Shown: positions 1-64,000 of the stretch, in pieces
Numbering within the stretch: position 1 is the stretch's first letter
Layout of the letters: each line of letters starts with the position of its first letter
Source of the DNA: Halobacterium hubeiense
GTDB taxonomy: Archaea > Halobacteriota > Halobacteria > Halobacteriales > Halobacteriaceae
Direction of reading: 5' to 3'
NCBI RefSeq assembly: GCF_001488575.1
Contig: NZ_LN831305.1
Span: 48,460-112,459 of the forward strand
DNA: 64,000 bases
Notes under the pieces: model-generated
The model's database searches: none
The model's input: the letters and a program-made list of their open reading frames with translations, nothing else
What the model was told of the DNA's origin: nothing
Program-made: the position numbers and the translations under genes

Positions 1-1
1 G

Positions 2-1498
2 CCATTTAACGCCGAGAGCCCCGAGACTGACGAGTCCACGGCAAAGACAACCGACCCGAAGGAGGGCCGTTCAAGCAGCGTGAGCGGTTCCGCTCTCCGC
101 GTCGGAGTGCAGGCCCTTGCGTGGGCAGCAATATTGATTGTTCTCGTCGAGAGTGTCACCGCCGCTAACGGAATGACGCTCTCCAAACAGCCCCGGGAAA
201 CGTTAGCTGTCCCTCGCTGGCTGTATCTGGCAACAGGGGGAGCTACAATCGGTGCCTCGGCACTCCTTGCTAGCTTCGTCACCGACCGCGCATTCATCTA
301 CGCGCTGCACTCGTGGTCCGTTCAGCTGCCTGGCGTCCCAGCTATCCGGCGTGGAGCCTCCAGACTCGGCCAGCTACTTGCCCTCGCTACGCTCGGTCTC
401 ATGGTCTATGTCGGGTACAGTGGCCCCCAACTCCCAGCTGCGAGTCTCACAGTTCTCGTAACGTTTGTCGGGATTCGTGGTGGACTGCCGGTCGTCGCGT
501 ATCTGATCGGGAATCCCTGGCCTGCGATTAACCCGTGGCGTGCTCTCACGACGTTCCTCCCAGAAGGCTTCATCGAATATCCCGACTCGTTCGCTCGCTG
601 GCCAGCAGTCGTGGGCGTCCTTGCGCTTGTTTGGGTGGAGGTAATCTTCCCGGTCAGTACCGTCCCGCGCGTGCTGGCGAGTGCGATCCTCGGTTATTCA
701 CTGTGCACGGTTACTGGGGCAATCGTCTTCGGCTCTGATGCGTGGTTCAAGCACGCCGACCCGCTGGCTGTTTTGTTCCGGTGCTACGGGACGGTTGCAC
801 CAATTCAAATCGTAGACGGCTCGTTAGAGGTGTCGCTTCCCGGGAACAACCTCGCAGATTCAGCCATCGTAACTGACGAGTCCGACGTCGCCTTTATCAT
901 CGCCCTCGTTTGGGAACTCACGTACAGTGGATTCATCACGACGACCGCTGGCGCGCAGACGATTAGCGCCGTTGTGGAGTCGCCACTCGGCGCAGTACTT
1001 CCGACTGTACCGATGGCTATACTCGTCTATACAGTTCTGTTCCTCGCGGGATACGTCCTGTTCCTCACAGCCTATTGGTATGCTGGAAAGGCCGCTCGAC
1101 GACTGACAAACACGTACGTCACCAGCCGTTCGATCGCGTTGCGACTCGCTCCACCACTGTTGGCTATCGCAGCTGGCTATCACCTCGCCCACTACGCCAA
1201 TCTGGTCGTCTCGTTGAGTCCCGCACTTGCGATTGCAGCCGTGTCCCCACTCACCCCGCCTGCAAATCCATTAGTCCTCGCTCCTCCTGGTTGGTTCACC
1301 GGCCTCAGCGTCGCGTTCGTATTGATCGGGCACCTGCTCGCCATCTGGGAAGCACATGCGGCCGCGTACGATCTGTTCCCGAGCCGTCTCGTCGCGATTC
1401 GTAGCCAGTACCCGTTTATTGTTGTGATGATCGGATATACGGTGATCAGTCTCTGGATTCTCTCCCTCGCTGGCGCGACACCACCGTATCTAGGGTAA
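2..1498 (+). CDS. Polytopic membrane protein, 5' end probably outside window
   Basis: The reading frame is open to the window edge; a GTG at 80 would give 472 residues, but the 26 codons before it (acidic, Ser/Thr/Pro/Glu-rich) are also open, so the true start may lie upstream. About ten to twelve hydrophobic segments span the protein, with a conserved-looking NPWPAINPWRAL stretch near residue 145 (from GTG 80). From memory, haloarchaeal proteins of this kind are sometimes labelled fenitrothion hydrolase, a name with no visible biochemical support here. It is followed by a DsbA/DsbB pair and lies near nosDFY, which suggests a role in extracytoplasmic metal or redox chemistry. Family function is unknown. 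Confidence 0.75.
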   Translation, partial: PFNAESPETDESTAKTTDPKEGRSSSVSGSALRVGVQALAWAAILIVLVESVTAANGMTLSKQPRETLAVPRWLYLATGGATIGASALLASFVTDRAFIYALHSWSVQLPGVPAIRRGASRLGQLLALATLGLMVYVGYSGPQLPAASLTVLVTFVGIRGGLPVVAYLIGNPWPAINPWRALTTFLPEGFIEYPDSFARWPAVVGVLALVWVEVIFPVSTVPRVLASAILGYSLCTVTGAIVFGSDAWFKHADPLAVLFRCYGTVAPIQIVDGSLEVSLPGNNLADSAIVTDESDVAFIIALVWELTYSGFITTTAGAQTISAVVESPLGAVLPTVPMAILVYTVLFLAGYVLFLTAYWYAGKAARRLTNTYVTSRSIALRLAPPLLAIAAGYHLAHYANLVVSLSPALAIAAVSPLTPPANPLVLAPPGWFTGLSVAFVLIGHLLAIWEAHAAAYDLFPSRLVAIRSQYPFIVVMIGYTVISLWILSLAGATPPYLG

Positions 1499-1666
1499 CC
1501 GAATCCCCACCATAGACGGTCGGATTCTCGCCTCGTAGAAGAGTCGAGCCAGTGCAACAGAGACCCCAAAGCTTCGACCCTTACGGGACTCCTGAGAGAA
1601 CACACTCCAAACGAACGCGACAGCACCAAAGCAATCTTACTGTGAAGAACCAAACGGATAATTATC

Positions 1667-2389
1667 ATGCGCTCTTCTAACGTTACTGAGGCGTTGTCGT
1701 CTCGAATGTCGCGGCGACAGGTCCTCGCAACGGGGAGCATCGTTGCTCTGAGTGGCTGTCTTGGTGGTGGTTCGAATAGCTCGACTGACGGGAACGTGAA
1801 CGAAGACGTTGCGAATGCGCCTCTCTCGAACTCACCAGATTCGTTGACGTACGCGACGATGGGGTCGAGTGACGGACCGACGATAACCTACTATGGAAAC
1901 TGGAAATGCCCCTACTGTGCCGAGTTCAGTACCGGCACTCTCGGCGACTTCGTCACCGACTACGTCGAGAACGGGAACGTCAATATCCAGTTTCGAGCGC
2001 TGGCGTACATCAACGGCGAACCGTTCCTCGGGGCCGATTCTCCTCGAGCTGCGCGTGCTGGGCTGGCAGTTTGGAACGTGAACCCCGAGACGTACTGGCG
2101 CTACCATGAGCACGTCTTCGCAAATCAGCCTCCTGAAGGTGAAACGTGGGCGACGGCTGAAAAGCTCCTCTCGTTCGCTGAATCCGCGGGCGTGGGTGAT
2201 CTCGATCGCGTCCGAGAGCAACTCGACGAGGGAATGTACGAATCCGAAGTTCAAAACACCACTGACGCGGCTGCATCAGCAGGAGTCTCCGGAACACCCA
2301 CGCTCGTCATCGACGGCGAAACGGTCAACCCGTTAAGCGACGAGTCACGGGCTCGAACACTGATTGAAGGCCTCACGGATGCCTCTTGA
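1667..2389 (+). CDS. Tat-exported DsbA-like thioredoxin-fold lipoprotein
   Basis: The protein has a twin-arginine signal (SRRQVLAT, residues 15-22) followed by a lipobox ending in Cys (ALSGCLGGG), so it is expected to fold in the cytoplasm, cross by Tat and stay lipid-anchored outside. The active site is WKCPYCAEF at about residues 78-86, the CxxC of DsbA/DsbG-type oxidoreductases, and the cis-Pro loop is visible as GVSGTPT near the C terminus. A second ATG at 1706 starts directly before the Tat motif and may be the real start. The end overlaps dsbB, so the two form an oxidant/reoxidant pair for disulfide formation or for keeping copper-site thiols in the right state. Confidence 0.88.
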   Translation: MRSSNVTEALSSRMSRRQVLATGSIVALSGCLGGGSNSSTDGNVNEDVANAPLSNSPDSLTYATMGSSDGPTITYYGNWKCPYCAEFSTGTLGDFVTDYVENGNVNIQFRALAYINGEPFLGADSPRAARAGLAVWNVNPETYWRYHEHVFANQPPEGETWATAEKLLSFAESAGVGDLDRVREQLDEGMYESEVQNTTDAAASAGVSGTPTLVIDGETVNPLSDESRARTLIEGLTDAS

Positions 2390-2810
2390 CCGGGACCGAG
2401 TTGTACTCGGTGTGGCGACACTGGTTGCCATGATCGCTACGTTGGGGAGCCTCTGGTTCAGTCTCGGGTTGGGGTTAGTCCCCTGTGACCTCTGCTGGTA
2501 TCAACGCATCCTGATGTACCCACAAGTAGTTATTCTGGGGGTGGCGACGCTCGAATCACGACTCAACGTCTGGCGGACTGTTTTGCCGTTGTCAGCAGCC
2601 GGAATCATCATCGCTGCGTATCAATCTTACTTACAGGCGACAACCACAACATGTGGCTTTGAAGGAGCCTGTGCCGTGGTCCAGTGGCGCTCGCCAATAC
2701 TCAGAGTGACCATTCCGAACCTCTCGCTGATTGCGTTCGTACTGGTGACGGCGCTACTCCTGTCCTCACTCTTAGTGGACAGGAATGCTGGGATGCAAGT
2801 AGACGAGTGA
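2379..2810 (+). CDS. dsbB: DsbB-like disulfide oxidoreductase
   Basis: This is a four-helix membrane protein of about 143 residues, the usual DsbB size. The first loop carries the DsbB signature PCDLCWYQR (quinone-reactive CxxC plus WYQR), and a second Cys pair (TTTCGFEGAC) lies in the following external loop. DsbB reoxidises DsbA and passes electrons to quinone. The ATG at 2379 overlaps the end of the upstream DsbA-like gene by 11 nt, which indicates translational coupling; a TTG at 2364 is possible but less likely. Confidence 0.9.
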   Translation: MPLDRDRVVLGVATLVAMIATLGSLWFSLGLGLVPCDLCWYQRILMYPQVVILGVATLESRLNVWRTVLPLSAAGIIIAAYQSYLQATTTTCGFEGACAVVQWRSPILRVTIPNLSLIAFVLVTALLLSSLLVDRNAGMQVDE

Positions 2811-2827
2811 GTGAGTGCTCGGCGGAA

Positions 2828-3895
2828 TCAAACAGTGAATTCAACAGTGGACATCTGCATGAATGCGGTTTCGTAACCGTCGTGGCGCGACACCTGGGGT
2901 GGTGTCTCAACGCGAACCACAATGGTATCATCCCGCCTGATGGTCTTTGCGGTCGTTCCGTAGTAGTAGCCGAGGTCGGGGTCGATTGTACCGTCAAGTC
3001 CCGTTTCCAATACAGTGTCCCCGTTACGCTTGACGACCATCGAGAGCGACATTCCAGGGAGTAGAACGCGATTATAGGGCGTACGCGGAGAGACAACGAG
3101 ATACGGTCCGTCCGTCCCCGGGAATCGTCGTGCTGTGGAGACGAGACTCGCGCAGAACACGGCACCGTCAGCGGACTGCTCGTCGAGCAATCTTCCGGGG
3201 AGTTGTTCCTTGGGCGGGGCGACTGGAGCTGGCACGCCGTCCATCTGCATCAGGTCTACCGTCCCCCGCGTGCCTGCCTTCTCATCGAGACGGCGAATCG
3301 GAAGGTCGTACGTTTCAGACGGCTCGAAGGTAAATTGGAACTGTGCGGTCCGCGTCTCTGTAAACCGACGTTTGAACGGGCGGGTTCGTGCTGCCTGAAC
3401 GGGCGCAGTCCGAACCGTTGCCTCATACTCGCCGCTCCCCGACAGTGCCACGTTGTCCCCGTAGTGGAACCCCATATTTGGGGAGAGCATCGACCACAGA
3501 TTCGTCGTTGAGACATTCCCCTCCTCATTCTGGATATCCACTGACACCGCTGTCGGGAGCACCGTTTCGGATTCGGCATCCCAGACGCTCGCCATCAAAT
3601 GCAGCGAGTCATTCGACGAGACAACGACTTTTGTTTTGTTCGTCCCGGTCACCGTCCAGAATCGGTGGGGGAACGAGTGCATCAACGCGACGCCGATACC
3701 ATCGGCGGTCGTCGTTTCGTATACGCCCATCCCCTCAACAATCGCCGGATAGTAGACACCGTCTGGCCGGTCTTCGACGAGCGGTGGATCTCGCCACGCG
3801 GACTGTGTCTCGAATCCGAGTCGCTGAAGACACCCGGAGACGCCAGCTACGCCGACCAGCCCGCCCGTGGTTTTTAGAAACCGCCGCCGGTCCAT
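2828..3895 (-). CDS. Tat lipoprotein, haloarchaeal metal-cluster type (P19-like segments)
   Basis: The N terminus is a clear Tat lipoprotein signal: MDRRRFLKTTGG, then a hydrophobic stretch ending VSGCLQRLG. The mature part is beta-rich. It has HSFPHRFWTVTG near residue 75 and MGFHYGDNV near residue 140, reminiscent of the Met/His copper and iron sites of P19/FtrA-type periplasmic proteins. It is convergent with dsbB (17 bp apart) and tandem with nosD on the same strand. Binding of copper or iron is inferred only from these motifs and the neighbours; the protein could equally be a structural partner of the Nos system. Confidence 0.65.
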   Translation of the reverse strand: MDRRRFLKTTGGLVGVAGVSGCLQRLGFETQSAWRDPPLVEDRPDGVYYPAIVEGMGVYETTTADGIGVALMHSFPHRFWTVTGTNKTKVVVSSNDSLHLMASVWDAESETVLPTAVSVDIQNEEGNVSTTNLWSMLSPNMGFHYGDNVALSGSGEYEATVRTAPVQAARTRPFKRRFTETRTAQFQFTFEPSETYDLPIRRLDEKAGTRGTVDLMQMDGVPAPVAPPKEQLPGRLLDEQSADGAVFCASLVSTARRFPGTDGPYLVVSPRTPYNRVLLPGMSLSMVVKRNGDTVLETGLDGTIDPDLGYYYGTTAKTIRRDDTIVVRVETPPQVSRHDGYETAFMQMSTVEFTV

Positions 3896-4083
3896 ATTCT
3901 AGAATTCTCTCCGGGATTGAGTAGGCGTTGCGGTTTGCGAGAAGACACAGGGACCATCGCCGCAAGCCTTGTTTTGTATGACTCCAGGAGAGTGTATCTT
4001 TGGTTAGCCACTCATCAAGCAGGGGTATCAGCAAGGGGGTTGGTCGACCTGCCCGCCCGCCCAAACCGGAGTCACCGTAACCG

Positions 4084-6057
4084 CTAGAAGCTGAAATCCC
4101 AGTCGTCTTCATCGTCGAACTGTCCAGGGGGATACTGAGTGTCATCGAGTCGCTCCAAAACCGCCGGTCGCACTGGACTTGCTCGTGGAGCGGCATCCAC
4201 GACACCACCAAAGCGGATCCCGGGCATCGTCTGCTGCAATTGACGTAGCAATTGAAGCGCAGGTGACCGTGCCAATGTCGGTGCACCAGTCCCTCTCTCC
4301 GCGACCATTCCGACCGGGCCTGTAACCCTGAAAGACCGCGACAGGGAACCGTCACCGTCGGTATCGATACCGGGTGCGCCCCGCCAGTAGTTCCCCTTCC
4401 AGACGTGTAACACGTTGAACCGTGCTGTCGCGGCGTACCGCCGGTTATACGCGATGTCGTTGTCGTTGACGCGGTTCGTCGGGAACAACGACATCGCTCG
4501 AATGCCGACCCGGTTGAATGCCGCGACGTTTTCCTCATACACTGAATATTGGCCTTGCACGACGACGCCGTGCTGGTTATGCGTCACAACATTCTCCGCG
4601 ACGTAGCTCGACCGCCCGAACACAAGAACGCCGTTCTTGCTGTTCGTGACGGTATTCCCTGTCACAATGTTTCGGTTCGATCGGTCGTGGATGTAGACGC
4701 CAACGTACGTGTCCTCGATATCGTTGTCAGCGGCGAACGCACCCTGAGCGAACACGCTGAACACGCCGATCATCATCCCCTCCATCGAGGAGTCGCGGAC
4801 GGTGAACGACTGCGTGTCGTGTGCGAAGACACCAACTTTCCCGCCGTAGAACGTCGAGTTCTGAACTAGTGCGGGCGCGCCGAGAATCGAGACCCCGAGG
4901 AATCCATCCTCCCAGTCTCGCGTTCCCCGAACTGTGAGGTTCGTGACGGTGAGATTCGGGCTATTCCGCGCGATAATTCCATTCGCGCGCGTTTGGATTT
5001 GAACGTCGGCAACCAGCGACCGCGTGGACGCCTCGAAGACGATACCTGCGTCGCCGTAGCCGTGCGTCGTCCAGTAGCGTTCCCGGAACGACCCGTTGCG
5101 GACGGGGACACTCGTAATGTTCGCTTGGCCGCGAGTTCGCACTGTACCGATACCGGACAGCGAAACGTCCGTAATTGCGACGCGTGAGGCGTTCACGGAG
5201 ACGACGCTGCGATTCTCGTCACCGATGATGCGCGTCTGGTTTACGCCACTGCCGCTGATCGTCAGGGGCTTGTCTACCGTGACGTCGGAGACAGAGTGAT
5301 TCCCGGCTGACAGCTGGATGGTCGTATTGGGGGGGGCGCGCTGGATTGCTGCGGTCAGTGACTCGTTCGGTTCTACCGTCGTCGAAACTGGGCGTTCGAG
5401 TAGCGAGCGGGCACGTGCGCTCGTCTCGTTCGCCTGCTCGCTTCGTGCATCACTGGTGCGCTCCCATTCAGCGGTCGTCCGGGCCGCACTTCGGACATCG
5501 AGTTGTTTGACTGCGTCCCATTGTTTGATGCGACCACCGTACTGTTGAGCGAATGCCGTTGCATCGTTCCGGTTCGAGAACGGCACGATTGCTTGCTTCC
5601 GCGTGGGGATACTGGCCGTACTGTTGACGACGAAGTACGCCGCATCAGCTGGTACCCACTCTGGATCTGCGTCTTGCGGTGTTCTGAGTAATCCATCGTC
5701 GCCAACGTAGACGCCGGTGCCAGAGAAATCCGAGACGTACACTGCCATCGGCCGCCCAAATTCACGTTCCGTGCTCTCTTGCAATCCCGCGACCATGGAC
5801 GTGATGCCGTAGTAGCCAACGGTGAATTTGAACTGAGAGAACGATACCTGCCCGGTCGGCAACGCAATCGTCGAGTCGGCGGCTTGAACGACGACGCTTT
5901 CTGGAACACCCGTTGATTTCGTATCTGACATCGGGACCGCAGCCGCCTGCTGGCCACCCCCGCTCACGGCGAATGGCCCGACGACCGCCGCGAACACGAG
6001 GAGGCCAGCAGCAGCCACGTGCCAGAATTCCATAGATGGCGATACGGGAGGAGCCAC
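4084..6057 (-). CDS. nosD: NosL-like domain fused to NosD beta-helix protein
   Basis: After an N-terminal hydrophobic segment (export signal or anchor), residues of about 70-190 resemble NosL (AVYVSDFSGTG, then IVPFSNRNDATAFAQQYGG), and residues of about 225-600 form the repetitive right-handed beta-helix of NosD/CASH proteins (many N-G-V-x-V rungs, GNYWRG near the end). NosL is a copper chaperone and NosD helps mature the CuZ site of nitrous-oxide reductase. The usual Cys of the NosL Cu site is absent, although a Met remains (RPMAVYV). The first codon is GTG 6057; an ATG at 6033 directly precedes the hydrophobic segment. The gene is divergent from nosF with 54 bp between them. No nosZ lies in the window. 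Confidence 0.85.
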   Translation of the reverse strand: MAPPVSPSMEFWHVAAAGLLVFAAVVGPFAVSGGGQQAAAVPMSDTKSTGVPESVVVQAADSTIALPTGQVSFSQFKFTVGYYGITSMVAGLQESTEREFGRPMAVYVSDFSGTGVYVGDDGLLRTPQDADPEWVPADAAYFVVNSTASIPTRKQAIVPFSNRNDATAFAQQYGGRIKQWDAVKQLDVRSAARTTAEWERTSDARSEQANETSARARSLLERPVSTTVEPNESLTAAIQRAPPNTTIQLSAGNHSVSDVTVDKPLTISGSGVNQTRIIGDENRSVVSVNASRVAITDVSLSGIGTVRTRGQANITSVPVRNGSFRERYWTTHGYGDAGIVFEASTRSLVADVQIQTRANGIIARNSPNLTVTNLTVRGTRDWEDGFLGVSILGAPALVQNSTFYGGKVGVFAHDTQSFTVRDSSMEGMMIGVFSVFAQGAFAADNDIEDTYVGVYIHDRSNRNIVTGNTVTNSKNGVLVFGRSSYVAENVVTHNQHGVVVQGQYSVYEENVAAFNRVGIRAMSLFPTNRVNDNDIAYNRRYAATARFNVLHVWKGNYWRGAPGIDTDGDGSLSRSFRVTGPVGMVAERGTGAPTLARSPALQLLRQLQQTMPGIRFGGVVDAAPRASPVRPAVLERLDDTQYPPGQFDDEDDWDFSF

Positions 6058-6111
6058 AAAGAATGCTGGGGCAGTACACTTTTTCGAGTGGCACGGAAAC
6101 CATAATACGTA

Positions 6112-6882
6112 ATGGGTAGTCGTGAGGCTCCTAACCGCGGTGACAACGATGCTGCGACGGCCGCGTCAGCCGTCGTCGAAGCGTCGGAACTCTCGAAATC
6201 ATTCGGTGACGTCGAGGTTCTCTCGGAACTCTCCTTCTCAATTCCAGATGATGCAGTTACGGCGATTATTGGGCCGAATGGCTCCGGAAAGACCACGCTC
6301 GCAGAACTCGTTACGGGCGTAGAGAGCCCGACAGCTGGCGAACTCGCGCTCCATGCTGAGGGTGAGCGACCTGTCGGGTATCTTCCCCAAGACCCGCGGT
6401 TCCAGCCCTCGGCCACGGTCCGAGAGACGGTTGCGTTCTACGCAGCACTGCTCGCTAGCGAGACCGATGTCGACGCCGCACTCGCTCGGGTCGGCCTCGA
6501 AGCCGCGGCCGACCGCCGAACGGACGCACTCTCCGGAGGTATGCGCCGCCTCCTGGGAATTGCGGTGAGCCTTCTGGGGGCCCCAGACCTAGTCATGCTC
6601 GACGAACCGACGAGCGGTCTCGACCCGGAGATGACTCGCCACGTGTATGACGTGATCGCGGGGTTGACCGAGCGCGACCAAGCCGTCGTGTTGACGACCC
6701 ACGACCTTTCGCGCGCAGCAGACGCCGATTACATCCTTGTAATGTCTGATGGCAACATCGTCTCGGCCGGGTCCCCGGCCGCTGTGCTTGCAGACACGGA
6801 GACGGAGACCCTAGAGGACGCGTTCGAGACAGCAGTAAGCGGTCGTACGGTCACATCCGCGGGAGGCGGTAATCGTGAGTGA
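6112..6882 (+). CDS. nosF: NosF-like ABC transporter ATP-binding subunit
   Basis: The protein is a complete ABC ATPase of 256 residues: Walker A GPNGSGKTT (about 49-57), Q-loop YLPQDP, signature LSGGMRR (about 140), Walker B LVMLDEPTSGLDP (about 160) and an H-loop TTHD (about 197). It is followed by nosY with an 8-nt overlap and sits divergent from nosD, the standard nosD-F-Y set. In other organisms NosDFY moves a sulfur- or copper-related species across the membrane for N2O reductase maturation. Without nosZ in view, the substrate here is inferred. Confidence 0.88.
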   Translation: MGSREAPNRGDNDAATAASAVVEASELSKSFGDVEVLSELSFSIPDDAVTAIIGPNGSGKTTLAELVTGVESPTAGELALHAEGERPVGYLPQDPRFQPSATVRETVAFYAALLASETDVDAALARVGLEAAADRRTDALSGGMRRLLGIAVSLLGAPDLVMLDEPTSGLDPEMTRHVYDVIAGLTERDQAVVLTTHDLSRAADADYILVMSDGNIVSAGSPAAVLADTETETLEDAFETAVSGRTVTSAGGGNRE

Positions 6883-7684
6883 CGCCACCCAGCAGTTTAC
6901 TGCCGTCGTCGAACGGGAGGTGCGAGCACTCTCTCGGTCTCGGTCAGTTTGGCTGCTCGCAATCGGGTTCTTCGCACTGGTGGTGGCGATTGCGGCGCTC
7001 GGCGGGCAGGCCGGCTACGTCCCGCTCGTGCTGGCGCTCCTTACGCCAATCGAGGTTTTAGTACCGGTACTGGTGGTTGCACTCGGGTATCGGGCGATTC
7101 TCGGTGACCGGTTACGAGGCGAACTGAAAATCCTCGATACGTTCCCGATAACGCCCATCCGGTACGGACTCGGCGTCTACTGTGGCCGACTCGGAGTTGC
7201 GCTCGGGGTTGTCGTCGTGACGCTATTCGCTGCAGGGTTCGTCGTTCCACTCTCGGGCGACACCCCGAACGTGCTCGCACAACCGGGCGGACTAGACTCA
7301 CCGGTATACTACGCGCGGTTTGTCGCGTTGACAATTCTCTTCACAGGCGTCGTCCTCGCCATCACGCTATTGATCTCGTCGGTGGCTCGGTCTGCGCGTC
7401 GCGGGCTCGTGTCGGCGGTCGGCCTATTACTCGTGCTTGTGGTCGGATTCGACCTCGTGATAATTGCCGGAGTTGGACAGGGCTGGATTGTCGAACGAGG
7501 GCTAAGCGAAGCGCTTGCCGCGAGTCCATTAAGCGCCTACCGTGGCCTTGTGATGACGTACGCTGTCGAACCGGCAGTGACGATGCCGGTTCGTGCAGCC
7601 TCACCAATTGCAAGCGTGTTTTCGCTGGCTGTATGGACGTCGCTTTCCCTCCTCACTGCCGCAGGTCTGACTGGGATTGAGTGA
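6875..7684 (+). CDS. nosY: NosY-like ABC transporter permease
   Basis: The GTG start lies inside the last codons of nosF (8-nt overlap), so translation is coupled. The 269-residue protein has six hydrophobic segments, typical of ABC-2 type permeases of the NosY family, with a cytosolic EVRALSRSRSVW N terminus. It should form the membrane channel for NosF, with NosD as the extracytoplasmic partner. Confidence 0.85.
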   Translation: MSDATQQFTAVVEREVRALSRSRSVWLLAIGFFALVVAIAALGGQAGYVPLVLALLTPIEVLVPVLVVALGYRAILGDRLRGELKILDTFPITPIRYGLGVYCGRLGVALGVVVVTLFAAGFVVPLSGDTPNVLAQPGGLDSPVYYARFVALTILFTGVVLAITLLISSVARSARRGLVSAVGLLLVLVVGFDLVIIAGVGQGWIVERGLSEALAASPLSAYRGLVMTYAVEPAVTMPVRAASPIASVFSLAVWTSLSLLTAAGLTGIE

Positions 7685-7746
7685 CCGCCGAACTGTTGTA
7701 CGAAGTCGCGTCAACAAAGCCTTCGTGAGCAGTAGCTGTGGTGGGG

Positions 7747-8781
7747 TCATGTGAACGTGAGATACGCGATAGCGAACTGAACAGCGTTGTACGTGCCGTG
7801 AACGACGACCGGCGCGAAGAGGTCGTCTGTCTGCTCGTACGTAGCTCCGAGTACGAGTGCGACTCCGAAAACTCGGGCGAGCGTGACGAGGATAGCGCCC
7901 GGTGTGGCACCCGTCCCTCCGTACGCGAGGATGTGGCTGGCAGCAAACACGAACGACGCGGTGATCACAGCACTCCGACGCGAATACGCACCGTATAGGT
8001 ACTTCTGGAGCGCATTTCGCGCGAGTAGTTCCTCACCCGGGGCGACAACGACGAACGAAAGGACGATTAGCGGAAGCAGGATCTCGGGAGTTGTTTTGGC
8101 TGCCTCGATGAGAGAGTGCGACGTTTGTGGCAGTGAGAATACAGCGACCGCGGCAGCCATCAGTACGTGGAGCGTGAAAATCGCGAGAATTCCCGCTGCT
8201 GCCACGATAAGGTCGCGGCGGGTTACCGTACTCACGTCGATACTACTGTTGGTGGATTTAATGAACACGACACCAACTATCGCATAGGCGATACTGGCGA
8301 CAGCAGTGGACACTGAAACGCGGACTATTGGTGTTGAGGGGACAAGAGAGACGGCTATACTATTGAGGAGGCCCCCAATGAGGAGTGCGAGCGCGGAGAC
8401 GGCGAGTGCGAGGAGAGCTCGACGCTCCCGTATTTTGACTGCCGACTGGTTCAATTCGGTGATGACAGCACCACCCACTCCCAGCGCACTGAAGCCAGCC
8501 AGCAGCGAGACAATCGGTCCGAGTACTGTTGCTGTTTGAAGCTCGATGACCGCAGCCGCTGCTCCGATCGTCAGTCCAGCGGTGGCCGCCGTTGCGGCAG
8601 TGTCGACCCACGGCGGAGCAAGTCCGTGACGTCGGACAGTGAAAGCCAGAACGGCGATCGCTCCGAACACACGAGTAGCTTGTGCCGTGAAGTCTGTTGG
8701 TGCAGGCCACGAGAGGAACGTCCCGATTAGTCCGATCCCAGCAAGTACAACCCCAACTGAGTGCGCGTACTGTCGTTTCAC
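7747..8781 (-). CDS. CPBP-family intramembrane metalloprotease
   Basis: This is a 344-residue polytopic membrane protein. The C-terminal third has all CPBP (Rce1/Abi) motifs in order: GEELLARNAL (EExxxR), FVFAASH (FxxxH) and VVHGTYNAVQ (HxxxN). The family are glutamate/histidine intramembrane proteases, some linked to CAAX processing or bacteriocin immunity. The N-terminal two thirds is additional membrane sequence without a recognised domain. It is convergent with nosY, so probably not part of that operon. Confidence 0.85.
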   Translation of the reverse strand: MKRQYAHSVGVVLAGIGLIGTFLSWPAPTDFTAQATRVFGAIAVLAFTVRRHGLAPPWVDTAATAATAGLTIGAAAAVIELQTATVLGPIVSLLAGFSALGVGGAVITELNQSAVKIRERRALLALAVSALALLIGGLLNSIAVSLVPSTPIVRVSVSTAVASIAYAIVGVVFIKSTNSSIDVSTVTRRDLIVAAAGILAIFTLHVLMAAAVAVFSLPQTSHSLIEAAKTTPEILLPLIVLSFVVVAPGEELLARNALQKYLYGAYSRRSAVITASFVFAASHILAYGGTGATPGAILVTLARVFGVALVLGATYEQTDDLFAPVVVHGTYNAVQFAIAYLTFT

Positions 8782-8845
8782 AAGACGAGGACTACCTCGT
8801 TTTCCGGTAGCACTTCCGCTCAGTATTCATTTCACTCATTCTTCG

Positions 8846-8932
8846 TCAGGCGAGTCGGATGACGAATCCGGTGAGGAATAGTGCGAAGACGATCCCTCCG
8901 AGAACCACCATCATGAGGAATTTATCATTCAC
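8846..8932 (-). CDS. 28-residue single-span membrane peptide
   Basis: GTG-started reading frame of 28 residues with one hydrophobic helix and a closing VIRLA. An in-frame stop directly upstream excludes a longer version. It is the first of a row of tiny membrane proteins on this strand (8.8-10.5 kb), which is the main reason to believe it. Function unknown. Confidence 0.4.
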   Translation of the reverse strand: MNDKFLMMVVLGGIVFALFLTGFVIRLA

Positions 8933-9110
8933 AGCCGGTGGTTAGGTCTCCATGTATCTCTTCCTTCCGAAATGGTGAAAACCGAGCCGTTTTTGCTGTT
9001 GTACGAGGGGAATCGCTAAAGCGGCTTGCAAAGATGTGCGCAGGAAACCGCCTATCGACGCGGCGAGGAATAGAGCTCATTCCTGATCCGTTTAGAGAAG
9101 AGCCGGAACA

Positions 9111-9287
9111 CTACAAACTAGTACGGTATTCGCCGTGTTTCATCCCGAAGAAGAACGCGATGACCGAGAAGGCAATCATCGAAGGAAGAACCATCATGAA
9201 GACTGTCGAGGTAGTCATCACTGACGTAAGGGCGACCGCAGCGATCGCGACGAGCGGGACTACCGAGCGCGGGAAGCCAAACTCCAT
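9111..9287 (-). CDS. 58-residue two-helix membrane protein
   Basis: ATG 9287 to TAG 9111 encodes a small protein with two hydrophobic helices (first around SVVPLVAIAAVALT, second around MIAFSVIAFFFGM) and a short polar tail (KHGEYRTSL). The strand agrees with its neighbours, and the opposite-strand reading frame has implausible composition. Function unknown; its size and place resemble accessory proteins of respiratory-oxidase gene clusters. Confidence 0.65.
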   Translation of the reverse strand: MEFGFPRSVVPLVAIAAVALTSVMTTSTVFMMVLPSMIAFSVIAFFFGMKHGEYRTSL

Positions 9288-9366
9288 ACGCCACGTTGTG
9301 ACTGGACGGATTAAGTCGTTAACCTAGATTGGTAACTACTGATATCGGCTCGTGATTCTGTCGTTG

Positions 9367-9666
9367 TCAGGCGGTAGCGTCGTCGTATCGGCTGGCATTC
9401 GAAATGGCGAGCAGTCCGAGTCCGAGAAGTCCACCTACTGCCACTAAGCCGAAAATCGCTAAATTTGGCGGATTCAGTTCGAAAACGATTGGGCCGATTT
9501 TACCGTACTGCACTGCCGGCCCACCGTCGGTAAGCGGCCCCGACGGCCCACCGTTTCCATAGACAATAATTCCCAGCACGTACCCGAAGATGCCTGCGAC
9601 AGCAACGGCGCTGAGATACATCCATAGTACGACTCCGCGCCCGTTGGTCACCTGTCTGTCTGTCAT
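9367..9666 (-). CDS. Small membrane protein with two spans
   Basis: The start at 9666 (MTDRQVTNGRGVV) is chosen over 9717 because the extra residues are not haloarchaeal in character. The 99-residue product has two membrane helices (about 12-34 and 68-90) separated by an external Gly/Pro-rich loop. Similar proteins in haloarchaea lie in cox-type gene clusters, which is a recollection of context and not a function. It belongs to the 8.8-10.5 kb run of small membrane genes. Confidence 0.65.
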   Translation of the reverse strand: MTDRQVTNGRGVVLWMYLSAVAVAGIFGYVLGIIVYGNGGPSGPLTDGGPAVQYGKIGPIVFELNPPNLAIFGLVAVGGLLGLGLLAISNASRYDDATA

Positions 9667-9786
9667 TCGTCTAGGCGTATCAGTGAACTCCAGATGCAAC
9701 AATCGCTCGTTTTCCAATATCGCTCAGCCACAGATACCAAGCGCAAAGGGTCTGCGGGGACATTCACCCTCTCCGAAAGCCGGATA

Positions 9787-9996
9787 TTACCGTGTCGCAC
9801 GCGTCGGTAGCGTAAGGACGAAAGCGATGTGCTTGAGGAACCAAATCGGGATGAGCAATGCAAGCAACGCGCCAACTGCGGGACTGCCGGTCCCACCCCA
9901 AGCGACCTCCGCGATAGCGATACTCGGGAACAACACACCATTATACGCAATGGTGCTGACGACAATTCCCATCTGCTCCCGCGGCCAAATGACCAC
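9787..9996 (-). CDS. Small membrane protein with two spans
   Basis: This 69-residue protein has two hydrophobic segments (around IVVSTIAYNGVLFPSIAIA and AVGALLALLIPIWFLK). It sits between two other small membrane genes on the same strand with short spacers, suggesting a single transcript. No family was recognised. Confidence 0.6.
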   Translation of the reverse strand: MVIWPREQMGIVVSTIAYNGVLFPSIAIAEVAWGGTGSPAVGALLALLIPIWFLKHIAFVLTLPTRATR

Positions 9997-10005
9997 GTCA
10001 AACCG

Positions 10006-10155
10006 CTAACTGTTGTTCTGACCGAACCTTAGTACACCAATAAGCCCTGCTACCGCGACAACTGCCCACCCGAGCAGTCGAATTGGACTCGCGAAGAGCA
10101 TCCAGCCAGCTACGAGTAATCCCGTGGTCGGCGTAGTGACCAGGAGGACCTCCAC
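10006..10155 (-). CDS. 49-residue membrane peptide
   Basis: GTG 10155 to TAG 10006 gives a peptide with two short hydrophobic stretches (TTGLLVAGWMLFA and LLGWAVVAVAGLIGVL). The stop is 9 bp before the start of the next gene in the row. Coding is supported by hydrophobic pattern and strand only. Confidence 0.45.
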   Translation of the reverse strand: MEVLLVTTPTTGLLVAGWMLFASPIRLLGWAVVAVAGLIGVLRFGQNNS

Positions 10156-10247
10156 CGTCGGTCGCCGTCGGAAGAACTCTGTTTTTCCGGTAATTCAGGC
10201 ATTCAGTGGCTTCCGCAGTCTCGAAGAATGAAGCAGAACTGTCGTAG

Positions 10248-10463
10248 TTACGCTTGGCGACCGGTCGATTTCGTAGCTAAATCCCGAGTCACCATCACTA
10301 GCAGAGCGACAAGCAAACCCAGTATTGCGACGATGCTGGCCACGACGAACATACTGGCCAACCCACCTTCGGTGTATCCGGGGTTCACGATATGTATAAT
10401 CGTAATTGCTACGAGTAGAACCAACATCGTGACGACCATCGCATCTCCCAGCCTCTTTCTCAT
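10248..10463 (-). CDS. 71-residue membrane protein with two spans
   Basis: The start at 10463 (MRKRLGDAMVV) puts basic residues before the first helix, as expected for an N-in topology; a longer start at 10541 is possible. Two membrane helices flank the loop NPGYTEGG. It is probably the first gene of the leftward small-membrane-protein run and is divergent from tfb. Confidence 0.6.
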   Translation of the reverse strand: MRKRLGDAMVVTMLVLLVAITIIHIVNPGYTEGGLASMFVVASIVAILGLLVALLVMVTRDLATKSTGRQA

Positions 10464-10631
10464 ATTCAAATGCCGATTGGGAAGAGGTGTGGAAATGTCT
10501 GAGCCGGTGTCCCGAATTTTGGGAATCCGCTTCAAACTCATTAGCTGGGGCTGCTTGCTTCTAAATCAGAGCCACCCAATTGTCAACCGGGCTATCCGTG
10601 CGGTAGTGTAGAGCCGAATCCTCAAAAATAT

Positions 10632-11561
10632 ATGACGGAACCACAAGAAAACCGCAGTCCAAAAGATCGAACAAATTGCCCGGAGTGTGGGGGACAGATT
10701 CGGTACAATAATTCACAGAGTGAGGTAGCATGTCAACAGTGTGGGTTGGTCATCGAAGAGGAAACTATCGACCATGGGCCAGAGTGGCGGTCGTTTACTG
10801 ACGAACAACGCCAGAAAAAGAGCCGAGTCGGCGCACCGACGACGCCACTGATGCACGATAAGGGACTCAGCACGACTATCAGCTGGCAGGACAAGGATGC
10901 GCGCGGCCAACATCTGTCAAGCAGAAAACGGGAGCGACTACGACGGCTCCGCCGGTGGGACGAACGATTCCGCACGAAAGATGCCGCAGAGCGGAACCTC
11001 AAACAGGCATTCGACGAGATTGATCGGATGGCGTCGGCACTGGGCTTGCCTGAGGCAGTCCGTGAGACAGCGGGGGTCCTCTATCGGTGTGCCGTCGAGG
11101 AAGGGTTACTTCCGGGTCGTTCTATCGAAGGGATGGCAACGGCTGCACTGTACGCGAGCGCGCGGCAACATCAAACACCGAGATCTCCGTTCGTAGTCGA
11201 GACGGTAAGCAGAGTCGAAAAGAAACGCTTTCAGCGGGCATACCGGTATCTCTCTCGGGAGCTCAAGCTTGAAATCGAACCGGAATCTCCGGACCAGCAT
11301 CTACCGCGGCTCGCATCAACACTTGACGTAACTGACGAGGCACTTCGCCGTGCGCGAGACCTGCTCGACGTTGCCCAGCAGAACGGCATCCATAGTGGCA
11401 AAAGCCCGGTCGGAATGGCGGCATCAGCGCTGTATGCGGCGACGTATTTGACGAACGAGAAACTCACCCAGGAGACCGTGAGTTCAGCGGCAAGCGTGAG
11501 CAAGGTCACGATTCGAACTCGCTATCAGGAACTGTTGGACGTATACGCTGAGCACAAGTGA
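10632..11561 (+). CDS. tfb: Transcription initiation factor IIB (TFB)
   Basis: The 309-residue protein has an N-terminal zinc ribbon (CPECGG near residue 17 and CQQCG near residue 36), the B-reader/linker with EWRSF and many Arg residues, and two cyclin-like repeats (about 115-200 and 210-305) ending in a helix-turn-helix (SAASVSKVTIRTRYQEL). TFB recruits RNA polymerase to TBP-bound promoters. Haloarchaea carry several TFB copies and plasmid copies act as alternative specificity factors. A TATA-like AAAATATA lies directly in front of the start, and the downstream wHTH gene overlaps the stop. Confidence 0.95.
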   Translation: MTEPQENRSPKDRTNCPECGGQIRYNNSQSEVACQQCGLVIEEETIDHGPEWRSFTDEQRQKKSRVGAPTTPLMHDKGLSTTISWQDKDARGQHLSSRKRERLRRLRRWDERFRTKDAAERNLKQAFDEIDRMASALGLPEAVRETAGVLYRCAVEEGLLPGRSIEGMATAALYASARQHQTPRSPFVVETVSRVEKKRFQRAYRYLSRELKLEIEPESPDQHLPRLASTLDVTDEALRRARDLLDVAQQNGIHSGKSPVGMAASALYAATYLTNEKLTQETVSSAASVSKVTIRTRYQELLDVYAEHK

Positions 11562-11779
11562 TGTACCAGTACCCGAGCCAGATCGAAAGAGACATTCTAG
11601 AGGCACTCGCCGGCGAATCACCGATTCACACGGTCGAGATTGCGGCCACAATACATCGACATCCAGTACACGTTGAACGAGTATGCATCCAGCTTTGCGA
11701 ACAAGGAATCCTCAACTCGAGCCGACGCGGATTCTACGAACTCGCCGATGATAGCCCCCAGCAGTTCAGATGGCAGTGA
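11561..11779 (+). CDS. Small winged-helix protein coupled to tfb
   Basis: The ATG at 11561 overlaps the TGA of tfb (TGATG), so translation is coupled. The 72-residue product has a helix-turn-helix core (TVEIAATIHRHPVHVERVC) and a beta wing (RRGFYEL). It may be a co-regulator for TFB-directed transcription, judged only from the coupling. It resembles PhiH1-repressor-like wHTH proteins. Confidence 0.75.
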   Translation: MYQYPSQIERDILEALAGESPIHTVEIAATIHRHPVHVERVCIQLCEQGILNSSRRGFYELADDSPQQFRWQ

Positions 11780-11937
11780 CTCAGATTTCAATTGAAGGTG
11801 CACCACCAGAAGGCGTATCAACCAGACTCCGACGAAGAGGCCCAACAGCCAACACTCGGCGAACAGCTGAACGTTGTCACCTGGAATGACAGGCAGGAAT
11901 CACACGAAGTATCCCGCGAAAAACCGAGGCGTGCAAC

Positions 11938-12315
11938 ATGGCGGATGATGCAACGACGCCGGACGACCAGCCGCCCCCGGAACTTGTCCTTGACGCGCTA
12001 GATGACCCCGATTGCCAATCAATACTCCGCAAAACCGCCGAGCCAATGACTGCTACCGAACTCACTGAAGCGTGTGACATTCCTCGTTCGACGCTGTACC
12101 GAAAGCTTGACCAACTCAGTGATGCCGCACTCCTGCGAGAACACGACAAGATAAACCCCGACGGTGGGCGAACGGCGTACTATCAGCGGAATTTTGAGAA
12201 CGTGAACATCACGATTGACCAGGATGACACGTTTTCAGTGACAATCGACCACAGACAGCAAGGAACTGATGAGCGGCTTCGAGATATCTGGTCGAAGATG
12301 GGTGACGAACTATGA
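11938..12315 (+). CDS. ArsR-like winged-helix transcriptional regulator
   Basis: This 125-residue protein starts with an acidic tail, then a winged helix: ILRKTAEPMTATELTEACDIPRSTLYRKLDQL (about 28-60) with a wing at NPDGGRTAYYQ. The C-terminal half (INITIDQDDTFSVTI-like strand, then LRDIWSKMGDEL) is typical of haloarchaeal regulators that pair with a DUF7521 membrane protein. The next gene starts inside its stop (ATGA overlap), so the two are translated together and probably form a sensing pair. Confidence 0.85.
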   Translation: MADDATTPDDQPPPELVLDALDDPDCQSILRKTAEPMTATELTEACDIPRSTLYRKLDQLSDAALLREHDKINPDGGRTAYYQRNFENVNITIDQDDTFSVTIDHRQQGTDERLRDIWSKMGDEL

Positions 12316-12590
12316 ATGAGATCATGGCTGCGATTGTCGCTGTGAAAGCCCTCATACTGGGGCTTGGCGGGGGAATTACGTATATCGCGCACAGAGCGTA
12401 TCATCGGACGGGCGACCCCTCACTCGGACTGCTGCGGGTTGGCTTCGGGATTGTGACGTTCGGTGCATTGTTCACTGGTGCTATCAATATGTTCTATTCC
12501 GTATCGCTCCCTCTCGGCGTCCTCGTTAACAGCACCTTCGTGGCCGCTGGTCTCGCGGTGATTCTGTATTCGCTGTATGTACAAGACTGA
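12312..12590 (+). CDS. DUF7521-like membrane protein, partner of the upstream regulator
   Basis: This 92-residue protein has three membrane helices (about 5-27, 38-60, 65-88) and overlaps the upstream regulator by 4 nt. The regulator-plus-membrane-protein pair is a recurrent haloarchaeal arrangement; the biochemical role is not known. A short spacer leads to the next membrane protein, so all three may be one transcript. Confidence 0.75.
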   Translation: MNEIMAAIVAVKALILGLGGGITYIAHRAYHRTGDPSLGLLRVGFGIVTFGALFTGAINMFYSVSLPLGVLVNSTFVAAGLAVILYSLYVQD

Positions 12591-12608
12591 CAACACGTTC
12601 ACACACTC

Positions 12609-13826
12609 ATGCTCCAAGGATATCCCCGACATCAAATCGGACGAACCGCCGCAGCCGTACAAAACCTGAACGAACGCATCTCAATTCCCGCACAAAGCAA
12701 AGGCAATCGTGGGAGTGCTCGCTTCGACTTCCTTCTCGTGTTGGTCGTAGTCGTGGTTCTCGCACAGGTTCCGGTTGCGTCAGCTCATGGCGGCGACGGA
12801 CCTCTTGTCATCTCCAAACAGGCGAGTATCGCCGTATTTCTCGGCGGAGTTGGCCTCGTCGCTGGCTGTGCATTATTGAAGCGTCGGGAATACGTCTCAC
12901 CGACAACGGCACTGTATGGAATTGGAGTGGGATTATTCGTCGCTATCCTCGGCATCATCATTTTTGACGGGGTTACACCAGATCCGGCCTATGCAGCCAG
13001 TTCGATGCCGTTCCCCCGGTCGTGGTACGAATTGTTCGGGCTCGGTATCGGGGTCAGTGTTGTGGTAGCGAGTTTTGGTATCGGATTACATCGGTGGCCG
13101 ACCCGCCCACGATACACATTCCTCGGTATTCTCATGGGCTTGTGGATCTCGTACCCATACATAATCCGCGGATCCGCAAGCTACACCCACCCGCTGGGGT
13201 ATCTCATCGTACTAGGCACGCCGATTCTCGTCGGATATATTGTCTGGACGGACCGAGGAGACGTCGTCCGGACAGCGTTCCGGGATTGTGTTGCGCGACG
13301 GTTCGGGGCGACCGTCACGCTTCTCTCTGGGCTGTTTTTCCTCACGTCGAGCGGGTATCTCTCCTTCTTCTGGGAAGAGGGGCTGCCACGTGAGCGCGTT
13401 GTCACAGTTCTACCAGTCAATTATCAGCTTGTCCAGTGGGATACGCTCGAAATTGTGCTCCCGCAGTTTCCCTTGACCGTTGCACTCTCAATTGGTGTCG
13501 TCACGATAGTAGGGCTGCTGAGTGTCCTAATTGGAGTGAACGCCCTACTAATTGCTTGGCAGTGGCGGCTTGAGGAGAAGGCGGGGATGATGCAAGGAAC
13601 AGCCGGCACAGGGTCTGTAATTGGTGCTTGCACGTGTGGTTGCTGCGGGCCGCTCGTCGCGAAGATCGCTGTACTCGCAGCCGGCCCGTCCGTTGCAGCT
13701 CCACTATACTGGGTCTTCGTCGATTCATCTTCCCCACTCAGCGCGTTGTTTATAGTGGCGACGGTGGTCATCTTCACTGCAACACTCATCTATTCGACTG
13801 AAGAGTTGGTGCCGTCAGCGACGTAA
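12609..13826 (+). CDS. Polytopic membrane protein with CTCGCC cysteine motif
   Basis: About nine membrane helices. A possible start is ATG 12609, but the first helix (LLVLVVVVVLAQVPVASAHGG, around residue 40-60) looks like a signal or anchor, so a start further in is possible. The most striking element is GACTCGCCGPLVAK near residue 345, with four Cys in seven positions inside a helix hairpin, suggestive of metal or cluster binding. No known family was recognised. Its setting between metal- and redox-related genes supports a transport or sensing role, which is inference. Confidence 0.65.
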   Translation: MLQGYPRHQIGRTAAAVQNLNERISIPAQSKGNRGSARFDFLLVLVVVVVLAQVPVASAHGGDGPLVISKQASIAVFLGGVGLVAGCALLKRREYVSPTTALYGIGVGLFVAILGIIIFDGVTPDPAYAASSMPFPRSWYELFGLGIGVSVVVASFGIGLHRWPTRPRYTFLGILMGLWISYPYIIRGSASYTHPLGYLIVLGTPILVGYIVWTDRGDVVRTAFRDCVARRFGATVTLLSGLFFLTSSGYLSFFWEEGLPRERVVTVLPVNYQLVQWDTLEIVLPQFPLTVALSIGVVTIVGLLSVLIGVNALLIAWQWRLEEKAGMMQGTAGTGSVIGACTCGCCGPLVAKIAVLAAGPSVAAPLYWVFVDSSSPLSALFIVATVVIFTATLIYSTEELVPSAT

Positions 13827-13954
13827 CCACGATGTCCACGGGAACGGTAGCCTTGCGAGAAAACCACACCTCCACACGACTGGTTTCCTTCCCGTACTAA
13901 CTACGCTGAAGTTTGCTGCGCACGGTTCGCGTTCGAAGGTACGGCGTTGGTGTG

Positions 13955-14149
13955 TTACGCTCCTTGCATGTCCATTGGCCGGAGCCAATGATACCACACA
14001 AACAGTACCATCCCACCGTATCCCGCTGCCCAGACAACCTGGCTGAGCGTATCTGCACCCATCTCAGAGAGGAAGTAGCTAGTCACCCCGGGGATAGCGA
14101 TACCCGCGAAGACGATCGCTCCGAATACGACCCGGTCGTCGAGGTCCAT
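13955..14149 (-). CDS. Small membrane protein, cox-cluster-like context
   Basis: The start MDLDDRVVFG at 14149 overlaps the stop of the upstream gene (TAATG), so translation is coupled. The 64-residue product has two hydrophobic helices (about 8-28 and 38-56) and a conserved-looking WYHWLRPMDMQGA end. Function unknown. Confidence 0.7.
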   Translation of the reverse strand: MDLDDRVVFGAIVFAGIAIPGVTSYFLSEMGADTLSQVVWAAGYGGMVLFVWYHWLRPMDMQGA

Positions 14150-14502
14150 TAGGCGACACCTCGCCATCGAACCAGTTGACGGCCAACAATCCCGGTTGTA
14201 ATGCCGATACCACCAGCTATCAACAGTGAAACACCGCGGAAGCTCGCTTCGTAGCGAAGGAGAAGCAGTCCGCCCACCGCTGCGAGTGTACTCAGCACAG
14301 CAATCACACGAAGTGGTCGCGTAACGTGTTGGGACTCTGTGAGAATTCCTGCAACAGAGCCAATAAACAGTAGCAGGCCGCCGATGGTTACCGGTCGTAG
14401 TCCGAACACGACACCGATCTCGGACGTAACGAGCGCGAGCGCTACCAGTGGTGGCCAGGGGCTCGCGCGGGGATAGGCGTCACTCAAGCCGGCGTCACTC
14501 AT
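14149..14502 (-). CDS. DUF7541-like membrane protein (cox-cluster type)
   Basis: The 117-residue protein begins with a short hydrophilic part (GLSDAYPRASPWPP), then four membrane helices. The N-terminal pattern matches haloarchaeal proteins from cytochrome-oxidase gene clusters (DUF7541, from memory). The start overlaps the end of the P-type ATPase by 4 nt, placing it in one operon with zntA and the next gene. Role in metal export or membrane assembly is inferred. Confidence 0.7.
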   Translation of the reverse strand: MSDAGLSDAYPRASPWPPLVALALVTSEIGVVFGLRPVTIGGLLLFIGSVAGILTESQHVTRPLRVIAVLSTLAAVGGLLLLRYEASFRGVSLLIAGGIGITTGIVGRQLVRWRGVA

Positions 14503-17108
14503 GGGGCCACCTCGTCAGTATCTATCCCAGCTGGCGTGATGCGGGAGAGCCGCATGGCGTTTCCGGTGACGCCGAGCGTCATGCCGGCGTCGCCAACGAG
14601 GACAGCCATCCAAATCGGGACGAATCCGAACGGCACGCCGAGTGCGAGTACGGCCTTCGCACCTAGACTCGTCCAGATGTTCTGCTGGATGACGCTGTTC
14701 GCGTCGTGCGAGAGTTCGTAGAGATACGGCAGCTTCGACAGATCGTCACTCATCAGTGCGATGTCGGCGGTTTCGAGGGCGGTATCTGTCCCAGCGGCGC
14801 CCATCGCGATTCCCACAGTCGCAGTCGCGAGCGCGGGTGCGTCGTTGACGCCGTCACCGATCATCGCGACCCCGTCGTGCTGTTCGTCGAGTTCCTTGAT
14901 TGCTGACACCTTCTGGTCCGGCAGGAGTTCGGCGCGATACTCGTCAACGCCGACCTGCTCGGCAATCGCTCGGGCGGTCCGCTCGTTGTCACCCGTAAGC
15001 ATGACAATCTGTTCGACGCCGAGGTCGTGGAGCTGCTGGATCGCCTGCTTCGCCCCGGGCCGAATCTCGTCGGCCACGGCGATCACACCCTCGATCTCGT
15101 CCTCCGTACCGACGAGGACGACAGTCTTCCCCTCGGACTGGAGGTCGGGAACCGTTCCCTCGAGGAGGTCGAGGCAGTCGTTGCGTTCGCACATCTGCCG
15201 GCTCTTCGTCGTGACGACCCCGCCGTCGGTCGTCGCGTGGACATGTTCGAGGTCGAACCCAAGGTCCGCGAAGAATCCCGGCTTCCCGGCGTAGTGTTTC
15301 TCGCCGTCGAGAGAGGCCTCGACGCCTTTCCCGGTGATACTCTCGAAGTCATCGACGGTCGGCGCCCCAATATCGCTGTCCTTTGCGTATTCGATGATTG
15401 CGTCGCCGATAGGGTGTTCGGACCGTGATTCCAGCCCGCGTGCACACCGGAGAACGTCGTCCTTGCTTTTGTCGTTCAGCGGGATGACGTCCGTGACCGT
15501 GAGTTCGCCCTTGGTGATTGTGCCGGTCTTGTCCATCGCGATAGCCTCGACCGCCCCCATCGCTTCGAGGTGGTTGCCGCCCTTGATGAGGACGCCGTTC
15601 TTCGCGGCGCTGGTGATTCCCGACACCACGGACACCGGCGTCGAGATGACGAACGCACACGGGCAGGCGAGGACGAGTAGCGTGAGCCCGTAGACGATGA
15701 ACGTCGGCCACGACGCTCCGAGCACCAGCGGCGGGATTCCCGCTACCATGACTGCGAAGCCGACGACGATCGGCGTGTAGTACGAGGAGAAGCGGTTGAC
15801 GAACTGCTCGCGCTCGGTCTTGTTGGACTGGGCGTCTTCCACCATCTGGACGATGCGCGAGAGCGTGTTGTCGCCCGCTTCGGAGGTGACCTCGATTTCG
15901 AGGTAGCCTTGCTCGTTGATTGTGCCGGCGTACACCTCGTCACCCGGTGTCTTGTCCACGGGGACGCTCTCGCCGGTGATCGGGGCCTGATTGACGGCAC
16001 TCTCACCGTCGAGGACCTCGCCATCCATGGGGATTTTCTCGCCCGGCCGCACGACGACGATGTCGCCGACGGTCACGTCGTCGACGGGAACGGTCACCTC
16101 TTCGCCGTCGCGTTTGACCGTCGCCTCGTCCGGCGAGAGGTCCATCAGCTCCTGGAGTGAGTTCCGCGCCCGGTCCATCGAGTAGCGCTCGAGGAGCTCG
16201 GCGATGCTGAACAGGAACGCGAGCGTGGCGGCCTCGAAGTATAGCGCTTCTCCGAAGACGAGGCTGGCGATAATCGCGCCACTGATGGCGATGCTCATCA
16301 ACAGGTCGATGTCGAGGTTGCGATTCAGCGCGGAGTAGTAGCCGTTCCGGAAGATGATTTGGCCAGCAACCCCGACTGCGACGAGGAAGAGGATATCAGC
16401 AGCGAGTAATTCGCGGCCGACGAGCTCGGCCACGAGGACGTTCTGGCTCGTGAGGAAGAACTCGAAGAGTAGGCCGAGTGCGACGAACCCGCCGCTGATC
16501 CACGTCTTGATAGCGCGCGAACTCCGCCAGACACTCTCGCGCTCCTCGGTAGCGCTTGCGGCAGCGTCCGTTTCGTCCGCTGGGGAGTCTGTCACATCGT
16601 AGCCTGCACCTTCGATCGCAGCGACGACCTCCGACGACGTCGTCGCATCGTCGTACGTCGCGACGACCTCCCCAGTCGTGGGTCGCGTTTCGTAGCTTCT
16701 GATGCCCGAGACGTCGTCCAGTGCGTTTTCGACTTTCCCCGCACAGGACGCACAGTCCATGTCTGGGACGGCGAACGATGCTGTCCTCTCGGCTCGATCT
16801 TCGACGGTGTATCCGGCTTTCTCGACGCGTTCTGCAATCTCGTCCGGGGAGGTCTGGTCTCCCTCGTAGGAGACGGAGAGCGTCCCTGTCGTCACCTGTG
16901 GGTCGATAGTTTCGACGCCGTCGAGTTTCTGCACACTGTTTTCGACCTTCCCTGCGCAGGACGGACAGTCCATTTCGGGCACAGAGAACTGGGCGACGTC
17001 GTCGTGACTCGATGAGGCCGTGGTTACGTTCTCAGTTTCTTGTTTATTGGTATCATGGTCATGGTCGTGCTCGTGGTCATGCCCACCGCCTTCTGGTGGT
17101 GGAGTCAT
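14499..17108 (-). CDS. zntA: P1B-type heavy-metal ATPase, Zn/Cd type
   Basis: The 869-residue protein has a His/Asp-rich tail (about 9-20), two HMA domains with MDCPSC (46-51) and MDCASC (117-122), and the membrane motif ACPCAFVISTP followed by SGITSAAKNGVLIKGG. That pattern is of the P1B-2 (ZntA/CadA) branch, where CopA would have ALGLATP. The phosphorylation site DKTGT, SEHPIG and TGDN/GDGVNDAP are intact, and an Asp in the last helix region (LVGDAGMTLG) agrees with Zn2+/Cd2+/Pb2+ export. A Cys pair insertion (MCERNDC) sits in the N domain. It leads an operon with two small membrane proteins. Copper as substrate is less likely. Confidence 0.93.
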   Translation of the reverse strand: MTPPPEGGGHDHEHDHDHDTNKQETENVTTASSSHDDVAQFSVPEMDCPSCAGKVENSVQKLDGVETIDPQVTTGTLSVSYEGDQTSPDEIAERVEKAGYTVEDRAERTASFAVPDMDCASCAGKVENALDDVSGIRSYETRPTTGEVVATYDDATTSSEVVAAIEGAGYDVTDSPADETDAAASATEERESVWRSSRAIKTWISGGFVALGLLFEFFLTSQNVLVAELVGRELLAADILFLVAVGVAGQIIFRNGYYSALNRNLDIDLLMSIAISGAIIASLVFGEALYFEAATLAFLFSIAELLERYSMDRARNSLQELMDLSPDEATVKRDGEEVTVPVDDVTVGDIVVVRPGEKIPMDGEVLDGESAVNQAPITGESVPVDKTPGDEVYAGTINEQGYLEIEVTSEAGDNTLSRIVQMVEDAQSNKTEREQFVNRFSSYYTPIVVGFAVMVAGIPPLVLGASWPTFIVYGLTLLVLACPCAFVISTPVSVVSGITSAAKNGVLIKGGNHLEAMGAVEAIAMDKTGTITKGELTVTDVIPLNDKSKDDVLRCARGLESRSEHPIGDAIIEYAKDSDIGAPTVDDFESITGKGVEASLDGEKHYAGKPGFFADLGFDLEHVHATTDGGVVTTKSRQMCERNDCLDLLEGTVPDLQSEGKTVVLVGTEDEIEGVIAVADEIRPGAKQAIQQLHDLGVEQIVMLTGDNERTARAIAEQVGVDEYRAELLPDQKVSAIKELDEQHDGVAMIGDGVNDAPALATATVGIAMGAAGTDTALETADIALMSDDLSKLPYLYELSHDANSVIQQNIWTSLGAKAVLALGVPFGFVPIWMAVLVGDAGMTLGVTGNAMRLSRITPAGIDTDEVAP

Positions 17109-17240
17109 TATATAGGCCGTAGTTCCACAGACTTATTAAATCGACTGCTATATAGAGGCGATTTATTAACAAGTGTTATTAAAATCTGTTGGATAGGATA
17201 ATAGCTGCGGCTGACTATATTGCAGTGAGGGCTTCGAACC

Positions 17241-17249
17241 TTTATATAG
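17241..17249 (+). promoter_or_regulatory. TATA box of the DUF1931 gene
   Basis: TTTATATAG lies about 26-30 bp upstream of the ATG at 17274, the normal distance for a leaderless haloarchaeal transcript. Confidence 0.6.
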
Positions 17250-17273
17250 TGGACAAGAGAAGTCCGCGATGGA

Positions 17274-17441
17274 ATGTCTGACCTCATCGTCAAAGCAGCC
17301 GTGAAGGACGCACTCTCGGACCACAACGTCTCGGCAGATTTCTACGACGCCCTCAACGAAGAGGTCGCCGAACTGCTCGACGACGCCGCAGAGCGTGCTG
17401 AGGCCAACGACCGGAAGACGGTCCAGCCCCGCGACCTGTAG
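17274..17441 (+). CDS. DUF1931-like histone-fold small protein
   Basis: This 55-residue acidic protein contains the pattern AAVKDALSDHNVSADFYDAL followed by a helix rich in Glu/Asp/Ala and the end NDRKTVQPRDL. The last part is the R-x-T-V-x-x-x-D-L signature of histone folds. In haloarchaea such proteins are annotated DUF1931 and occur beside xseA-like genes. DNA binding is inferred; acidic composition argues for a role in protein-protein contact. The gene has its own TATA box and is followed by the broken xseA. Confidence 0.8.
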   Translation: MSDLIVKAAVKDALSDHNVSADFYDALNEEVAELLDDAAERAEANDRKTVQPRDL

Positions 17442-17516
17442 GCCTGCGTAACGCAGCCAACCCCGGCACTCGAACGTAGCTTTTTGAGGTTCCTGTTCAG
17501 AAGTTAGAAAACGGAG

Positions 17517-18067
17517 ATGGCGGACGCACCGGATACCGAACGGCAGGCGGTCGAACCCGATGCGAGAGAGGTCCTTAGCGTGTCACAGCTGAACGACCGG
17601 ATCGCGTCGGTCGTCCAGGACACGCCTGCCCTCAACGGTGTCCGCTGTATCGGCGAGGTCACTGACCTCCACAAGAACAGTACGGCGCTCTACTTCACGC
17701 TCACCGACGGCGAGGCCGAGCTCCCCTGCATGATCTGGGCGAACCGTTACCGGGAGATGGACGCTGACCTCGAGGACGGGACCGAAGTCATCCTCGAGGG
17801 CGATATCGACTACTGGGTCGAAGGTGGGAAGATCGACCTCAAACCGTGGGAGGTGATCGTCGTCGGCGACGGCGACAAGGCTGCTGCAGTCGAGCGACTG
17901 CGAAGCGAACTCGAAGAGCGTGGCTGGTTCGGCGACGACAACCATTAGCGTTCTCAGAGCGGGGTGGCGTCGTCACTTCCCTCCGAGGGGACGCCCGGTA
18001 CGACATCCAGAGCACGACCATTCCAAGGCTGTCGGCACCGACGTCCGTTACGAACGGTATCTACTAA
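17517..18067 (+). pseudogene. xseA: Broken xseA (exonuclease VII large subunit)
   Basis: The first 143 codons are intact and encode the N-terminal OB-fold domain of XseA (SVSQLNDRIASVV, CIGEVTDL, YFTLTDGEAELPCMIW). The frame then ends at 17948. In the next frame the sequence goes on with LAFSERGGVVTSLRGDARYD (family motif VGVVTSLRGDARYDI), and after a small internal deletion with APTSVTNGIY, then stops. The gene therefore carries a frameshift and a deletion and has lost its catalytic C terminus. The lone OB domain could still be made. Confidence 0.85.
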
Positions 18068-18150
18068 TTCAACTCTCGCTCTTGTCGGGATAAGGAGGGG
18101 GATCGTAAGGAGACCAGATATTCAACGCCGAATGGACCACGCCGTTGAGA

Positions 18151-18410
18151 TTATTTCTCTGCGCGGCGGTCTTCGATATCTGCGATAAGGGCTTGTGCTC
18201 GTTCTTCTGCAGTTTTGGAGTGCTCGCTTGTCGGCTCGGTTCTTTCACCTCGATCGATACTGGAGACTTCCTGTTCCCAGCCCTGCTTGGCGTAGGCGTC
18301 GTCGGGTGCCGCCTCGAAGCGTTGAACGGCTGAATCGAGCGATACAAGTCGCTGTTTTAGCTCGTCGGCTCGATGTGGATCGATATAATAGAGTGCGCTC
18401 TTGTGGCGGA
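18151..18410 (-). pseudogene. C-terminal remnant of a wHTH protein cut by the IS1595 element
   Basis: Reading leftward from the IS edge, the frame encodes the end of a regulator: YYIDPHRADELKQRLVSL, then a segment with APDDAYAKQGWEQEV, then an acidic tail to TAA 18151. The first part matches the C terminus of the intact wHTH gene at 46498-46839 (YYVPVDRAEDLQRRLESV and APDDAYAVEGWEEQV). The winged-helix part is missing; it would be expected on the other side of the IS but is not there. Confidence 0.75.
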
Positions 18411-19384
18411 GATTGTTGGTGAGTCATAGCGCAGTTTCGAGGGTGGTTTTGAGCGCTTCTTTCCCCGGTTTTCGGAATACTTCACGGCGGAGCTGAAACG
18501 CTCGGAGATACGGTGTGAGTCTGTCTTTCGAGATGCCTCGATGCGGCGAGAGCCACCGTCGCGCCAGCGACGCGTGGCTCTCGCAGGTGTTCACGTGAAC
18601 GGCTCCATCGACGTACTCGCCGTCACCGTGGACGACGTATTGACGGGTGAATGCGTCGTCCTCGTCAAGTGGGTCGTACGCCCGAAACCCGTCTGTGTAG
18701 ACGGTTAACGACTCCTGCTGGCGGGCAGCCAGGAGGAGTCGAATCCGTGATTCGGTTGCGGCTTTCGCTGGGATCACGTGCCGTTCACCGGTGCCACGAT
18801 CTGCGAGAACAAACACAGGGAGCTTGTCCTCAGCGTATGTTCCACGCCCGCGCGTGGACAGGCCACGCGAGCGCGACGGTTGGTCGCGCTCGCGGCCCTT
18901 GAGACCCGCTTTCACGTAGAATTCGTCGATCTCAACGGGGCCTTTGAGGTGTGGTCGAGGCGCGTCCAGCGCTCGCAAGAAGCGCTGGACGCGCCGGTAG
19001 ACCGTCTTGTAGGAAACGTCGATCTCTGCGTCTAGCTGCCTGACGCTCGTGTTCATGCGGATGTAGGTGTAGACGGCGAGAAACCATTTTCTGAGTGCGA
19101 CCGCCGAGTGTTCGAAGACGGTGCCAGTTTGATCGTTGAACGTCCGGTCGCAATCCTTACACAGATACCGTTGAAACACGCGATAGCTGCCGTACCGAAT
19201 CACAGATTCGTCACGGCAGCGCGGGCAATAGACGCCGTCACGCCAGCGAATCTGTGCCAGCAGATTCGCGGCGCGACGCTCCGAGACGAACGTCTTGATT
19301 GGCATCATTGTTCGTCGGGTGACGCGGTTGCGTCACCCTTGCCTGCTGTGACTTCCAGCTATTGCTGAGAACTGACCAACAATC
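18411..19384 (-). mobile_element. IS1595-family insertion sequence
   Basis: Terminal inverted repeats GATTGTTGGT-n-AGT are found at 18411-18424 and, inverted, at 19371-19384. They enclose one transposase gene, total about 974 bp. I see no matching target duplication outside the ends, so the element may have rearranged after insertion. The left end interrupts a wHTH gene. Confidence 0.75.
18424..19308 (-). CDS. IS1595-family transposase (ISH4-like)
   Basis: The 294-residue protein has an N-terminal zinc ribbon (CPRC near 28 and CKDC near 51), a helix-turn-helix, and the DDE-type catalytic core: VEIDEFYVKAG, VYTDGFRAYDPL and the His/Asn-containing VNTCESHASLARRWLSPHRG, ending RREVFR. Length and order match IS1595 transposases (DUF772/ISXO2-like domain). 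No internal stop or shift is visible, so the element may be active. Confidence 0.92.
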   Translation of the reverse strand: MMPIKTFVSERRAANLLAQIRWRDGVYCPRCRDESVIRYGSYRVFQRYLCKDCDRTFNDQTGTVFEHSAVALRKWFLAVYTYIRMNTSVRQLDAEIDVSYKTVYRRVQRFLRALDAPRPHLKGPVEIDEFYVKAGLKGRERDQPSRSRGLSTRGRGTYAEDKLPVFVLADRGTGERHVIPAKAATESRIRLLLAARQQESLTVYTDGFRAYDPLDEDDAFTRQYVVHGDGEYVDGAVHVNTCESHASLARRWLSPHRGISKDRLTPYLRAFQLRREVFRKPGKEALKTTLETAL

Positions 19385-19539
19385 CTCTACCCAAGAGCGA
19401 TCACTGATTTTCGTGATCACGAGAAACCGCGTCTCTCGGACGACAGTATCCGGAATCAGTCTGGTGAACGGCTGGTTCCTATAATGAACCAGCGCTGTGC
19501 CGGACTGCTGTACGCACCACGAAAAGTAACTCCGAGTCC

Positions 19540-19747
19540 GTCGAAGTCTGGGGGACTCCCTTGAGGCAAAAACAACCCTGGGAGTCCCGATCTGACCGAG
19601 GATAGGAGTACCGGGGGCTTGGCACTCCCACCCACTCAGTCCGTGAACCCCACACGGATTCTCACCGTGTCGGGGTTCGGTGGGACTGCAAACCTGAAAC
19701 TCTCACCGCTCGGGATTCCTCTGCGTGAACGCGGAGGAGGATGTCAA
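19540..19747 (+). mobile_element. Orphan right end of an IS200/IS605-type element, omega-RNA-like
   Basis: The stretch has no coding frame but several hairpins: GGGACTCCC (19552) with GGGAGTCCC (19580); CCCCACACGG with CCGTGTCGGGG near 19650; and CCTCTGCG-TGAA-CGCGGAGG. The last runs into GAGGATGTCAA. From memory, a terminal hairpin plus GAGGATGTCAA is the usual right end of haloarchaeal IS200/IS605-TnpB elements, whose 3' end also encodes the guide RNA. No tnpB is left. The left limit is a guess. Confidence 0.5.
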
Positions 19748-19780
19748 GGGCCCATGCGACGAATGCAGAGAGGTTAGTCT

Positions 19781-19806
19781 GGTTACTGGTTACGGTTACT
19801 GGTTAC
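19781..19806. repeat. Tandem 13-bp repeat, two copies
   Basis: Two exact tandem copies of GGTTACTGGTTAC. They sit just after the IS200/IS605-like end, in a gene-free tract (19385-20589) made of IS debris and a gene remnant. Confidence 0.6.
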
Positions 19807-19966
19807 GTCGAGCGTTTCTCCAAAAGCTCTATATGAGCGTGGGAGTGTGTTCTAGGTGAGCGCGGAAGGTGCCGCGTGGAGGCTGCATGACCATGACCCG
19901 CAAGCCTTGAGGCGCAAGCCGACGGGCGTTGAAGATGGACGTGGGTGCAGCAATCCCACCTTGCTT

Positions 19967-20173
19967 CTAAATCTCCAATAGCCGCGATGCCAGCTTGTCG
20001 TAGCCTTGACGCCGGGCGTACTCTGCAACTGGTCGTAGTGACCGGTTGAATTCGTCAGGCTCTCCGCCCCCCATCCAGCCTCGATACCAGCAGTTCACTC
20101 GGCTTGCGACCGACTCAGCGCGGCGCTGCGTTATCGGCTCAATGACGTAGGATAGAGTGTACGCTACTTCGTT
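19967..20173 (-). pseudogene. C-terminal gene remnant of unknown family
   Basis: A 68-codon leftward frame with good codon use (WYRGWMGGGEPDEFNRSL, then EYARRQGYDKLASRLLEI, stop at 19967) has no start codon. An in-frame TGA precedes it, with further possible coding beyond. It looks like the surviving end of a larger gene. Family not recognised. Confidence 0.45.
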
Positions 20174-20334
20174 TCAAACGGTTATCGCGTACTGATGCAG
20201 AAGATTTGCTCGTCTTACTGTTCTGGCAGGACTTTTGCGACGCTTCTCCTGCGGAAAGGCGGGCTGAAAGCAGGGCTGTCGAACTACTTGCTGCCGTCAG
20301 TGACTGCTTCGCAGCTCAAAGATGAGTCGTCAAC

Positions 20335-20436
20335 GTGACCGAGTCGATTCGCGACCACCTCCGAGATCCCGCGCGGCGATACGACGGAGAATTCGAGAAG
20401 GCCATGAAGAAACTCGAAATCGGACGCGAATACTAA
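20335..20436 (+). CDS. 33-residue charged peptide, possible gene fragment
   Basis: GTG 20335 to TAA 20434-20436 encodes a 33-residue polar, helical peptide (starts VTESIRDHLRDP, ends KKLEIGREY). It could be a remnant of a larger protein in this debris region. Support is composition only. Confidence 0.25.
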   Translation: MTESIRDHLRDPARRYDGEFEKAMKKLEIGREY

Positions 20437-20589
20437 GGTTAAGATTATCCCTAACCGTAACCTTCGGAAGAGGACCGAGACTTTATCAATTGGAGTGGCG
20501 TAAGTAGAAGTGAGGACGCAGCCGCACTCTCTACCAGCTCGCCAACGGCATCGCAGTGCCGTCGAGGAACAAGCGGGCTGACTTCTCTG

Positions 20590-20934
20590 CTACTCTACGT
20601 GGGACGTACCGTGGGTCTCCTCATAGCGGTCGGCATACCGACGCCAGCGTTCGAGGAGGTACTCCTCGGCTTCTTCCCACGACGTCACGTCGATGTCGAA
20701 GTCTTTGGTTTCCGCACCTTGCTCTCGGTAGTGGCGGTCGATGTGGATGCGCCCTTCGTCGTGTTCGGCGTTGTCCACCTTCGCCACCGTGACACGTTCA
20801 CCGTCGGCTCGGCGGAAGAACAGAACGACAGCGAACGATTCAACGGTGTTGAAAGATGGGTCCACTCGAACGCCTATCTGGTAGGTTCTCTGTCTGTACT
20901 CCTGAATCTCGTAGGTATAATCGAATCCTGCCAT
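20590..20934 (-). CDS. DUF6516/DUF7718-like protein, putative toxin
   Basis: The 114-residue protein has a beta-rich N half and the pattern VAKVDNAEHDEGRIHIDRHYRE near residues 50-70. The pattern recalls the (R/D)NAPHH...HH segment of DUF6516-type proteins, which are paired with HVO_A0114-type regulators as toxin-antitoxin modules. Here the partner regulator is the divergent gene at 21124 rather than a downstream gene. The activity is unproven; an RNase-like role is inferred from the pairing. Confidence 0.6.
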   Translation of the reverse strand: MAGFDYTYEIQEYRQRTYQIGVRVDPSFNTVESFAVVLFFRRADGERVTVAKVDNAEHDEGRIHIDRHYREQGAETKDFDIDVTSWEEAEEYLLERWRRYADRYEETHGTSHVE

Positions 20935-21123
20935 AGTAGAGAGTTGAGATGAGATGCTGGTAGAGTAGGCTTGTCCCTACTAACGTGTAACAGATTCAGG
21001 TACTTAAAGTTTTCGACACAACGGAATGGATAAAATCCGAGAACAGCCGTTAGTCGGCTTCTCAAGCACTACCGATATTCTTATTACCGTTGACCTCGTT
21101 ACACAACAGTAGGGAGATACACC
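20935..21123. promoter_or_regulatory. Divergent promoter region with TGTAAC/GTTACA sites
   Basis: The spacer between the divergent toxin-like and regulator genes holds GTGTAAC at 20985-20991 and its inverse GTTACAC at 21098-21104. These are plausible half-sites for autoregulation by the 21124 regulator. AT-rich TATA-like stretches lie beside both. Confidence 0.35.
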
Positions 21124-21462
21124 ATGGCAGAAACAAAACCCCAGATAACCGACCAGCAGCGCCTCCGCCAACAGATGGCCCGGGCACTCACAAAGGGTGG
21201 CATGGACGACGTCCACGTCGTCAGCCACGACACCGCAGACGCAGTCCTCACTGACCGGCGCCGCGAAATCATCAACACCCTCAAGGAGAGCTCCCCGGAG
21301 TCAGTCCGCGCTCTCGCTCGACAGCTCGGCCGCGACAAGGCTGCCGTCAGCCGCGACCTCCGTGAGCTAGCAGAGCATAACATCATCACCTACGAGGAAG
21401 ACGGCCGGGCGAAGCGCCCTATCCTCACGCAGGACCACGTCGTCATCGAGCCAATCGTCTAA
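21124..21462 (+). CDS. HVO_A0114-type winged-helix regulator, putative antitoxin
   Basis: The 112-residue protein has the typical order: a helical dimerisation start, then RRREIINTLKESSPESVRALARQLGRDKAAVSRDLREL (HTH, about 42-78), a wing at YEEDGRAKRP and the end HVVIEPIV. The same family occurs at 27898, and the C-terminal VVIEP(I/V)V is shared. It probably represses its own divergent promoter and that of the DUF6516-like neighbour. Confidence 0.88.
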   Translation: MAETKPQITDQQRLRQQMARALTKGGMDDVHVVSHDTADAVLTDRRREIINTLKESSPESVRALARQLGRDKAAVSRDLRELAEHNIITYEEDGRAKRPILTQDHVVIEPIV

Positions 21463-21718
21463 CCGACTACGGCTGCCGCAGTTCCAACCTCCTCTCAGAG
21501 TCGACACGCTCCGCGAGCCGGCCTTCTTCGCATCTCTACCACGCGCCCTCCCGCTATTTTCGTCTTCGGATTGATTCCCCCGGAAGTACGAACGAGAAAC
21601 ATCTACCTCCCCACGACTGCTAGCGGTTTCCATCTGGGTTTGTCTCACGAGTTATTGACCGCAATCCGGCATCAAACTCTAAGAATATTCACTCCAACCG
21701 CCTGTAAACCTGTTCTCT

Positions 21719-21744
21719 GTTCCCGTACCTATAGGTACGGGAAC
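21719..21744. repeat. Perfect 26-bp palindrome
   Basis: The half-site GTTCCCGTACCTA is followed directly by its exact reverse complement, with no central spacer. It lies 71 bp upstream of the first gene of the HerA/winged-helix cluster and outside any gene. Likely an operator for a dimeric regulator or a recognition site; the length is unusual for a haloarchaeal operator. Confidence 0.8.
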
Positions 21745-21814
21745 GATGCGAAGGCTGCTAAACCCTACCTGTGAGGGGAAGAGTAATTTCACTAGAGCAA
21801 GACTCACGACATAT

Positions 21815-22234
21815 ATGAGTTCAGATGACCAATCTGACGATGACTCGGATCCGCTCGAAGACCTATACGTCGACGCCAGTAATATCGACCAACAACGAAT
21901 CCGAGATGTACTTACCGACCTGATCGCAATCGATCGTGAGACTGGAAACCCTCGGTTCTATCAAGAGTTCGATGAGCTTGATACAAAACGGAAATTCACC
22001 GCAGTACTTCTCTACCGACGAGCACTTGCAGCTCTTGACGATCTCGAAGATGACGGAGCGCTTGGAAAGGGATCTGGCTACTTTGCTGATCTGCTCGACG
22101 TGGATAACAGTACAATCCGCCATAATGTGGGCGATCTTGATTTTGTCACAAATGACGACGAACAAGGAGGATACCATATCCCCGCTCACAGCATTAAGCG
22201 AGCGGTAGATTACCTGCAGGAGGATAGCTCATAA
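21815..22234 (+). CDS. Winged-helix protein of the HerA cluster (paralogue A)
   Basis: The start at 21815 (MSSDDQSDDD) is preferred over 21746, whose extra residues are basic and out of character. The 139-residue protein has a helical first half (about 25-75), then a helix-turn-helix (GYFADLLDVDNSTIRHNVGDL) and a wing GGYHIPAHSIKRAVDYL. The arrangement and the YHIPAH motif match the 26803-27204 protein (YRIPAHGLQEAREYI), so they are paralogues at opposite ends of the cluster. It overlaps nothing but lies 3 bp before the next gene, hence operonic. Confidence 0.8.
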   Translation: MSSDDQSDDDSDPLEDLYVDASNIDQQRIRDVLTDLIAIDRETGNPRFYQEFDELDTKRKFTAVLLYRRALAALDDLEDDGALGKGSGYFADLLDVDNSTIRHNVGDLDFVTNDDEQGGYHIPAHSIKRAVDYLQEDSS

Positions 22235-22237
22235 TGT

Positions 22238-23191
22238 ATGAGGTTTGATAGTGCGCCTGGAGACGCGTCAGTAGAAAATATCCTTGAGCTGTGTGAGGTA
22301 CTCCGGGAAGGCGATCTTTCTCGTGAAGAACTCTATGAGGCGGTAGATCAGAGTGAAACCTTGGTTCGAGATAATATCCGGTATGGGGTAGGGCTGGGAT
22401 TTTTAGAAGAATCGGAAGAAGGCGTTTCTGCGACTTCGCGCGGTATTGAAGCCAGCTATAACAAAGACGATTCTGAAGAATTAGCGGAGCAATTTCAAAC
22501 CGGTTTTCGTGATTATCGATTATACAATATTGTTCTCGAAGAACTAGTCGATGATGGGATAGCGCAAAAAGGAGAGATCACGAAGAGTGATGTATTGCAG
22601 GTATTTCGGACGTCAGTAGGTTTAGAGGGTAGTGAGAACACGTTAGGCTCTGCTGCGACTACATTTATCAACACGTTGGAGGCAGCTGGGTTAGGTAATT
22701 ATATTGTTGGGAGGGGAGGCAAGGAGACTCGCGTTGAACTCGATGAAGAGTTTGAGGTTCTCGTAGAACAGATTATTGAAGATGATCAGGCGGAAGAAGA
22801 GGCGAGTCAGCAGGATGTACCAGAAGGCGATCAGGGAGGGGTTGACTTCCCAAACCAAGCTACTGCAGAGAGCATCAAGCGTCAAGCTTCAGAGCCAGGT
22901 AGATCCTTTCAAATTCGTTTAGAGTTGTCTGGTGAGGAAGATCCTACGAAAGTTGAAGAATTGATTGTAGGGATCCGTCGAGGTCTTGCTCAAGAGATCA
23001 ATATACCGGACATTAACCCGACTTCTGAGAACTCTGTAGAGGAAATAGAAGATTCTCAAGATAATTCAGAAGAAGAAACAAACTCTTCTGAAGATCAGGT
23101 TGAGGAGAAGTCTGAAGAGGAGGATGACGAATCATCTGATAGTTCTTTAGACACTTTCATCGATTCTAAATCAGAGCCACCCACAGAATGA
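22238..23191 (+). CDS. DUF5343-like protein with acidic tail
   Basis: The 317-residue protein starts with a winged helix (LSREELYEAVDQSETLVRDNI, about 28-50). It continues with a helical region around residues 85-165 reminiscent of DUF5343, has a strand segment SFQIRLELSGEEDPTKVEEL (about 225-245), and ends with some 55 residues dominated by Glu, Asp and Ser. Its DNA is clearly more AT-rich than the flanking chromosomal-type genes, a sign of recent transfer. It lies between a wHTH gene and the HerA-like ATPase on the same strand. Confidence 0.7.
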   Translation: MRFDSAPGDASVENILELCEVLREGDLSREELYEAVDQSETLVRDNIRYGVGLGFLEESEEGVSATSRGIEASYNKDDSEELAEQFQTGFRDYRLYNIVLEELVDDGIAQKGEITKSDVLQVFRTSVGLEGSENTLGSAATTFINTLEAAGLGNYIVGRGGKETRVELDEEFEVLVEQIIEDDQAEEEASQQDVPEGDQGGVDFPNQATAESIKRQASEPGRSFQIRLELSGEEDPTKVEELIVGIRRGLAQEINIPDINPTSENSVEEIEDSQDNSEEETNSSEDQVEEKSEEEDDESSDSSLDTFIDSKSEPPTE

Positions 23192-23289
23192 ATGTGATTT
23201 ACTCTGAACCGGTTTTAAGTACCACCAATATGACAGAAAGGCGATAAATTTATGTGCGCTGAAGAATTACTGTATATAGAGCCTGGCCT

Positions 23290-25026
23290 ATGTCCCACAA
23301 GGCCGAACCCCGGAGCCAATCCACAAGCTCCAAAGATACTATCGAAATCAACGACGCCGGTGATTCCCTCCCAGTCGTAGAAGTACTGACCGGTAGAGGA
23401 GTAGTTCTAGGGAAATCAGGCAGCGGGAAGAGCAACAGCGCAAGCGTCGTTATAGAAGAACTGCTCAACGATGGATACCCTGTTCTCATTGTTGACGTTG
23501 ATGGAGAATACTTCGGACTAAAGGAAGAGTACGAACTGCTTCATCTGGGCGCGGACGAAGAATGTGACCTAGCTGTCGGACCAGAACATGCTGAGAAAAT
23601 CGCTGAACTAACTCTTGAGCAAAATATCCCGGTCATCCTCGATGTCTCTGGCTACCTCCATGAAGAGGAACAGAGGGAACTAATCAAGGAAGTGGGTCGA
23701 CACCTTTTCGCCAAAGAAAAAAAGCTGAAGAAACCCTTCCTGATGCTTGTTGAGGAGGTCCACGAGTACATCCCCGAATCCGGACTGGATGACGTAGGCC
23801 GGATGCTAATCAAAATCGCAAAACGTGGACGAAAACACGGTCTCGGACTCTGCGGAATTTCTCAACGCCCTGCTGACGTCAAGAAGGATTTTATCACTCA
23901 GTGCGATTGGCATATTTGGCACCGCCTCACCTGGGATAACGATACCAATGTTGTCCGCAGGGTTCTTGGCTCTGAATACGCAGACGCTGTCCAAGACCTG
24001 GATGACGGTGAAGCATTTCTACACACTGATTGGGACGACCAGATTCACCGAGTCCAGTTCCGTCGGAAACACACTTTTGACGCAGGCGCAACTCCAGGGC
24101 TCGAAGAGATCGAACGACCTGACCTGAAATCCGTTAGCGAGGACATAGTTTCCGAACTTGAAACAATTTCTGAACGCCAACAGGCTGAGGCGAATGAAAT
24201 TGAACGACTTCGTTCACAGCTCGAAGAACGGAAAGAGAAGATCGACGATCTTGAGGGAGAATTAGAGAAGGCCCGTGATGTGAGTGAGTTAGCGGAACGG
24301 TTTACTGATGCTCTCGCACAAAGCGACTCCAGCAGCACTTCCACTCAGAATATTGAAGAAACGGTTGAAGAGATTCGGAAGGAGAAGAACGAAGAGATTC
24401 GGTCGCTTCGACAAGAAAACCAACAGCTACGAGAAGAGAACAAGGAGCTGCGTAGCAGAGTCGAAGAGTTAGAGGAAGCAGCGAACCAGGCAGAACGCTT
24501 GGAGAGTCTTAACGAGAATATCGACGAGGTGGCAGAGGCTTATACCCGTATGGGGGAGGCACTAGGCCTTGAACCGCAACAAGAAGAAGCGGATCGCCTC
24601 CGTCAACGCATTGAATCACTACAGGAGACGGTAGGGGAACTCCGAGAGAAAGAAGATACAGATTCAAAACTGGATACAGAGGCTGAAATCACCGCGTACC
24701 GAGAGTTCCTAGAAGACGAGGCAGTTCAAGACGCGATAAACGCTGCAAAGACAGATGCCTCCTCGCCACGGTATGTAGAAGGAGTTATTACCGCAATTAT
24801 GGCTGAAAATCAGCCTGTCACATACGACGAAGTTGCCGACGAACTCGACATCAATTCTACCGGGCACGTAGCATCAGCAGTTAATGCACTCTACGAACGA
24901 GATATTGTGACGAAATCCAAGGATGGCCGCGTAAACAAAGTTGATCTCAATATCAACGAGCTGAACGAGATACGTGCCACTGCTCAGCGTCGTGCAACCT
25001 CGCAGGAACTGATGAGCAGTATCTAA
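23290..25026 (+). CDS. HerA-like (DUF87) ATPase with coiled coil and C-terminal winged helix
   Basis: Residues of about 1-275 form a HerA/FtsK-type ATPase: Walker A GKSGSGKSN (about 37-45), Walker B FLMLVEEVHEY (about 150), an Arg-rich IKIAKRGRKHGLG and sensor GISQRP. Residues of about 290-460 are a long coiled coil, and residues of about 490-575 a winged helix (TYDEVADELDINSTGHVASAVNAL). HerA pumps DNA, usually with NurA; HerA relatives also occur in defence systems. No NurA is present. The coiled coil plus wHTH suggests a DNA-bound motor with partners from the same cluster. The gene ends 2 bp from the convergent 329-residue gene. Confidence 0.88.
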   Translation: MSHKAEPRSQSTSSKDTIEINDAGDSLPVVEVLTGRGVVLGKSGSGKSNSASVVIEELLNDGYPVLIVDVDGEYFGLKEEYELLHLGADEECDLAVGPEHAEKIAELTLEQNIPVILDVSGYLHEEEQRELIKEVGRHLFAKEKKLKKPFLMLVEEVHEYIPESGLDDVGRMLIKIAKRGRKHGLGLCGISQRPADVKKDFITQCDWHIWHRLTWDNDTNVVRRVLGSEYADAVQDLDDGEAFLHTDWDDQIHRVQFRRKHTFDAGATPGLEEIERPDLKSVSEDIVSELETISERQQAEANEIERLRSQLEERKEKIDDLEGELEKARDVSELAERFTDALAQSDSSSTSTQNIEETVEEIRKEKNEEIRSLRQENQQLREENKELRSRVEELEEAANQAERLESLNENIDEVAEAYTRMGEALGLEPQQEEADRLRQRIESLQETVGELREKEDTDSKLDTEAEITAYREFLEDEAVQDAINAAKTDASSPRYVEGVITAIMAENQPVTYDEVADELDINSTGHVASAVNALYERDIVTKSKDGRVNKVDLNINELNEIRATAQRRATSQELMSSI

Positions 25027-25028
25027 AC

Positions 25029-26018
25029 TTACGGAGCAGCTAACTTGCCCACTTCGAGATTCTCCGTCGACTCCAAGTATCCCCGTGATTTCTCCTCAAA
25101 GAGTTCTGTGAATAACAGCCAGGAATAGAGCCTTTTCGCACGGGTTTGGATCGTCACCTCACTCCAACCCTTGAGGTAATCCTCTGACACCTGCTCCATA
25201 ACCTCTTGATTTTTGAACTCATCCTCTGGCACTCTCTCACAATAGGCTTGAACCAGAGGAAGTTCTAAAAGGGCTTCCCGGAGCATCCGCTTCCGATTAC
25301 CCACACTCTCCTGCTGAAGCTCTTTACCCCGATTAGTTAGCTCCGGCCCATTACGAGTTGACTCTGCGATTCCCAACCCGTAACAGGTCGACACAATTTT
25401 TGAGACTTCTCCCTCGGAGTATTCGGCTCGTTCTCGGAGTTCTTCACGTGACTCCACTTGGGCGAGCAGAGGAAGAATTTCGAATACTTTCTCCGGTCGG
25501 ACATTAGGACTATTAGCTCCTCGTGGATTGTCCAGAGGTCCCTCTTTCTCTGGAGTGTTCTCGATACTCCCCGCTGCTACCACGCCATTTGAGTAGGACC
25601 CCAAACCGAGATAATCTATCCATTGGGCATAAACTCGACCGTAATTTTTGAAAGTACTTTCAGCTGCAGCGTTTGAATCCGTGTTAAAACTAATTAGACG
25701 TCCAACTTCTTCTACATCTATGGGTTCTTTTTCTATCCGGTCTAGAATTTCCTGTACTCCTGGAAGTTCGATAAAGGCATTTTTTAGAGGGGCGGTATCC
25801 TCCAGCTGTACAACTCTTCGTGCGTCCTCCGATACTGAGAGTTGGTAGTCGTCACGTTCAATTAAACCGAGAACTACGGGATCATGCGCTTTGTTTGACG
25901 TTGTTTTTGGCGTATATTCAAGCAAATCAGCAAGGTCTTCAATTGTAGATGCGCCACTGGTAGCTTTTCGTAAAACTTCCTCGGTATGATCTGGAGGGTA
26001 GTAAAGGCGATCTGTCAT
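25029..26018 (-). CDS. Protein with two wHTH-plus-helical modules
   Basis: The 329 residues appear to be an internal duplication. Each half begins with a winged helix (TIEDLADLLEYTPKTTSNK in the first; SREELRERAEYSEGEVSKI in the second), followed by a helical module containing a shared LPxVQ motif (FIELPGVQEILDRI and LLELPLVQAYCERV) and ending in a similar aromatic stretch (YAQWIDYLGLG and YSWLLFTELFE). No family was recognised with certainty. It is the last of four leftward genes and is translated with the gene before it (4-nt overlap). Confidence 0.65.
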   Translation of the reverse strand: MTDRLYYPPDHTEEVLRKATSGASTIEDLADLLEYTPKTTSNKAHDPVVLGLIERDDYQLSVSEDARRVVQLEDTAPLKNAFIELPGVQEILDRIEKEPIDVEEVGRLISFNTDSNAAAESTFKNYGRVYAQWIDYLGLGSYSNGVVAAGSIENTPEKEGPLDNPRGANSPNVRPEKVFEILPLLAQVESREELRERAEYSEGEVSKIVSTCYGLGIAESTRNGPELTNRGKELQQESVGNRKRMLREALLELPLVQAYCERVPEDEFKNQEVMEQVSEDYLKGWSEVTIQTRAKRLYSWLLFTELFEEKSRGYLESTENLEVGKLAAP

Positions 26019-26419
26019 ACGTCACTACCTCCGACGGCTTCCTCAATCTCATCCAGGGCATTGGGAAGGTTCTCGGCGATCAGCCGATGTTTGCTCTGCC
26101 CCTCCTTCTTGACGTAACCCCCATCGCGGAGTTCCTGCAGGTAACTCCGGATTGTTCGATCACTTTTATCGATCCGGTCATAGAAGAAGGACGTCTCGAG
26201 AGCATCGCTCTCAGCGAGTTCACCCTCGTAAGCAAACCGCTGTCCGATCAAATAAACCAAGATCTGTAGTTTAGCCCCCAGATCGCGGTACTGCCCCTCC
26301 AAATTGATCGTGCCGTCCTCGTGAAGACGGAACAGCTTCTCTACGCGTTCGAAGTTCGATTCTAGGATGGTCTCGTGGTCAGTGACCATCCGATCCTGGA
26401 TTTTATCCTTAAGTCCCAT
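26015..26419 (-). CDS. Winged-helix protein of the HerA cluster (paralogue B)
   Basis: The start MGLKDKIQDRM at 26419 is preferred over 26437. The 134-residue protein has a helical half and then an HTH (FFYDRIDKSDRTIRSYLQELRDGGYV) with a short wing, in the same order as paralogue A at 21815 and paralogue C at 26803. It overlaps both neighbours by a few nucleotides (11 nt with the upstream gene, 4 nt with the downstream gene), so all are one operon. Confidence 0.75.
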   Translation of the reverse strand: MGLKDKIQDRMVTDHETILESNFERVEKLFRLHEDGTINLEGQYRDLGAKLQILVYLIGQRFAYEGELAESDALETSFFYDRIDKSDRTIRSYLQELRDGGYVKKEGQSKHRLIAENLPNALDEIEEAVGGSDV

Positions 26420-26810
26420 TGTTGATCTCCTCCTCAACGGTTTCTAACGCGGTAGCTGTAAGCCGCCACAACTGGGTTTGACCATTTGTTCCGTCCCGAA
26501 GCAACCAGTCTCGACCTTCCATGCGGCCGAGTACATCACTCATGTTACTTGCCGGCTTCACACGGCATTCTCGATACCCGTCTTCGATATCGCCAACAGT
26601 GAACTTCTCTTTGTCACGGTACGTCTCGAGATAATACGCTATGCTAAGCGATCGCTCGGTATGACTGGACGGGTCGAACGATTCGACGAACTCGCGGATT
26701 CCTTCGGCAGCCTCTGTCTCTTCGTCACCGTCCAGACGGCGTTCCAGTTCAGTTACTCGGTCCTGAAGCTGATTCATCTGGGATCGAAGCTCTTCGACCT
26801 CGTCACTCAT
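26409..26810 (-). CDS. Coiled-coil plus wHTH protein of the HerA cluster
   Basis: The ATG at 26810 lies in the last codons of the upstream gene (8-nt overlap), and a start at 26915 would run through that gene. The 133-residue product begins with a heptad coiled coil (EVEELRSQMNQLQDRVTELERRL), then a winged-helix-like region (FTVGDIEDGYRECRVKPASNMSDVLGRM) with a wing at TQLWRLT. The coiled coil could pair with that of the HerA-like ATPase, which is inference. Confidence 0.75.
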   Translation of the reverse strand: MSDEVEELRSQMNQLQDRVTELERRLDGDEETEAAEGIREFVESFDPSSHTERSLSIAYYLETYRDKEKFTVGDIEDGYRECRVKPASNMSDVLGRMEGRDWLLRDGTNGQTQLWRLTATALETVEEEINNGT

Positions 26811-27204
26811 TGTTCCCACCTCCGTCGATGTATTCACGTGCTTCCTGAAGGCCGTGAGCTGGGATTCGGTAACTTCCATCGTCGTCTTCGACGATTCCAT
26901 CGTTATCGAGCTCACGGACCGTCGGATATATCGTACCTTTCTTCACACCACTCTGATCGCTGATTTCGGTCGGTGTCATCCACTCGGTCTCGACCATATC
27001 GAGTTCGTGCCGTGCGCGTTGTGAAAGCAGCACGATGACAACCTTTTCTTTTGCCGTGAGTTCTCGGAAGGGTTGTTGTGGAATAAGGTCGCCACTTTGC
27101 TTGCCGATTCCGATGTAATCAGCGAGGAGATCATGGAGGATCTCTTCACTGATCTCCTGCTCGTCTACGAGCAGATTTTCGAGGGTTCGCTGTTTCTCGG
27201 ACAT
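26803..27204 (-). CDS. Winged-helix protein of the HerA cluster (paralogue C)
   Basis: The 133-residue protein has a helical first half (about 15-70), then MTPTEISDQSGVKKGTIYPTVREL (HTH) and a wing GSYRIPAHGLQEAREYI. It is a paralogue of the 21815 protein. It is the first gene of the four-gene leftward operon. A TATA-like TTATATA (reverse strand, about 27230-27236) lies 26-32 bp upstream, fitting a leaderless mRNA. Confidence 0.82.
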   Translation of the reverse strand: MSEKQRTLENLLVDEQEISEEILHDLLADYIGIGKQSGDLIPQQPFRELTAKEKVVIVLLSQRARHELDMVETEWMTPTEISDQSGVKKGTIYPTVRELDNDGIVEDDDGSYRIPAHGLQEAREYIDGGGNNE

Positions 27205-27637
27205 GCTTCATCCTTACCAATGTACCCTGGGTATATAATTTTTTGGCACACTTACTCCCATCTATATTCTATATCGATGTTGGCAAAGGTGCGGTATATA
27301 AGTCATGCCAAATTTCCAGAAGTAAGAAAAATTACCAAGCCTCTCCTCCCCAAGATATCTGCCCATTCTTTAAGTATAAAGCGGTCACCCAGCGGTATGC
27401 TTGTATGCACTCTCGTACTTTCTTACCGTTGGCATAGATTGCTTTGTATGCGTCTCTTCGGGTCATTCTACCTGATTCTACTGGGAGGGAAATTATAGAC
27501 TAGAGTTCGTTACGTAAAGCTATACTACCCTACAACGAATTTAGCAGAAGTCTTTCAAAACCGATCAGAAGCTATCTCAGAATCGGTCTGGCTGAAAGTC
27601 GGTTGTCGCAAAGATACTTCGAAGACGGTGTCGGTCG
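27205..27637. other. AT-rich gene-free stretch
   Basis: No credible coding frame. It holds the leftward promoter near 27230 (GTATATAATTTTTT on the plus strand) and a second TATATAAG-like site near 27294. The far end contains one copy of the repeated 19-mer described at 27613. Confidence 0.5.
27613..27631. repeat. 19-bp repeat copy 1 (GATACTTCGAAGACGGTGT)
   Basis: An exact 19-bp word also present twice at 46993-47011 and 47028-47046. The core CTTCGAAG is self-complementary. Here it lies directly before an IS-type transposase remnant, so it may be an IS end or a shared binding site. Confidence 0.6.
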
Positions 27638-27760
27638 ATGGCACTGCTGGTTCTGTGGAGCGTTCGAGAGTGGCTTGAACAGTTTATGCATTACTACAAC
27701 CACCACAGACCACACCAAGCTCTCGATGGAAAAACACCGATCGAGGTGGTCCAGAACTAG
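27638..27760 (+). pseudogene. C-terminal remnant of an integrase-core transposase
   Basis: Forty codons ending in TAG encode the typical end of rve-type (IS481/IS3-like) transposases: REWLEQFMHYYNHHRPHQAL then DGKTPIEVVQN. Nothing of the DDE core upstream remains. Confidence 0.7.
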
Positions 27761-27897
27761 GCAGTGGCGGAGAGTCAGACACTTAAAAGTTTCGATAGTT
27801 CGAGTGGAACACCACTTAGAGCCTGAAGACCTGCTTTAGGTGGGAGCCAGAACCTTTTCACCGTTGCAGCCCTAACAACGGTCAGGGAGTGATGAAT

Positions 27898-28284
27898 ATG
27901 CCCGGATTTGAAGAACCGCCATCCTCGGTTCCCGACCCCAACGAGTTCGAACGCGAGGATGCGGACATCGACGACCGTCTGGAATTTCGTGCTGCGTTCT
28001 CGGAAACGCTGACGAAGCACGGTTATCCAGACACTCTCGTTCTCGCCCGAGAGCGAGCTGAAGAGGTATTTCACGACCGCCGTCTGGAGATCCTAGACCA
28101 CCTGAACGAACACAATCCGGACTCAGTACGCGCCCTCGCACAGGAGCTGGACTACGACAAGGGCGTTGTGAGCCGTGATCTTCAGGAACTCGCGCAGATC
28201 GACGTCATCGAGTACAAGGAAACCGGTCGCTCGAAGGCCCCCCGCCTCAAGCACGCCCACGTTGTCATCGAACCCGTCGTCTGA
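27898..28284 (+). CDS. HVO_A0114-type winged-helix regulator
   Basis: Homologue of the 21124 regulator: RRLEILDHLNEHNPDSVRALAQELDYDKGVVSRDLQEL, a wing at EYKETGRSKAP, end HVVIEPVV. The start at 27898 is preferred because GGGAGTGAT, close to the archaeal Shine-Dalgarno, lies a few bases before it; ATG 27892 is the alternative. No DUF6516-like toxin adjoins it. It may have lost its partner when the transposase remnant upstream arrived. Confidence 0.85.
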   Translation: MPGFEEPPSSVPDPNEFEREDADIDDRLEFRAAFSETLTKHGYPDTLVLARERAEEVFHDRRLEILDHLNEHNPDSVRALAQELDYDKGVVSRDLQELAQIDVIEYKETGRSKAPRLKHAHVVIEPVV

Positions 28285-28594
28285 CGAACTCACGGATTTA
28301 GAGACCTCTCTTTCCAAGCCAACCCCGAGGAAAACATCGGCATGAGACGAGATTCTAGCCAGATATATCCCTAGCTTAGAGCTCGAACCTTGGGAGGCAC
28401 GAGATTCAAGATACAGCTGTATCAATCGAACGAACGGCTCTGTTGAAAGCCCTATTAGTTCAGCACTCTCGCCGCTGGAACAGCCGATAAGTAGGGATGC
28501 AATTTTACGTCTACGAGCAAACTTCGGGCAGGGATATACAATAGCACAGTTGAGCCGAGGTCACAGGATGGTATTTCCTCCTCGGTGAATCTCA
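28285..28594. other. Gene-free stretch, possible IS end
   Basis: No coding frame supported. The text GGCTCTGTTGAAAGCC at about 28437 resembles the inverted-repeat start of some haloarchaeal IS elements, but no transposase follows. Confidence 0.3.
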
Positions 28595-29413
28595 TCAGGG
28601 TTTTCTAATCCATTTCAAGAACCCCTCTTTATTTGAGTAGCAAACGCTCCCATTTCCCGGCGAATCATGAGCCGTCTTATGACAATCAACGCATAAGATG
28701 GCTAAATTGTCCTCGCTATCTGACCCTCCCTGGGAGACCGGAATAATATGATGTACCTCAAGTTCGTCAACACCTTCCTTAGAACACTTTCGGCAACCAC
28801 CATCCCGTTTGATAATTTTCTTCTTTTTTCGGGGACGAACCTGCTCGTCTCGCCGTTCTTTCGCCCATTCTTTATATTCGGTTACTCCCTCTTCTGGGTT
28901 GAACTCGTATCGTTTGACGTGACCAATCGAACAATCAGCTAAATCTGCTAGACGGCTAGATAACACATTCTCTCCTAGAAGTACGTACAACCGTCGGAGA
29001 TTTTCTCTAGCCGTTAGGTCATCATTGCAAACCTCACGCTCAATCTCTTCGAAAAGCTGGTCTATCTCATCGATACATTCATCGATTTCTCTTGTGATAT
29101 TTTGATATTCTGAAGTCTTCTCAACCGCGTCAGACACGTTCTTTTTTAATTCTCGATCAATGTCGGTTCGTCGCCGATCATGTGGTGAAACTACCTCGAT
29201 TTCGAGACTCCCTGTAGAGAAGCTGCCCGGAATATCCTCGTTCTCACGACTCAATTGCCGTGTTTTTTCTCGGACAAAATCACGTCGGATAACGGTTAGC
29301 TCGGAAAGTAGTTTAGAAATAGCAACCATTCGACTACGAAGGACTTGCTGATATTCGGGGACTTCGATGTCTGGTGGATTTAATTCCCCAATTAACCCGG
29401 AACGCTTCTCCAT
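28595..29413 (-). CDS. HNH endonuclease with helical N-terminal region
   Basis: The C-terminal 75 residues form an HNH nuclease: two CxxC zinc pairs (CRKC, and CVDC before HKTAH) frame the VHHIIPVSQGG-SDSEDNLAIL core. Residues of about 1-150 are helical and charged, with a coiled-coil-like region, followed by a putative HTH (LADLADCSIGHVKRYEF). Lower GC than nearby genes and the position in an island of nucleases suggest a defence or mobile-element role. A freestanding homing nuclease is the alternative. Confidence 0.87.
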   Translation of the reverse strand: MEKRSGLIGELNPPDIEVPEYQQVLRSRMVAISKLLSELTVIRRDFVREKTRQLSRENEDIPGSFSTGSLEIEVVSPHDRRRTDIDRELKKNVSDAVEKTSEYQNITREIDECIDEIDQLFEEIEREVCNDDLTARENLRRLYVLLGENVLSSRLADLADCSIGHVKRYEFNPEEGVTEYKEWAKERRDEQVRPRKKKKIIKRDGGCRKCSKEGVDELEVHHIIPVSQGGSDSEDNLAILCVDCHKTAHDSPGNGSVCYSNKEGFLKWIRKP

Positions 29414-29562
29414 ACAACTGATTCAATTCCCTCGGCAAAATTCTGTTGGGGTCAGTACTACCACATATACATTTAGCAATTGAGCGTTCAAGAGTGATCG
29501 GCACTTGCAGAAGTCAACGGGGCCAAGCAATCAAATATGCCGGTGGCGAACAGCGAGGCGAC

Positions 29563-29970
29563 ATGCTTCCTGATGACCTCTCTGTCGATCAAGACAAGTT
29601 ACTGACGTGGCAGACCGAGTGCTGGCAGTGCGGTGAGCAGACGCCAATAGTCTGGCCCCGCGACGACCATCTCAACACCCCTATTGGCGGCGTGCTTGCA
29701 AAGTACGATACTCCTGTCGAACGTGTCTACAGTAACACGCTTGAAAAAGAGGTGTGGGGAAACGTCTGCCAGCACTGCGAGGCATACCAAGGAAACCACT
29801 ACATGGAACAAGAGGCGGTTGAGATCGACCCGCCGTTCGTGGAGTGCCCGAATTGTGGCGAGGAGCATGAGTGGAGGCCAGACGAGGGATTTGGCGCTGC
29901 TTTTGGCCAGGGCTGGGTCTCTTGTCCGGAGTACGGCGACGTGCCTGTCGGCGATCCACGCAAAAAGTGA
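29563..29970 (+). CDS. Zinc-ribbon protein of unknown role
   Basis: Start MLPDDLSVDQ at 29563 is preferred over 29446. The 135-residue protein carries three Cys pairs: CWQCGE, CQHC and CPNCGEEHEWRP. This resembles haloarchaeal zinc-ribbon proteins of unknown function. It precedes the structured 30.0-30.3 kb segment. Confidence 0.65.
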   Translation: MLPDDLSVDQDKLLTWQTECWQCGEQTPIVWPRDDHLNTPIGGVLAKYDTPVERVYSNTLEKEVWGNVCQHCEAYQGNHYMEQEAVEIDPPFVECPNCGEEHEWRPDEGFGAAFGQGWVSCPEYGDVPVGDPRKK

Positions 29971-29989
29971 TCGAGAGATGTCCGACGTA

Positions 29990-30303
29990 GTTTTTTATGG
30001 GCGGGGTGGTAAAGGCTACGCAACCAAGGTAGGCTAACCGCACGACGTGCCATAGTCGTCGGGGATGCCTCTGGTCGGCGAAATAAAATTTCGCCGCCGA
30101 GGATGGCTAGTCCCCGACGGTAAGAGAACCCACCTAGACACTTGGTTCTCGCAGGCCCATGACCTAATAGCTTTCGCCCCCAGCCGTGGCTCCGCGATTC
30201 TCTTGGCCGAGAGTCGTTACCGGCTGGTTTCGAACGCGAACGGTCCTGGGTACGACGACTAACTCGGGAGTCGTCAGCACGCAACTTCCCGGACAGACGC
30301 CCC
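29990..30303 (+). ncRNA. Candidate structured RNA / leader with own TATA box
   Basis: GTTTTTTATGG near 29989-29999 is a good haloarchaeal TATA element, predicting a start near 30020. The following 260 nt has no open frame but a series of near-perfect hairpins. There is a three-part nested stem at 30057-30119 (CGTCGGGGA with TCCCCGACG; CCTC with GAGG; CGGCGAAAT with ATTTCGCCG around AAA). Others are GAGAACC/GGTTCTC (30124/30144), CCAGCCG/CGGCTGG (30180/30221) enclosing GATTCTC/GAGAGTC, and GACGACT/AGTCGTC (30254/30269). It ends at the start of the 1128-residue gene. No known RNA family was recognised. Confidence 0.5.
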
Positions 30304-30311
30304 ATGTCCGG
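30289..30311. promoter_or_regulatory. Inverted repeat across the start codon of the DUF5817 gene
   Basis: CCGGACA (30289-30295) and TGTCCGG (30305-30311) are perfect complements; the ATG at 30304 is in the loop-to-stem junction. In RNA this would hide the start codon; as DNA it could be an operator. Confidence 0.45.
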
Positions 30312-33300
30312 ACACCACACCATCTGGCTCGTCGGTTGCTCGCACTGTAGCGAGCTCTGGCTCACCGCCGCCGGCCGCAAGACCACAGACTGCCCTCGCT
30401 GTCGGACCACCTACAGGACTCGCACACTCCGCAAGTTCGCCGAGGGCACCGACCGCGACGCGCTCGTCGAGAAGCGCACCCAGATCCTCGCCAGCCGGAG
30501 CGATCCACGTGCTCGCGACCAGTACCGCGCCACCGTTGACGACGCTCTTGCCGACTACGACTCTCTCGAGGACGCCGCGCAATCGTCGCTCATCGACGAG
30601 GCGGCAGTCCTCCGCCACATCGGCGCTGACAACGCCGCCGATCACCTCTACACCAACGATGAATCGACGACGTCCTCCTCATCTTCCTTGGGGATGGAGG
30701 AACCGGAATCCGAGCACACGAACTCCTTCGACCCCCTTGGAATCCCACTCCCCGTGGCCGCCGACTCCGGAATCTCGCGTATTCCGCCAGAGCAGGACGG
30801 CCAGACGGATCTCTCGACGACGGTTGTCTATCGTGGGCTCCAACCCCAGATGCGGCGCTGGATTCCCAGCCTCCTCGAAGACCTTCTCCCGACGCTCGCT
30901 GCTGCCGTCGCCCAATGGACAGTCGACCAAGATAGCCTCACCCTCGAGGATGCGAATACCGAGGGTATCGCGACGGCGCTGCTCGACAAACTTGACATCC
31001 ACCCGGAGACTGTCGAAATTGATGGTGATCGCCAAGCTCCGGTCGAAGTCCGCGCATGGGTCCGTGACCTCGTGGCGTTCACCGTACGTGCCATCGAGGA
31101 AGACGTCACCATTAACGAGGCTCCAGAGTCGCTCACGCGGATCGGAACCGGCCGTGGGTTGCTCAACGCAGGCCGTGCAGCACTCCAAGCTGGCCCGGTT
31201 GCACTCCTTGATGTGCTTGAGGTGACGCCACAGGTCGCTGCGACGCTCAATGAGGGCGAGTGGGTTGGGACACGCAAAGAGACACGCGCCCGGTCTCTCG
31301 GCGCGCTGGACAGCCTCTCGGACGCCCTAGACATCCAGTTGGTGTTCTCGACACCACGCATGGAGTCACTCCTCGTCGAGGACCACCCTGACTGGACCAG
31401 TTGTCATCTCAATCTTACCGAGGACGCAGATACCTCCCACCCATCTAAGACCAACACAGCTGCCGGAGAGGACGCGGCACTCGCGCGGGAGGCGTGGGAC
31501 ATCCTTCGTGAACGCGAGTGGTCAGACACGGGATACACGCGTATCCTCAGGAATATCCCAGCGTCTGGGGCAACTCGTGGTGACCTCGCGGCTGACGACG
31601 ATGTGAGTCTCTCCGAGGGCAGCATCTACGCGTACGTCGACGACCTCGCAGCGGCTGGGTTTGTCACTATCGACGACAGCACACGCCCCAGTAGGGTCGT
31701 CCTAACGGAGCTTGGTGCGTCTATTGCCGACTACGTCGACGCTAAGGGATCTGTGCAGAACCCCGTTCAGGCCAGTCTTACTCAGTCCCCCAACCGTGGT
31801 ACAAGTGAGTGTACTCCCCAGCACCAACAAGACCCGCCCGGGGACTCCCACCGGCTGGGCGACGACCGCGTCTCTGCCGCCGAGTCGTTCCTCGCGACGA
31901 CTGGTGACGTCAGCGAGGACGGCTATACGCGGTTCCTCGGTCGATACAGCGGTGGTACTGCGCCTCGAGAGATTGAGCCGGCGACACTTCATCACCAATT
32001 ACAGGCCGGTCGCTGTACGGAGGGAGTGTCAGTCGTAGAGGACGCGAACCTACAGAAATTCGATGATGGGCGTGTTTCGTACTTGTCTGGTGGGCCATCC
32101 TTCGATGACGATGTTGCAGTCGTCTTGGAGTGGGGGAATCCGCTGGGGACGTTGGCACGTCTCGTTGGAACCTTACTTGGGTCGCGGGCGTGGAGTAAGA
32201 TTCTGCGTCGGAGTCGTCTGGGGAGTAGTCTCGAGAACCTGTGGGCGGGTGCGGACCAGTTCGACTCGGCGCTTGCGGATGTCGCGAAGTTCGGCGCGCA
32301 GATGGGGTGGATGAGTTCGGGTGAGGAAAACGACTACCTGTCGTACCGGGAGCGCCTCGAGGCTGTTCGGTGTTCGCTCCTGGAGGATGTCGGACGATTC
32401 GATGACCTCGACTATGAGCAGCGGTCGGCACTGTTGTCGAAGCTGATTGGGTTAGCGACGACGGCGACGACGTTGTATCATGCTGCTGGCTATGATTTGA
32501 CGGTGCATCTTCGGGTGCCGGACTCGACGCAGTTGCGTCGCGACGATGACCGGTATGGTCGGTTCCTTGCGTTCTTCCGGTCGGTGGTGGCGAAGCAAGG
32601 CGTCTATCGTGGACCTGATGGCGTGCATTCGATTTATCGGATGCAGCGTGAACACCGCTCGGAGAAGTTGAAGCGGCGGCTGGGATACGAAATTGACCCG
32701 GGAGATCCACGAGCAGAGCTGACGTGTTCGTGGGTAGTCGCCGTCGACGGGACAGGTGGCGAGGTCGCCAGTGATATCGAGGACGCGCTATCTGTCGAGG
32801 ATCACCGTGTTCGTGAGCGGATTCAGGAGGGAGCTGAGGAAGCAGCGGTGATGGACGTGCCGGTAGTCGTGGCAAACGGAGCGGAGACGACGCGGCGTAT
32901 TGTCGAGGCGTTCGCGATGAAGAAGGGGTTCAGTGCTGGGGCGCGCCAGGACCTCGACCGGCTCGTGAATGTGATTCACGCGGCGCTGGGGACGCAGGAG
33001 CGTGCGCCGTCGCCGTTCGACGTGGCGGCAGTAATGCAGGCGTTAGAGTCGAGAGATGAGCCATCGGACGAGTTGGATGTAGGGGCGTTAGCGAGAGGGA
33101 TCGCGACGCTACCAGCGAATCGGCTGTTGCCGTCGCTATTCGACGAGGGTGAGCGGCCGAAGCTGGCGCTCCAGAAGATGGTGAGGGCACTGCTGGGGAG
33201 TGATGGGGCGGTTTCTCGTGGGGATCTCGTGGATGTGTCGTCGCAGAATTCGGTTGACCGGTATCTGCAGCGGTTGCGGGCGTTGGATATCGTCGAACGG

Positions 33301-33690
33301 GTTGGGCCTGGGGAGTACAGGGCGTACTTGGAGCCGTGGTGGGTGTCGGGGAACGGGCAGAGCGAGCCGTATAGTGAGGCGTATGATGGGGAGATTGCGG
33401 CGACCGGGCTGGGGGACGGGCGGTGGGATGCGGTGTTGCTTGGTGCTGCCCACGAACTTGGAGCGGACACAGCGAGTGCGGCGTCTGTCGAGGCATTTTC
33501 ACAGCCAGTGGTATTCGAGGAGGTGCTTGAGGCGCATCCTGTCTTGGAGCAGTACGAGCACATTCTGCGGGTGTACGTTGACGGAGTTGACGAGGATAGG
33601 CCACCGTCGACGGTCGCAAGAATTGGGTCGCCACCACCGGGTGCGGCACCAGACCAACAGACGCTGACCGCGGCGGTATCAAGCGATTAG
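30304..33690 (+). CDS. Large DUF5817-type zinc-ribbon and wHTH protein
   Basis: The 1128-residue protein begins with a zinc ribbon (GCSHCSELW and CPRCRTTYRTRTLRKF), the DUF5817 pattern, and a helical DPRARDQY region. A winged helix lies near 430-480 (TRGDLAADDDVSLSEGSIYAYVDDL) and another near 1000 (AVSRGDLVDVSSQNSVDRYLQRL). The central 560-900 has no motif I can name, although TTATTLYHAAGYDLTVHLRVPD and SWVVAVDG look like alpha/beta core strands. No Walker motif is visible. It may be a plasmid-maintenance or replication protein: its size is similar to RepH-type initiators, but that is a guess. The presumptive structured RNA upstream suggests post-transcriptional control. Confidence 0.7.
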   Translation: MSGHHTIWLVGCSHCSELWLTAAGRKTTDCPRCRTTYRTRTLRKFAEGTDRDALVEKRTQILASRSDPRARDQYRATVDDALADYDSLEDAAQSSLIDEAAVLRHIGADNAADHLYTNDESTTSSSSSLGMEEPESEHTNSFDPLGIPLPVAADSGISRIPPEQDGQTDLSTTVVYRGLQPQMRRWIPSLLEDLLPTLAAAVAQWTVDQDSLTLEDANTEGIATALLDKLDIHPETVEIDGDRQAPVEVRAWVRDLVAFTVRAIEEDVTINEAPESLTRIGTGRGLLNAGRAALQAGPVALLDVLEVTPQVAATLNEGEWVGTRKETRARSLGALDSLSDALDIQLVFSTPRMESLLVEDHPDWTSCHLNLTEDADTSHPSKTNTAAGEDAALAREAWDILREREWSDTGYTRILRNIPASGATRGDLAADDDVSLSEGSIYAYVDDLAAAGFVTIDDSTRPSRVVLTELGASIADYVDAKGSVQNPVQASLTQSPNRGTSECTPQHQQDPPGDSHRLGDDRVSAAESFLATTGDVSEDGYTRFLGRYSGGTAPREIEPATLHHQLQAGRCTEGVSVVEDANLQKFDDGRVSYLSGGPSFDDDVAVVLEWGNPLGTLARLVGTLLGSRAWSKILRRSRLGSSLENLWAGADQFDSALADVAKFGAQMGWMSSGEENDYLSYRERLEAVRCSLLEDVGRFDDLDYEQRSALLSKLIGLATTATTLYHAAGYDLTVHLRVPDSTQLRRDDDRYGRFLAFFRSVVAKQGVYRGPDGVHSIYRMQREHRSEKLKRRLGYEIDPGDPRAELTCSWVVAVDGTGGEVASDIEDALSVEDHRVRERIQEGAEEAAVMDVPVVVANGAETTRRIVEAFAMKKGFSAGARQDLDRLVNVIHAALGTQERAPSPFDVAAVMQALESRDEPSDELDVGALARGIATLPANRLLPSLFDEGERPKLALQKMVRALLGSDGAVSRGDLVDVSSQNSVDRYLQRLRALDIVERVGPGEYRAYLEPWWVSGNGQSEPYSEAYDGEIAATGLGDGRWDAVLLGAAHELGADTASAASVEAFSQPVVFEEVLEAHPVLEQYEHILRVYVDGVDEDRPPSTVARIGSPPPGAAPDQQTLTAAVSSD

Positions 33691-33963
33691 CTCGGTTGGG
33701 GGACGCGAGTAAGACTCTGCACAGGTATTCCTGAATGGGACTGTTCAGTTTCGTTAGTATCGGGACCGAGTCATCGATGAGATCTGGATATGCGACTGAA
33801 CGGAGGTGAATTATCCACAGATACTACGGTGAGGTGGGTGGGGTGCGAGAACGGAAGATCGTGGAGACGATAAGACTCGTTTAGATTCACCAGATAATCG
33901 ACTGCTTCGTTGGAATTAGAACTGGGAGCAACTCTTTTCCTCGACACGCCTTAACGGGTAGTA

Positions 33964-35643
33964 ATGCCCTGTGCGCAATGCAATAACCCGCTTTTCGTCG
34001 ACTATAACCTCGGGGATATGCGGTGTCCCAACTGCGCCTCCCTCTCTATCGAATCACCTGCCACGATACGCAATGAAGTCCAAGCCCTACGCGACCATTT
34101 CGGTGAAGAGGCGATGGTCGAGTTCCTCCAGCAATTCGATAAAGAACAACTTATCCTCTCGCTCATCCGGCTCGGGAATAAAGCCGCTGCGAACCTCCTT
34201 GATCCCGAGGAACGGGGCTTCCCGGTGCGAGATTTCGTATTCTCCGTCCGGTTCGTGAAACAACTGATCTCGAAGGATAACTTTGGTGACGAGCGCCTCG
34301 ATCTCACGGAACTCCCGCCCCCGAAACTGGATACCGTCTTAACCCACCGCTTCACAGTTCTTCGAACACTGGAGCATCTGGAGGACCAATTCAAATACGC
34401 ATACCCACGTGTCTCCACGCCCGGGAAATCCAGCTTTCTCGACCAGTACACCATCTTCGACTCGGAGTTCGCCTACTGCTTCGATCGTAATCTGCGGAGC
34501 CTCAACGGAGCTCACGTAGAGAACCGGCCCAAATTTGATAAGAAATCACTGGAATTCCACGATTTCGATACCCCATCTGCGGATGAGATTGAGTCAGTCC
34601 GCGACTTCGGACGGACGTTCCACGAACCGATCGTATCGATGTCGTTCGTGATGTCATCATCAGACGCGCTCAACGATGTGTTCCACCAATCGTTTCCTGA
34701 AGCGATTACCGTGATGAAATTGGACGCTCTGCTGGATGCACTCGATGCCACATTCAGTGATTCCGCGTTGAACTCCCTTCATGAAACAGGCGAGCTTGGC
34801 GTCGCGACATGGAATCAGCTAGAGTACGCTGGTGACACTGTGTTCGGCGACGACTGGAGTCAGGTTCGCGACCACATCGTGATGTATCCGGGGAATGATA
34901 CTGCGCATCCGTTCCTGTTCGCACTGCCACTGACTCAAGAGACGTCTCAAGGACAGGCACTCCCTGCGATTGAATACGACCAGCTGTTCGTCCTTTATCC
35001 ACGACATTACTCCCGGTTTATCCGATTCCAGATGTTCCCTCAGATCTACGATGAACAGGGGCGGAAGGGTCACAAGACTTTGGACTCCATACAATCTGAA
35101 CGGGGTAGACCAACGTACGAGCGGAATATCCATGATTACCTCGTTAACGAAGGATACCAAGTATTCCACAGCGCCGCACACCACTCGAAAACCCAGCCAC
35201 ACGAGATTGACCTCCTCGTTATAGACAACTCGAACAGAGAGATCTGGTTTATTGAGTGTAAGTACAGCCTGCCGTCAGTGAATATGGATGCCTCAGACGG
35301 TGTGAAGAAGTACAACGAGAAGATGAACGAGAAAATTTTCCCTGAGTCTGGAGAGGCATTTGATGAGCGCGTGGACTGGTGGCTTGCTAATAAGGTCGGT
35401 GAGAACTTCGTGTATCAGGTGGGGGAAACCAAGGAGGACCTTGATGCGGCGAGATTCAGGGACTCGTGGGGCGAGTACAATATCCGCCGGTTTGTGGTGT
35501 CGCCAGTTGCGCCGTCGTTCACTGTGAAGCGGGGAATCCGGTTTTTGACTGATCTTGAGTTCTTGGAGTTTGTTGAGGAGGGCGAGTTACCGCTGATTCC
35601 GAAGCGCGAAGAGTGGATAAAGGGATCCCATCCTGACAAATGA
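33964..35643 (+). CDS. PD-(D/E)XK nuclease-like protein with N-terminal zinc ribbon
   Basis: The N terminus is a treble-clef or ribbon (CAQCNNPLF and CPNCAS). The middle (about 60-370) has no recognised fold. The C-terminal part has a restriction-nuclease signature: YERNIHDYLVNEGYQVF (conserved Glu helix), then EIDLLVID and EIWFIECKY, matching E-(x)n-D-(x)n-ExK. The family resembles Mrr/NERD-type nucleases. Located between the DUF5817 gene and a truncated type IIG gene, it is a candidate single-gene defence nuclease. Confidence 0.78.
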   Translation: MPCAQCNNPLFVDYNLGDMRCPNCASLSIESPATIRNEVQALRDHFGEEAMVEFLQQFDKEQLILSLIRLGNKAAANLLDPEERGFPVRDFVFSVRFVKQLISKDNFGDERLDLTELPPPKLDTVLTHRFTVLRTLEHLEDQFKYAYPRVSTPGKSSFLDQYTIFDSEFAYCFDRNLRSLNGAHVENRPKFDKKSLEFHDFDTPSADEIESVRDFGRTFHEPIVSMSFVMSSSDALNDVFHQSFPEAITVMKLDALLDALDATFSDSALNSLHETGELGVATWNQLEYAGDTVFGDDWSQVRDHIVMYPGNDTAHPFLFALPLTQETSQGQALPAIEYDQLFVLYPRHYSRFIRFQMFPQIYDEQGRKGHKTLDSIQSERGRPTYERNIHDYLVNEGYQVFHSAAHHSKTQPHEIDLLVIDNSNREIWFIECKYSLPSVNMDASDGVKKYNEKMNEKIFPESGEAFDERVDWWLANKVGENFVYQVGETKEDLDAARFRDSWGEYNIRRFVVSPVAPSFTVKRGIRFLTDLEFLEFVEEGELPLIPKREEWIKGSHPDK

Positions 35644-35729
35644 GTATTGAGTCAGTGGTGGGAATGCAATAACCAAAGCGGTTCCCCCTAGTTTCAATAG
35701 TGTGACTCCCCGCTCTTACGCTATCCACG

Positions 35730-35855
35730 ATGAGCCAAGCGACACTCGGTTCTACCCCCTATCAGAACTCGAATCTCTTCTCCGGCTACTACCTCGACGA
35801 ACGTATCGCGGGCCTTGACGGCTGGGACTGCGACGACGGGCATTATTCAGATTAG
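35730..35855 (+). pseudogene. N-terminal fragment of a type IIG (Eco57I-like) restriction-modification enzyme
   Basis: Only 41 codons remain (MSQATLGSTPYQNSNLFSGY, then YLDERIAGLDGWDCDDG), after which the frame runs into the IS6 remnant and stops. This opening (NLFSxYYLDER...LxxWDCD) is, from memory, that of large haloarchaeal Eco57I/PglX-like methylase-nuclease proteins. The rest of the gene is absent from the window. Confidence 0.6.
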
Positions 35856-36206
35856 TTAATTCCAGGCGAACACGAAGGTTTGCAACCATGTTTGTGCAGA
35901 GTCAGCAGTTGCGTGGCGGAAGTGAGTGGCGGACTGCTCAGTCCGGCGTTTCAGCTCTTTAAACAGGAGTTCGACAGCATTCCGATTTCCATGTGTGACG
36001 TGTTGAAATCGGAGATCAAGCTCGAATAATGCCGCTTTGAGCCACGGTGCGTCATCAACCAGAAACTCGGCATTTTCGACGTGATGTTTCTCACGTATTG
36101 GTCGCTTGAACATCCGAATCGCGGCTGCCGTCGTGTGAAGAAATACCGCGGTTCGTGTGCATATTCGGGAAACGGATTTTCGTCGCGTGTGACCCCACGG
36201 GCTCAC
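35856..36206 (-). pseudogene. IS6-family transposase remnant
   Basis: The C-terminal part of an IS6-type DDE transposase is recognisable: EFLVDDAPWLKAAL, FQHVTHGNRNAVELLFKEL, KRRTEQSATHFRHA. The frame ends with FAWN-stop where relatives continue with QLI: the next codons read TAA CTA ATC, so CAA has become TAA. The N-terminal domain and first catalytic Asp are missing or out of frame. This debris has cut off the type IIG gene. Confidence 0.75.
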
Positions 36207-36240
36207 GTATAGAACCGGGTAGACAAAGAGTGAGGTGTTA

Positions 36241-36945
36241 TTAGGAGATGACCTTTCTGTGCTTCAACGTAAAATCCCAGACGCTCGTATGGAGAATATT
36301 AATCGCCTCCTCAGCATCTTCAACAGCAGTCATTACATCTGATTTTGAATATAAATTCCCGCTTGAATCCTTCATGTGGGCTATATTATTCCGGAGTCTA
36401 TACGCTTCCCGAATTTTCCCCTTCTCACCTGCATCAATAACACCCGTAGAGAACAACCACCACTCGCGTTCCGTTTGAGGAAGACGCTCAACATGTTCTT
36501 CTACATTATTTGATACTCTATTTTCGTCTATCACGTTATCAAGGACAGCCTTGATGGACAACGTCTCGATGAGTGAGCCAACGAGGAGAAATAAGTCGTT
36601 AACGGGCCTTCGCAGAAGCACCGCCTCCATCCGCTCAAATATTTCTTCGTCGCTAAACCCATCTGGTACCTTCTCTCGAAGAGTCTGTGGTCCGTTCTCA
36701 ATCTCTTTCTTGAGGGAGTAAAACCGCTTAGTCTGGTAGCGGATAGATGGAGAACCATCGTCGTTAAGCTCGCTCATCCCTATCCTCGCTTGTTGCATCT
36801 TGTTTAGCGTGTATGACTTGGATTCATCGTCTTCTAGAGCTTGTTTAAGCCCTCCCGGGACACCAGTATATGCCTCAATAAATGCGTCCCATGGGTCCAT
36901 CTCAGTGCGTTCTTCCTCCTCTTCGCTAGGTTGACCACTGGTCAT
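36241..36945 (-). CDS. HEPN-like protein
   Basis: The 234-residue, mostly helical protein has RNNIAH near residue 185 (Rx4H, the HEPN RNase motif), inside IREAYRLRNNIAHMKD. An upstream helix pair (DLFLLVGSLIETLSIKAVLD) would complete the HEPN four-helix bundle. HEPN proteins act as RNases in toxin-antitoxin and abortive-infection systems. No MNT-type antitoxin lies beside it. Moderate GC and the position among IS remnants suggest an acquired gene. Mere structural similarity without nuclease activity remains possible. Confidence 0.6.
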   Translation of the reverse strand: MTSGQPSEEEEERTEMDPWDAFIEAYTGVPGGLKQALEDDESKSYTLNKMQQARIGMSELNDDGSPSIRYQTKRFYSLKKEIENGPQTLREKVPDGFSDEEIFERMEAVLLRRPVNDLFLLVGSLIETLSIKAVLDNVIDENRVSNNVEEHVERLPQTEREWWLFSTGVIDAGEKGKIREAYRLRNNIAHMKDSSGNLYSKSDVMTAVEDAEEAINILHTSVWDFTLKHRKVIS

Positions 36946-37115
36946 TTCCTGAAAATGTAGATTGGTCTAGTATCTAAATCTACTCCCGCAATTTGTGCGT
37001 GGCGAGTTATGCAGCCTCTGCTGGCGATACGGTGTGTTTTGGATTGGTGGCCTTAGCCACACCTGTCACAACCAACTGGCCGATTGAGTCCTCTCTGGTG
37101 GTTTCTGGGTAATCG

Positions 37116-38186
37116 CTAGGGCGTGTCGGTCGGTTTTCCGGTGGGGGCGGCAATATATTCTTGGAGGTCTTCGATTGCAGTTTCAAGATCGTTTATCCGT
37201 CGCCTGACTTGGGTCAACTGCCGCGTATCGGTGGTCGCGTTCCGGTGGGCATCTGATACCGCCGTTAGTCGTGTTTCGATCATCGACACCGCTTCGTCAT
37301 ACGTCTCCCAGTCTGGATTTCGGTAGAGTGTCGGGTTCACATATTGCTTCGACCGCGGGTTTGGACAGTCAACACGGAGTTGGACCCCACGGAGGTCGGA
37401 TTCCATGTTCATGAGACGCTTCACAATACGGTCCTCTGACTCGTCGCCAAACTGGGGGTCGTCCCGAACCCTGCGCTTGAGTTGTTGGACGACCTCCCCA
37501 CTGGTCTCAAGGCGTTCATAGTACGGATTTTCCTCCAGATCGGCTGCACTGTAGGCTGGCCGATCAACGAGTGGGTAACTGTCCAGGGAGTGGTTGCGGT
37601 CGTCCACGATGCGATACCAGCGTCGTCGCTCGCTGAGCAGCCAGACTGAGAGTTCACGCCCGTCTAGCTCGTGGGGATTGTTTCCCGGCATGAGGGGGAT
37701 GAGAAGCCGTTGATCGTATTCCTCGAGGCCGGGGTCAGTGATTTTCTGGTGCGCATCCCCGGTGTCGGATTTAATGTTGAGGTAGCCGGTTTTGCCGACG
37801 AGCGGATCAGGGGTGTTGACACCATCATCGGTAATATAGAGGGGGTTGACTGGAACGCTCTGGACGGTTACATCACGTATTTCGCCGCCGTCAATGGCTT
37901 GAGTCGGGATTGCTGGTTCAATGTAGAGTGAGTCGTCGTCAGGGCAGGTTGCATGGAGTACTGTGTCATCGGACTCTGGGTTGAGTGTGACCAGTGGGGA
38001 TGGTGTGTCGGTATCTGTTACCTCGGCGGTTGTGGTGACGGGGGTGTCGGACGATGTGGGTTGCCAGGTGATGGTGAGGACTGTTTCCGGGGGAATTGTT
38101 TTGAGGAGTTCGTGGTCCCGGTGATTGGATAGGGAGTTTTCGATTCCGGTGAGCGGGGATTGGGGTTGAGTGGAGGGGGTTGTCAT
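37116..38186 (-). CDS. Hypothetical protein with C-terminal coiled coil
   Basis: The 356-residue protein is beta-rich and Thr/Pro-rich in its first 150 residues. It then has a mixed region with VWLLSERRRWYRIVDD and QLKRRVRDDPQFGDESEDRIVKRL, and ends in a coiled coil (TRQLTQVRRRINDLETAIEDLQ). No family recognised. It is divergent from the wHTH gene at 38313 across a repeat-bearing promoter region. Confidence 0.6.
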   Translation of the reverse strand: MTTPSTQPQSPLTGIENSLSNHRDHELLKTIPPETVLTITWQPTSSDTPVTTTAEVTDTDTPSPLVTLNPESDDTVLHATCPDDDSLYIEPAIPTQAIDGGEIRDVTVQSVPVNPLYITDDGVNTPDPLVGKTGYLNIKSDTGDAHQKITDPGLEEYDQRLLIPLMPGNNPHELDGRELSVWLLSERRRWYRIVDDRNHSLDSYPLVDRPAYSAADLEENPYYERLETSGEVVQQLKRRVRDDPQFGDESEDRIVKRLMNMESDLRGVQLRVDCPNPRSKQYVNPTLYRNPDWETYDEAVSMIETRLTAVSDAHRNATTDTRQLTQVRRRINDLETAIEDLQEYIAAPTGKPTDTP

Positions 38187-38224
38187 TACGTGGGGGTTTG
38201 AACTAATTTGGTAAAAGGCTGTTC

Positions 38225-38258
38225 ACGATTCCGTTTAGTATAATAGACGATTCCGTTT
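38225..38258. repeat. Direct repeat ACGATTCCGTTT around a TATA-like site
   Basis: Two exact copies of ACGATTCCGTTT at 38225-38236 and 38247-38258, start-to-start 22 bp (two helical turns), flank TAGTATAATAG in the divergent promoter between 38186 and 38313. Likely operator of the wHTH repressor. Confidence 0.6.
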
Positions 38259-38312
38259 GTTTTGTTCTATACTTCGACAAGAGTAATAATGCGGCGTAAG
38301 AGGACAGAGACA

Positions 38313-38567
38313 ATGAGACAGCCCGGAGACTGGATGCAAAACCCCACTGACGACCGCATCCTCGAAGTCCTCGACTCCGGGCTTGAACTCGGCCCCGCCG
38401 CAATCGGCCACAACATCGACCGCTCACGATCCTGGGTAAGTCAACGCCTTAGTGTCCTCGTTGAACACGGGCTCGCAACCCAAACAACATCTGGATACTA
38501 CGCAATTACTGAGGACGGACGCCGCTACCTAACCGGGGAATTCGACGCCAGCAACCTCGATAACTAG
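38313..38567 (+). CDS. PhiH1-repressor-like winged-helix protein
   Basis: Starting at MRQPGDWMQNPTDD, the 84-residue protein has the typical haloarchaeal PhiH1-like wHTH: RILEVLDSGLELGPAAIGHNI, then SRSWVSQRLSVLVEHGL and wing SGYYAITEDGRRYL. ATGs at 38262 and 38289 are alternatives. It lies 91 bp before mcm and could control it. The direct repeats upstream suggest autoregulation. Confidence 0.85.
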   Translation: MRQPGDWMQNPTDDRILEVLDSGLELGPAAIGHNIDRSRSWVSQRLSVLVEHGLATQTTSGYYAITEDGRRYLTGEFDASNLDN

Positions 38568-38657
38568 GTTCTTGATTCTCGCTTGGGTTCAATCCCATGA
38601 CCGCTCAAGTTGGTCTGCTTGTAGGTAGTCCAGCAGATTTACCAAATTGACAAATAG

Positions 38658-40748
38658 ATGGCTAGTATGGCCCAGGCCGCCAATCAAGAACTTGTTGACC
38701 TTTTCGAGGAGTTCTACCGCCGATACTACAGCGACGACGTTGCGGAGCTCGCCCGCGAGTACCCCCGCGAGTCGAAGTCCCTCGAGTTGGACTGGCGGGA
38801 CCTCTACCAGATGGACCCCGACCTGGCCGACGACTACATCAACCACCCCGACGACCTCCGGGAGGCCGCCGAGGAAGCCCTCCGGCTGTACGACCTCCCC
38901 GTGGACGTCAGCCTCGGACGGGCCCACGTTCGGGTACACAATGTCTCTGAGACTGTCCCGATGGAGGACATCGATTCAGGGACAATCAACACGCTCGTTT
39001 CGGTGACCGGGACTGTCGACACAGCACATTCTACCCAGAGTATCGTTGAGCGTGCTGTCTTTGTCTGCCAACGCTGTGGGATGGAAACTGAGGTCCCACA
39101 ACCTGGACACACAGACGGGGATCTCCAGCAGCCGTATCAGTGCGAGTCCTGCGAGCGTCAAGGCCCATTCAAACTGGATTCTGACCGTTCCAAGTGGGTT
39201 GACCAGCAGAAATTCAAGCTCCGTGAATCCCCAATCGGGGATAAGAACGGCAAAGACATCGAGAGTATCCTCGCATTCGCCGAGGACGACATTACAGGGA
39301 CCGTTGATCCAGGCGACCAGATTACCGTAGTCGGTGTGGTCCGGATGAAGGATCCCGGTGAATACACAGCAGCCTCAATCTCGGATAAGTACATCGAGGT
39401 GAGCAGCATCGAACCCGCCGACCCTCTCGAAGAGATCGAGATTTCCACGTCAGAGGAACAGCAGATCACGGATTTGGCGAATACCAGTGATGTTATCGAG
39501 CGACTGTGTGATTCGTTTGCGCCGTCGGTCCACGGCTACGAGGAACAGAAGTTAGCCCTTCTTCTGCAACTCTTCGGTGGTGTCGACAAGGACCTCCCAG
39601 ATGGCGCTCAAATCCGAGGGGACATCCACGTCTTCCTCGTTGGGGATCCCGGCTCGGCGAAGACACGGCTACTGCAAGCGACAACGAAACTCGCGCCGAA
39701 AGCGCTCCGAACGAATGGCACGCGGACGACGAGTGCGGGGTTAACCGCAGCAGCTACACGAACGAGTGATGGGACAAGCGCGTGGGAACTTGAGGCGGGG
39801 CCTGTCGTTCTGGCTGACGAGGGCCATCTCGCAGTCGACGATCTTGATCATATGCCGGAGGAGGTGAGTGCCAACCTCTACGAGCCGATGGAAGAACAGA
39901 CGGTTTCGGTCTCGAAAGGCGACGCCAACGATGTCCTCTCGGCCCGCACATCAATCACAGCGGCAGCGAACCCGAAGTACGGGCGGTTCGACCAGTACGA
40001 ACCACTAGGAGAGCAAATCAATCTGCCGCCCGCCCTAATGTCGCGGTTCGATCTCATCTTCACTCACATCGATAGCGTGGATGAGGCGGGGGATTCGGAG
40101 GTTGCGTCGCATATTCTCGACGTCAACCACGTCGGTGAGCTCCGCGCTCAGAATCTGTCTACGGAGAGTGAGACGGAAGATGATCTTCGGAAGTCTGTTG
40201 AGCCGGAGATTGAGCTTTCGCTTCTCCGGAAGTATATCGCGTACGCTCGGCGGAACTGCGTCCCGACGTTGACACCAGAAGCAAAGGAGACTATCGAGGA
40301 GTTTTACGTGGATCTGCGGTCGAACGGGGCGGACGAAGATGCTCCTGTGCCGGTTTCAGCGAGACAGCTCGAAGCGATTGTTCGGTTGGCAGAAGCCTCC
40401 GCGAGAATGCGTCTCTCCGACACTGTTGATCAGGAGGACGCTGACCGTGTCGTTGCACTTGCTCGGAGTGCGCTTCAGGATATCGGGGTTGATCCTGAGA
40501 CTGGTAGTTTCGACGCTGATGTTGTTGAGCAGGGGAAATCCGGTGAGCAGATGGAGACTGAGGACGTGATTTGTCGTATTGTTGGGCAGCTTGAAGAGGA
40601 ATATGATGAGGGCGCACCAATAGAGGCAGTTGTCAAGCATGCCGAACAGAGAGGAGTCTCCGCTGAAAAGGCTCAACACGTTCTAGAGAAGCAAAAAGAG
40701 AAAGGAGAAATGTATCAGCCGAACGCAGACCACCTGCGTTCAATCTGA
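38658..40748 (+). CDS. mcm: Plasmid MCM replicative helicase with Walker B variant
   Basis: The 696-residue protein has the MCM N domain with a zinc finger (CQRC then CESC, about residues 135-170), the AAA+ core and a C-terminal wHTH. Walker A is GDPGSAKT (329-336), the Arg finger SRFD and sensor 1 AAANP are intact. Walker B reads AVDDLDHM (392-399), where other MCMs have the catalytic Glu (IDE), so position 395 is Asp. The helicase domain order matches chromosomal MCM, but sequence is divergent, in keeping with an extrachromosomal copy. It may unwind the replicon's origin with Orc at 61.6 kb. The start at 38658 could instead be 38667. Confidence 0.92.
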   Translation: MASMAQAANQELVDLFEEFYRRYYSDDVAELAREYPRESKSLELDWRDLYQMDPDLADDYINHPDDLREAAEEALRLYDLPVDVSLGRAHVRVHNVSETVPMEDIDSGTINTLVSVTGTVDTAHSTQSIVERAVFVCQRCGMETEVPQPGHTDGDLQQPYQCESCERQGPFKLDSDRSKWVDQQKFKLRESPIGDKNGKDIESILAFAEDDITGTVDPGDQITVVGVVRMKDPGEYTAASISDKYIEVSSIEPADPLEEIEISTSEEQQITDLANTSDVIERLCDSFAPSVHGYEEQKLALLLQLFGGVDKDLPDGAQIRGDIHVFLVGDPGSAKTRLLQATTKLAPKALRTNGTRTTSAGLTAAATRTSDGTSAWELEAGPVVLADEGHLAVDDLDHMPEEVSANLYEPMEEQTVSVSKGDANDVLSARTSITAAANPKYGRFDQYEPLGEQINLPPALMSRFDLIFTHIDSVDEAGDSEVASHILDVNHVGELRAQNLSTESETEDDLRKSVEPEIELSLLRKYIAYARRNCVPTLTPEAKETIEEFYVDLRSNGADEDAPVPVSARQLEAIVRLAEASARMRLSDTVDQEDADRVVALARSALQDIGVDPETGSFDADVVEQGKSGEQMETEDVICRIVGQLEEEYDEGAPIEAVVKHAEQRGVSAEKAQHVLEKQKEKGEMYQPNADHLRSI

Positions 40749-40927
40749 AAATCTCCGTCGTGACAATATCGTATATATGACTGTTTGCGGGCTTAGCTTA
40801 CTCTATAATATCCCCAGAAGTGTTTGCTCATATCTCTTGGTTCGATGTGAATAAAGCCCGGCTCTATCCGTTGATGCAACAAAGACTCCAATCCTACTAT
40901 ATCTCAACTGTACTGTAGGTTATCTAA

Positions 40928-43024
40928 TCAACGAGTAGGCGCGTAGTGGTCCTCTGGTGGGTCGAGGAACACGCCTTCTGGTTCGTATTCATGGTGGGGA
41001 GCCCCCTCCATCTGGTACACCCACAAGAGGTAGTCCCCTATCCCTATTTTTTCGCTGGCACCCCAGTTGGTATGCTTAAACCCAACTTGCATCTCGGCTT
41101 TCCACAACTCTGCTCCTTGGCGGATAAGATGTGCTGCTAAACTGGATCTGAGATTAGATATTATTCCGTGATGGTCTATCCTGGCTGCCTCCGCGATTGT
41201 GCGTACTCGTGTTTTAATTCCTCCTGCATTGATTTGGTCTAGAGTGACTATCTGGGATTCTTGATGCCACTTCAATAGTCCTTCGAGGGGGAGATCCTCC
41301 GCTCCACTGGAGTCTGGGGGGTGCCATTTTATTGGGAGCCTAAGAACCCAGTCGTCAGTTGTCTCGAGGTGTTCAGATGGTACAATAATTAGTGTATCAC
41401 GCTTATCACTATGTAGCCTGTCAAGCCATTCTGTACTGAACTCTCCCAGCAAAGGCTGTGTAAGGCCAGTAAAAGCTGCGAGAAGCCCAATAATACTAGT
41501 GACGGGATTTTTTTGTTGAATAGCAGCCTCAACGAAGTCGGCGTACTCTTGTTTTCTCAGCGGGACTCGAGTGTGTGGCACCAGGTTTGCTCGGACACAA
41601 GCCTGCCACCACCACCCGAATCTGTCGCGGTATACTTGGGGACTATATTTTCCAGAGATTGCCATTTCACGCTGCGTCGGCGCTCGACGACCATCTGCGA
41701 GCCGCTGGAGTTCAGTCAGCAGTTGTTCATCTGAGTAGTGGTTGTAACATGGTGGATCACATCCAGCAGCTTCGACCGCGTCGCTCCAGGTCCCGAATCG
41801 CTGGATGACTGTTCTCGCCGTGTACGTTCCCCTCTCTGTGTATTCGGGAGAAGTAGGTGCATTCCCTTGTTCGTCGGCAGTTTCTCGAATATCGGCCAAC
41901 AGTTCTGTATCGGCAATATCCCGATACACAGTTGGCTCGTAGCCAGCGGCCTTGATAGCGCTGTTGTACCCTCCAAATCGTCGATGAAGTGTGCCTGAAT
42001 GGAATTCCCCGTGTTCGTCGTACTGCCGACTCGTTGGGATTTCCTCAAGTTCATCGACGACATTCTGTAGGTCAGTCAGTAACACGTCGTCAGCAACATT
42101 GCACTCACGGACAGGCTCGAAACCAGCTGTCCTGATAGCATTATTGTAACTGCCAAAATGATATTTCAGACTATTTGAACTATATTCTCCATGGGTATTG
42201 TACTGCTCATATGTAGGTGGTCCCCCCACTTCTTCAGCAACTCTCTGGACGTCAAGTAGCAATTCAGTGTCCGTGATGGGTTGCTTCCGATTCGGTTCAT
42301 GCCCAATCTCTTCGAGAGCAGCAGCAAAACTCCCAAACTGATGTGTGAGCGTATCTCCATGGTATATCCCGAATTCACTGTACTGGTCTTTTGTCGGTGT
42401 TTCCCCGAGTTTATCAGCAACCTCTACGAGATCAATTAGCAGGTCCTCAGCTGGAATAGAGTAATAGGTGTTCACTTCGAATCCGGCAGCTTTGAGGGCA
42501 TTATTGTATGATCCGAACTCATCGGTGAGAAGGTCAAGACTGTATTTCCCATATTCACTGAACTGGTGTGCAGTCGGAACCTCATTGAGGTCTGAAGCGA
42601 TTTGACGCAGATTAGACAGCAGCTCATCTTTTGAGATATCTCTGTGCCTGTTCGGCTTGTACCCTGCTGCCTCAAGTGCGTCATTATAGCTCCCGAATGC
42701 GCGAACCAGCGTATTCGAAGCGTGCTCCCCATATTTGCGGTATTGGAGTTGTGTTGGTGTCTCACCGATATGCTCGGCAACCGCTTGGATATCAGTGATG
42801 AGTGCTTCGGTGGAAATCTGGCAATCTGGATCAGCAACTTGCTGATTCGGTTTAAGCCCAGCAGCCTCAATCGCGTCGTTGTAACTCCCGAAGTGGTTCT
42901 TGAGGGGTGCGTAGCTGTACTCGCCATGCGCCCGATATTGTGCTACCGTCGGCGCCTCTCCAACCATGTCGGCAACTGCCTGAAGATCGGCGACGAGTTT
43001 TTCCTCAGGTATTTTCGAACCCAT
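40928..43024 (-). CDS. Eight HNH-associated repeats fused to a degenerate tyrosine-integrase domain
   Basis: Residues of about 6-485 are eight tandem units of about 60 residues (pattern LL-DLQ-VAE--GE-PT--QY--HGEYS--TL---FGSYN-AI-AAG--P), the repeat that accompanies homing nucleases in haloarchaea and probably binds DNA. The last 200 residues resemble a tyrosine recombinase: FTGLTQPLL aligns with TGLRxxE, and NLRSSLAAHLIRQG with HxLRHTFATHLL. The first catalytic Arg is Thr and the box-II His is Asn, so the recombinase should be inactive. It lies 5 bp after the integrase gene on the same strand, so the two are probably co-made. Confidence 0.75.
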   Translation of the reverse strand: MGSKIPEEKLVADLQAVADMVGEAPTVAQYRAHGEYSYAPLKNHFGSYNDAIEAAGLKPNQQVADPDCQISTEALITDIQAVAEHIGETPTQLQYRKYGEHASNTLVRAFGSYNDALEAAGYKPNRHRDISKDELLSNLRQIASDLNEVPTAHQFSEYGKYSLDLLTDEFGSYNNALKAAGFEVNTYYSIPAEDLLIDLVEVADKLGETPTKDQYSEFGIYHGDTLTHQFGSFAAALEEIGHEPNRKQPITDTELLLDVQRVAEEVGGPPTYEQYNTHGEYSSNSLKYHFGSYNNAIRTAGFEPVRECNVADDVLLTDLQNVVDELEEIPTSRQYDEHGEFHSGTLHRRFGGYNSAIKAAGYEPTVYRDIADTELLADIRETADEQGNAPTSPEYTERGTYTARTVIQRFGTWSDAVEAAGCDPPCYNHYSDEQLLTELQRLADGRRAPTQREMAISGKYSPQVYRDRFGWWWQACVRANLVPHTRVPLRKQEYADFVEAAIQQKNPVTSIIGLLAAFTGLTQPLLGEFSTEWLDRLHSDKRDTLIIVPSEHLETTDDWVLRLPIKWHPPDSSGAEDLPLEGLLKWHQESQIVTLDQINAGGIKTRVRTIAEAARIDHHGIISNLRSSLAAHLIRQGAELWKAEMQVGFKHTNWGASEKIGIGDYLLWVYQMEGAPHHEYEPEGVFLDPPEDHYAPTR

Positions 43025-43029
43025 CCGTG

Positions 43030-43851
43030 TTAGAACATATCTTTGTCCTTATCCTTGTCCAGTTCATCGCGTGCGAACTGAACATACCTGTAGAACGTCT
43101 CTTCGAGTTTGTGGCCGGTCTTGGTCATCGCATAAGCTGTCTCCGTGTCGTTCCGTGCTAACTGCGTACAAAATGATGCACGAAGGTCATGTGCGATTAA
43201 GTCGGGTATTCTGTTCCCCTCCTCGTCGGCTCCGAAGTCTCGTATCTGATCTGACGGTACTCCTTCATTCAGGAGTCGCTGTTTCCGCATTGTCGGATTG
43301 ATCTCAGATTTGGCACCAACTGCCCGAACAGCTCTACTTCCGAACCCTTTGGAAAAACCGTCCTTACCACCTGCCTGTATCATCTTGAATCCGTACTCAG
43401 CACCTTCTGGTGCAGCTGGGTCGGAAAGTGCAAAATACCTCTCGCACCGGTCTTTCAGTCCAAAGTACTCTGTCTCATCGGTTACGTGGTTGGTCCAGTA
43501 GTTCGGAATGAGCAATTGGCGGCCCGCAGATGCCTGCGTTTTTGGTGTGTATCCACCGTTTCCTGCCCTCTCACAAGCGCCACAGAGGCCAGTATTCGTC
43601 GTCTTCCGCGCTTCATCTATTTCTTTTCGGCACTCGTCGTAATCAGGGATGTTGAGGTACAAATCAGTTCCCCGGTATGTGAACCAATCTCGATGTGTAT
43701 GTCCGGCCGTATCATTTCTTATACCAGTTCCCAGAAAAAGGTGAGATGTCATCGCCTTGTGTGGATCTAGATCCACTTCGTCGCTTGTGAGGACGTCGAC
43801 GAAGGCATCTTGCCGCTTCTTGTGAAGTGGAATCGCATTACGGCGGGACAT
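43030..43851 (-). CDS. Tyrosine recombinase (integrase)
   Basis: The C-terminal catalytic elements are visible: an early Arg in LFLGTGIRNDT, then HDLRASFCTQLA (HxxR), TGHKLEETFYRY (GH(K) and the nucleophile Tyr). A Cys-containing insert (CGACERAG) lies between. Start MSRRNAIPLHKK at 43851 is preferred; 43914 is possible. The usual N-terminal core-binding domain seems short. Upstream leftward frames (about 43900-44230, e.g. AMALRYFVEKYRNRENYMSD) may be its shifted remains. It probably integrates or resolves the replicon with the downstream repeat protein. Confidence 0.8.
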   Translation of the reverse strand: MSRRNAIPLHKKRQDAFVDVLTSDEVDLDPHKAMTSHLFLGTGIRNDTAGHTHRDWFTYRGTDLYLNIPDYDECRKEIDEARKTTNTGLCGACERAGNGGYTPKTQASAGRQLLIPNYWTNHVTDETEYFGLKDRCERYFALSDPAAPEGAEYGFKMIQAGGKDGFSKGFGSRAVRAVGAKSEINPTMRKQRLLNEGVPSDQIRDFGADEEGNRIPDLIAHDLRASFCTQLARNDTETAYAMTKTGHKLEETFYRYVQFARDELDKDKDKDMF

Positions 43852-44486
43852 ATATTCGTTATAGGACAAGTAGGTATATCGTAGTGAAAAATCCTTTGGG
43901 GTGAAGTATCGCAATATGATTCTTCAAATTCTCGGCTCTCAGGATTTGCTTCTCTTATATCGGACATGTAATTTTCTCTATTGCGATACTTTTCCACGAA
44001 GTATCGTAATGCCATCGCCACTGTATAAGAATAAGAATGTTTTATTTGCCGCCCGATTTGACCCAATATATCATTAAGTATACAACAGAGATTCTGTAAT
44101 AGATTCGCACCCGTGTAGAACGACGGCCAGAATTTGACATCGGATGAGATATTTAGCAGGACTTTGGACCCTATTTTATTGATGCGGACACACTCCTCCA
44201 TACTATCGAACGCGTTGCGTTCTCCTCTCAAGAACTGCCACGTAGGAACTGACTGTTCATCGATCCACGCCTAGATTGCGACCATAGCCTCCAAACCCGC
44301 CATCACGGAACTCCTCTCTGTCTAGACTGCGGTACTACACTCAAACGGAACGAGACCAGTCGACGGATGTACTAGCCCTTCGGCGCACGCTGACCCTCCA
44401 GAGACCTTGTTGAATGTTGCGCTGAGCTGATATTTCCGCTCCGCAGGAGTGCAATAGCCGACGTCTTTCGCGCTGAAAAACCCCTC
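43852..44486. other. AT-rich tract upstream of the integrase
   Basis: No firm gene. A leftward frame through about 43920-44230 with haloarchaeal-like stretches may be a shifted integrase N terminus. No tRNA gene or clear attachment repeat is visible here. Confidence 0.35.
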
Positions 44487-44687
44487 TTACCTGACGTATC
44501 CTTGTTTTTCTACCCTGGTGGCCTCCTCCTCGTTGACTCGTCGTACCTTTGCTTCGTGGACTCGAGTACATTTACTGCCAGGGCATCCAGTCAATCGGTC
44601 TACTCTCATTTCATCTGCCTCGTCGTCGTAGATCCACGCAACAGTTTTGTTGCAGTCTGGGCATTTGTATTCAACCTGAAGGGGCAT
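44487..44687 (-). CDS. Small zinc-ribbon protein
   Basis: The 66-residue protein has CPDCNKTVAW, then CPGSKC, i.e. two Cys pairs of a ribbon, with basic C-terminal residues. Probably binds zinc and possibly nucleic acid. No family recognised. Overlapping frames on this strand have poor composition. Confidence 0.6.
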   Translation of the reverse strand: MPLQVEYKCPDCNKTVAWIYDDEADEMRVDRLTGCPGSKCTRVHEAKVRRVNEEEATRVEKQGYVR

Positions 44688-44934
44688 CGGTTGTGGTGTT
44701 TCTGAAGACGGTTGTGTGGTTATCTTCTACGCTATGGCCGGTTGGTCGCTTGCTACGGCAGTTGTTGTGCTTGATCTGTGGGCTGGCCTCTGTTGTGCTT
44801 CTGGGTTATTCTGGAGAGATGAATTAAACTTGTGCAATATGCACATGCATAGTCGGTTGGCTAACTCGGGTGGTATTATGCGTATGAATGGGTACTTTGC
44901 ACACGGATTTCGCACAGTCATTATACGCAAGCTG

Positions 44935-45150
44935 ATGGACGAACGCGATCTGCGGCCAGCAGACAAAGCTATCCTCGATGTCTTGAGCCAAGGCCGTGCG
45001 ACCAAAGGCCTCCTCGTTGATGAGACCGGCTACTCCCGTAACACCGTCTACAATCGTCTTGAAGTCCTCCAAGCAGCCGGCCACGTACGACTCGTCCACG
45101 AACCCACTCGATTATTCGAGCTCGCCTCAGACCCGCGAGACAGCAACTAG
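44935..45150 (+). CDS. Small winged-helix protein
   Basis: The start MDERDLRPADKAIL at 44935 is chosen because upstream residues are membrane-like noise. The 71-residue product is a minimal wHTH: AILDVLSQGRATKGLLVDET, GYSRNTVYNRLEVLQAAGHV, wing LVHEPTRLFEL. A TTTCGCACAG motif just upstream (44908) resembles the iterons near 46.2 kb. Probable regulator. Confidence 0.7.
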   Translation: MDERDLRPADKAILDVLSQGRATKGLLVDETGYSRNTVYNRLEVLQAAGHVRLVHEPTRLFELASDPRDSN

Positions 45151-45308
45151 CCACGACGGCTTGCCAGTCGACCGCAACCTCAAAAAAGCCAGTACCCAGC
45201 TAGCCGGCCTCCATAGCAGCTGGCTCGACGACGCAACTGTGGATCAAACAGCTTGGAACGCGCCCTTTGACACCCGCACTGTAGCCTGTCCTGGGCCTCT
45301 GGGTGTTG

Positions 45309-45455
45309 TTAGGTTCGTTTCTCACGGATACCGTTGCGATCACGCGTGACGGTCTCACAGCTGGGGCAGGCACGCGGGCTCGTCACGTCGTCAGGGGTAA
45401 ACACGCGGGCGTAGGCGTCGGTGACGTGACTGCCACAGTTCTGGCATTCCGGCAT
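45309..45455 (-). CDS. DUF7563-like small zinc-finger protein
   Basis: 48 residues: MPECQNCGSHVTDAYARVF, then CPSCETVTRDR. This two-CxxC arrangement around YxRVFTP is a common haloarchaeal small protein (DUF7563, from memory). Start 45455 is preferred over 45527. Function unknown. Confidence 0.75.
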   Translation of the reverse strand: MPECQNCGSHVTDAYARVFTPDDVTSPRACPSCETVTRDRNGIREKRT

Positions 45456-45598
45456 ACACCGTCCACTCGACGCCTCTGATATAGCCTTTCTGTGGCGACC
45501 CACCTGTATCGTTGCCTGCTCCCCCAACCAAGAATCAGTAGCCGAGCCCGCGCCCAGGATATCAACTCATTTTGGTGTGTTCAACATGACCGTCAACT

Positions 45599-45718
45599 AT
45601 GGCGACGTGTACCGAGTGCGGCGATGACCTCCCGCCAGATACCGAAGCCGTCTGTGACCATTTTCAGACTGAACACGGATACTTCACTGAGAGTGGCAGC
45701 GACAACACCAACGAGTAG
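45599..45718 (+). CDS. 39-residue zinc-finger peptide
   Basis: ATG 45599 to TAG 45718: MATCTECGDDLPPDTEAVC, DHFQTEHGYF. It has a Cys2-Cys-His pattern fitting a single zinc site. Small zinc-finger proteins are frequent in haloarchaea; role unknown. Confidence 0.6.
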   Translation: MATCTECGDDLPPDTEAVCDHFQTEHGYFTESGSDNTNE

Positions 45719-46101
45719 TCCCGATCCCAGATTCGGTATTCAGTATCGCAACGGACACAGCTGGCTGTTACACCGTTGATTCGTCCCGGAGTGCCCTTTC
45801 TCTGATTATCGGCTCCAGCTGGTACTCGAGAGCCGCGAGCGTTCTGCTGTACGTACCCGACAATTATGTGGGCGCGAATTCCTGAGTCCGATTGTGGGGC
45901 GTTCGCCCGACTGTCACACGTCACGTCCACCGTGGGCTAGCCGTCAGCGTTGACGGCTATCGACGCTCGCCTCGAATACTCCAGAGATTCCCTCGACGAA
46001 CTCCCGCCTCCGTGACTGTCCCCAGTATGGGTCCTCGATTCACGACCGGCATATTCTCGTTGCGTACGGACCGGATAAGAGTCACTGTGGAAATATAAGC
46101 A
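45719..46101. other. Gene-free stretch before the candidate origin
   Basis: No coding frame supported. It leads into the ORB-like boxes and iterons at 46.1-46.4 kb. Confidence 0.4.
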
Positions 46102-46406
46102 GATTCACTCAAAACGAGGGGTGGGGTGGTGTCGATCTTGAGGTCTCTATTTCGCACACGGGGGGTGGGTGATAGATCAATCTCTCTATTTCGCACACGG
46201 GGGTGGTAATCAGCTGTAGTCTTGTGATTTCAAGATGCGATTTTATAAGGGATGGCAGTTGGTTTGAGCGCTCTATTTCGCACGGGGTTCCCCCGCTATT
46301 CCACCGTGCAAGGCAACCAGGCAATAGTAACCGAGCAAATACTATAGGAATATTAAAAATATGGATTAGGATACATAACTGCTTTCACTCCAAACGAGGG
46401 GTGGGG
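46102..46406. other. Candidate replication origin with ORB-like boxes, iterons and AT-rich block
   Basis: Two same-direction boxes share TTCACTC-n-AAACGAGGGG-TGGGG (46102-46126 and 46381-46406), resembling haloarchaeal origin recognition boxes. Between them lie three iteron-like copies of CTATTTCGCACACGGGG and an AT-rich run (about 46325-46375, AATATTAAAAATATGG). That is the layout of an archaeal origin, but the nearest orc gene is 15 kb away. Confidence 0.5.
46147..46291 (+). repeat. Iterons CTATTTCGCACACGGGG
   Basis: Copies at 46147-46167 and 46186-46206 (39 bp apart) are identical over 18 bp. A third at 46273-46291 lacks one AC. A fourth lies at 48144-48163. All have the same orientation. 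None is inside a gene. Confidence 0.7.
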
Positions 46407-46497
46407 AGGGAACTCCTGAGACCGCTCGACGCGATGTAGATACTGCAGAATTGGGGAATACTTCACATGCCTTCGGTGTAACCCTAGTAGTAGAACT

Positions 46498-46839
46498 ATG
46501 GGTGATTCGAACGACGAGAACCCGTATGTGGTAATTCCAGACACTGACGAGTACTATGCGCTGGGCTTTCTCGTCCGTAATCGCGGAGAGCAATTCACGC
46601 TGCCTGAGATTGCCGCCAGCACAGACATGAGTGAAGCGGACGCAGCAGATACGATGACCACCCTCTTCGAAGACGACCTCGTCGAACGGTCTCAGGGAGC
46701 CTATTACGTCCCGGTAGACCGTGCAGAAGACCTTCAACGACGGCTTGAGTCGGTTGATGCCGCCGCAAAGTTACATGATGCCGCGCCCGATGATGCCTAT
46801 GCTGTTGAAGGCTGGGAGGAGCAGGTGGACTCCCTATAA
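46498..46839 (+). CDS. Winged-helix regulator beside the candidate origin
   Basis: The 113-residue protein has a helix-turn-helix (FTLPEIAASTDMSEADAADTM) and wing (GAYYVPVDRAEDL), then a helical tail with APDDAYAVEGWEEQV. It is the intact relative of the IS-truncated gene at 18151-18410. Its position right after the ORB/iteron region raises the possibility that it binds there. Confidence 0.78.
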   Translation: MGDSNDENPYVVIPDTDEYYALGFLVRNRGEQFTLPEIAASTDMSEADAADTMTTLFEDDLVERSQGAYYVPVDRAEDLQRRLESVDAAAKLHDAAPDDAYAVEGWEEQVDSL

Positions 46840-46992
46840 GTGGGTACCGTTCAGTTAGTGGGTGGCTATTCAACACCTGCAGGACGGTGGTCGACCTCGG
46901 ATATTCGGTTTGTTTCACGGTGAACCAACTCTACAAGGCGTATTTTCGTAGCAGTAGTGTACCGTCGAGAAACCGTCTGTACAGATGAAAAT

Positions 46993-47046
46993 GATACTTC
47001 GAAGACGGTGTGTGGGGGGTCGGAGATGATACTTCGAAGACGGTGT
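46993..47046. repeat. Two copies of GATACTTCGAAGACGGTGT
   Basis: Exact 19-bp copies at 46993-47011 and 47028-47046, 35 bp apart and in the same orientation; a third is at 27613. The surrounding 46840-47409 has no supported gene. Confidence 0.65.
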
Positions 47047-47409
47047 GTCATCGAGGAATGAATAGTGGTTTACAGGCGGCTTAGGCCGAGTTTTTCGGGG
47101 CTTGACCACGAGGTGATTTACCCTATGAGTTGGCCGATTTGGGTACGAGGAGCGTCTTGATTCGGTATTTTCTCGTCGGGATCGAGCTGCCTTGTGATGG
47201 CTGGTGTGCCAGGACCGCAGTGAGACGCGATGGCCGCCGACTCTTCGCAACTCGTGGGCGTGTCGTGTCACTCCGGGTGGCTGACCTATATGTGGATGCA
47301 GGCCCCCTAATCCCATAGCGGGAGCGATACACCCGCTGTCACACGCTCGCACCCCCGGACCCAGCCTTCTCTGTCGAAGGCTGTCCACCCTACCTTCGAG
47401 ACACGATCT

Positions 47410-47562
47410 ATGGCCTCGCAGAATCCCCGAGTTGGCGTCTGTCCCCGATGTGGCGACTTGATCCACCACCGGCATGTCCTCGTTGAGTACGAGACCGGCA
47501 ACGACGCACGGTACTGGGCGGAATGCCCGGGCTGCGGCGGCGTTGTCGATCCGAACGCATGA
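47410..47562 (+). CDS. Small zinc-ribbon protein
   Basis: ATG 47410 to TGA 47562, 50 residues: VCPRCGDLIHHRHVLVEYE, then WAECPGCGGVVDPNA. Two CPxCG knuckles make a zinc ribbon, a haloarchaeal small-protein type. The next ATG overlaps its stop (ATGA). Confidence 0.7.
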   Translation: MASQNPRVGVCPRCGDLIHHRHVLVEYETGNDARYWAECPGCGGVVDPNA

Positions 47563-47705
47563 TCCGGCTACTCACCCGTCTGTTCGGCCGGCCAGATACT
47601 GCCTCGATTGTCGAATGCCGGCGCTGTGGGACGACCTTGGAGTCTGGGGATGTCGACCGCTGCTCTGAATGTGGCAGTTCCGAAATCGTGACGTATCGGC
47701 TGTGA
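47559..47705 (+). CDS. Small zinc-ribbon protein, coupled to the preceding one
   Basis: Starts in the 4-nt ATGA overlap. 48 residues with basic start (MIRLLTRLFGRP), CRRCGTTLE and CSECGSSEIVTYRL. With the previous gene it forms a two-gene zinc-ribbon operon. Function unknown. Confidence 0.7.
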   Translation: MIRLLTRLFGRPDTASIVECRRCGTTLESGDVDRCSECGSSEIVTYRL

Positions 47706-47824
47706 GCTGTCACCCTGTCGAACGTCGTATTGGAACAGTTACGAGGAGTGGGTTCGTGAACAACCGAATTGGAACAATCGCCAGTGAGACTGCGGATGTA
47801 ACGATGGACTGATAGGGTCTGTCG

Positions 47825-48100
47825 ATGCAAAACGAATCAATGGAGGACATCCCGCAACCGGCGAGTGATTCATATTCGGTCGGTGACCGGGTGCAAATCT
47901 ACACCGGCTCTGGCGATCCTGACGCTCGGTATCACGGTGTCGTTTGTGAGATTGTTGAAGTTCTAATGGACGACCTTGGGACGGAAACCGGACGAGCCAC
48001 AGATGGATACTCGTACATTCTGCAAGACGTAGAAACAGACGAAGAGCTCCCAATTTCGTTTCGTCATCAGGATTTAGTACCGGCTGAAGGCGCTCAGTAG
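47825..48100 (+). CDS. Small SH3-like hypothetical protein
   Basis: 91 acidic residues with SYSVGDRVQIYTG near residue 17 and GYSYILQDVETDEELPISFRHQDLVP at the end, a beta pattern typical of SH3-like barrels in haloarchaea. Function unknown. Confidence 0.65.
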   Translation: MQNESMEDIPQPASDSYSVGDRVQIYTGSGDPDARYHGVVCEIVEVLMDDLGTETGRATDGYSYILQDVETDEELPISFRHQDLVPAEGAQ

Positions 48101-48239
48101 GCCATCTACATTCGGCAAGCGGGGGGTGTGGTCTAAACCTGCGCTATTTCGCACACGGGGGTGCGTTCACGAAACCCGCTATACGTATTGAAGCCACTCA
48201 CCACATCGAGGCGGGTTTTTCACAGCGCCGATTCGGAGT

Positions 48240-48281
48240 GAAACAGCCGCTCCGTAGGTGTGCGTACTGACCGGCTGTTTC
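48240..48281. terminator. Strong stem-loop
   Basis: GAAACAGCCG (48240-48249) and CGGCTGTTTC (48272-48281) pair perfectly over 10 bp; outer GAGTG/CACTC also pair. Lies between 48100 and 48388. No T-run follows directly, so terminator is only one reading. Confidence 0.4.
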
Positions 48282-48387
48282 AGCTCTCACTCTGAATAAA
48301 GAATCTGGATTGACAACTACTGGTAGGAATCCCCTTGTTTGACGGAACCGGAGGAACCCTTATATCGGCTGGCCGACACGCACTGCT

Positions 48388-48600
48388 ATGGTCACGGAGA
48401 AGCGGGTTGTGAAGAGCATCTCCTCCGCAGTTGTCGGCTTCCTCGTGCTTCAGGGAATCTGGCCAGTTTTACCGAAGACGGGAGTGTTCAGCGGGGTCAC
48501 GTGGGTATTCCCTGCCGTAGCTGCCGTCGCTATCGGTCTCGTTGTCGTCGGCCCGGGGCGCGTCGTCTGGGATACGCTGACTGGGAATTATTGGGAGTAA
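48388..48600 (+). CDS. Small membrane protein
   Basis: 70 residues with two hydrophobic helices (about 9-28 and 38-57). Ends 4 bp before another small membrane gene, so likely one operon. A TTATATCGG element at 48359, about 25 bp upstream of the ATG, is a plausible TATA box. Family unknown. Confidence 0.65.
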   Translation: MVTEKRVVKSISSAVVGFLVLQGIWPVLPKTGVFSGVTWVFPAVAAVAIGLVVVGPGRVVWDTLTGNYWE

Positions 48601-48604
48601 CATA

Positions 48605-48844
48605 GTGTGGGAAAAACTCGTCGGTGGCGTCCTCGGGCTCGTCACCGTCGCTATCCTCGGATACGTCGCTCTCGACATATTCACCTTCGCAGTGTCGTCC
48701 CCTGCTGCATTGGAACCTGGCGACCCCTTCTACAACGCGCAGCACGGCTTTCTGCCAATAGTGGCGGGGTATTTCCCCTACCTTATCGGCGGTGCTGGTC
48801 TGGTCCTAACGGCGCTCGCAGAACTCCTTGCTCGGGGGCGGTGA
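48605..48844 (+). CDS. Small membrane protein
   Basis: GTG start 4 bp after the upstream gene. 79 residues with two membrane helices (about 6-30 and 50-74) and an external loop. Probably functions with the 48388 protein; role unknown. Confidence 0.65.
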   Translation: MWEKLVGGVLGLVTVAILGYVALDIFTFAVSSPAALEPGDPFYNAQHGFLPIVAGYFPYLIGGAGLVLTALAELLARGR

Positions 48845-48880
48845 ATATCTTTATCTGACGAGTCGACACCCTCTCTCATT

Positions 48881-48976
48881 ATGTCGGAGTGGCCCGCTGC
48901 CGTCGAGGATGCCCTCGCGTTCTGGTTCGCCAGGGAGCAAGGACACGCAGTCAAATCCGTCGTCATCTTCGACTGA
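48881..48976 (+). CDS. 31-residue peptide, possibly a nonsense-truncated gene
   Basis: ATG 48881 to TGA 48976: ALAFWFAREQGHAVKSVV. A TTTATC box 28 bp upstream fits a leaderless start. After the TGA the same frame continues with plausible coding (DDERVVASWNYAARAQNRL), so an in-frame stop may have shortened a longer protein. Confidence 0.35.
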   Translation: MSEWPAAVEDALAFWFAREQGHAVKSVVIFD

Positions 48977-49072
48977 ATCGACGACGAGCGGGTGGTGGCG
49001 TCGTGGAACTATGCTGCTCGCGCCCAGAATCGCCTTCGACCATCGACATTACCCCGTAAGTTGTATTGCAGA

Positions 49073-50023
49073 TTAAATGAGGTTAGTAAGGTCGTCCAAC
49101 GAGGACACCACCTCTGTTCCGTACGTCTCGGTCAATCCAGCGCGTTCAGATTCTGTCCTCCAGACATTCTCAGTAACCACGATGTCACAGTACGGTATCG
49201 CCACCGCGAGCGAGAACAGGTCATACACATCGTTTGGTTTCCTGCCGTCTTGCAGGTCGGCTGCGTTAGTGAGCGTGACGTAGGTGTAGTTGGCTGGAAA
49301 CAATCGGAAGAGGTCCTCTACGTCCTCGTCTCCTTGATTGACGTACTCTTCAAAATCGTAGACCCCGAAGTTGTAGTACAGGTTGCTCTCTACGAACCGT
49401 TGGGCGAGAGGGAGGAATACGGAATCATAGAAGTAGCTGTACTTGGCGTATCTGCGGCGTCTCGCGTTATCATCGAAGTGGTCATCCCAATCGTCGATAA
49501 TCTTCTCGATTTCCTCGTGCAGCTCTGACTCCCAGTCCCCCGTTTCTTCGACGGTCTGTTCGACAGCACCGGTGGTCACCTCGAAGCCGCGGCGGTTCTG
49601 AAACATCTGGTTAAGTTCCTCGAAGACTTCTTGGTATTCACCCTCGGGGTCTAACTCCTCGCCGTCAATCGTCAGAGACCAGTCGCCGAAAAGGTCGTCA
49701 ACCCCCTTCCCACGGACTCGTTCTTCAAGATCGTACTCAAAGTCACCCCCAATACCGCGCACGAAACGCTCTATCTCGAACGACTGCACATCGGTGAACG
49801 GCCGCAAGGAGTGAGTAGCGCTGAGTTCGAACATATAGTCAAACACCTCCTTGCGCATCTGTTCGTTCTCGAAGGTCGCCTCCTCGGTCAGGATGGTGTG
49901 GATGATGGGGAGCGCAATCTCTCCATTTTCAACGGCCATCTCAACCTGCTCCCGAACCTCGTCATCTTCGTCCCGCATATGGAGGTCAATCCACATATTC
50001 AGGTCGAGGTAGACGTACTCCAT
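49073..50023 (-). CDS. PIN-like nuclease-domain protein
   Basis: The 316-residue acidic protein starts VYLDLNMWIDL (first PIN Asp) and ends with DLFSLAVAIPYCDIVVTENVW, resembling the PIN motif D-x-x-x-A-x-x-x-CDxFVTxD with TEN in place of TND. The middle is helical. Such large PIN-like proteins occur as stand-alone RNases in defence islands. No antitoxin is adjacent. Confidence 0.65.
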   Translation of the reverse strand: MEYVYLDLNMWIDLHMRDEDDEVREQVEMAVENGEIALPIIHTILTEEATFENEQMRKEVFDYMFELSATHSLRPFTDVQSFEIERFVRGIGGDFEYDLEERVRGKGVDDLFGDWSLTIDGEELDPEGEYQEVFEELNQMFQNRRGFEVTTGAVEQTVEETGDWESELHEEIEKIIDDWDDHFDDNARRRRYAKYSYFYDSVFLPLAQRFVESNLYYNFGVYDFEEYVNQGDEDVEDLFRLFPANYTYVTLTNAADLQDGRKPNDVYDLFSLAVAIPYCDIVVTENVWRTESERAGLTETYGTEVVSSLDDLTNLI

Positions 50024-50166
50024 CTACCACCACCTGTTCGGGGACGGGTAATATTCGTTCTCCTGTACTTAGCGGCTTATACTCGAATCGATTAGCCGTT
50101 GAGGGCCTCACCAGCGCCACACATTTCCACCCGCTATTTAAGTGAGTTGTCCGACGAATATCCCAT

Positions 50167-50727
50167 ATGAGCACTCTGGCGGACACGATCCATATCGAGA
50201 ACGTCGTTGCCTCCAGCGATATCGGCCAAGAACTCGCCCTCGACCAACTCTCCACAGACCTTCCCGGCGCCGAGTACAACCCCGAGGACTTTCCTGGAAT
50301 CGTCTACCGCCTCCAGGAGCCCAAGTCAGCCACGCTGATTTTCCGCTCGGGCAAAGTCGTCTGCACCGGCGCGAAAAGCGTCGATGACGTTCACGAAGCT
50401 CTCGAGATCGTGTTTGAGGACATCCGCGAGTTAGGCATCGATGTCGACAGTAATCCGCCGATTGAGGTGCAGAATATTGTCTCCAGCGCGAGTCTCGAGC
50501 AATCGCTGAACTTGAACGCAATCGCAATCGGGCTGGGATTAGAGCAAATTGAGTACGAACCCGAGCAGTTCCCTGGCCTCGTCTACCGACTTGACGACCC
50601 CGACGTCGTCGTTCTCCTCTTCGGCAGTGGGAAACTCGTGATTACCGGTGCAAATGAATCTGAGGACGCACAGTCCGCACTGAAACACGTCGAAGACCGC
50701 CTCACTGAACTCGGCCTGCTTGAGTGA
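50167..50727 (+). CDS. tbp: TATA-box binding protein (TBP)
   Basis: 186 residues with the two TBP repeats: first HIENVVASSDIGQELALDQL ... FPGIVYRLQEPKSATLIF..GKVVCTGAKS, second VQNIVSSASLEQSLNLNAIA ... FPGLVYRLDDPDVVVLLF..GKLVITGAN. Full length with acidic tail. A second TBP on a plasmid, along with TFB at 10.6 kb, lets the replicon use its own TBP-TFB pair. AT-rich TATTTAAG lies upstream of the start. Confidence 0.96.
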   Translation: MSTLADTIHIENVVASSDIGQELALDQLSTDLPGAEYNPEDFPGIVYRLQEPKSATLIFRSGKVVCTGAKSVDDVHEALEIVFEDIRELGIDVDSNPPIEVQNIVSSASLEQSLNLNAIAIGLGLEQIEYEPEQFPGLVYRLDDPDVVVLLFGSGKLVITGANESEDAQSALKHVEDRLTELGLLE

Positions 50728-50816
50728 GTCCACGGAGCTATCGAGCGACTACCACGCGAAGGGGGCAGTGTTGCTGGAGTGAGTGACACCCATCCCCGAA
50801 CGCTGGAAACGGGCTG

Positions 50817-51098
50817 TTACTCGGTGAAGTCGACGTACTGGGTTTCCCAGTCGCGACGTGCAGTAATCTCGCGGCGGCCACGCCGGGTGAGCGTATAGGA
50901 GTTTGTGCGCTTGTCGAGTTTGCCCTTCTCGAGGAGGCCTTTGTCGACGAGGTCGTCGAGGTTCGGATAGAGCCGGCCGTGATTGATTTCTTGTTCGTAG
51001 TAGTCGTCGAGTTCATCCTTGACTGCGAGCCCATGCGGTTGCTCAAGCCCAGCAATTACATACAAGATGTCCCGCTGGAATCCAGTTAAATCATGCAT
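50817..51098 (-). CDS. PadR-family transcriptional regulator
   Basis: Start MHDLTGFQRDILYVIAG at 51098 is the standard haloarchaeal PadR opening. 93 residues: HGLAVKDELDDYYEQEINHG, RLYPNLDDLVDKGLLEKG, wing SYTLTRRGRREI. The region upstream holds the symmetric TTAACCAACA quartet, a candidate operator. Confidence 0.9.
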   Translation of the reverse strand: MHDLTGFQRDILYVIAGLEQPHGLAVKDELDDYYEQEINHGRLYPNLDDLVDKGLLEKGKLDKRTNSYTLTRRGRREITARRDWETQYVDFTE

Positions 51099-51255
51099 CC
51101 GTCTATGTGCCCTTCGACTGGGTTGAATAAGTCCCCTCTGATATCCTAGTAGGTGTTGCAGTCCCAGGGCCGAAATCCCAGAGCGACTCGAAGATGGGAA
51201 CGATGAGGCCATCGAAATCGAGTGATCGGCGCGGCAGTCAGAAAATCGTCCGGAG

Positions 51256-51491
51256 TTAACCAACATTCCACTGGAAAGCGCTATTCTGTTGGTTAACAGT
51301 AATCGCTCTTATGTAGAAACACGGAAAGAGGCCGTCTACGTGTACTGGCTTCACGCTGCGCGACTTAGTTAGCGTTCAAATCGCCAGAAGATAGCAGAAT
51401 TAGTTCCTGTCAGACCGTCTTTCCACAGCTCTACATAAGAGCGCTCCGTCTTAACCAACACGACAGAGATGGGGTGTGGTCTGTTGGTTAA
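51256..51491. repeat. Symmetric quartet of TTAACCAACA sites with 50-bp inverted arms
   Basis: TTAACCAACA at 51256 and 51451 and its inverse TGTTGGTTAA at 51287 and 51482 are arranged symmetrically about 51373.5. The inner arms 51287-51337 and 51411-51460 also pair in CGCTCTTATGTAGA, GGAAAGA and GTCT. Lies between padR and the 51699 gene. Could be a centromere, origin or operator. Confidence 0.75.
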
Positions 51492-51698
51492 CAGATGGCG
51501 ACCGCAACGCCATTCGGCCTTTAAGTAACTCTCGTTACAACGTATCTATATGAAGGGAGGACGGCCGTTCTACGCCAGCTAATTTCTGAGCCACGCGTGT
51601 GGCGATTTCCCCTCAGTTCGACGCGTTTCTGAGACACATCTACGCGAGCTGAGAGCAGGAAAGGCAGTCGGCCCTCCCTGACGGAGAAAGTACGAAAT

Positions 51699-52664
51699 AT
51701 GAAGCGCACTACTACATCAGCATCGGCTACAAAAACGACTAACGGTTCTATGACCCCCTCTCCATCTCCCCGCATCATCGGCGGTCACGCGAGCGAGGCA
51801 GGAGACGGGGCTCTGTCAGAGGAAGAATTGTACATCGACAAACATGCCGAGAAGGAGGTTTACGAGACGCCGGACGCGACCTCGATTGGCAAGCACGGTG
51901 AACGAAGCGAGCGAGAAGAACGCCTTCAGGAGGTGAACGAGGAGCGTGACCGGTTTTCGGATGGCTTCGCCGAACGGATGCACTATGCCGACCGTCGTCG
52001 GGTCGTCGAGGCGCTCTGTTCATCTCTCCCAGTTTCACAGACCGAGCAGGAACTCGCCATCTCTGCGTTCGAGGACTTAGACCTCGACCAGTTCGGCAAC
52101 CAGAAAGCGGTCGAAAAAGTGGCATTCGCTACCATCAGACACGCCGTCGATGAACGGCGTATCGAGCACGGTGCCGACTGGGACGACCTCCTACGGGATA
52201 GCGACGAGTATCAGGACGCGAAAGAACGTGTTCTTCCGAACGAACGCGGGTTCATGAAGCTCTGCGACAAGGTCAGTGATGCAATTGAACGCATCCCCCT
52301 CGGTCCGCAATTCTCGACGACAATTCCTGGACGCGACCCAAACCTCCCTGACTCCTCTCGGAACCGCCCCTATTCGGGAGAGAATTGGTATCGCTTCTCT
52401 CCCGAAGCCTGGGAGCACACCGCGCGAAACTGGGATTCGCAACCAGAGTACGTGAAGGAGAAAGTTCCTGACGAGTACCGCGAGCTCGTTGAGCAACTGC
52501 GGCGATGGGAGCCGTGGAACGAAATAGACCAAGAAGCCGAGGAAGACGAGGAGGAGCCGAGCAGCCTCGACTCGGAGGGTAACTCCTCAGAAGACACCCG
52601 TACTGAGAGGGCCGAGGAGTTGCTTGACGAACTACAAGAGGAAATCGACCAGCACTCCGCCTGA
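51699..52664 (+). CDS. RNA polymerase epsilon-like haloarchaeal protein
   Basis: The 321-residue protein contains ALSEEELYID..., a helical DRRRVVEALCSSL..., and DLDLDQFGNQKAVEKVAFATIRHAVDERR (about 128-157). This last is the cyclin-like pattern of haloarchaeal proteins annotated as DNA-directed RNA polymerase subunit epsilon. The C terminus is an acidic, unstructured tail. It may modulate transcription along with the TBP/TFB copies. A start at 51750 is also possible. Confidence 0.6.
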   Translation: MKRTTTSASATKTTNGSMTPSPSPRIIGGHASEAGDGALSEEELYIDKHAEKEVYETPDATSIGKHGERSEREERLQEVNEERDRFSDGFAERMHYADRRRVVEALCSSLPVSQTEQELAISAFEDLDLDQFGNQKAVEKVAFATIRHAVDERRIEHGADWDDLLRDSDEYQDAKERVLPNERGFMKLCDKVSDAIERIPLGPQFSTTIPGRDPNLPDSSRNRPYSGENWYRFSPEAWEHTARNWDSQPEYVKEKVPDEYRELVEQLRRWEPWNEIDQEAEEDEEEPSSLDSEGNSSEDTRTERAEELLDELQEEIDQHSA

Positions 52665-52684
52665 CGGATAACGGAGCATACACC

Positions 52685-52825
52685 ATGATTCTGCAAGCAC
52701 TCACGACATTACCAGCGACGGCTCTCGTGTTCGGTCTGTTCTCGCTGTTCGTTCTCCTAGCCTTCGCCGTAGCTTACGCTAAGCGAGACGTCACAATCGA
52801 TATCACAGTTTTCGAGTTCCACTGA
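52685..52825 (+). CDS. 46-residue single-span membrane protein
   Basis: ATG 52685 to TGA 52825: one hydrophobic helix (ATALVFGLFSLFVLLAFAVA) followed by a polar tail with DVTIDITVFEFH. Twenty bp after the epsilon-like gene, so probably cotranscribed. Confidence 0.5.
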   Translation: MILQALTTLPATALVFGLFSLFVLLAFAVAYAKRDVTIDITVFEFH

Positions 52826-52919
52826 CTCCCTACGAGGAAACAGCCGAGAACAGTCGCCCCGTAGAGAAATCTCCATTTACTGTTCCTAAAACCGGTATAG
52901 GAATATTCAGCCACCGTGG

Positions 52920-53489
52920 TCATCCTGAACTCGTGTCCATATTCACCTCGGCACGCCGCTCGATGACGTTCTCCATGATGGAAACTCCCCATTTGATTCC
53001 GCCACCGACGAAGACGTTCACCGCACCTGCTCCTGCAACAATATAGCCGAGATACGCCGCTCCAACGGCGCTCACAATCTCTAATTGGACCCCCGCGATA
53101 TCTGCAGTCAGTGCGAGCATCATTAGCAGGAAACCGGTAAGTGCGCATAATACGCCAATTCGCAGTACGACAGTTCCGACGCCCCGCCCTTCCTCGCAGA
53201 TGCGTGCGGCCCAGTAAATATCAGGGTTCACAGGGTCTTGCCGCTCATCTTCTGATAGGTACCAAGCAAGGTTCCCATCATTCCCGATTCGTTTTACATG
53301 TACACGCCCCTCTTCCTCAAGACCCCAGAGGCGGTTCCGAACAGTGTCCTCCTCCCGATCAACGCCTGGACTATCGCTTACCTCCGTTGTTCCGACGAAC
53401 CCAGCATCGCTCTCGCGGATGACGTTGAGGATCTCTTCATCTACCCTCTTTTCTTCCCGATTGAGGGTGAGGTGTTCTCGGAGGCTCAT
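52920..53489 (-). CDS. wHTH domain with two membrane helices
   Basis: Start MSLREHLTLNREEKR at 53489 overlaps the upstream stop (TAATG). 189 residues: a winged-helix-like part (about 12-75; VDREEDTVRNRLWGLEEEGRVHVKRI) and two membrane helices (about 108-130 and 135-165). Resembles haloarchaeal membrane-anchored regulators. Coupled to the small membrane protein gene upstream. Confidence 0.65.
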   Translation of the reverse strand: MSLREHLTLNREEKRVDEEILNVIRESDAGFVGTTEVSDSPGVDREEDTVRNRLWGLEEEGRVHVKRIGNDGNLAWYLSEDERQDPVNPDIYWAARICEEGRGVGTVVLRIGVLCALTGFLLMMLALTADIAGVQLEIVSAVGAAYLGYIVAGAGAVNVFVGGGIKWGVSIMENVIERRAEVNMDTSSG

Positions 53490-53689
53490 TACAACCGGCC
53501 AACGATTGACCCAACGATTGCTGCAACGATACCGATTGCTAGCACAACACCGAGAAGGATGAGGAGAGCCCCCCACATGCTGAGGTTGTAGTTGACGGTG
53601 GTTTCGAGGGAGGAGCCGATAACTAAGAGTATGAACCCACCCATCACGAGAGCGATGACGCCCTCGATGCCCTCACTAATCTCACTCAT
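53489..53689 (-). CDS. Small membrane protein
   Basis: 66 residues: MSEISEGIEGVIALVMGGFI and a second hydrophobic helix. The stop overlaps the following ATG (TAATG). Probably acts with the membrane-anchored wHTH protein. Confidence 0.7.
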   Translation of the reverse strand: MSEISEGIEGVIALVMGGFILLVIGSSLETTVNYNLSMWGALLILLGVVLAIGIVAAIVGSIVGRL

Positions 53690-53863
53690 TAGACTTCTCC
53701 CCCGTATTCAGCGCTGTCGCCGTTTGGTTCGACATGGTGGTTGTCACGACCATCACACGACACCCCAGGTGCCAGAGAAGTAAAAATCCCTTAGACCGTT
53801 AAATTAGGGCGGCAGACAGCCTGTACTCTGATTTTATCTTCGGCGTGGGCGGGGTCGCCTTCG

Positions 53864-54112
53864 GTGTGGGCGGAATACAGTTCGGCCCGGGCCGAATGGC
53901 AGATGGCGGTGGGTTTCGCTTATCTAGGCAGAAATTTCACAGATATTCCAATACCCCACTCTACAGGTGGATTTGACCGATCAGTCCAAGAGCTCGTCGA
54001 GAACGACAAAGTGGGGACTCGTCGGAGCACGGAGAGTGACGACTTGTTCGATAATACAGAGTCTCGTGCCGCTCCAGCTACGCCTGTGTCCGCGTCAAAT
54101 TCTACTGAGTGA
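53864..54112 (+). CDS. Possible small hypothetical protein
   Basis: 82-residue frame whose second half (FDRSVQELVENDKVGTRRST then Ala/Thr-rich tail) has haloarchaeal composition. The first half overlaps a GC-rich near-repetitive tract (TTCGGCGTGGGCGG and variants). It overlaps the convergent gene by 11 nt. Confidence 0.3.
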   Translation: MWAEYSSARAEWQMAVGFAYLGRNFTDIPIPHSTGGFDRSVQELVENDKVGTRRSTESDDLFDNTESRAAPATPVSASNSTE

Positions 54113-54350
54113 GGAGTGCTAGCAGGCCAAGGCCCGCGACGACACCGAGGCCGACGCCTGCTCCTGTCGCGGCAGCACGCCGGACTCCTGGGTCATTGTG
54201 AATCTCTTCTGCTAACGCAGTACCGACGTGTTTCCCGGCTTCCTGACCGAACTCTCGCACGAACACGTCCACGGCATCAGGTTCACCAGTCTGCTGGCGC
54301 GGCTGGTCGTCGACTTGTGCGGTCGTAACGGTCTGAGTAGTCCTTGCCAT
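54102..54350 (-). CDS. Small protein with C-terminal membrane helix
   Basis: 82 residues: polar start, VDVFVREFGQEAGKHVGTAL, then a glycine-rich hydrophobic helix (VGLGVVAGLGLLALL). Follows the 54357 gene by 6 bp, so same operon. Function unknown. Confidence 0.65.
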   Translation of the reverse strand: MARTTQTVTTAQVDDQPRQQTGEPDAVDVFVREFGQEAGKHVGTALAEEIHNDPGVRRAAATGAGVGLGVVAGLGLLALLTQ

Positions 54351-54356
54351 CGTTGA

Positions 54357-54950
54357 TTAGATATCGCCGTCTGCGTCCTCGATACCGTCGAACAGTGAGT
54401 CATCACAGGATTCTTCGTCCGTCTCCATTACGGACTCGCCGGCGGCGGTCTGGTCTGTCGTGCTGGACGAAACCTCTTGGGTGGTCGTCCGTTCAGCGGT
54501 AGTTGATTCGTTGAACAGACCACGCGCAATTTCGGCGGCTGGCGTTTCCTGGTCGCGGACGCCTTCGGTCTTGATGATGACCCGTGCGAGAAGCTCGTCC
54601 ATCTCGTTTGGCGGCTCCCCGTTCCGGGATTTCTCGAGGAAGTGGTCGATGATTCGCTGATGCTCGGCAAGCATCCGCTGCTGGCTCATCTCCTTGATGA
54701 TCTCCACAGCTTCATTGACCATGTCGGCCTCGTCGAGAGCTTCGAGGACGCCAACAGCGGTCGCGCGTGTCTTCTCAATACGCTCGTGTTTCTCGACGGC
54801 AACTTCGTCAAGTTCCTCTGGGTCGATATCCACGTTCTGTTCCACCAAATCATCCATGAAGGCGTTCCAGGACGGTGAGCCCCATTTCTCTTTGACGGGT
54901 TCGAGGCGGGCTTTCACCTCCTCTGAAACACCGATGCTTGTCTCGGCCAT
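54357..54950 (-). CDS. Helical protein with RHH-like N terminus
   Basis: 197 residues. The N terminus (SIGVSEEVKARLEPVKEKWG, then WNAFMDDLVEQN) resembles a ribbon-helix-helix domain. The middle is a long helix (VEIIKEMSQQRMLAEHQRII), and the end is a Ser/Thr/Asp-rich tail. May bind DNA as a dimer, and plasmid-partition adaptors have a similar design. Cotranscribed with the 54102 gene. Confidence 0.65.
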   Translation of the reverse strand: MAETSIGVSEEVKARLEPVKEKWGSPSWNAFMDDLVEQNVDIDPEELDEVAVEKHERIEKTRATAVGVLEALDEADMVNEAVEIIKEMSQQRMLAEHQRIIDHFLEKSRNGEPPNEMDELLARVIIKTEGVRDQETPAAEIARGLFNESTTAERTTTQEVSSSTTDQTAAGESVMETDEESCDDSLFDGIEDADGDI

Positions 54951-55054
54951 CTGTGGTTAACCCTTTGTGAGTATGACTCCCTCAACCTTCGCGTATGAGT
55001 ATACCATACGTCAGTATCCAGCCAACGAACCGGCGGAGAGGGTAGAACCTGCTG

Positions 55055-56296
55055 TTAAAACCCAGATGGGAACGAAAGTGAGGTGTGTGGGTGCGCTGAG
55101 TTCCGCGCATAAATTGTGTCGCCTCTCTGCCTCATCACATTCTGACTAACGAGCGTCGAGACATACTCCCGTGCTTTATCTCGAATCATCGATTCACGTT
55201 GCTGCGCGGCTTTGATAGTCCTCAGTCGACTCTCAAGCTCTTCCCACCCAACATCGATGTACTCGTCAATATCCATCCCATCGCTTCTAAGCAGGTGGTG
55301 GAACGCTTCCTGAAGCAAAATACTTGCCTCGCGTTCTGTCCGTCCGTCAGCGCGTCGCCAGAACGTGTTCACATGGAGTAAATGGAGCATTCCTCTCACA
55401 AGACGACGGTATCGATTAGGCAAGTCAGTCGCCCCAGGTGCGATCTTCTCCGGAGTAATCGCGGTCGGGACTTCATCAACGAGTTCGTCAAACCGGTTTC
55501 CATCCAACTCTAGCCTCTCATAAGCTGTACTCAGCCTCGGGATGAACTCAACCCGGTCTCTGATATTCAAGAACTTCAGTGCGCTCTCCAATTGACTGTG
55601 ATTGGCTTCACAGGCGATTAATTTCCGTGTGTCAAGAACTGTTCCGTCGTGCGGATCGCGCATATGATCTCGCACATTCTCAGACGTTAGGTGCGAAATG
55701 ATGACTGGATTGCTCTTTGGTGTTTTCTCGTTCGAGACCTTCTCTGCCTGCTTGATCTTACCCCGTTTCCCATTGTGGCTCTCCATCGTGAGCAGTTGAA
55801 TCCCACTGTAAACCTGGAGTGGGAACCACTCCCCGTTCAGTTTCAATAAGCCGTCGACTTCGTCGGGCATCCCCCGAAGAATATGTGTGTAATTTCCCTT
55901 CGGGTAGATGTCCATGAAATCGCCGTTAAGCAGGGTTCTCTCCTTGGCTAGCGCGACATAGAGAGTGAACTCTGGGAGCGTTGCTTGCCCCGGATTATTG
56001 CGATACTCATAAAATGTCTCTGTAGCTCGCTGAACTCTCGTCCCATCCAAATTTAGATCGTCTGATGAGTCGTATATATACGGGACTCCGCCTACATGCT
56101 CTTCGGCCAGATCTCCTCTGTCAATCATCTTCGCGAGATAGCTGCCGGACTTATTCTGATATATCCCTACTCCTTCTAACTCTAGTTGGAATATACTGGT
56201 TGGCCATGCAGGAAAGGCTTTGACGCGATTTGTCGCTGTATCTTCGATAAATTCTTCAATCTGCTGGGTGGCCGATTGACTGTTCAAACTATCCAC
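55055..56296 (-). CDS. Hypothetical protein, possibly a nuclease-fold relative
   Basis: 413 residues, no recognised family. A segment GMPDEVDGLLKLNGEWFPLQVYSG near residues 140-163 looks like the D-(x)n-(E/Q)xK strand pair of PD-(D/E)XK folds but without the Lys, so a dead or unusual active site is possible. VIISHL, KLIACEANH and later helical parts have no motif. Moderate GC; lone gene with intergenic space on both sides. Confidence 0.6.
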   Translation of the reverse strand: MDSLNSQSATQQIEEFIEDTATNRVKAFPAWPTSIFQLELEGVGIYQNKSGSYLAKMIDRGDLAEEHVGGVPYIYDSSDDLNLDGTRVQRATETFYEYRNNPGQATLPEFTLYVALAKERTLLNGDFMDIYPKGNYTHILRGMPDEVDGLLKLNGEWFPLQVYSGIQLLTMESHNGKRGKIKQAEKVSNEKTPKSNPVIISHLTSENVRDHMRDPHDGTVLDTRKLIACEANHSQLESALKFLNIRDRVEFIPRLSTAYERLELDGNRFDELVDEVPTAITPEKIAPGATDLPNRYRRLVRGMLHLLHVNTFWRRADGRTEREASILLQEAFHHLLRSDGMDIDEYIDVGWEELESRLRTIKAAQQRESMIRDKAREYVSTLVSQNVMRQRGDTIYARNSAHPHTSLSFPSGF

Positions 56297-56537
56297 CCTG
56301 ATTTAATATAGGCCGGTCCGCAGGGGTAGACGATACTAGTCCACTCTCTCTTCATTGCTTAGTATCGGGTCGTGTCTATGGGTTAATAAATGGCCAAGGG
56401 TGTGTGCTGAGTACGTACCGAGAAGGTATTGCCGACTTGTCTGATAACTCGGAAACAATCCTCTGATTTATCCGGTAAGCGGTCCGCTTACTCCCCTGAC
56501 CAGCACCATTTAGTGCGAGGTTCTTTTACGAGTCTGC

Positions 56538-56750
56538 ATGAGAACACACACCGAGGTAACTACTCTCAAGGTGGCGGACGCTGTCGGCCGCAGGTACCGA
56601 ACAGCGTACGCTCAGATGAATGGCCCAGAAGAAAGCGGCGATAGGACGTTACGGAAAGTCTGTAATAGCTCCTGGCTCCCCGCCAATACTCCAGAAACGA
56701 GCGAGTGCCCAGATAGCGACGACCACGAGATAGGTGAAATCGATGACTAA
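56538..56750 (+). CDS. Small hypothetical protein, first of a coupled trio
   Basis: 70 residues: EVTTLKVADAVGRRYRTAYA, then a polar tail ending DDHEIGEIDD. The stop is in ATGACTAA, whose ATG begins the next gene. The same 8-nt junction recurs between the next two genes, which supports all three as real. Function unknown. Confidence 0.55.
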   Translation: MRTHTEVTTLKVADAVGRRYRTAYAQMNGPEESGDRTLRKVCNSSWLPANTPETSECPDSDDHEIGEIDD

Positions 56751-57018
56751 CACGAAAACGTTCGTCGTGTATACAGACGGTCCGTCGGGATCCTATCCAT
56801 ACGGTGTCTTCACCAACCGTGAGGCCGCCAACGACGCCCGAGAAGCCATCATCAAGAAACTTGATTCCGGAATGAGCGACGTCCTTGATGACGAATCAAG
56901 AACACTAGCACACCAACTGGCGGGAACACTCGATGCACAGGTAAAAATCAAGGAGTGCGAGCTTCGCGATGAATTCATCGAATCTGCGATTGACGACCTC
57001 TTCGAGGACTATGACTAA
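56743..57018 (+). CDS. Small hypothetical protein, second of the trio
   Basis: 91 residues: TKTFVVYTDGPSGSYPYGVF, REAANDAREAIIKKL and an acidic helical end DDLFEDYD. Start at 56743 in the ATGACTAA junction. Alpha/beta composition; family unknown. Confidence 0.65.
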   Translation: MTNTKTFVVYTDGPSGSYPYGVFTNREAANDAREAIIKKLDSGMSDVLDDESRTLAHQLAGTLDAQVKIKECELRDEFIESAIDDLFEDYD

Positions 57019-57328
57019 CGATGATCCAAACGAAGAGGCGGCGGGACATCACAAAGTCGTAATCCGAGAGAACTCCCAGGGAGAGCGTGACCTCGGCTAC
57101 ACTACTGGTTCAGATCCGCCAACGTCCCGAAGTCCGGCGGATTACGGATGGGGAACCGAGTTGAAAACGCCAGCATTCGACGACGTCCGCGACGTCGTTG
57201 ACCTGGAGGCACACGAACCCGGGACGCATGTCGCCACGATTCACTACGACCTGGATGCTTGGGAATATACGGTAGAGTTCCTCGTTGAAACGAATCGAGG
57301 ACCGGACAGCGATGTTACCTCCAAGTAA
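57011..57328 (+). CDS. Small hypothetical protein, third of the trio
   Basis: 105 residues: HHKVVIRENSQGERDLGYT, then THVATIHYDLDAWEYTVEFLVE. Starts in a second ATGACTAA junction. A beta-rich fold is likely; function unknown. Confidence 0.6.
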   Translation: MTNDDPNEEAAGHHKVVIRENSQGERDLGYTTGSDPPTSRSPADYGWGTELKTPAFDDVRDVVDLEAHEPGTHVATIHYDLDAWEYTVEFLVETNRGPDSDVTSK

Positions 57329-57388
57329 GCCTTGCAGTAGTATGTCTATCCGCTTCAATATCAGTGCACTTGACGGTAGTTGCGCGTT

Positions 57389-57718
57389 CTACTCGCCGGC
57401 TTCGACTGGGGACTTGTACTTAGATTTGACCTGATCGCCGGCCCGCCACTGATAGTAGTAGTAGCGGTTGTTGTTGATCTCCTTGATGACGACGCTGGCT
57501 TTCGCAGGAACATCGACAGGGCGGTCGTTATCCTCCTGGCTGTCCTCACGCACGACATCTTCTTTGTCCATCTCAGCAGCTGCCTGTGCTGCTTTCCAGT
57601 CGGCCAGATCCTCAGCGTGCTCAGCGATCTGGCGAAGCGTCTCGGGACCCTGGCGATCGAGGCCATCGAGGATGTACTGGGCGATGTTGTCCGGTGGATT
57701 GGGGCGTGTGTGGGCCAT
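57389..57718 (-). CDS. DUF6788-like DNA-binding-type protein
   Basis: Start MAHTRPNPPDNIAQYILDGL at 57718. 109 residues: helical HTH-like PETLRQIAEHAEDLADWKAA, then an acidic linker and NRYYYYQWRAGDQVKSKY, a beta hairpin seen in DUF6788. The first TTAACCAACA site lies 5 bp from the start, so the gene is probably controlled through this motif and its product could be the binder. Confidence 0.7.
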   Translation of the reverse strand: MAHTRPNPPDNIAQYILDGLDRQGPETLRQIAEHAEDLADWKAAQAAAEMDKEDVVREDSQEDNDRPVDVPAKASVVIKEINNNRYYYYQWRAGDQVKSKYKSPVEAGE

Positions 57719-57722
57719 CGTC

Positions 57723-57911
57723 TTAACCAACATTAGGATGACTAGGTCGTAATAGTGTTGGTTAAGACTGCCGAGAAAGAGAAACTACTGCAGGCGTTTC
57801 ACAGAGGATACACCGAACGTGGACGAGTAGCCGTCACCGGGCGGTGTCTGGATGATCGACGCGCCAACCTTAACCAACACTTTGCACGTATCGGTTCAGA
57901 TTGTTGGTTAA
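57723..57911. repeat. Second symmetric quartet of TTAACCAACA sites
   Basis: TTAACCAACA at 57723 and 57870, TGTTGGTTAA at 57756 and 57902, symmetric about 57817. The first pair is a perfect 13-bp inverted repeat (GTCTTAACCAACA). Lies between the DUF6788-like gene and the AbrB gene. Start-to-start spacings within pairs are 33 and 32 bp. Nothing else is seen in 57912-58175 besides the AbrB promoter. Confidence 0.75.
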
Positions 57912-58175
57912 CTCTGGCCGGGCCGCTCTGAAGAGTCTACAGAACGCGAGCGAGGGCAGGAGTTGTGGCTGGTTCGAGAAGCCGGTACAGGATAGGAATG
58001 TCTCCCCCACCCCACCGCTTCCGCTGTTCTTTAGATCTTCTAGGTGGCAAGCTTCCCGCTGGTATCGCTAGCTCTAGTTGATCTCTGCTCACGCTGTTTG
58101 TGTCTCTGGCTCGTAGTACTGAATAGCCGATGGATTCAAGACCATGCGTAAGAAATCCTTACGTAGAACTATCTA

Positions 58176-58439
58176 ATGAGCACCGACGATCCTGAAGTAA
58201 CCACCGTGACATCGAAAGGCCAGATCACGATTCCAAGCCGGCTACGGGAGGAATTCGGCCTCGAAAGAGGCACGAAGCTAATGGTCGTCCCAACCGACTA
58301 CGGGCTCGTCCTAAAGAAACTCGAACTCCCGTCAGTCGAAGAGTTCCAACAGCGGGTCGAAGAGCGAGCCGAAACAGTCGAACTGTCGATGGAGGAAGTT
58401 GATGAGTTAGTGCATGAAGCGCGGGGATCTGGTGAATGA
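58176..58439 (+). CDS. AbrB-type antitoxin
   Basis: 87 residues starting with a SpoVT/AbrB swapped-hairpin domain: TVTSKGQITIPSRLREEFGL, KLMVVPTDYGLVLKKL, then a helical tail. It overlaps the PIN toxin gene by 4 nt (ATGA). It should bind the toxin and the operon promoter. Confidence 0.9.
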   Translation: MSTDDPEVTTVTSKGQITIPSRLREEFGLERGTKLMVVPTDYGLVLKKLELPSVEEFQQRVEERAETVELSMEEVDELVHEARGSGE

Positions 58440-58849
58440 AGGCGGTTCTTGATACGAACGTACTCATCTCAAGCGTTATCGCGACCGGCGTCCCACACGA
58501 CGTCGTCGTCAAAGGCTTTAGCAGTAAGTACCAGATCATCGTCTCCGTCGAGACCCTCACAGAGTTTCGCGAGACGCTCCTCAAGTATCCGGACCGGTTT
58601 GGAATGGACGAAGACGAAGTCCAACAGGAGGTTGAAACGATCCGCTATTTCGCGGAGTTTGTCGAGCCGGATGAAGAGATCACCGCTGTTGAAGACGATC
58701 CTGACGATGACAAGTTCCTCGAAGCCGCTGTTGCTGGCAACGTAGATTATGTTGTTTCTGGTGATCAGCACCTCCTCGACCTAGATTCGTTCCGTAATAT
58801 CGAAATCATCGACCCCCGAACGTTCTACGAGCAGCTCGAAGCAGAGTGA
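58436..58849 (+). CDS. PIN-domain toxin (VapC-like)
   Basis: 137 residues with the PIN acidic residues: Asp6 in VLDTNVLISS, Glu in VETLTEFRETLL, Asp in DPDDDKFLEAAVAG and Asp in YVVSGDQHLL. This is the COG1569 type of PIN toxin, an RNase neutralised by the AbrB partner. Complete and apparently active; such a pair stabilises the plasmid. Confidence 0.92.
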   Translation: MKAVLDTNVLISSVIATGVPHDVVVKGFSSKYQIIVSVETLTEFRETLLKYPDRFGMDEDEVQQEVETIRYFAEFVEPDEEITAVEDDPDDDKFLEAAVAGNVDYVVSGDQHLLDLDSFRNIEIIDPRTFYEQLEAE

Positions 58850-58892
58850 ACCGCCTTGGACCATTCGTCTTTAGGTAAGACTCACACCACGG

Positions 58893-59099
58893 TTACGTAG
58901 CGGTAGCGAGCGTCTCTGGTAAGATCGGTCGCTGCTGGTGGATCTTCTGTCCATCTTCGATCAGCTGCTCTATCAACGGCGGTGGCGAGTAACCGAGGTA
59001 CCATCCGTCTTTACCTAAGTCAGAACCGCCTGACAGCGACTCGAACCCACACGCGTACACCACAAGAAATCCGTAATCGGCATCATTCGTCCTTGCCAC
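58893..59099 (-). CDS. Small hypothetical protein after the partition genes
   Basis: 68 residues: DYGFLVVYACGFESLSGGSD, GWYLGYSPPPLIEQLIEDGQ. Same strand as parA and 16 bp from the preceding gene, so probably in the partition operon. Function unknown. Confidence 0.5.
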   Translation of the reverse strand: MARTNDADYGFLVVYACGFESLSGGSDLGKDGWYLGYSPPPLIEQLIEDGQKIHQQRPILPETLATAT

Positions 59100-59115
59100 T
59101 GCCTACGTTACTCAG

Positions 59116-59577
59116 TCAATCAAGTTCTCCGTAGCCGTCTTCCTGCATCAACTCGGCGACGAGTTCCGGCCGCTCATGAGCGAGCACCAGAGCATACTCT
59201 CGTGCGTCCGTTTTCGCCACGTCGGTCGTCCCCAGCTCTTCCGCGAGGTTATTGAGGAACTCGGTCTCGGTGTCTGCAACATCGTCGCGAACATGGATTT
59301 CCAGTCGCGTGTCGCGCTCATCGCCGACGTTACTCCGCCGCACGAAGTAAGGGTATGTCGGTGACTCTTCGGTCGAATCACTCTCAGTTTCAGACGATGC
59401 GTCTGTCACGCTACCAGTGTTGTCGGAGTCGCTGGAGCCGGTCGAAGTCGTGTCGGCGTCCTGTTCGGGGGTGGCTGTGGGGGCTTCTCCGGACTGACTC
59501 TTGGCATCGGTTTCCTCGTTGCTCTCAGAGTCATCCTCGAAGCTCAGGTCACCAGAGCCCTTCTTCATGCCTCCCAT
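59116..59577 (-). CDS. ParA partner protein with disordered N half
   Basis: 153 residues. The first 75 are a disordered acidic/Ser/Thr tract. The rest is compact: YPYFVRRSNVGDERDTRLEIHV and ADTETEFLNNLAEEL then DAREYALVLAHERPELVAEL, possibly a ribbon-helix-helix-like or small alpha/beta unit. The start overlaps the parA stop (TAATG), so it is the likely adaptor that links ParA to the centromere, as small ParB-like partners do. Confidence 0.7.
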   Translation of the reverse strand: MGGMKKGSGDLSFEDDSESNEETDAKSQSGEAPTATPEQDADTTSTGSSDSDNTGSVTDASSETESDSTEESPTYPYFVRRSNVGDERDTRLEIHVRDDVADTETEFLNNLAEELGTTDVAKTDAREYALVLAHERPELVAELMQEDGYGELD

Positions 59578-60569
59578 TAGTTAGTCACCTCAGGTTCGTT
59601 TCCGAGTGCTGGCTCAAGTGTTACGTCCTCGTGGTCAGTGATATTCAACAGCAGTTCCTCATCGAAGTCCTCGTCGAAGGTTTCGGTCGCGATGAAGGCC
59701 GCTAGAGTCCACAGTTTCTCGAGTGTTTCCAGCTCCCGGTCGGAGACGCGACGCGGCCCCGGCTCGGAAACCATCTCGCCGTTGACTTCGTGGGTTTTCC
59801 AGCGCTCTTCGACGACCTTGAACGCAGACCCACGCGCTTCCCACATTTCATCCATCATGCTTTCGCGGTCACCGATTGAGACGGGCGTCGCGAACTCCTC
59901 TGTGGCGTCGAATTTGCGCTGGTACTGCTGGTGGGCGTTCGTTTGTCCTACGCCACTCGGCACGACGCAAGAAAGTCCGACCTGAATGTCGAGCTTCTCC
60001 TCCATTCCAGTGACCAGTTGTTCGAGGCCGTCGAGGCTCAAATTCCCCTTTCCGGCTGGCTTGACAGGCGCAACGAGTGTTCGGAGGGCGAAAATTGAGT
60101 TATACAGCAGGTCTTCTGCCCTAGCATTTGGGTCGATCAGAACAGCGTCGTACTCGTTCTGCAGTTGTTCTTCCTTCCAGAGGAGGTCGTGGAGGAGTTC
60201 AAACCGGGGGTAGTCTTCTCTGTCCATGCTCTCCATCTGTGCCTCGTAGGTGATTTTCTGCTCGAGATTGCTGGTAAAATCACCAAGCATGTCGTGACTT
60301 GGAACGATGTCTACGCCCTCGCTGCTGGTCTCGATGAGATCTCCAAATTCACCCTTTGGCCGTTCGAGGATGTGTCGGACGATGTTGTCGGCGTCTGGGT
60401 CGCTGCGATGTTCACCGACATCGAAGAGGGTCGTCAGGTTCCCTTCTTGTGGGTCCAGGTCGATGACAAGCGTGTCTAGGCCCGCGCGTTGGAATGCAAC
60501 CGCGAGGTTACCGGTTGTTGTGGTTTTGAACGTCCCTCCGGATTCGGAGTAGACGACTGCGGATAGCAT
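59577..60569 (-). CDS. parA: ParA/Soj-type partition ATPase with variant Walker A
   Basis: 330 residues: deviant Walker A ESGGTFKTTTT (residues 9-19), switch LVIDLDPQEGNLT, Walker B-like AVLIDPNA, and VAPVKPAGKGNLSLDGL. In usual ParA the sequence is KGGxGKT; here the signature Lys is Ser10 and one Gly is Phe14, a variation typical of some haloarchaeal plasmid Soj proteins. It positions plasmid copies by binding DNA non-specifically and responding to its partner. Thirteen-bp repeats upstream (60590-60775) are the probable centromere. Confidence 0.9.
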   Translation of the reverse strand: MLSAVVYSESGGTFKTTTTGNLAVAFQRAGLDTLVIDLDPQEGNLTTLFDVGEHRSDPDADNIVRHILERPKGEFGDLIETSSEGVDIVPSHDMLGDFTSNLEQKITYEAQMESMDREDYPRFELLHDLLWKEEQLQNEYDAVLIDPNARAEDLLYNSIFALRTLVAPVKPAGKGNLSLDGLEQLVTGMEEKLDIQVGLSCVVPSGVGQTNAHQQYQRKFDATEEFATPVSIGDRESMMDEMWEARGSAFKVVEERWKTHEVNGEMVSEPGPRRVSDRELETLEKLWTLAAFIATETFDEDFDEELLLNITDHEDVTLEPALGNEPEVTN

Positions 60570-60589
60570 ACACTCCCCGATATGGTCGG

Positions 60590-60775
60590 CTGTTACATTA
60601 ATCTGTGGCAGATATTTGTGCCAAATGGCTGTATCTCCTGTCTGTAACAGATGTCTGTAATCAGTGGCTGCTACGATTGTTTACTGTGAGAAGGAGGCAA
60701 CTGGGCTAATCCGCCACGGATTCCTATAGCAGATATCTGTTACAGATAACTGTAGCAGATATATGTAACAGGCGG
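60590..60775. repeat. 13-bp tandem repeats upstream of parA (candidate parS)
   Basis: Units start every 13 bp at 60590, 60603, 60616, 60629, 60642, 60655 and 60668, and again at 60724, 60737, 60750 and 60763. Consensus CTGTnnCAGATnn; best units CTGTGGCAGATAT and CTGTAGCAGATAT, with CTGTTACAG being itself palindromic. The first array begins 21 bp before the parA start. Likely centromere and operator in one. Confidence 0.7.
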
Positions 60776-60992
60776 TAGTCGGTAGGAAACAGCGAGGTTT
60801 CTCACGGCATCGTGCCGATAGATTGAGGTGCTTCTTGGTTTGCAGCCCGGTCAGCATGCTAGGACTACTGGCGTTCACGAGAACCGCGTTCCCGTGCAGC
60901 CCATCAGAACGCAAAGCATTCTGAGGACAGGTCCACACTGCCGCTACACCTATCCCTGAGAGGTGGTCGGGTTACCAATATAATCCGATCAG

Positions 60993-61162
60993 GTGAGCGG
61001 TCGTGCCGCCTCAGTGTCCGACATGCGACGAATGCGTTCTACAATCGGAGTTTCCGCTGGGCGTGGATTGGTTGAGCGTTGTCGGATTCACGTTTCCTGG
61101 AGAGAGATTTTCTCTTCAAAGATAGATGGTCTCGGGCACACACCCCAGGTGTCGAGTGTAAA
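60993..61162. repeat. Left ORB-like box, reverse orientation
   Basis: CACCCCAGGTGTCGAGTG at 61141-61158 (followed by TAAA) is the reverse complement of the ORB-like box seen at 61400 and 61567. The rest of 60780-61140 holds nothing convincing. Confidence 0.6.
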
Positions 61163-61224
61163 TCCATACGAGAAGCAGGAGAGACAGGCTGATACTCGCG
61201 TTTTTGTTCTGGAAGAATAGAAAG

Positions 61225-61257
61225 AAGGAGCTAGCCGCTCCTTTTCTCTTTTACTTT
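61225..61257 (+). terminator. Stem-loop followed by T-rich run
   Basis: AAGGAGC-TAGCC-GCTCCTT then TTCTCTTTTACTTTG. It could end a transcript from the left, and sits at the start of the AT-rich part of the origin. Confidence 0.5.
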
Positions 61258-61602
61258 GTTGCAGTACGGTTATTGTTTTACTGCTAATGACTTATACCTT
61301 TCCCCTAGTATAGCCTGTTTTGGGAATCCCCACATCATCTGTAATCTGCTACTAATACTGTATAGCGTTGTAAGCGTCTTTACCTGGGTATTTTAGGGAC
61401 TTACATTCGACACCTGGGGTGTGGGTGTCTCAGAACCGTGCCGTAATTACTGCCACACATGTCACGGTTTACACTCGACGACCGCCCCTCAATCTTCATC
61501 CGACGGATGGTGTGGGAGACTTCACTTAAATCCGACTATAGGGCGTAAAAGTCCTGATTTTCGGTGTTTACATTCGACACCTGGGGTGGAGGGACCTGTG
61601 GA

Positions 61603-61609
61603 TTTATAT
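61603..61609 (+). promoter_or_regulatory. TATA box of orc1/cdc6
   Basis: TTTATAT lies 24-30 bp before the ATG at 61633, consistent with a leaderless mRNA. It is followed immediately by a reverse ORB-like box covering the transcription and translation start, so Orc may repress its own gene. Confidence 0.65.
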
Positions 61610-61632
61610 GCATTCAACCGGGTGTCGAGTGT

Positions 61633-62883
61633 ATGGCCGATAACACCGGGTCGCAACAATCACTCAACGACATCTGGGCGAGCGAGGACGCCATCTTCGC
61701 CAGGAAAGAACTCCTTGACATCGACCATATTCCCGACGAAGACCGAATCATCGGCCGTGACGAAGAAATCGAAGACGTTGCCTCCAGCATCCACCCCGCA
61801 GTCCGTGGCAAATCCCCACGAAACACACTCATTTACGGGAAAACCGGGACTGGGAAATCACTCGTAGCGAAACACGTCACACAAAGCGCCAAGCAATTCG
61901 CTGAAACCAACGATACAGACATGGGGCGTGTCTACATCGACTGCACGCAATCCACAACGGAAACCCGCGTTGTCATCAATATCGCTCGAAACCTCAACAG
62001 CCCAGAGGCAACGAACATCTCGATTCCCGTTACCGGACTCTCAACTGACGTCTACTACCACCGACTCTGGAATATCCTCGACGAACTGTACGATGTTGCC
62101 GTTATCATCCTCGACGAGATTGACAAACTCAAAGACAGCGAGATACTAATGCAACTGTCACGCGCCGGGGAAGCTGGGAAAGTCGACTCCTGTAAAGTCG
62201 GCATCATCGCCATTAGTAACAAGATCTCGTTCAAAGATACGCTCGATGAACGCGTGCTCAGCAGTCTGCAAGACCGGGAATTCGTATTTCCTCCATACGA
62301 CGCCAATCAACTCCGAAATATCATGCATAACCGGTCTGACGCGTTCCACGATGGTGTTCTCACAGATGATGTGATTCCATTAAGCGCTGCATTTGCTGCG
62401 CAAGAACACGGTGATGCTCGGAAAGCGCTCGATATCCTTCGTAACGCGGGAGAGCTAGCCAAAGATGCTGGAGCGGACCAAGTCTTGGAGGAACACGTTC
62501 GAGATGCACGGGAGAAAGCGGACATCGATCGGTTCGCACAACTTCTCGAAGGGCAGCCACCGCAGATTAAAGCCACCGTGTACTCTCTTTCACTCCTCGC
62601 AGACAACAATCCTGACGAGAGCGAATTTTCGACACGCCAGATATACGACGTATACAAGCAACTTACGGCACTCTTAGATATGGATACACTCTCACATCGG
62701 CGGATGGCTGACCGGCTCGGTGAACAAGTGTTCCTTGATATTCTTGGCCGGTCTGAACGCGTCGGTCGTGGCCGCGGGCAAGGTGTTACACATTACTACT
62801 TCCTGATGGAAGATCCGGAGGTCGTTAAGCAAGTTATTCACCAGGATGACCGGTTTGCTGACGTCAATAACGTGAGCATTTAA
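61633..62883 (+). CDS. orc1/cdc6: Orc1/Cdc6 replication initiator
   Basis: Start MADNTGSQQS at 61633 (the upstream frame runs through the origin boxes). 416 residues: DRIIGRDEEIEDVASSI, Walker A YGKTGTGKSLVAKH, Walker B VIILDEIDKL, sensor 1 IAISNKISF, sensor 2 GDARKALDILRNAGEL, and a C-terminal winged helix (HRRMADRLGEQVFLDILGRS). It should bind the surrounding ORB-like boxes and open the AT-rich region for MCM. All AAA+ motifs are intact. Confidence 0.96.
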   Translation: MADNTGSQQSLNDIWASEDAIFARKELLDIDHIPDEDRIIGRDEEIEDVASSIHPAVRGKSPRNTLIYGKTGTGKSLVAKHVTQSAKQFAETNDTDMGRVYIDCTQSTTETRVVINIARNLNSPEATNISIPVTGLSTDVYYHRLWNILDELYDVAVIILDEIDKLKDSEILMQLSRAGEAGKVDSCKVGIIAISNKISFKDTLDERVLSSLQDREFVFPPYDANQLRNIMHNRSDAFHDGVLTDDVIPLSAAFAAQEHGDARKALDILRNAGELAKDAGADQVLEEHVRDAREKADIDRFAQLLEGQPPQIKATVYSLSLLADNNPDESEFSTRQIYDVYKQLTALLDMDTLSHRRMADRLGEQVFLDILGRSERVGRGRGQGVTHYYFLMEDPEVVKQVIHQDDRFADVNNVSI

Positions 62884-62905
62884 CGTGCTAGGAGCAGACA
62901 ACTGA

Positions 62906-63034
62906 TTTCATTCGACACCTGGTGTGTCCCACCGCACTCTGTAACATTGCCAGCTCCGCGGGGCTTTCTAATACTGTCGTACATACGTCAGACACGTCGT
63001 TATGAGGCATTTACATTCGACAGTTGGGGTGGTG
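62906..63034 (+). repeat. Two ORB-like boxes downstream of orc1/cdc6
   Basis: TTTCATTCGACACCTGGTG at 62906-62924 and TTTACATTCGACAGTTGGGG at 63010-63029 share the box seen upstream of the gene. They extend the origin region past orc. 63035-63391 holds no supported gene. Confidence 0.7.
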
Positions 63035-63391
63035 AACCACCCAGCCTGCTCGCTCACAGCGATGCGGCTCGCTCGTCTAGAATGTGAATTCTTCCTTGAT
63101 GATGCACTTTACAGCCACTGAATGGCATGCATCCGCGACCGTCGGGAATACTCTCTCCCAGGCGTATCTTTAGCCATCCTAGCCTACCAACTAAGCCGCG
63201 CTGAAGCATGTACACCAGTCAAATTGAGAACTGCTGAATGACGAAGCCTTCGAAATCCGATGAATGTGATGCCGATAACTGTTGAAAGCCGTCTCTCGGA
63301 AATCAGATTCGCGTACCGAGTTGCAAGAAATCTCCCGATGATTCCCTCAAGATCTCTGGCACCTAGCGTTACGAATGGAACGGATGATTTG

Positions 63392-64000
63392 TCACGAATT
63401 CCGTCTCCCGGGGTCAGCCGCGTTCGTGGTTCCCGGTCTGGTTGAGCGTTCGAGGCTGACAGCTTCCCGCGTCCGCGCGACCGCCGTCAACACCGGGTAC
63501 GTCCACGACTCGTTCTCGTATAGGTACGCGCACAGGGAGTGGTCGTCGAAGCGAGGAACTGAGTCTCGTTGCTGAATCGTTCGCTGGCGGCGCTGCGTGA
63601 CGGCGTCGAGCTGTTCCGTGAACGACTCGCAGTGCCACTCCGGAATTATCGTCGTGTCCAGCGCGGCGAAGATGTCCTTGAGATCCGTCCACGCCGATTC
63701 AATTGACCGTGCTTCCTCGTCGATGGTTTCGAGGAAGTTCTCACGTCTTTGCGCGGCTTCCGCTGCTACCTCTATGAGTACGTGCTTGTACGCCGCAGTG
63801 AACGACACCGACGACTCGGGTCGAACGCCCTCAGCAATCTTCGGGCCGAACTCGCCGGCGAGGTGTTCGATGAGCGATTCATCGTACGTGTCGTCGTAGT
63901 GTGGCATGTTTAGGACAGTTTCGTGGTAGGCAGTACGAACGCGGTCGACTCTGTCGGTCGTAGACGCGTGATTCGAAATTTGTGGAACGTCACGCCCAGA
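63392..64000 (-). CDS. DUF7260-type protein, N terminus outside window
   Basis: The frame is open to the right edge. The segment DRVRTAYHETVLNMPHYDDT then YDESLIEHLAGEFGPKIAEG is characteristic of haloarchaeal DUF7260 proteins, and a helical coiled part (RRENFLETIDEEARSIESAW) follows. ATG 63907 is internal, not the true start. Function unknown. Confidence 0.75.
   Translation of the reverse strand, partial: SGRDVPQISNHASTTDRVDRVRTAYHETVLNMPHYDDTYDESLIEHLAGEFGPKIAEGVRPESSVSFTAAYKHVLIEVAAEAAQRRENFLETIDEEARSIESAWTDLKDIFAALDTTIIPEWHCESFTEQLDAVTQRRQRTIQQRDSVPRFDDHSLCAYLYENESWTYPVLTAVARTREAVSLERSTRPGTTNAADPGRRNS

Follow-up and report, generated by a model that had tools for sequence, protein, structure and literature searches.

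The window, by which we mean the whole stretch of 64,000 nucleotides analysed here, is the end of a 112-kb contig of Halobacterium hubeiense that is likely a plasmid, because H. noricense and H. salinarum have plasmid records that match the region around its padR gene. This PadR-family regulator gene (50817 to 51098, minus strand) adjoins a TATA-binding protein gene (50167-50727) on one side, and the same pair of genes is found on H. salinarum pNRC100 and on an H. noricense plasmid. On its other side, 157 bp upstream of the padR start, it adjoins a first palindrome of the form TTAACCAACA-N21-TGTTGGTTAA (51256 to 51296). There follow a 7-bp gap, CAGTAAT (51297 to 51303), a 140-bp MITE (51304 to 51443), a second 7-bp gap, CTCCGTC (51444 to 51450), and a second palindrome, again TTAACCAACA-N21-TGTTGGTTAA (51451 to 51491). 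The left gap, together with the A that precedes it, is where an 8-bp target duplication would be expected; the right gap differs from it, and no intact target duplication is present. The MITE is bounded by terminal inverted repeats, CGCTCTTATGTAGAAACACGGAAAGA on the left (51304 to 51329, plus strand) and CGCTCTTATGTAGAGCTGTGGAAAGA on the right (51418 to 51443, read on the minus strand). A second pair of palindromes, missed in the original prediction, lies 6.2 kb further on. Palindrome 3 (57723-57765, N23) stands 4 bp upstream of the ATG of a gene for a small protein of 109 aa with DUF6788-labelled relatives (57389-57718, minus strand), which we propose as the palindrome binder, with palindrome 3 as its putative auto-operator. 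Palindrome 4 (57870-57911, N22) precedes by 264 bp a gene judged AbrB-like by eye. Near this pair, at 59116-60569, are a ParA-like gene (by eye) and a small acidic partner gene, and the arrangement in locus L084 is similar.

The original prediction described four sites in exact mirror symmetry with long inverted inner arms. The four sites are exact copies of TTAACCAACA and lie at 51256-51265 (+), 51287-51296 (-), 51451-51460 (+) and 51482-51491 (-), both pairs have a 21-bp spacer, and the mirror symmetry is borne out, with the centre at 51373.5 common to the four sites and the inner element. When up to one mismatch was allowed, TTAACCAACA had eight matches in the window, all of them exact, against 1.9 expected, and none of 100 shuffles reached eight. 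The inner arms do pair, but the claimed extent of about 50 bp is too long: good pairing is confined to the outer 26 bp, of which 21 are paired, including 14 bp of perfect complementarity (CGCTCTTATGTAGA / TCTACATAAGAGCG). None of 2000 mononucleotide-shuffled versions of the 154-bp insert had an inverted repeat of 14 bp. That the four sites are symmetric is in itself no evidence of anything, since a pair of equal palindromes always mirrors itself about its midpoint. The feature to be explained is the position of the inner element, which shares this centre and keeps 7 bp from each palindrome; two equal palindromes, each at 7 bp from an end of the MITE, produce the mirror symmetry of the structure.

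The palindrome is a dispersed site with a fixed spacing. With spacers of 15-30 bp allowed, the genome of the window (3.13 Mb, four contigs) contains 30 exact copies, 26 of them outside the window, and the reversed control none. The 2.51-Mb contig carries seven copies, and the three smaller contigs (349,522, 157,757 and 112,459 bp) together carry 23, which corresponds to about 2.8 versus 37 per Mb. The spacer is 21 bp in 15 copies, 22 bp in 12, 23 bp in two and 17 bp in one, so that 27 of 30 have 21 or 22 bp and 29 of 30 have 21-23 bp, as for a protein that would sit on one face of the DNA. As 60 of the 67 half-sites in this genome fall in palindromes and the control is empty, the concern that the pattern might occur at random, without conserved spacing, does not hold. 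In a search of the class with spacers of 20-24 bp, the palindrome was present in 258 of 391 genomes (a raw count that ignores kinship; control 0), and 144 of 172 distinct sites with spacers in this range had 21 or 22 bp. The sites share their arms and, more weakly, an A/T centre and an outer GAC, while the spacer sequence is free. At least 119 stretches in public genomes match the palindrome, and the 80 listed matches carry 78 haloarchaeal names, one uncultured archaeon and one bacterium, Candidatus Tritonobacter lacicola. In the MAG of the latter, the only bacterial title among the 80, the palindrome occurs twice, 38 bp apart (L322, 5870-5909 and 5948-5987). Viral contigs contribute another 50 matching stretches.

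The inner element has relatives as well. Blocks similar to 51304-51443 are found on haloarchaeal plasmids, namely of Halorubrum sp. BOL3-1 (80%) and Halorussus pelagicus (79%), and at seven places in Halorubrum ezzemoulense (69%), where ends of the MITE kind flank a gene annotated as IS1595 transposase. The ends of the window MITE match the ends flanking an IS1595 transposase gene in L184 at 96% (left end, over 25 bp) and 92%. A complete element of 1046 bp in L217 encodes a 325-aa transposase (L217:1021-1998:-) of the DDE ISXO2/IS1595 type, which scores 27.5 bits for DDE_Tnp_IS1595 (PF12762; cut-off 27) and 19.8 bits, below the cut-off of 25.4, for Zn_ribbon_IS1595. The window MITE itself has no transposase, and shares with the element its terminal inverted repeats, all 14 terminal bp of which pair between the two MITE ends. 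Elements of the IS1595 family generate 8-bp target duplications, and duplications identical in all eight letters were found in L191, L192, L195-L198, L200, L202, L214, L216 and L217; the window copy has differing octamers instead. The suggestion that the structure comprises the ends of a small mobile element is thus correct for the inner arms, the terminal inverted repeats of an IS1595-type MITE of 140 bp. It does not extend to the four TTAACCAACA sites, which we rejected as parts of a mobile element; they are two copies of the dispersed palindrome that adjoin it.

The distance between element and palindrome is nearly invariant. A search of 371 genomes for TGTTGGTTAA, followed by a gap of 0-30 bp and the element end CGCTCWYATGTAGA, returned 39 junctions in 24 genomes (control 0), and all gaps were 6-8 bp long: 7 bp in 34 cases, 6 bp in four and 8 bp in one. 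Of the 39, 14 had a partner end and a target duplication in which at least seven letters agreed, ten had a candidate partner end that gave no duplication of this quality, and 15 had no partner end within the stretch examined. The 8-of-8 duplications consist of the last A of the site and the next 7 bp, and complete cases with a 7-bp gap start at the last base of the site. The junction search demanded a half-site, whereas a second sample took every end in 194 genomes regardless of any palindrome. It yielded 47 ends, a few of which may be chance, judging by four in the reversed control. Eight two-ended elements had identical octamers, seven of them with an exact half-site at 7 bp and the eighth (L242) with a half-site with three mismatches. 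Among five two-ended elements with unequal octamers, that of the window had half-sites on both sides and another had a half-site with one mismatch on one side; three of the 13 two-ended elements, all with unequal octamers, had no half-site. Of 27 unpaired ends, nine had an exact half-site at 7 bp and 18 did not. Some IS1595-type elements therefore stand away from a palindrome.

The element may find its target in one of two ways. It is a serious possibility, though one that we lean away from, that the IS1595-type transposase itself reads TGTTGGTTAA, so that targeting would need no bound protein. The near-rigid distance between element and site would fit this idea, as would the six of 39 junctions in which no exact partner arm stands at the usual distance. 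The presence of the exact TGTTGGTTAA word is no evidence for it, since the word was part of the search pattern. The other 33 junctions are full palindromes, which speaks against such direct reading; as 60 of 67 half-sites in the window's own genome are in palindromes anyway, this argument is not decisive. Guidance by a protein bound to the palindrome, the other candidate, presupposes that there is such a protein, and the genomic setting of the sites is consistent with one.

Based on our own crude gene calls, 28 of 29 sites in the window's genome and 88 of 88 from other genomes are intergenic, compared with 41% and 42% of random positions; in viral contigs, 39 of 47 sites are intergenic (random positions, 20%) and eight of 47 were called as not intergenic. 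Convergent gene pairs around the sites are few (0 of 27 in the own genome, 10 of 74 in other genomes, 9 of 45 in viral contigs). The palindrome thus lies where operators lie, between genes and upstream of gene starts. Downstream of 174 sites, 117 proteins start within 300 bp; the DUF6788-type family, with 20 members, forms the largest group among them, and next come six AAA proteins, of which five are encoded on viral contigs and look Orc1/Cdc6-like by eye. In viral contigs L024, L031, L050, L062 and L065, the palindrome is found 58-86 bp upstream of genes that look Orc1/Cdc6-like. Several gene families keep a constant distance to the site (51-52, 83-84 or 147-148 bp). Overall, distances from site to gene start are broad, with medians of 157, 147 and 108 bp, unlike the geometry of one simple repressor. 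The earlier remark that a simple operator would not need such a structure is half right: each pair of sites looks like an operator, and the quartet would be two operators that flank a MITE.

The family itself came into view through the sites. Four of the 30 sites of the genome precede, by 4-14 bp, the ATG of a gene for a small protein (100-109 aa), one of these genes being that of the window at 57389-57718, and a genome search finds just these four family genes, all with a site at this distance. A profile built from the four, which had been picked for adjoining a site, has matches in 317 of 391 class genomes and in 1942 proteins of a large database clustered at 90% identity. Each of the 30 loci that match best in the genomes has the palindrome 12-14 bp ahead of the ATG (29 exact, L109 with one mismatch). 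As the profile derives from site-adjoining genes and the 30 best loci are close relatives, these are not 30 independent cases. The same loci (L091-L120) have a second, larger inverted repeat (GTAACA..CGAAACTT-TATATAAA-AAGTTTCG..TGTTAC) about 30-80 bp upstream of the palindrome, which by eye surrounds a TATA-like box of the family genes. In two loci, L249 and L186, the start codon of a family gene is immediately preceded by an IS end, and the palindrome stands at the other end of the IS, so that the transposon separates the regulator gene from its operator. An IS end is found upstream of a family start codon in L204, L219 and L222 as well.

Assignment of these proteins to a known class is incomplete. 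All 120 listed relatives carry the precomputed label PF20586/DUF6788, which is found on none of the 120 listed relatives of a divergent clade, clade B. An hmmscan of the window protein, its three siblings and P0002 gave no PF20586 match, and Pfam and NCBIfam scans of the window protein returned no convincing family. An AlphaFold model of a family protein (pLDDT 74.9, pTM 0.40) shows one short helix, one long helix and three strands at the C-terminus, and the predicted fold has no significant match in the PDB. We would guess from this model that the C-terminal strands may bind DNA.

The divergent members provide a more telling indication that protein and palindrome belong together. Clade B, recognizable by the C-terminus W..NEYI.P, has a correspondingly changed palindrome, GTTACCCCACA-N-TGTGGGGTAAC, directly before the ATG, and in other divergent members the arms are of an intermediate kind (CCTAACCCACA, CTAACCAACA); proteins that stop short of the last conserved strand have no palindrome upstream. 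When loci were fetched by protein alone and counted without regard to kinship, clades set by C-terminal words and operators accepted with up to three mismatches, clade A had 39 palindromes of the A type and four without a palindrome, clade B nine of the B type and one without, and the types were never crossed. A palindrome was found at none of 20 loci of clade D, which has a short C-terminus, and members outside these clades had one A-type palindrome and three without. Three genomes (G368, G226 and G232) hold both clades A and B, and each gene has its own palindrome type. The B palindrome is dispersed, too, with copies in 22 of 391 genomes (control 0), and 11 of 22 examined copies were not called beside a clade-B gene (L151, with an uncertain start, is a possible exception). 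Judging by sequence, each palindrome type thus seems to have its own set of sites. No IS end of the kind described here stood beside a clade-B half-site in the 22 genomes, counted whether or not they hold the IS, which fits specificity for the A site.

Presence of the family and of the A palindrome also coincide. Ignoring kinship, of the 210 genomes in which the family scores a strong hit (E <= 1e-30), 207 have the palindrome, compared with 51 of the 181 others; in the genus of the window, the numbers are nine of nine and none of four. The 51 genomes indicate that there is another binder or that relic sites exist. Together with the 26 of 30 own sites that do not adjoin a family gene, they would be in line with a different, more widespread haloarchaeal regulator as the binder, DUF6788-type genes being only its most constant targets. 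We regard this as unlikely, given that clades A and B use different palindromes without crossing, even inside the three genomes that hold both, and that clade-B palindromes, like those of clade A, also occur away from their genes. The data rather point to the family proteins as probable autoregulated DNA binders with further sites.

The original prediction had also offered a centromere, a replication origin or a termination site, none of which finds support. A plasmid centromere (par site) forms one cluster per replicon beside the par operon. The ParA-like gene seen by eye at 59577-60569 is 1.7 kb from the palindrome at 57870-57911, and another site is about 0.6 kb from a ParA-like operon in L084, so that a partition centromere or origin has something in its favour. 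It is nevertheless very improbable, because the 30 sites are spread over all four contigs, including that of 2.5 Mb, and are mostly single, nearly always intergenic and upstream of many unrelated genes, and because the insert between the two window palindromes is a MITE.

The four-site form of the window is likely a recombinant. The octamers that flank the MITE differ (ACAGTAAT on the left, CTCCGTCT on the right), so a plain insertion does not account for it. On the padR side, H. noricense matches at 96% as far as 4 bp past palindrome 1, where the alignment stops. H. noricense also has an end of the same kind of MITE about 5 kb away, 7 bp from another palindrome. This stop just outside a palindrome, and the position of some sites directly after stop codons, might suggest that the palindromes are site-specific recombination sites for the exchange of gene cassettes, the least probable of the explanations considered, as inspection by eye of the recurrent groups among the 117 downstream proteins brought up no obvious recombinase, several gene families keep the constant site distances given above, and the target duplications show DDE-type insertion outside the palindrome. 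Contig C3 of G302 has two IS1595-type copies beside palindromes (L218 and L219, at about 15.9 and 244.9 kb) with their octamers exchanged (ATACGAGA/ATGCTGAG), a mark of recombination between copies. A search by exact ends found only one such MITE left in the genome of the window.

Together, our data suggest a model in which targeted transposition and recombination produce the structure. We consider it probable that the window contains two copies of a dispersed palindrome, likely an operator of the DUF6788-type family, 7 bp either side of an IS1595-type MITE of a kind that would reach such sites by targeted transposition. Family proteins would bind the palindrome as a symmetric oligomer, with the arms three helical turns apart on one face of the DNA. 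Binding, which we infer both for the operator of their own gene and for the dispersed sites, would allow them to repress their own genes and to act at other sites, 23 of 30 of which are on the three smaller contigs. The IS1595-type transposase would then be guided to the outer edge of the site, either by the bound protein or by the half-site itself. Finally, two MITE copies, each beside its own palindrome, may have recombined to give the arrangement palindrome-MITE-palindrome, a step suggested by the mismatch between the two flanking octamers of the window.

We put forward a broader proposal only tentatively and with considerable doubt: DUF6788-type proteins may be a new class of archaeal sequence-specific DNA-binding regulators with clade-specific palindromic codes, whose networks are concentrated on plasmids and also reach viral contigs, and their DNA-bound form may serve as a beacon for an IS1595-type transposon, which would be the first protein-guided site-hunting transposon in archaea. 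If this were true, a family of 1942 database members (clustered at 90% identity) would gain a function, and genes of haloarchaeal plasmids, chromosomes and viruses, including Orc1/Cdc6-like ones, would be under the control of autoregulating DNA binders with a readable code. Archaea would gain an example of natural, base-precise targeted transposition by a simple 1-kb element. The model would also explain the origin of inversions and of symmetric four-site structures like that of the window, and it suggests a targeting tool for haloarchaeal genetics.

Among the entries listed, our literature searches found no account of the palindrome, of DUF6788 by name, or of an IS1595 element that targets the palindrome. 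Autoregulated repressors with dispersed operators have an operator beside the regulator's own gene and further sites elsewhere. The family described here resembles them in having a site beside its own gene and further sites, and differs from them in that no known DNA-binding domain was found, that the arms are 31-32 bp apart from centre to centre, and that the sites in this genome cluster on the smaller contigs.

Insertion directed to the flank of protein-binding sites is already known from work on Tn5053, promoter-targeting Mutator-like elements and REP-targeting IS elements. According to PMC1525189, IS elements insert into REP palindromes, and the haloarchaeal case is similar in that dispersed extragenic palindromes serve as IS targets. 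Compared with that account, our palindrome has fixed arms and a free spacer, the insertion takes place 7 bp outside of it, and it is tied to the start codon of a protein family. For the TnGBS / ISLre2 / ISKra4 group, PMC3942029 reports that TnGBS inserts 15-17 bp upstream of sigma-A promoters; as described there, the group has Mutator-like transposases and targets bacterial promoters, whereas here an IS1595-type element inserts 6-8 bp away from a palindrome. A close parallel is provided by the res-site hunters Tn5053/Tn402, which, according to PMC7765201, prefer a short protein-binding site of another replicon and insert at a set place beside it, with participation of the target-site resolvase in transposition. 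The present element would likewise be a transposon that prefers a short site and inserts at a set place beside it, in which the bound protein may take part. The machinery is different: as presented in that source, Tn5053/Tn402 use TniABQ, generate 5-bp direct repeats and target bacterial resolvase res sites. Here, we find 8-bp duplications rather than 5-bp repeats, a single IS1595-type transposase, present as a long gene in L217, and a haloarchaeal palindrome linked to the DUF6788-type family.
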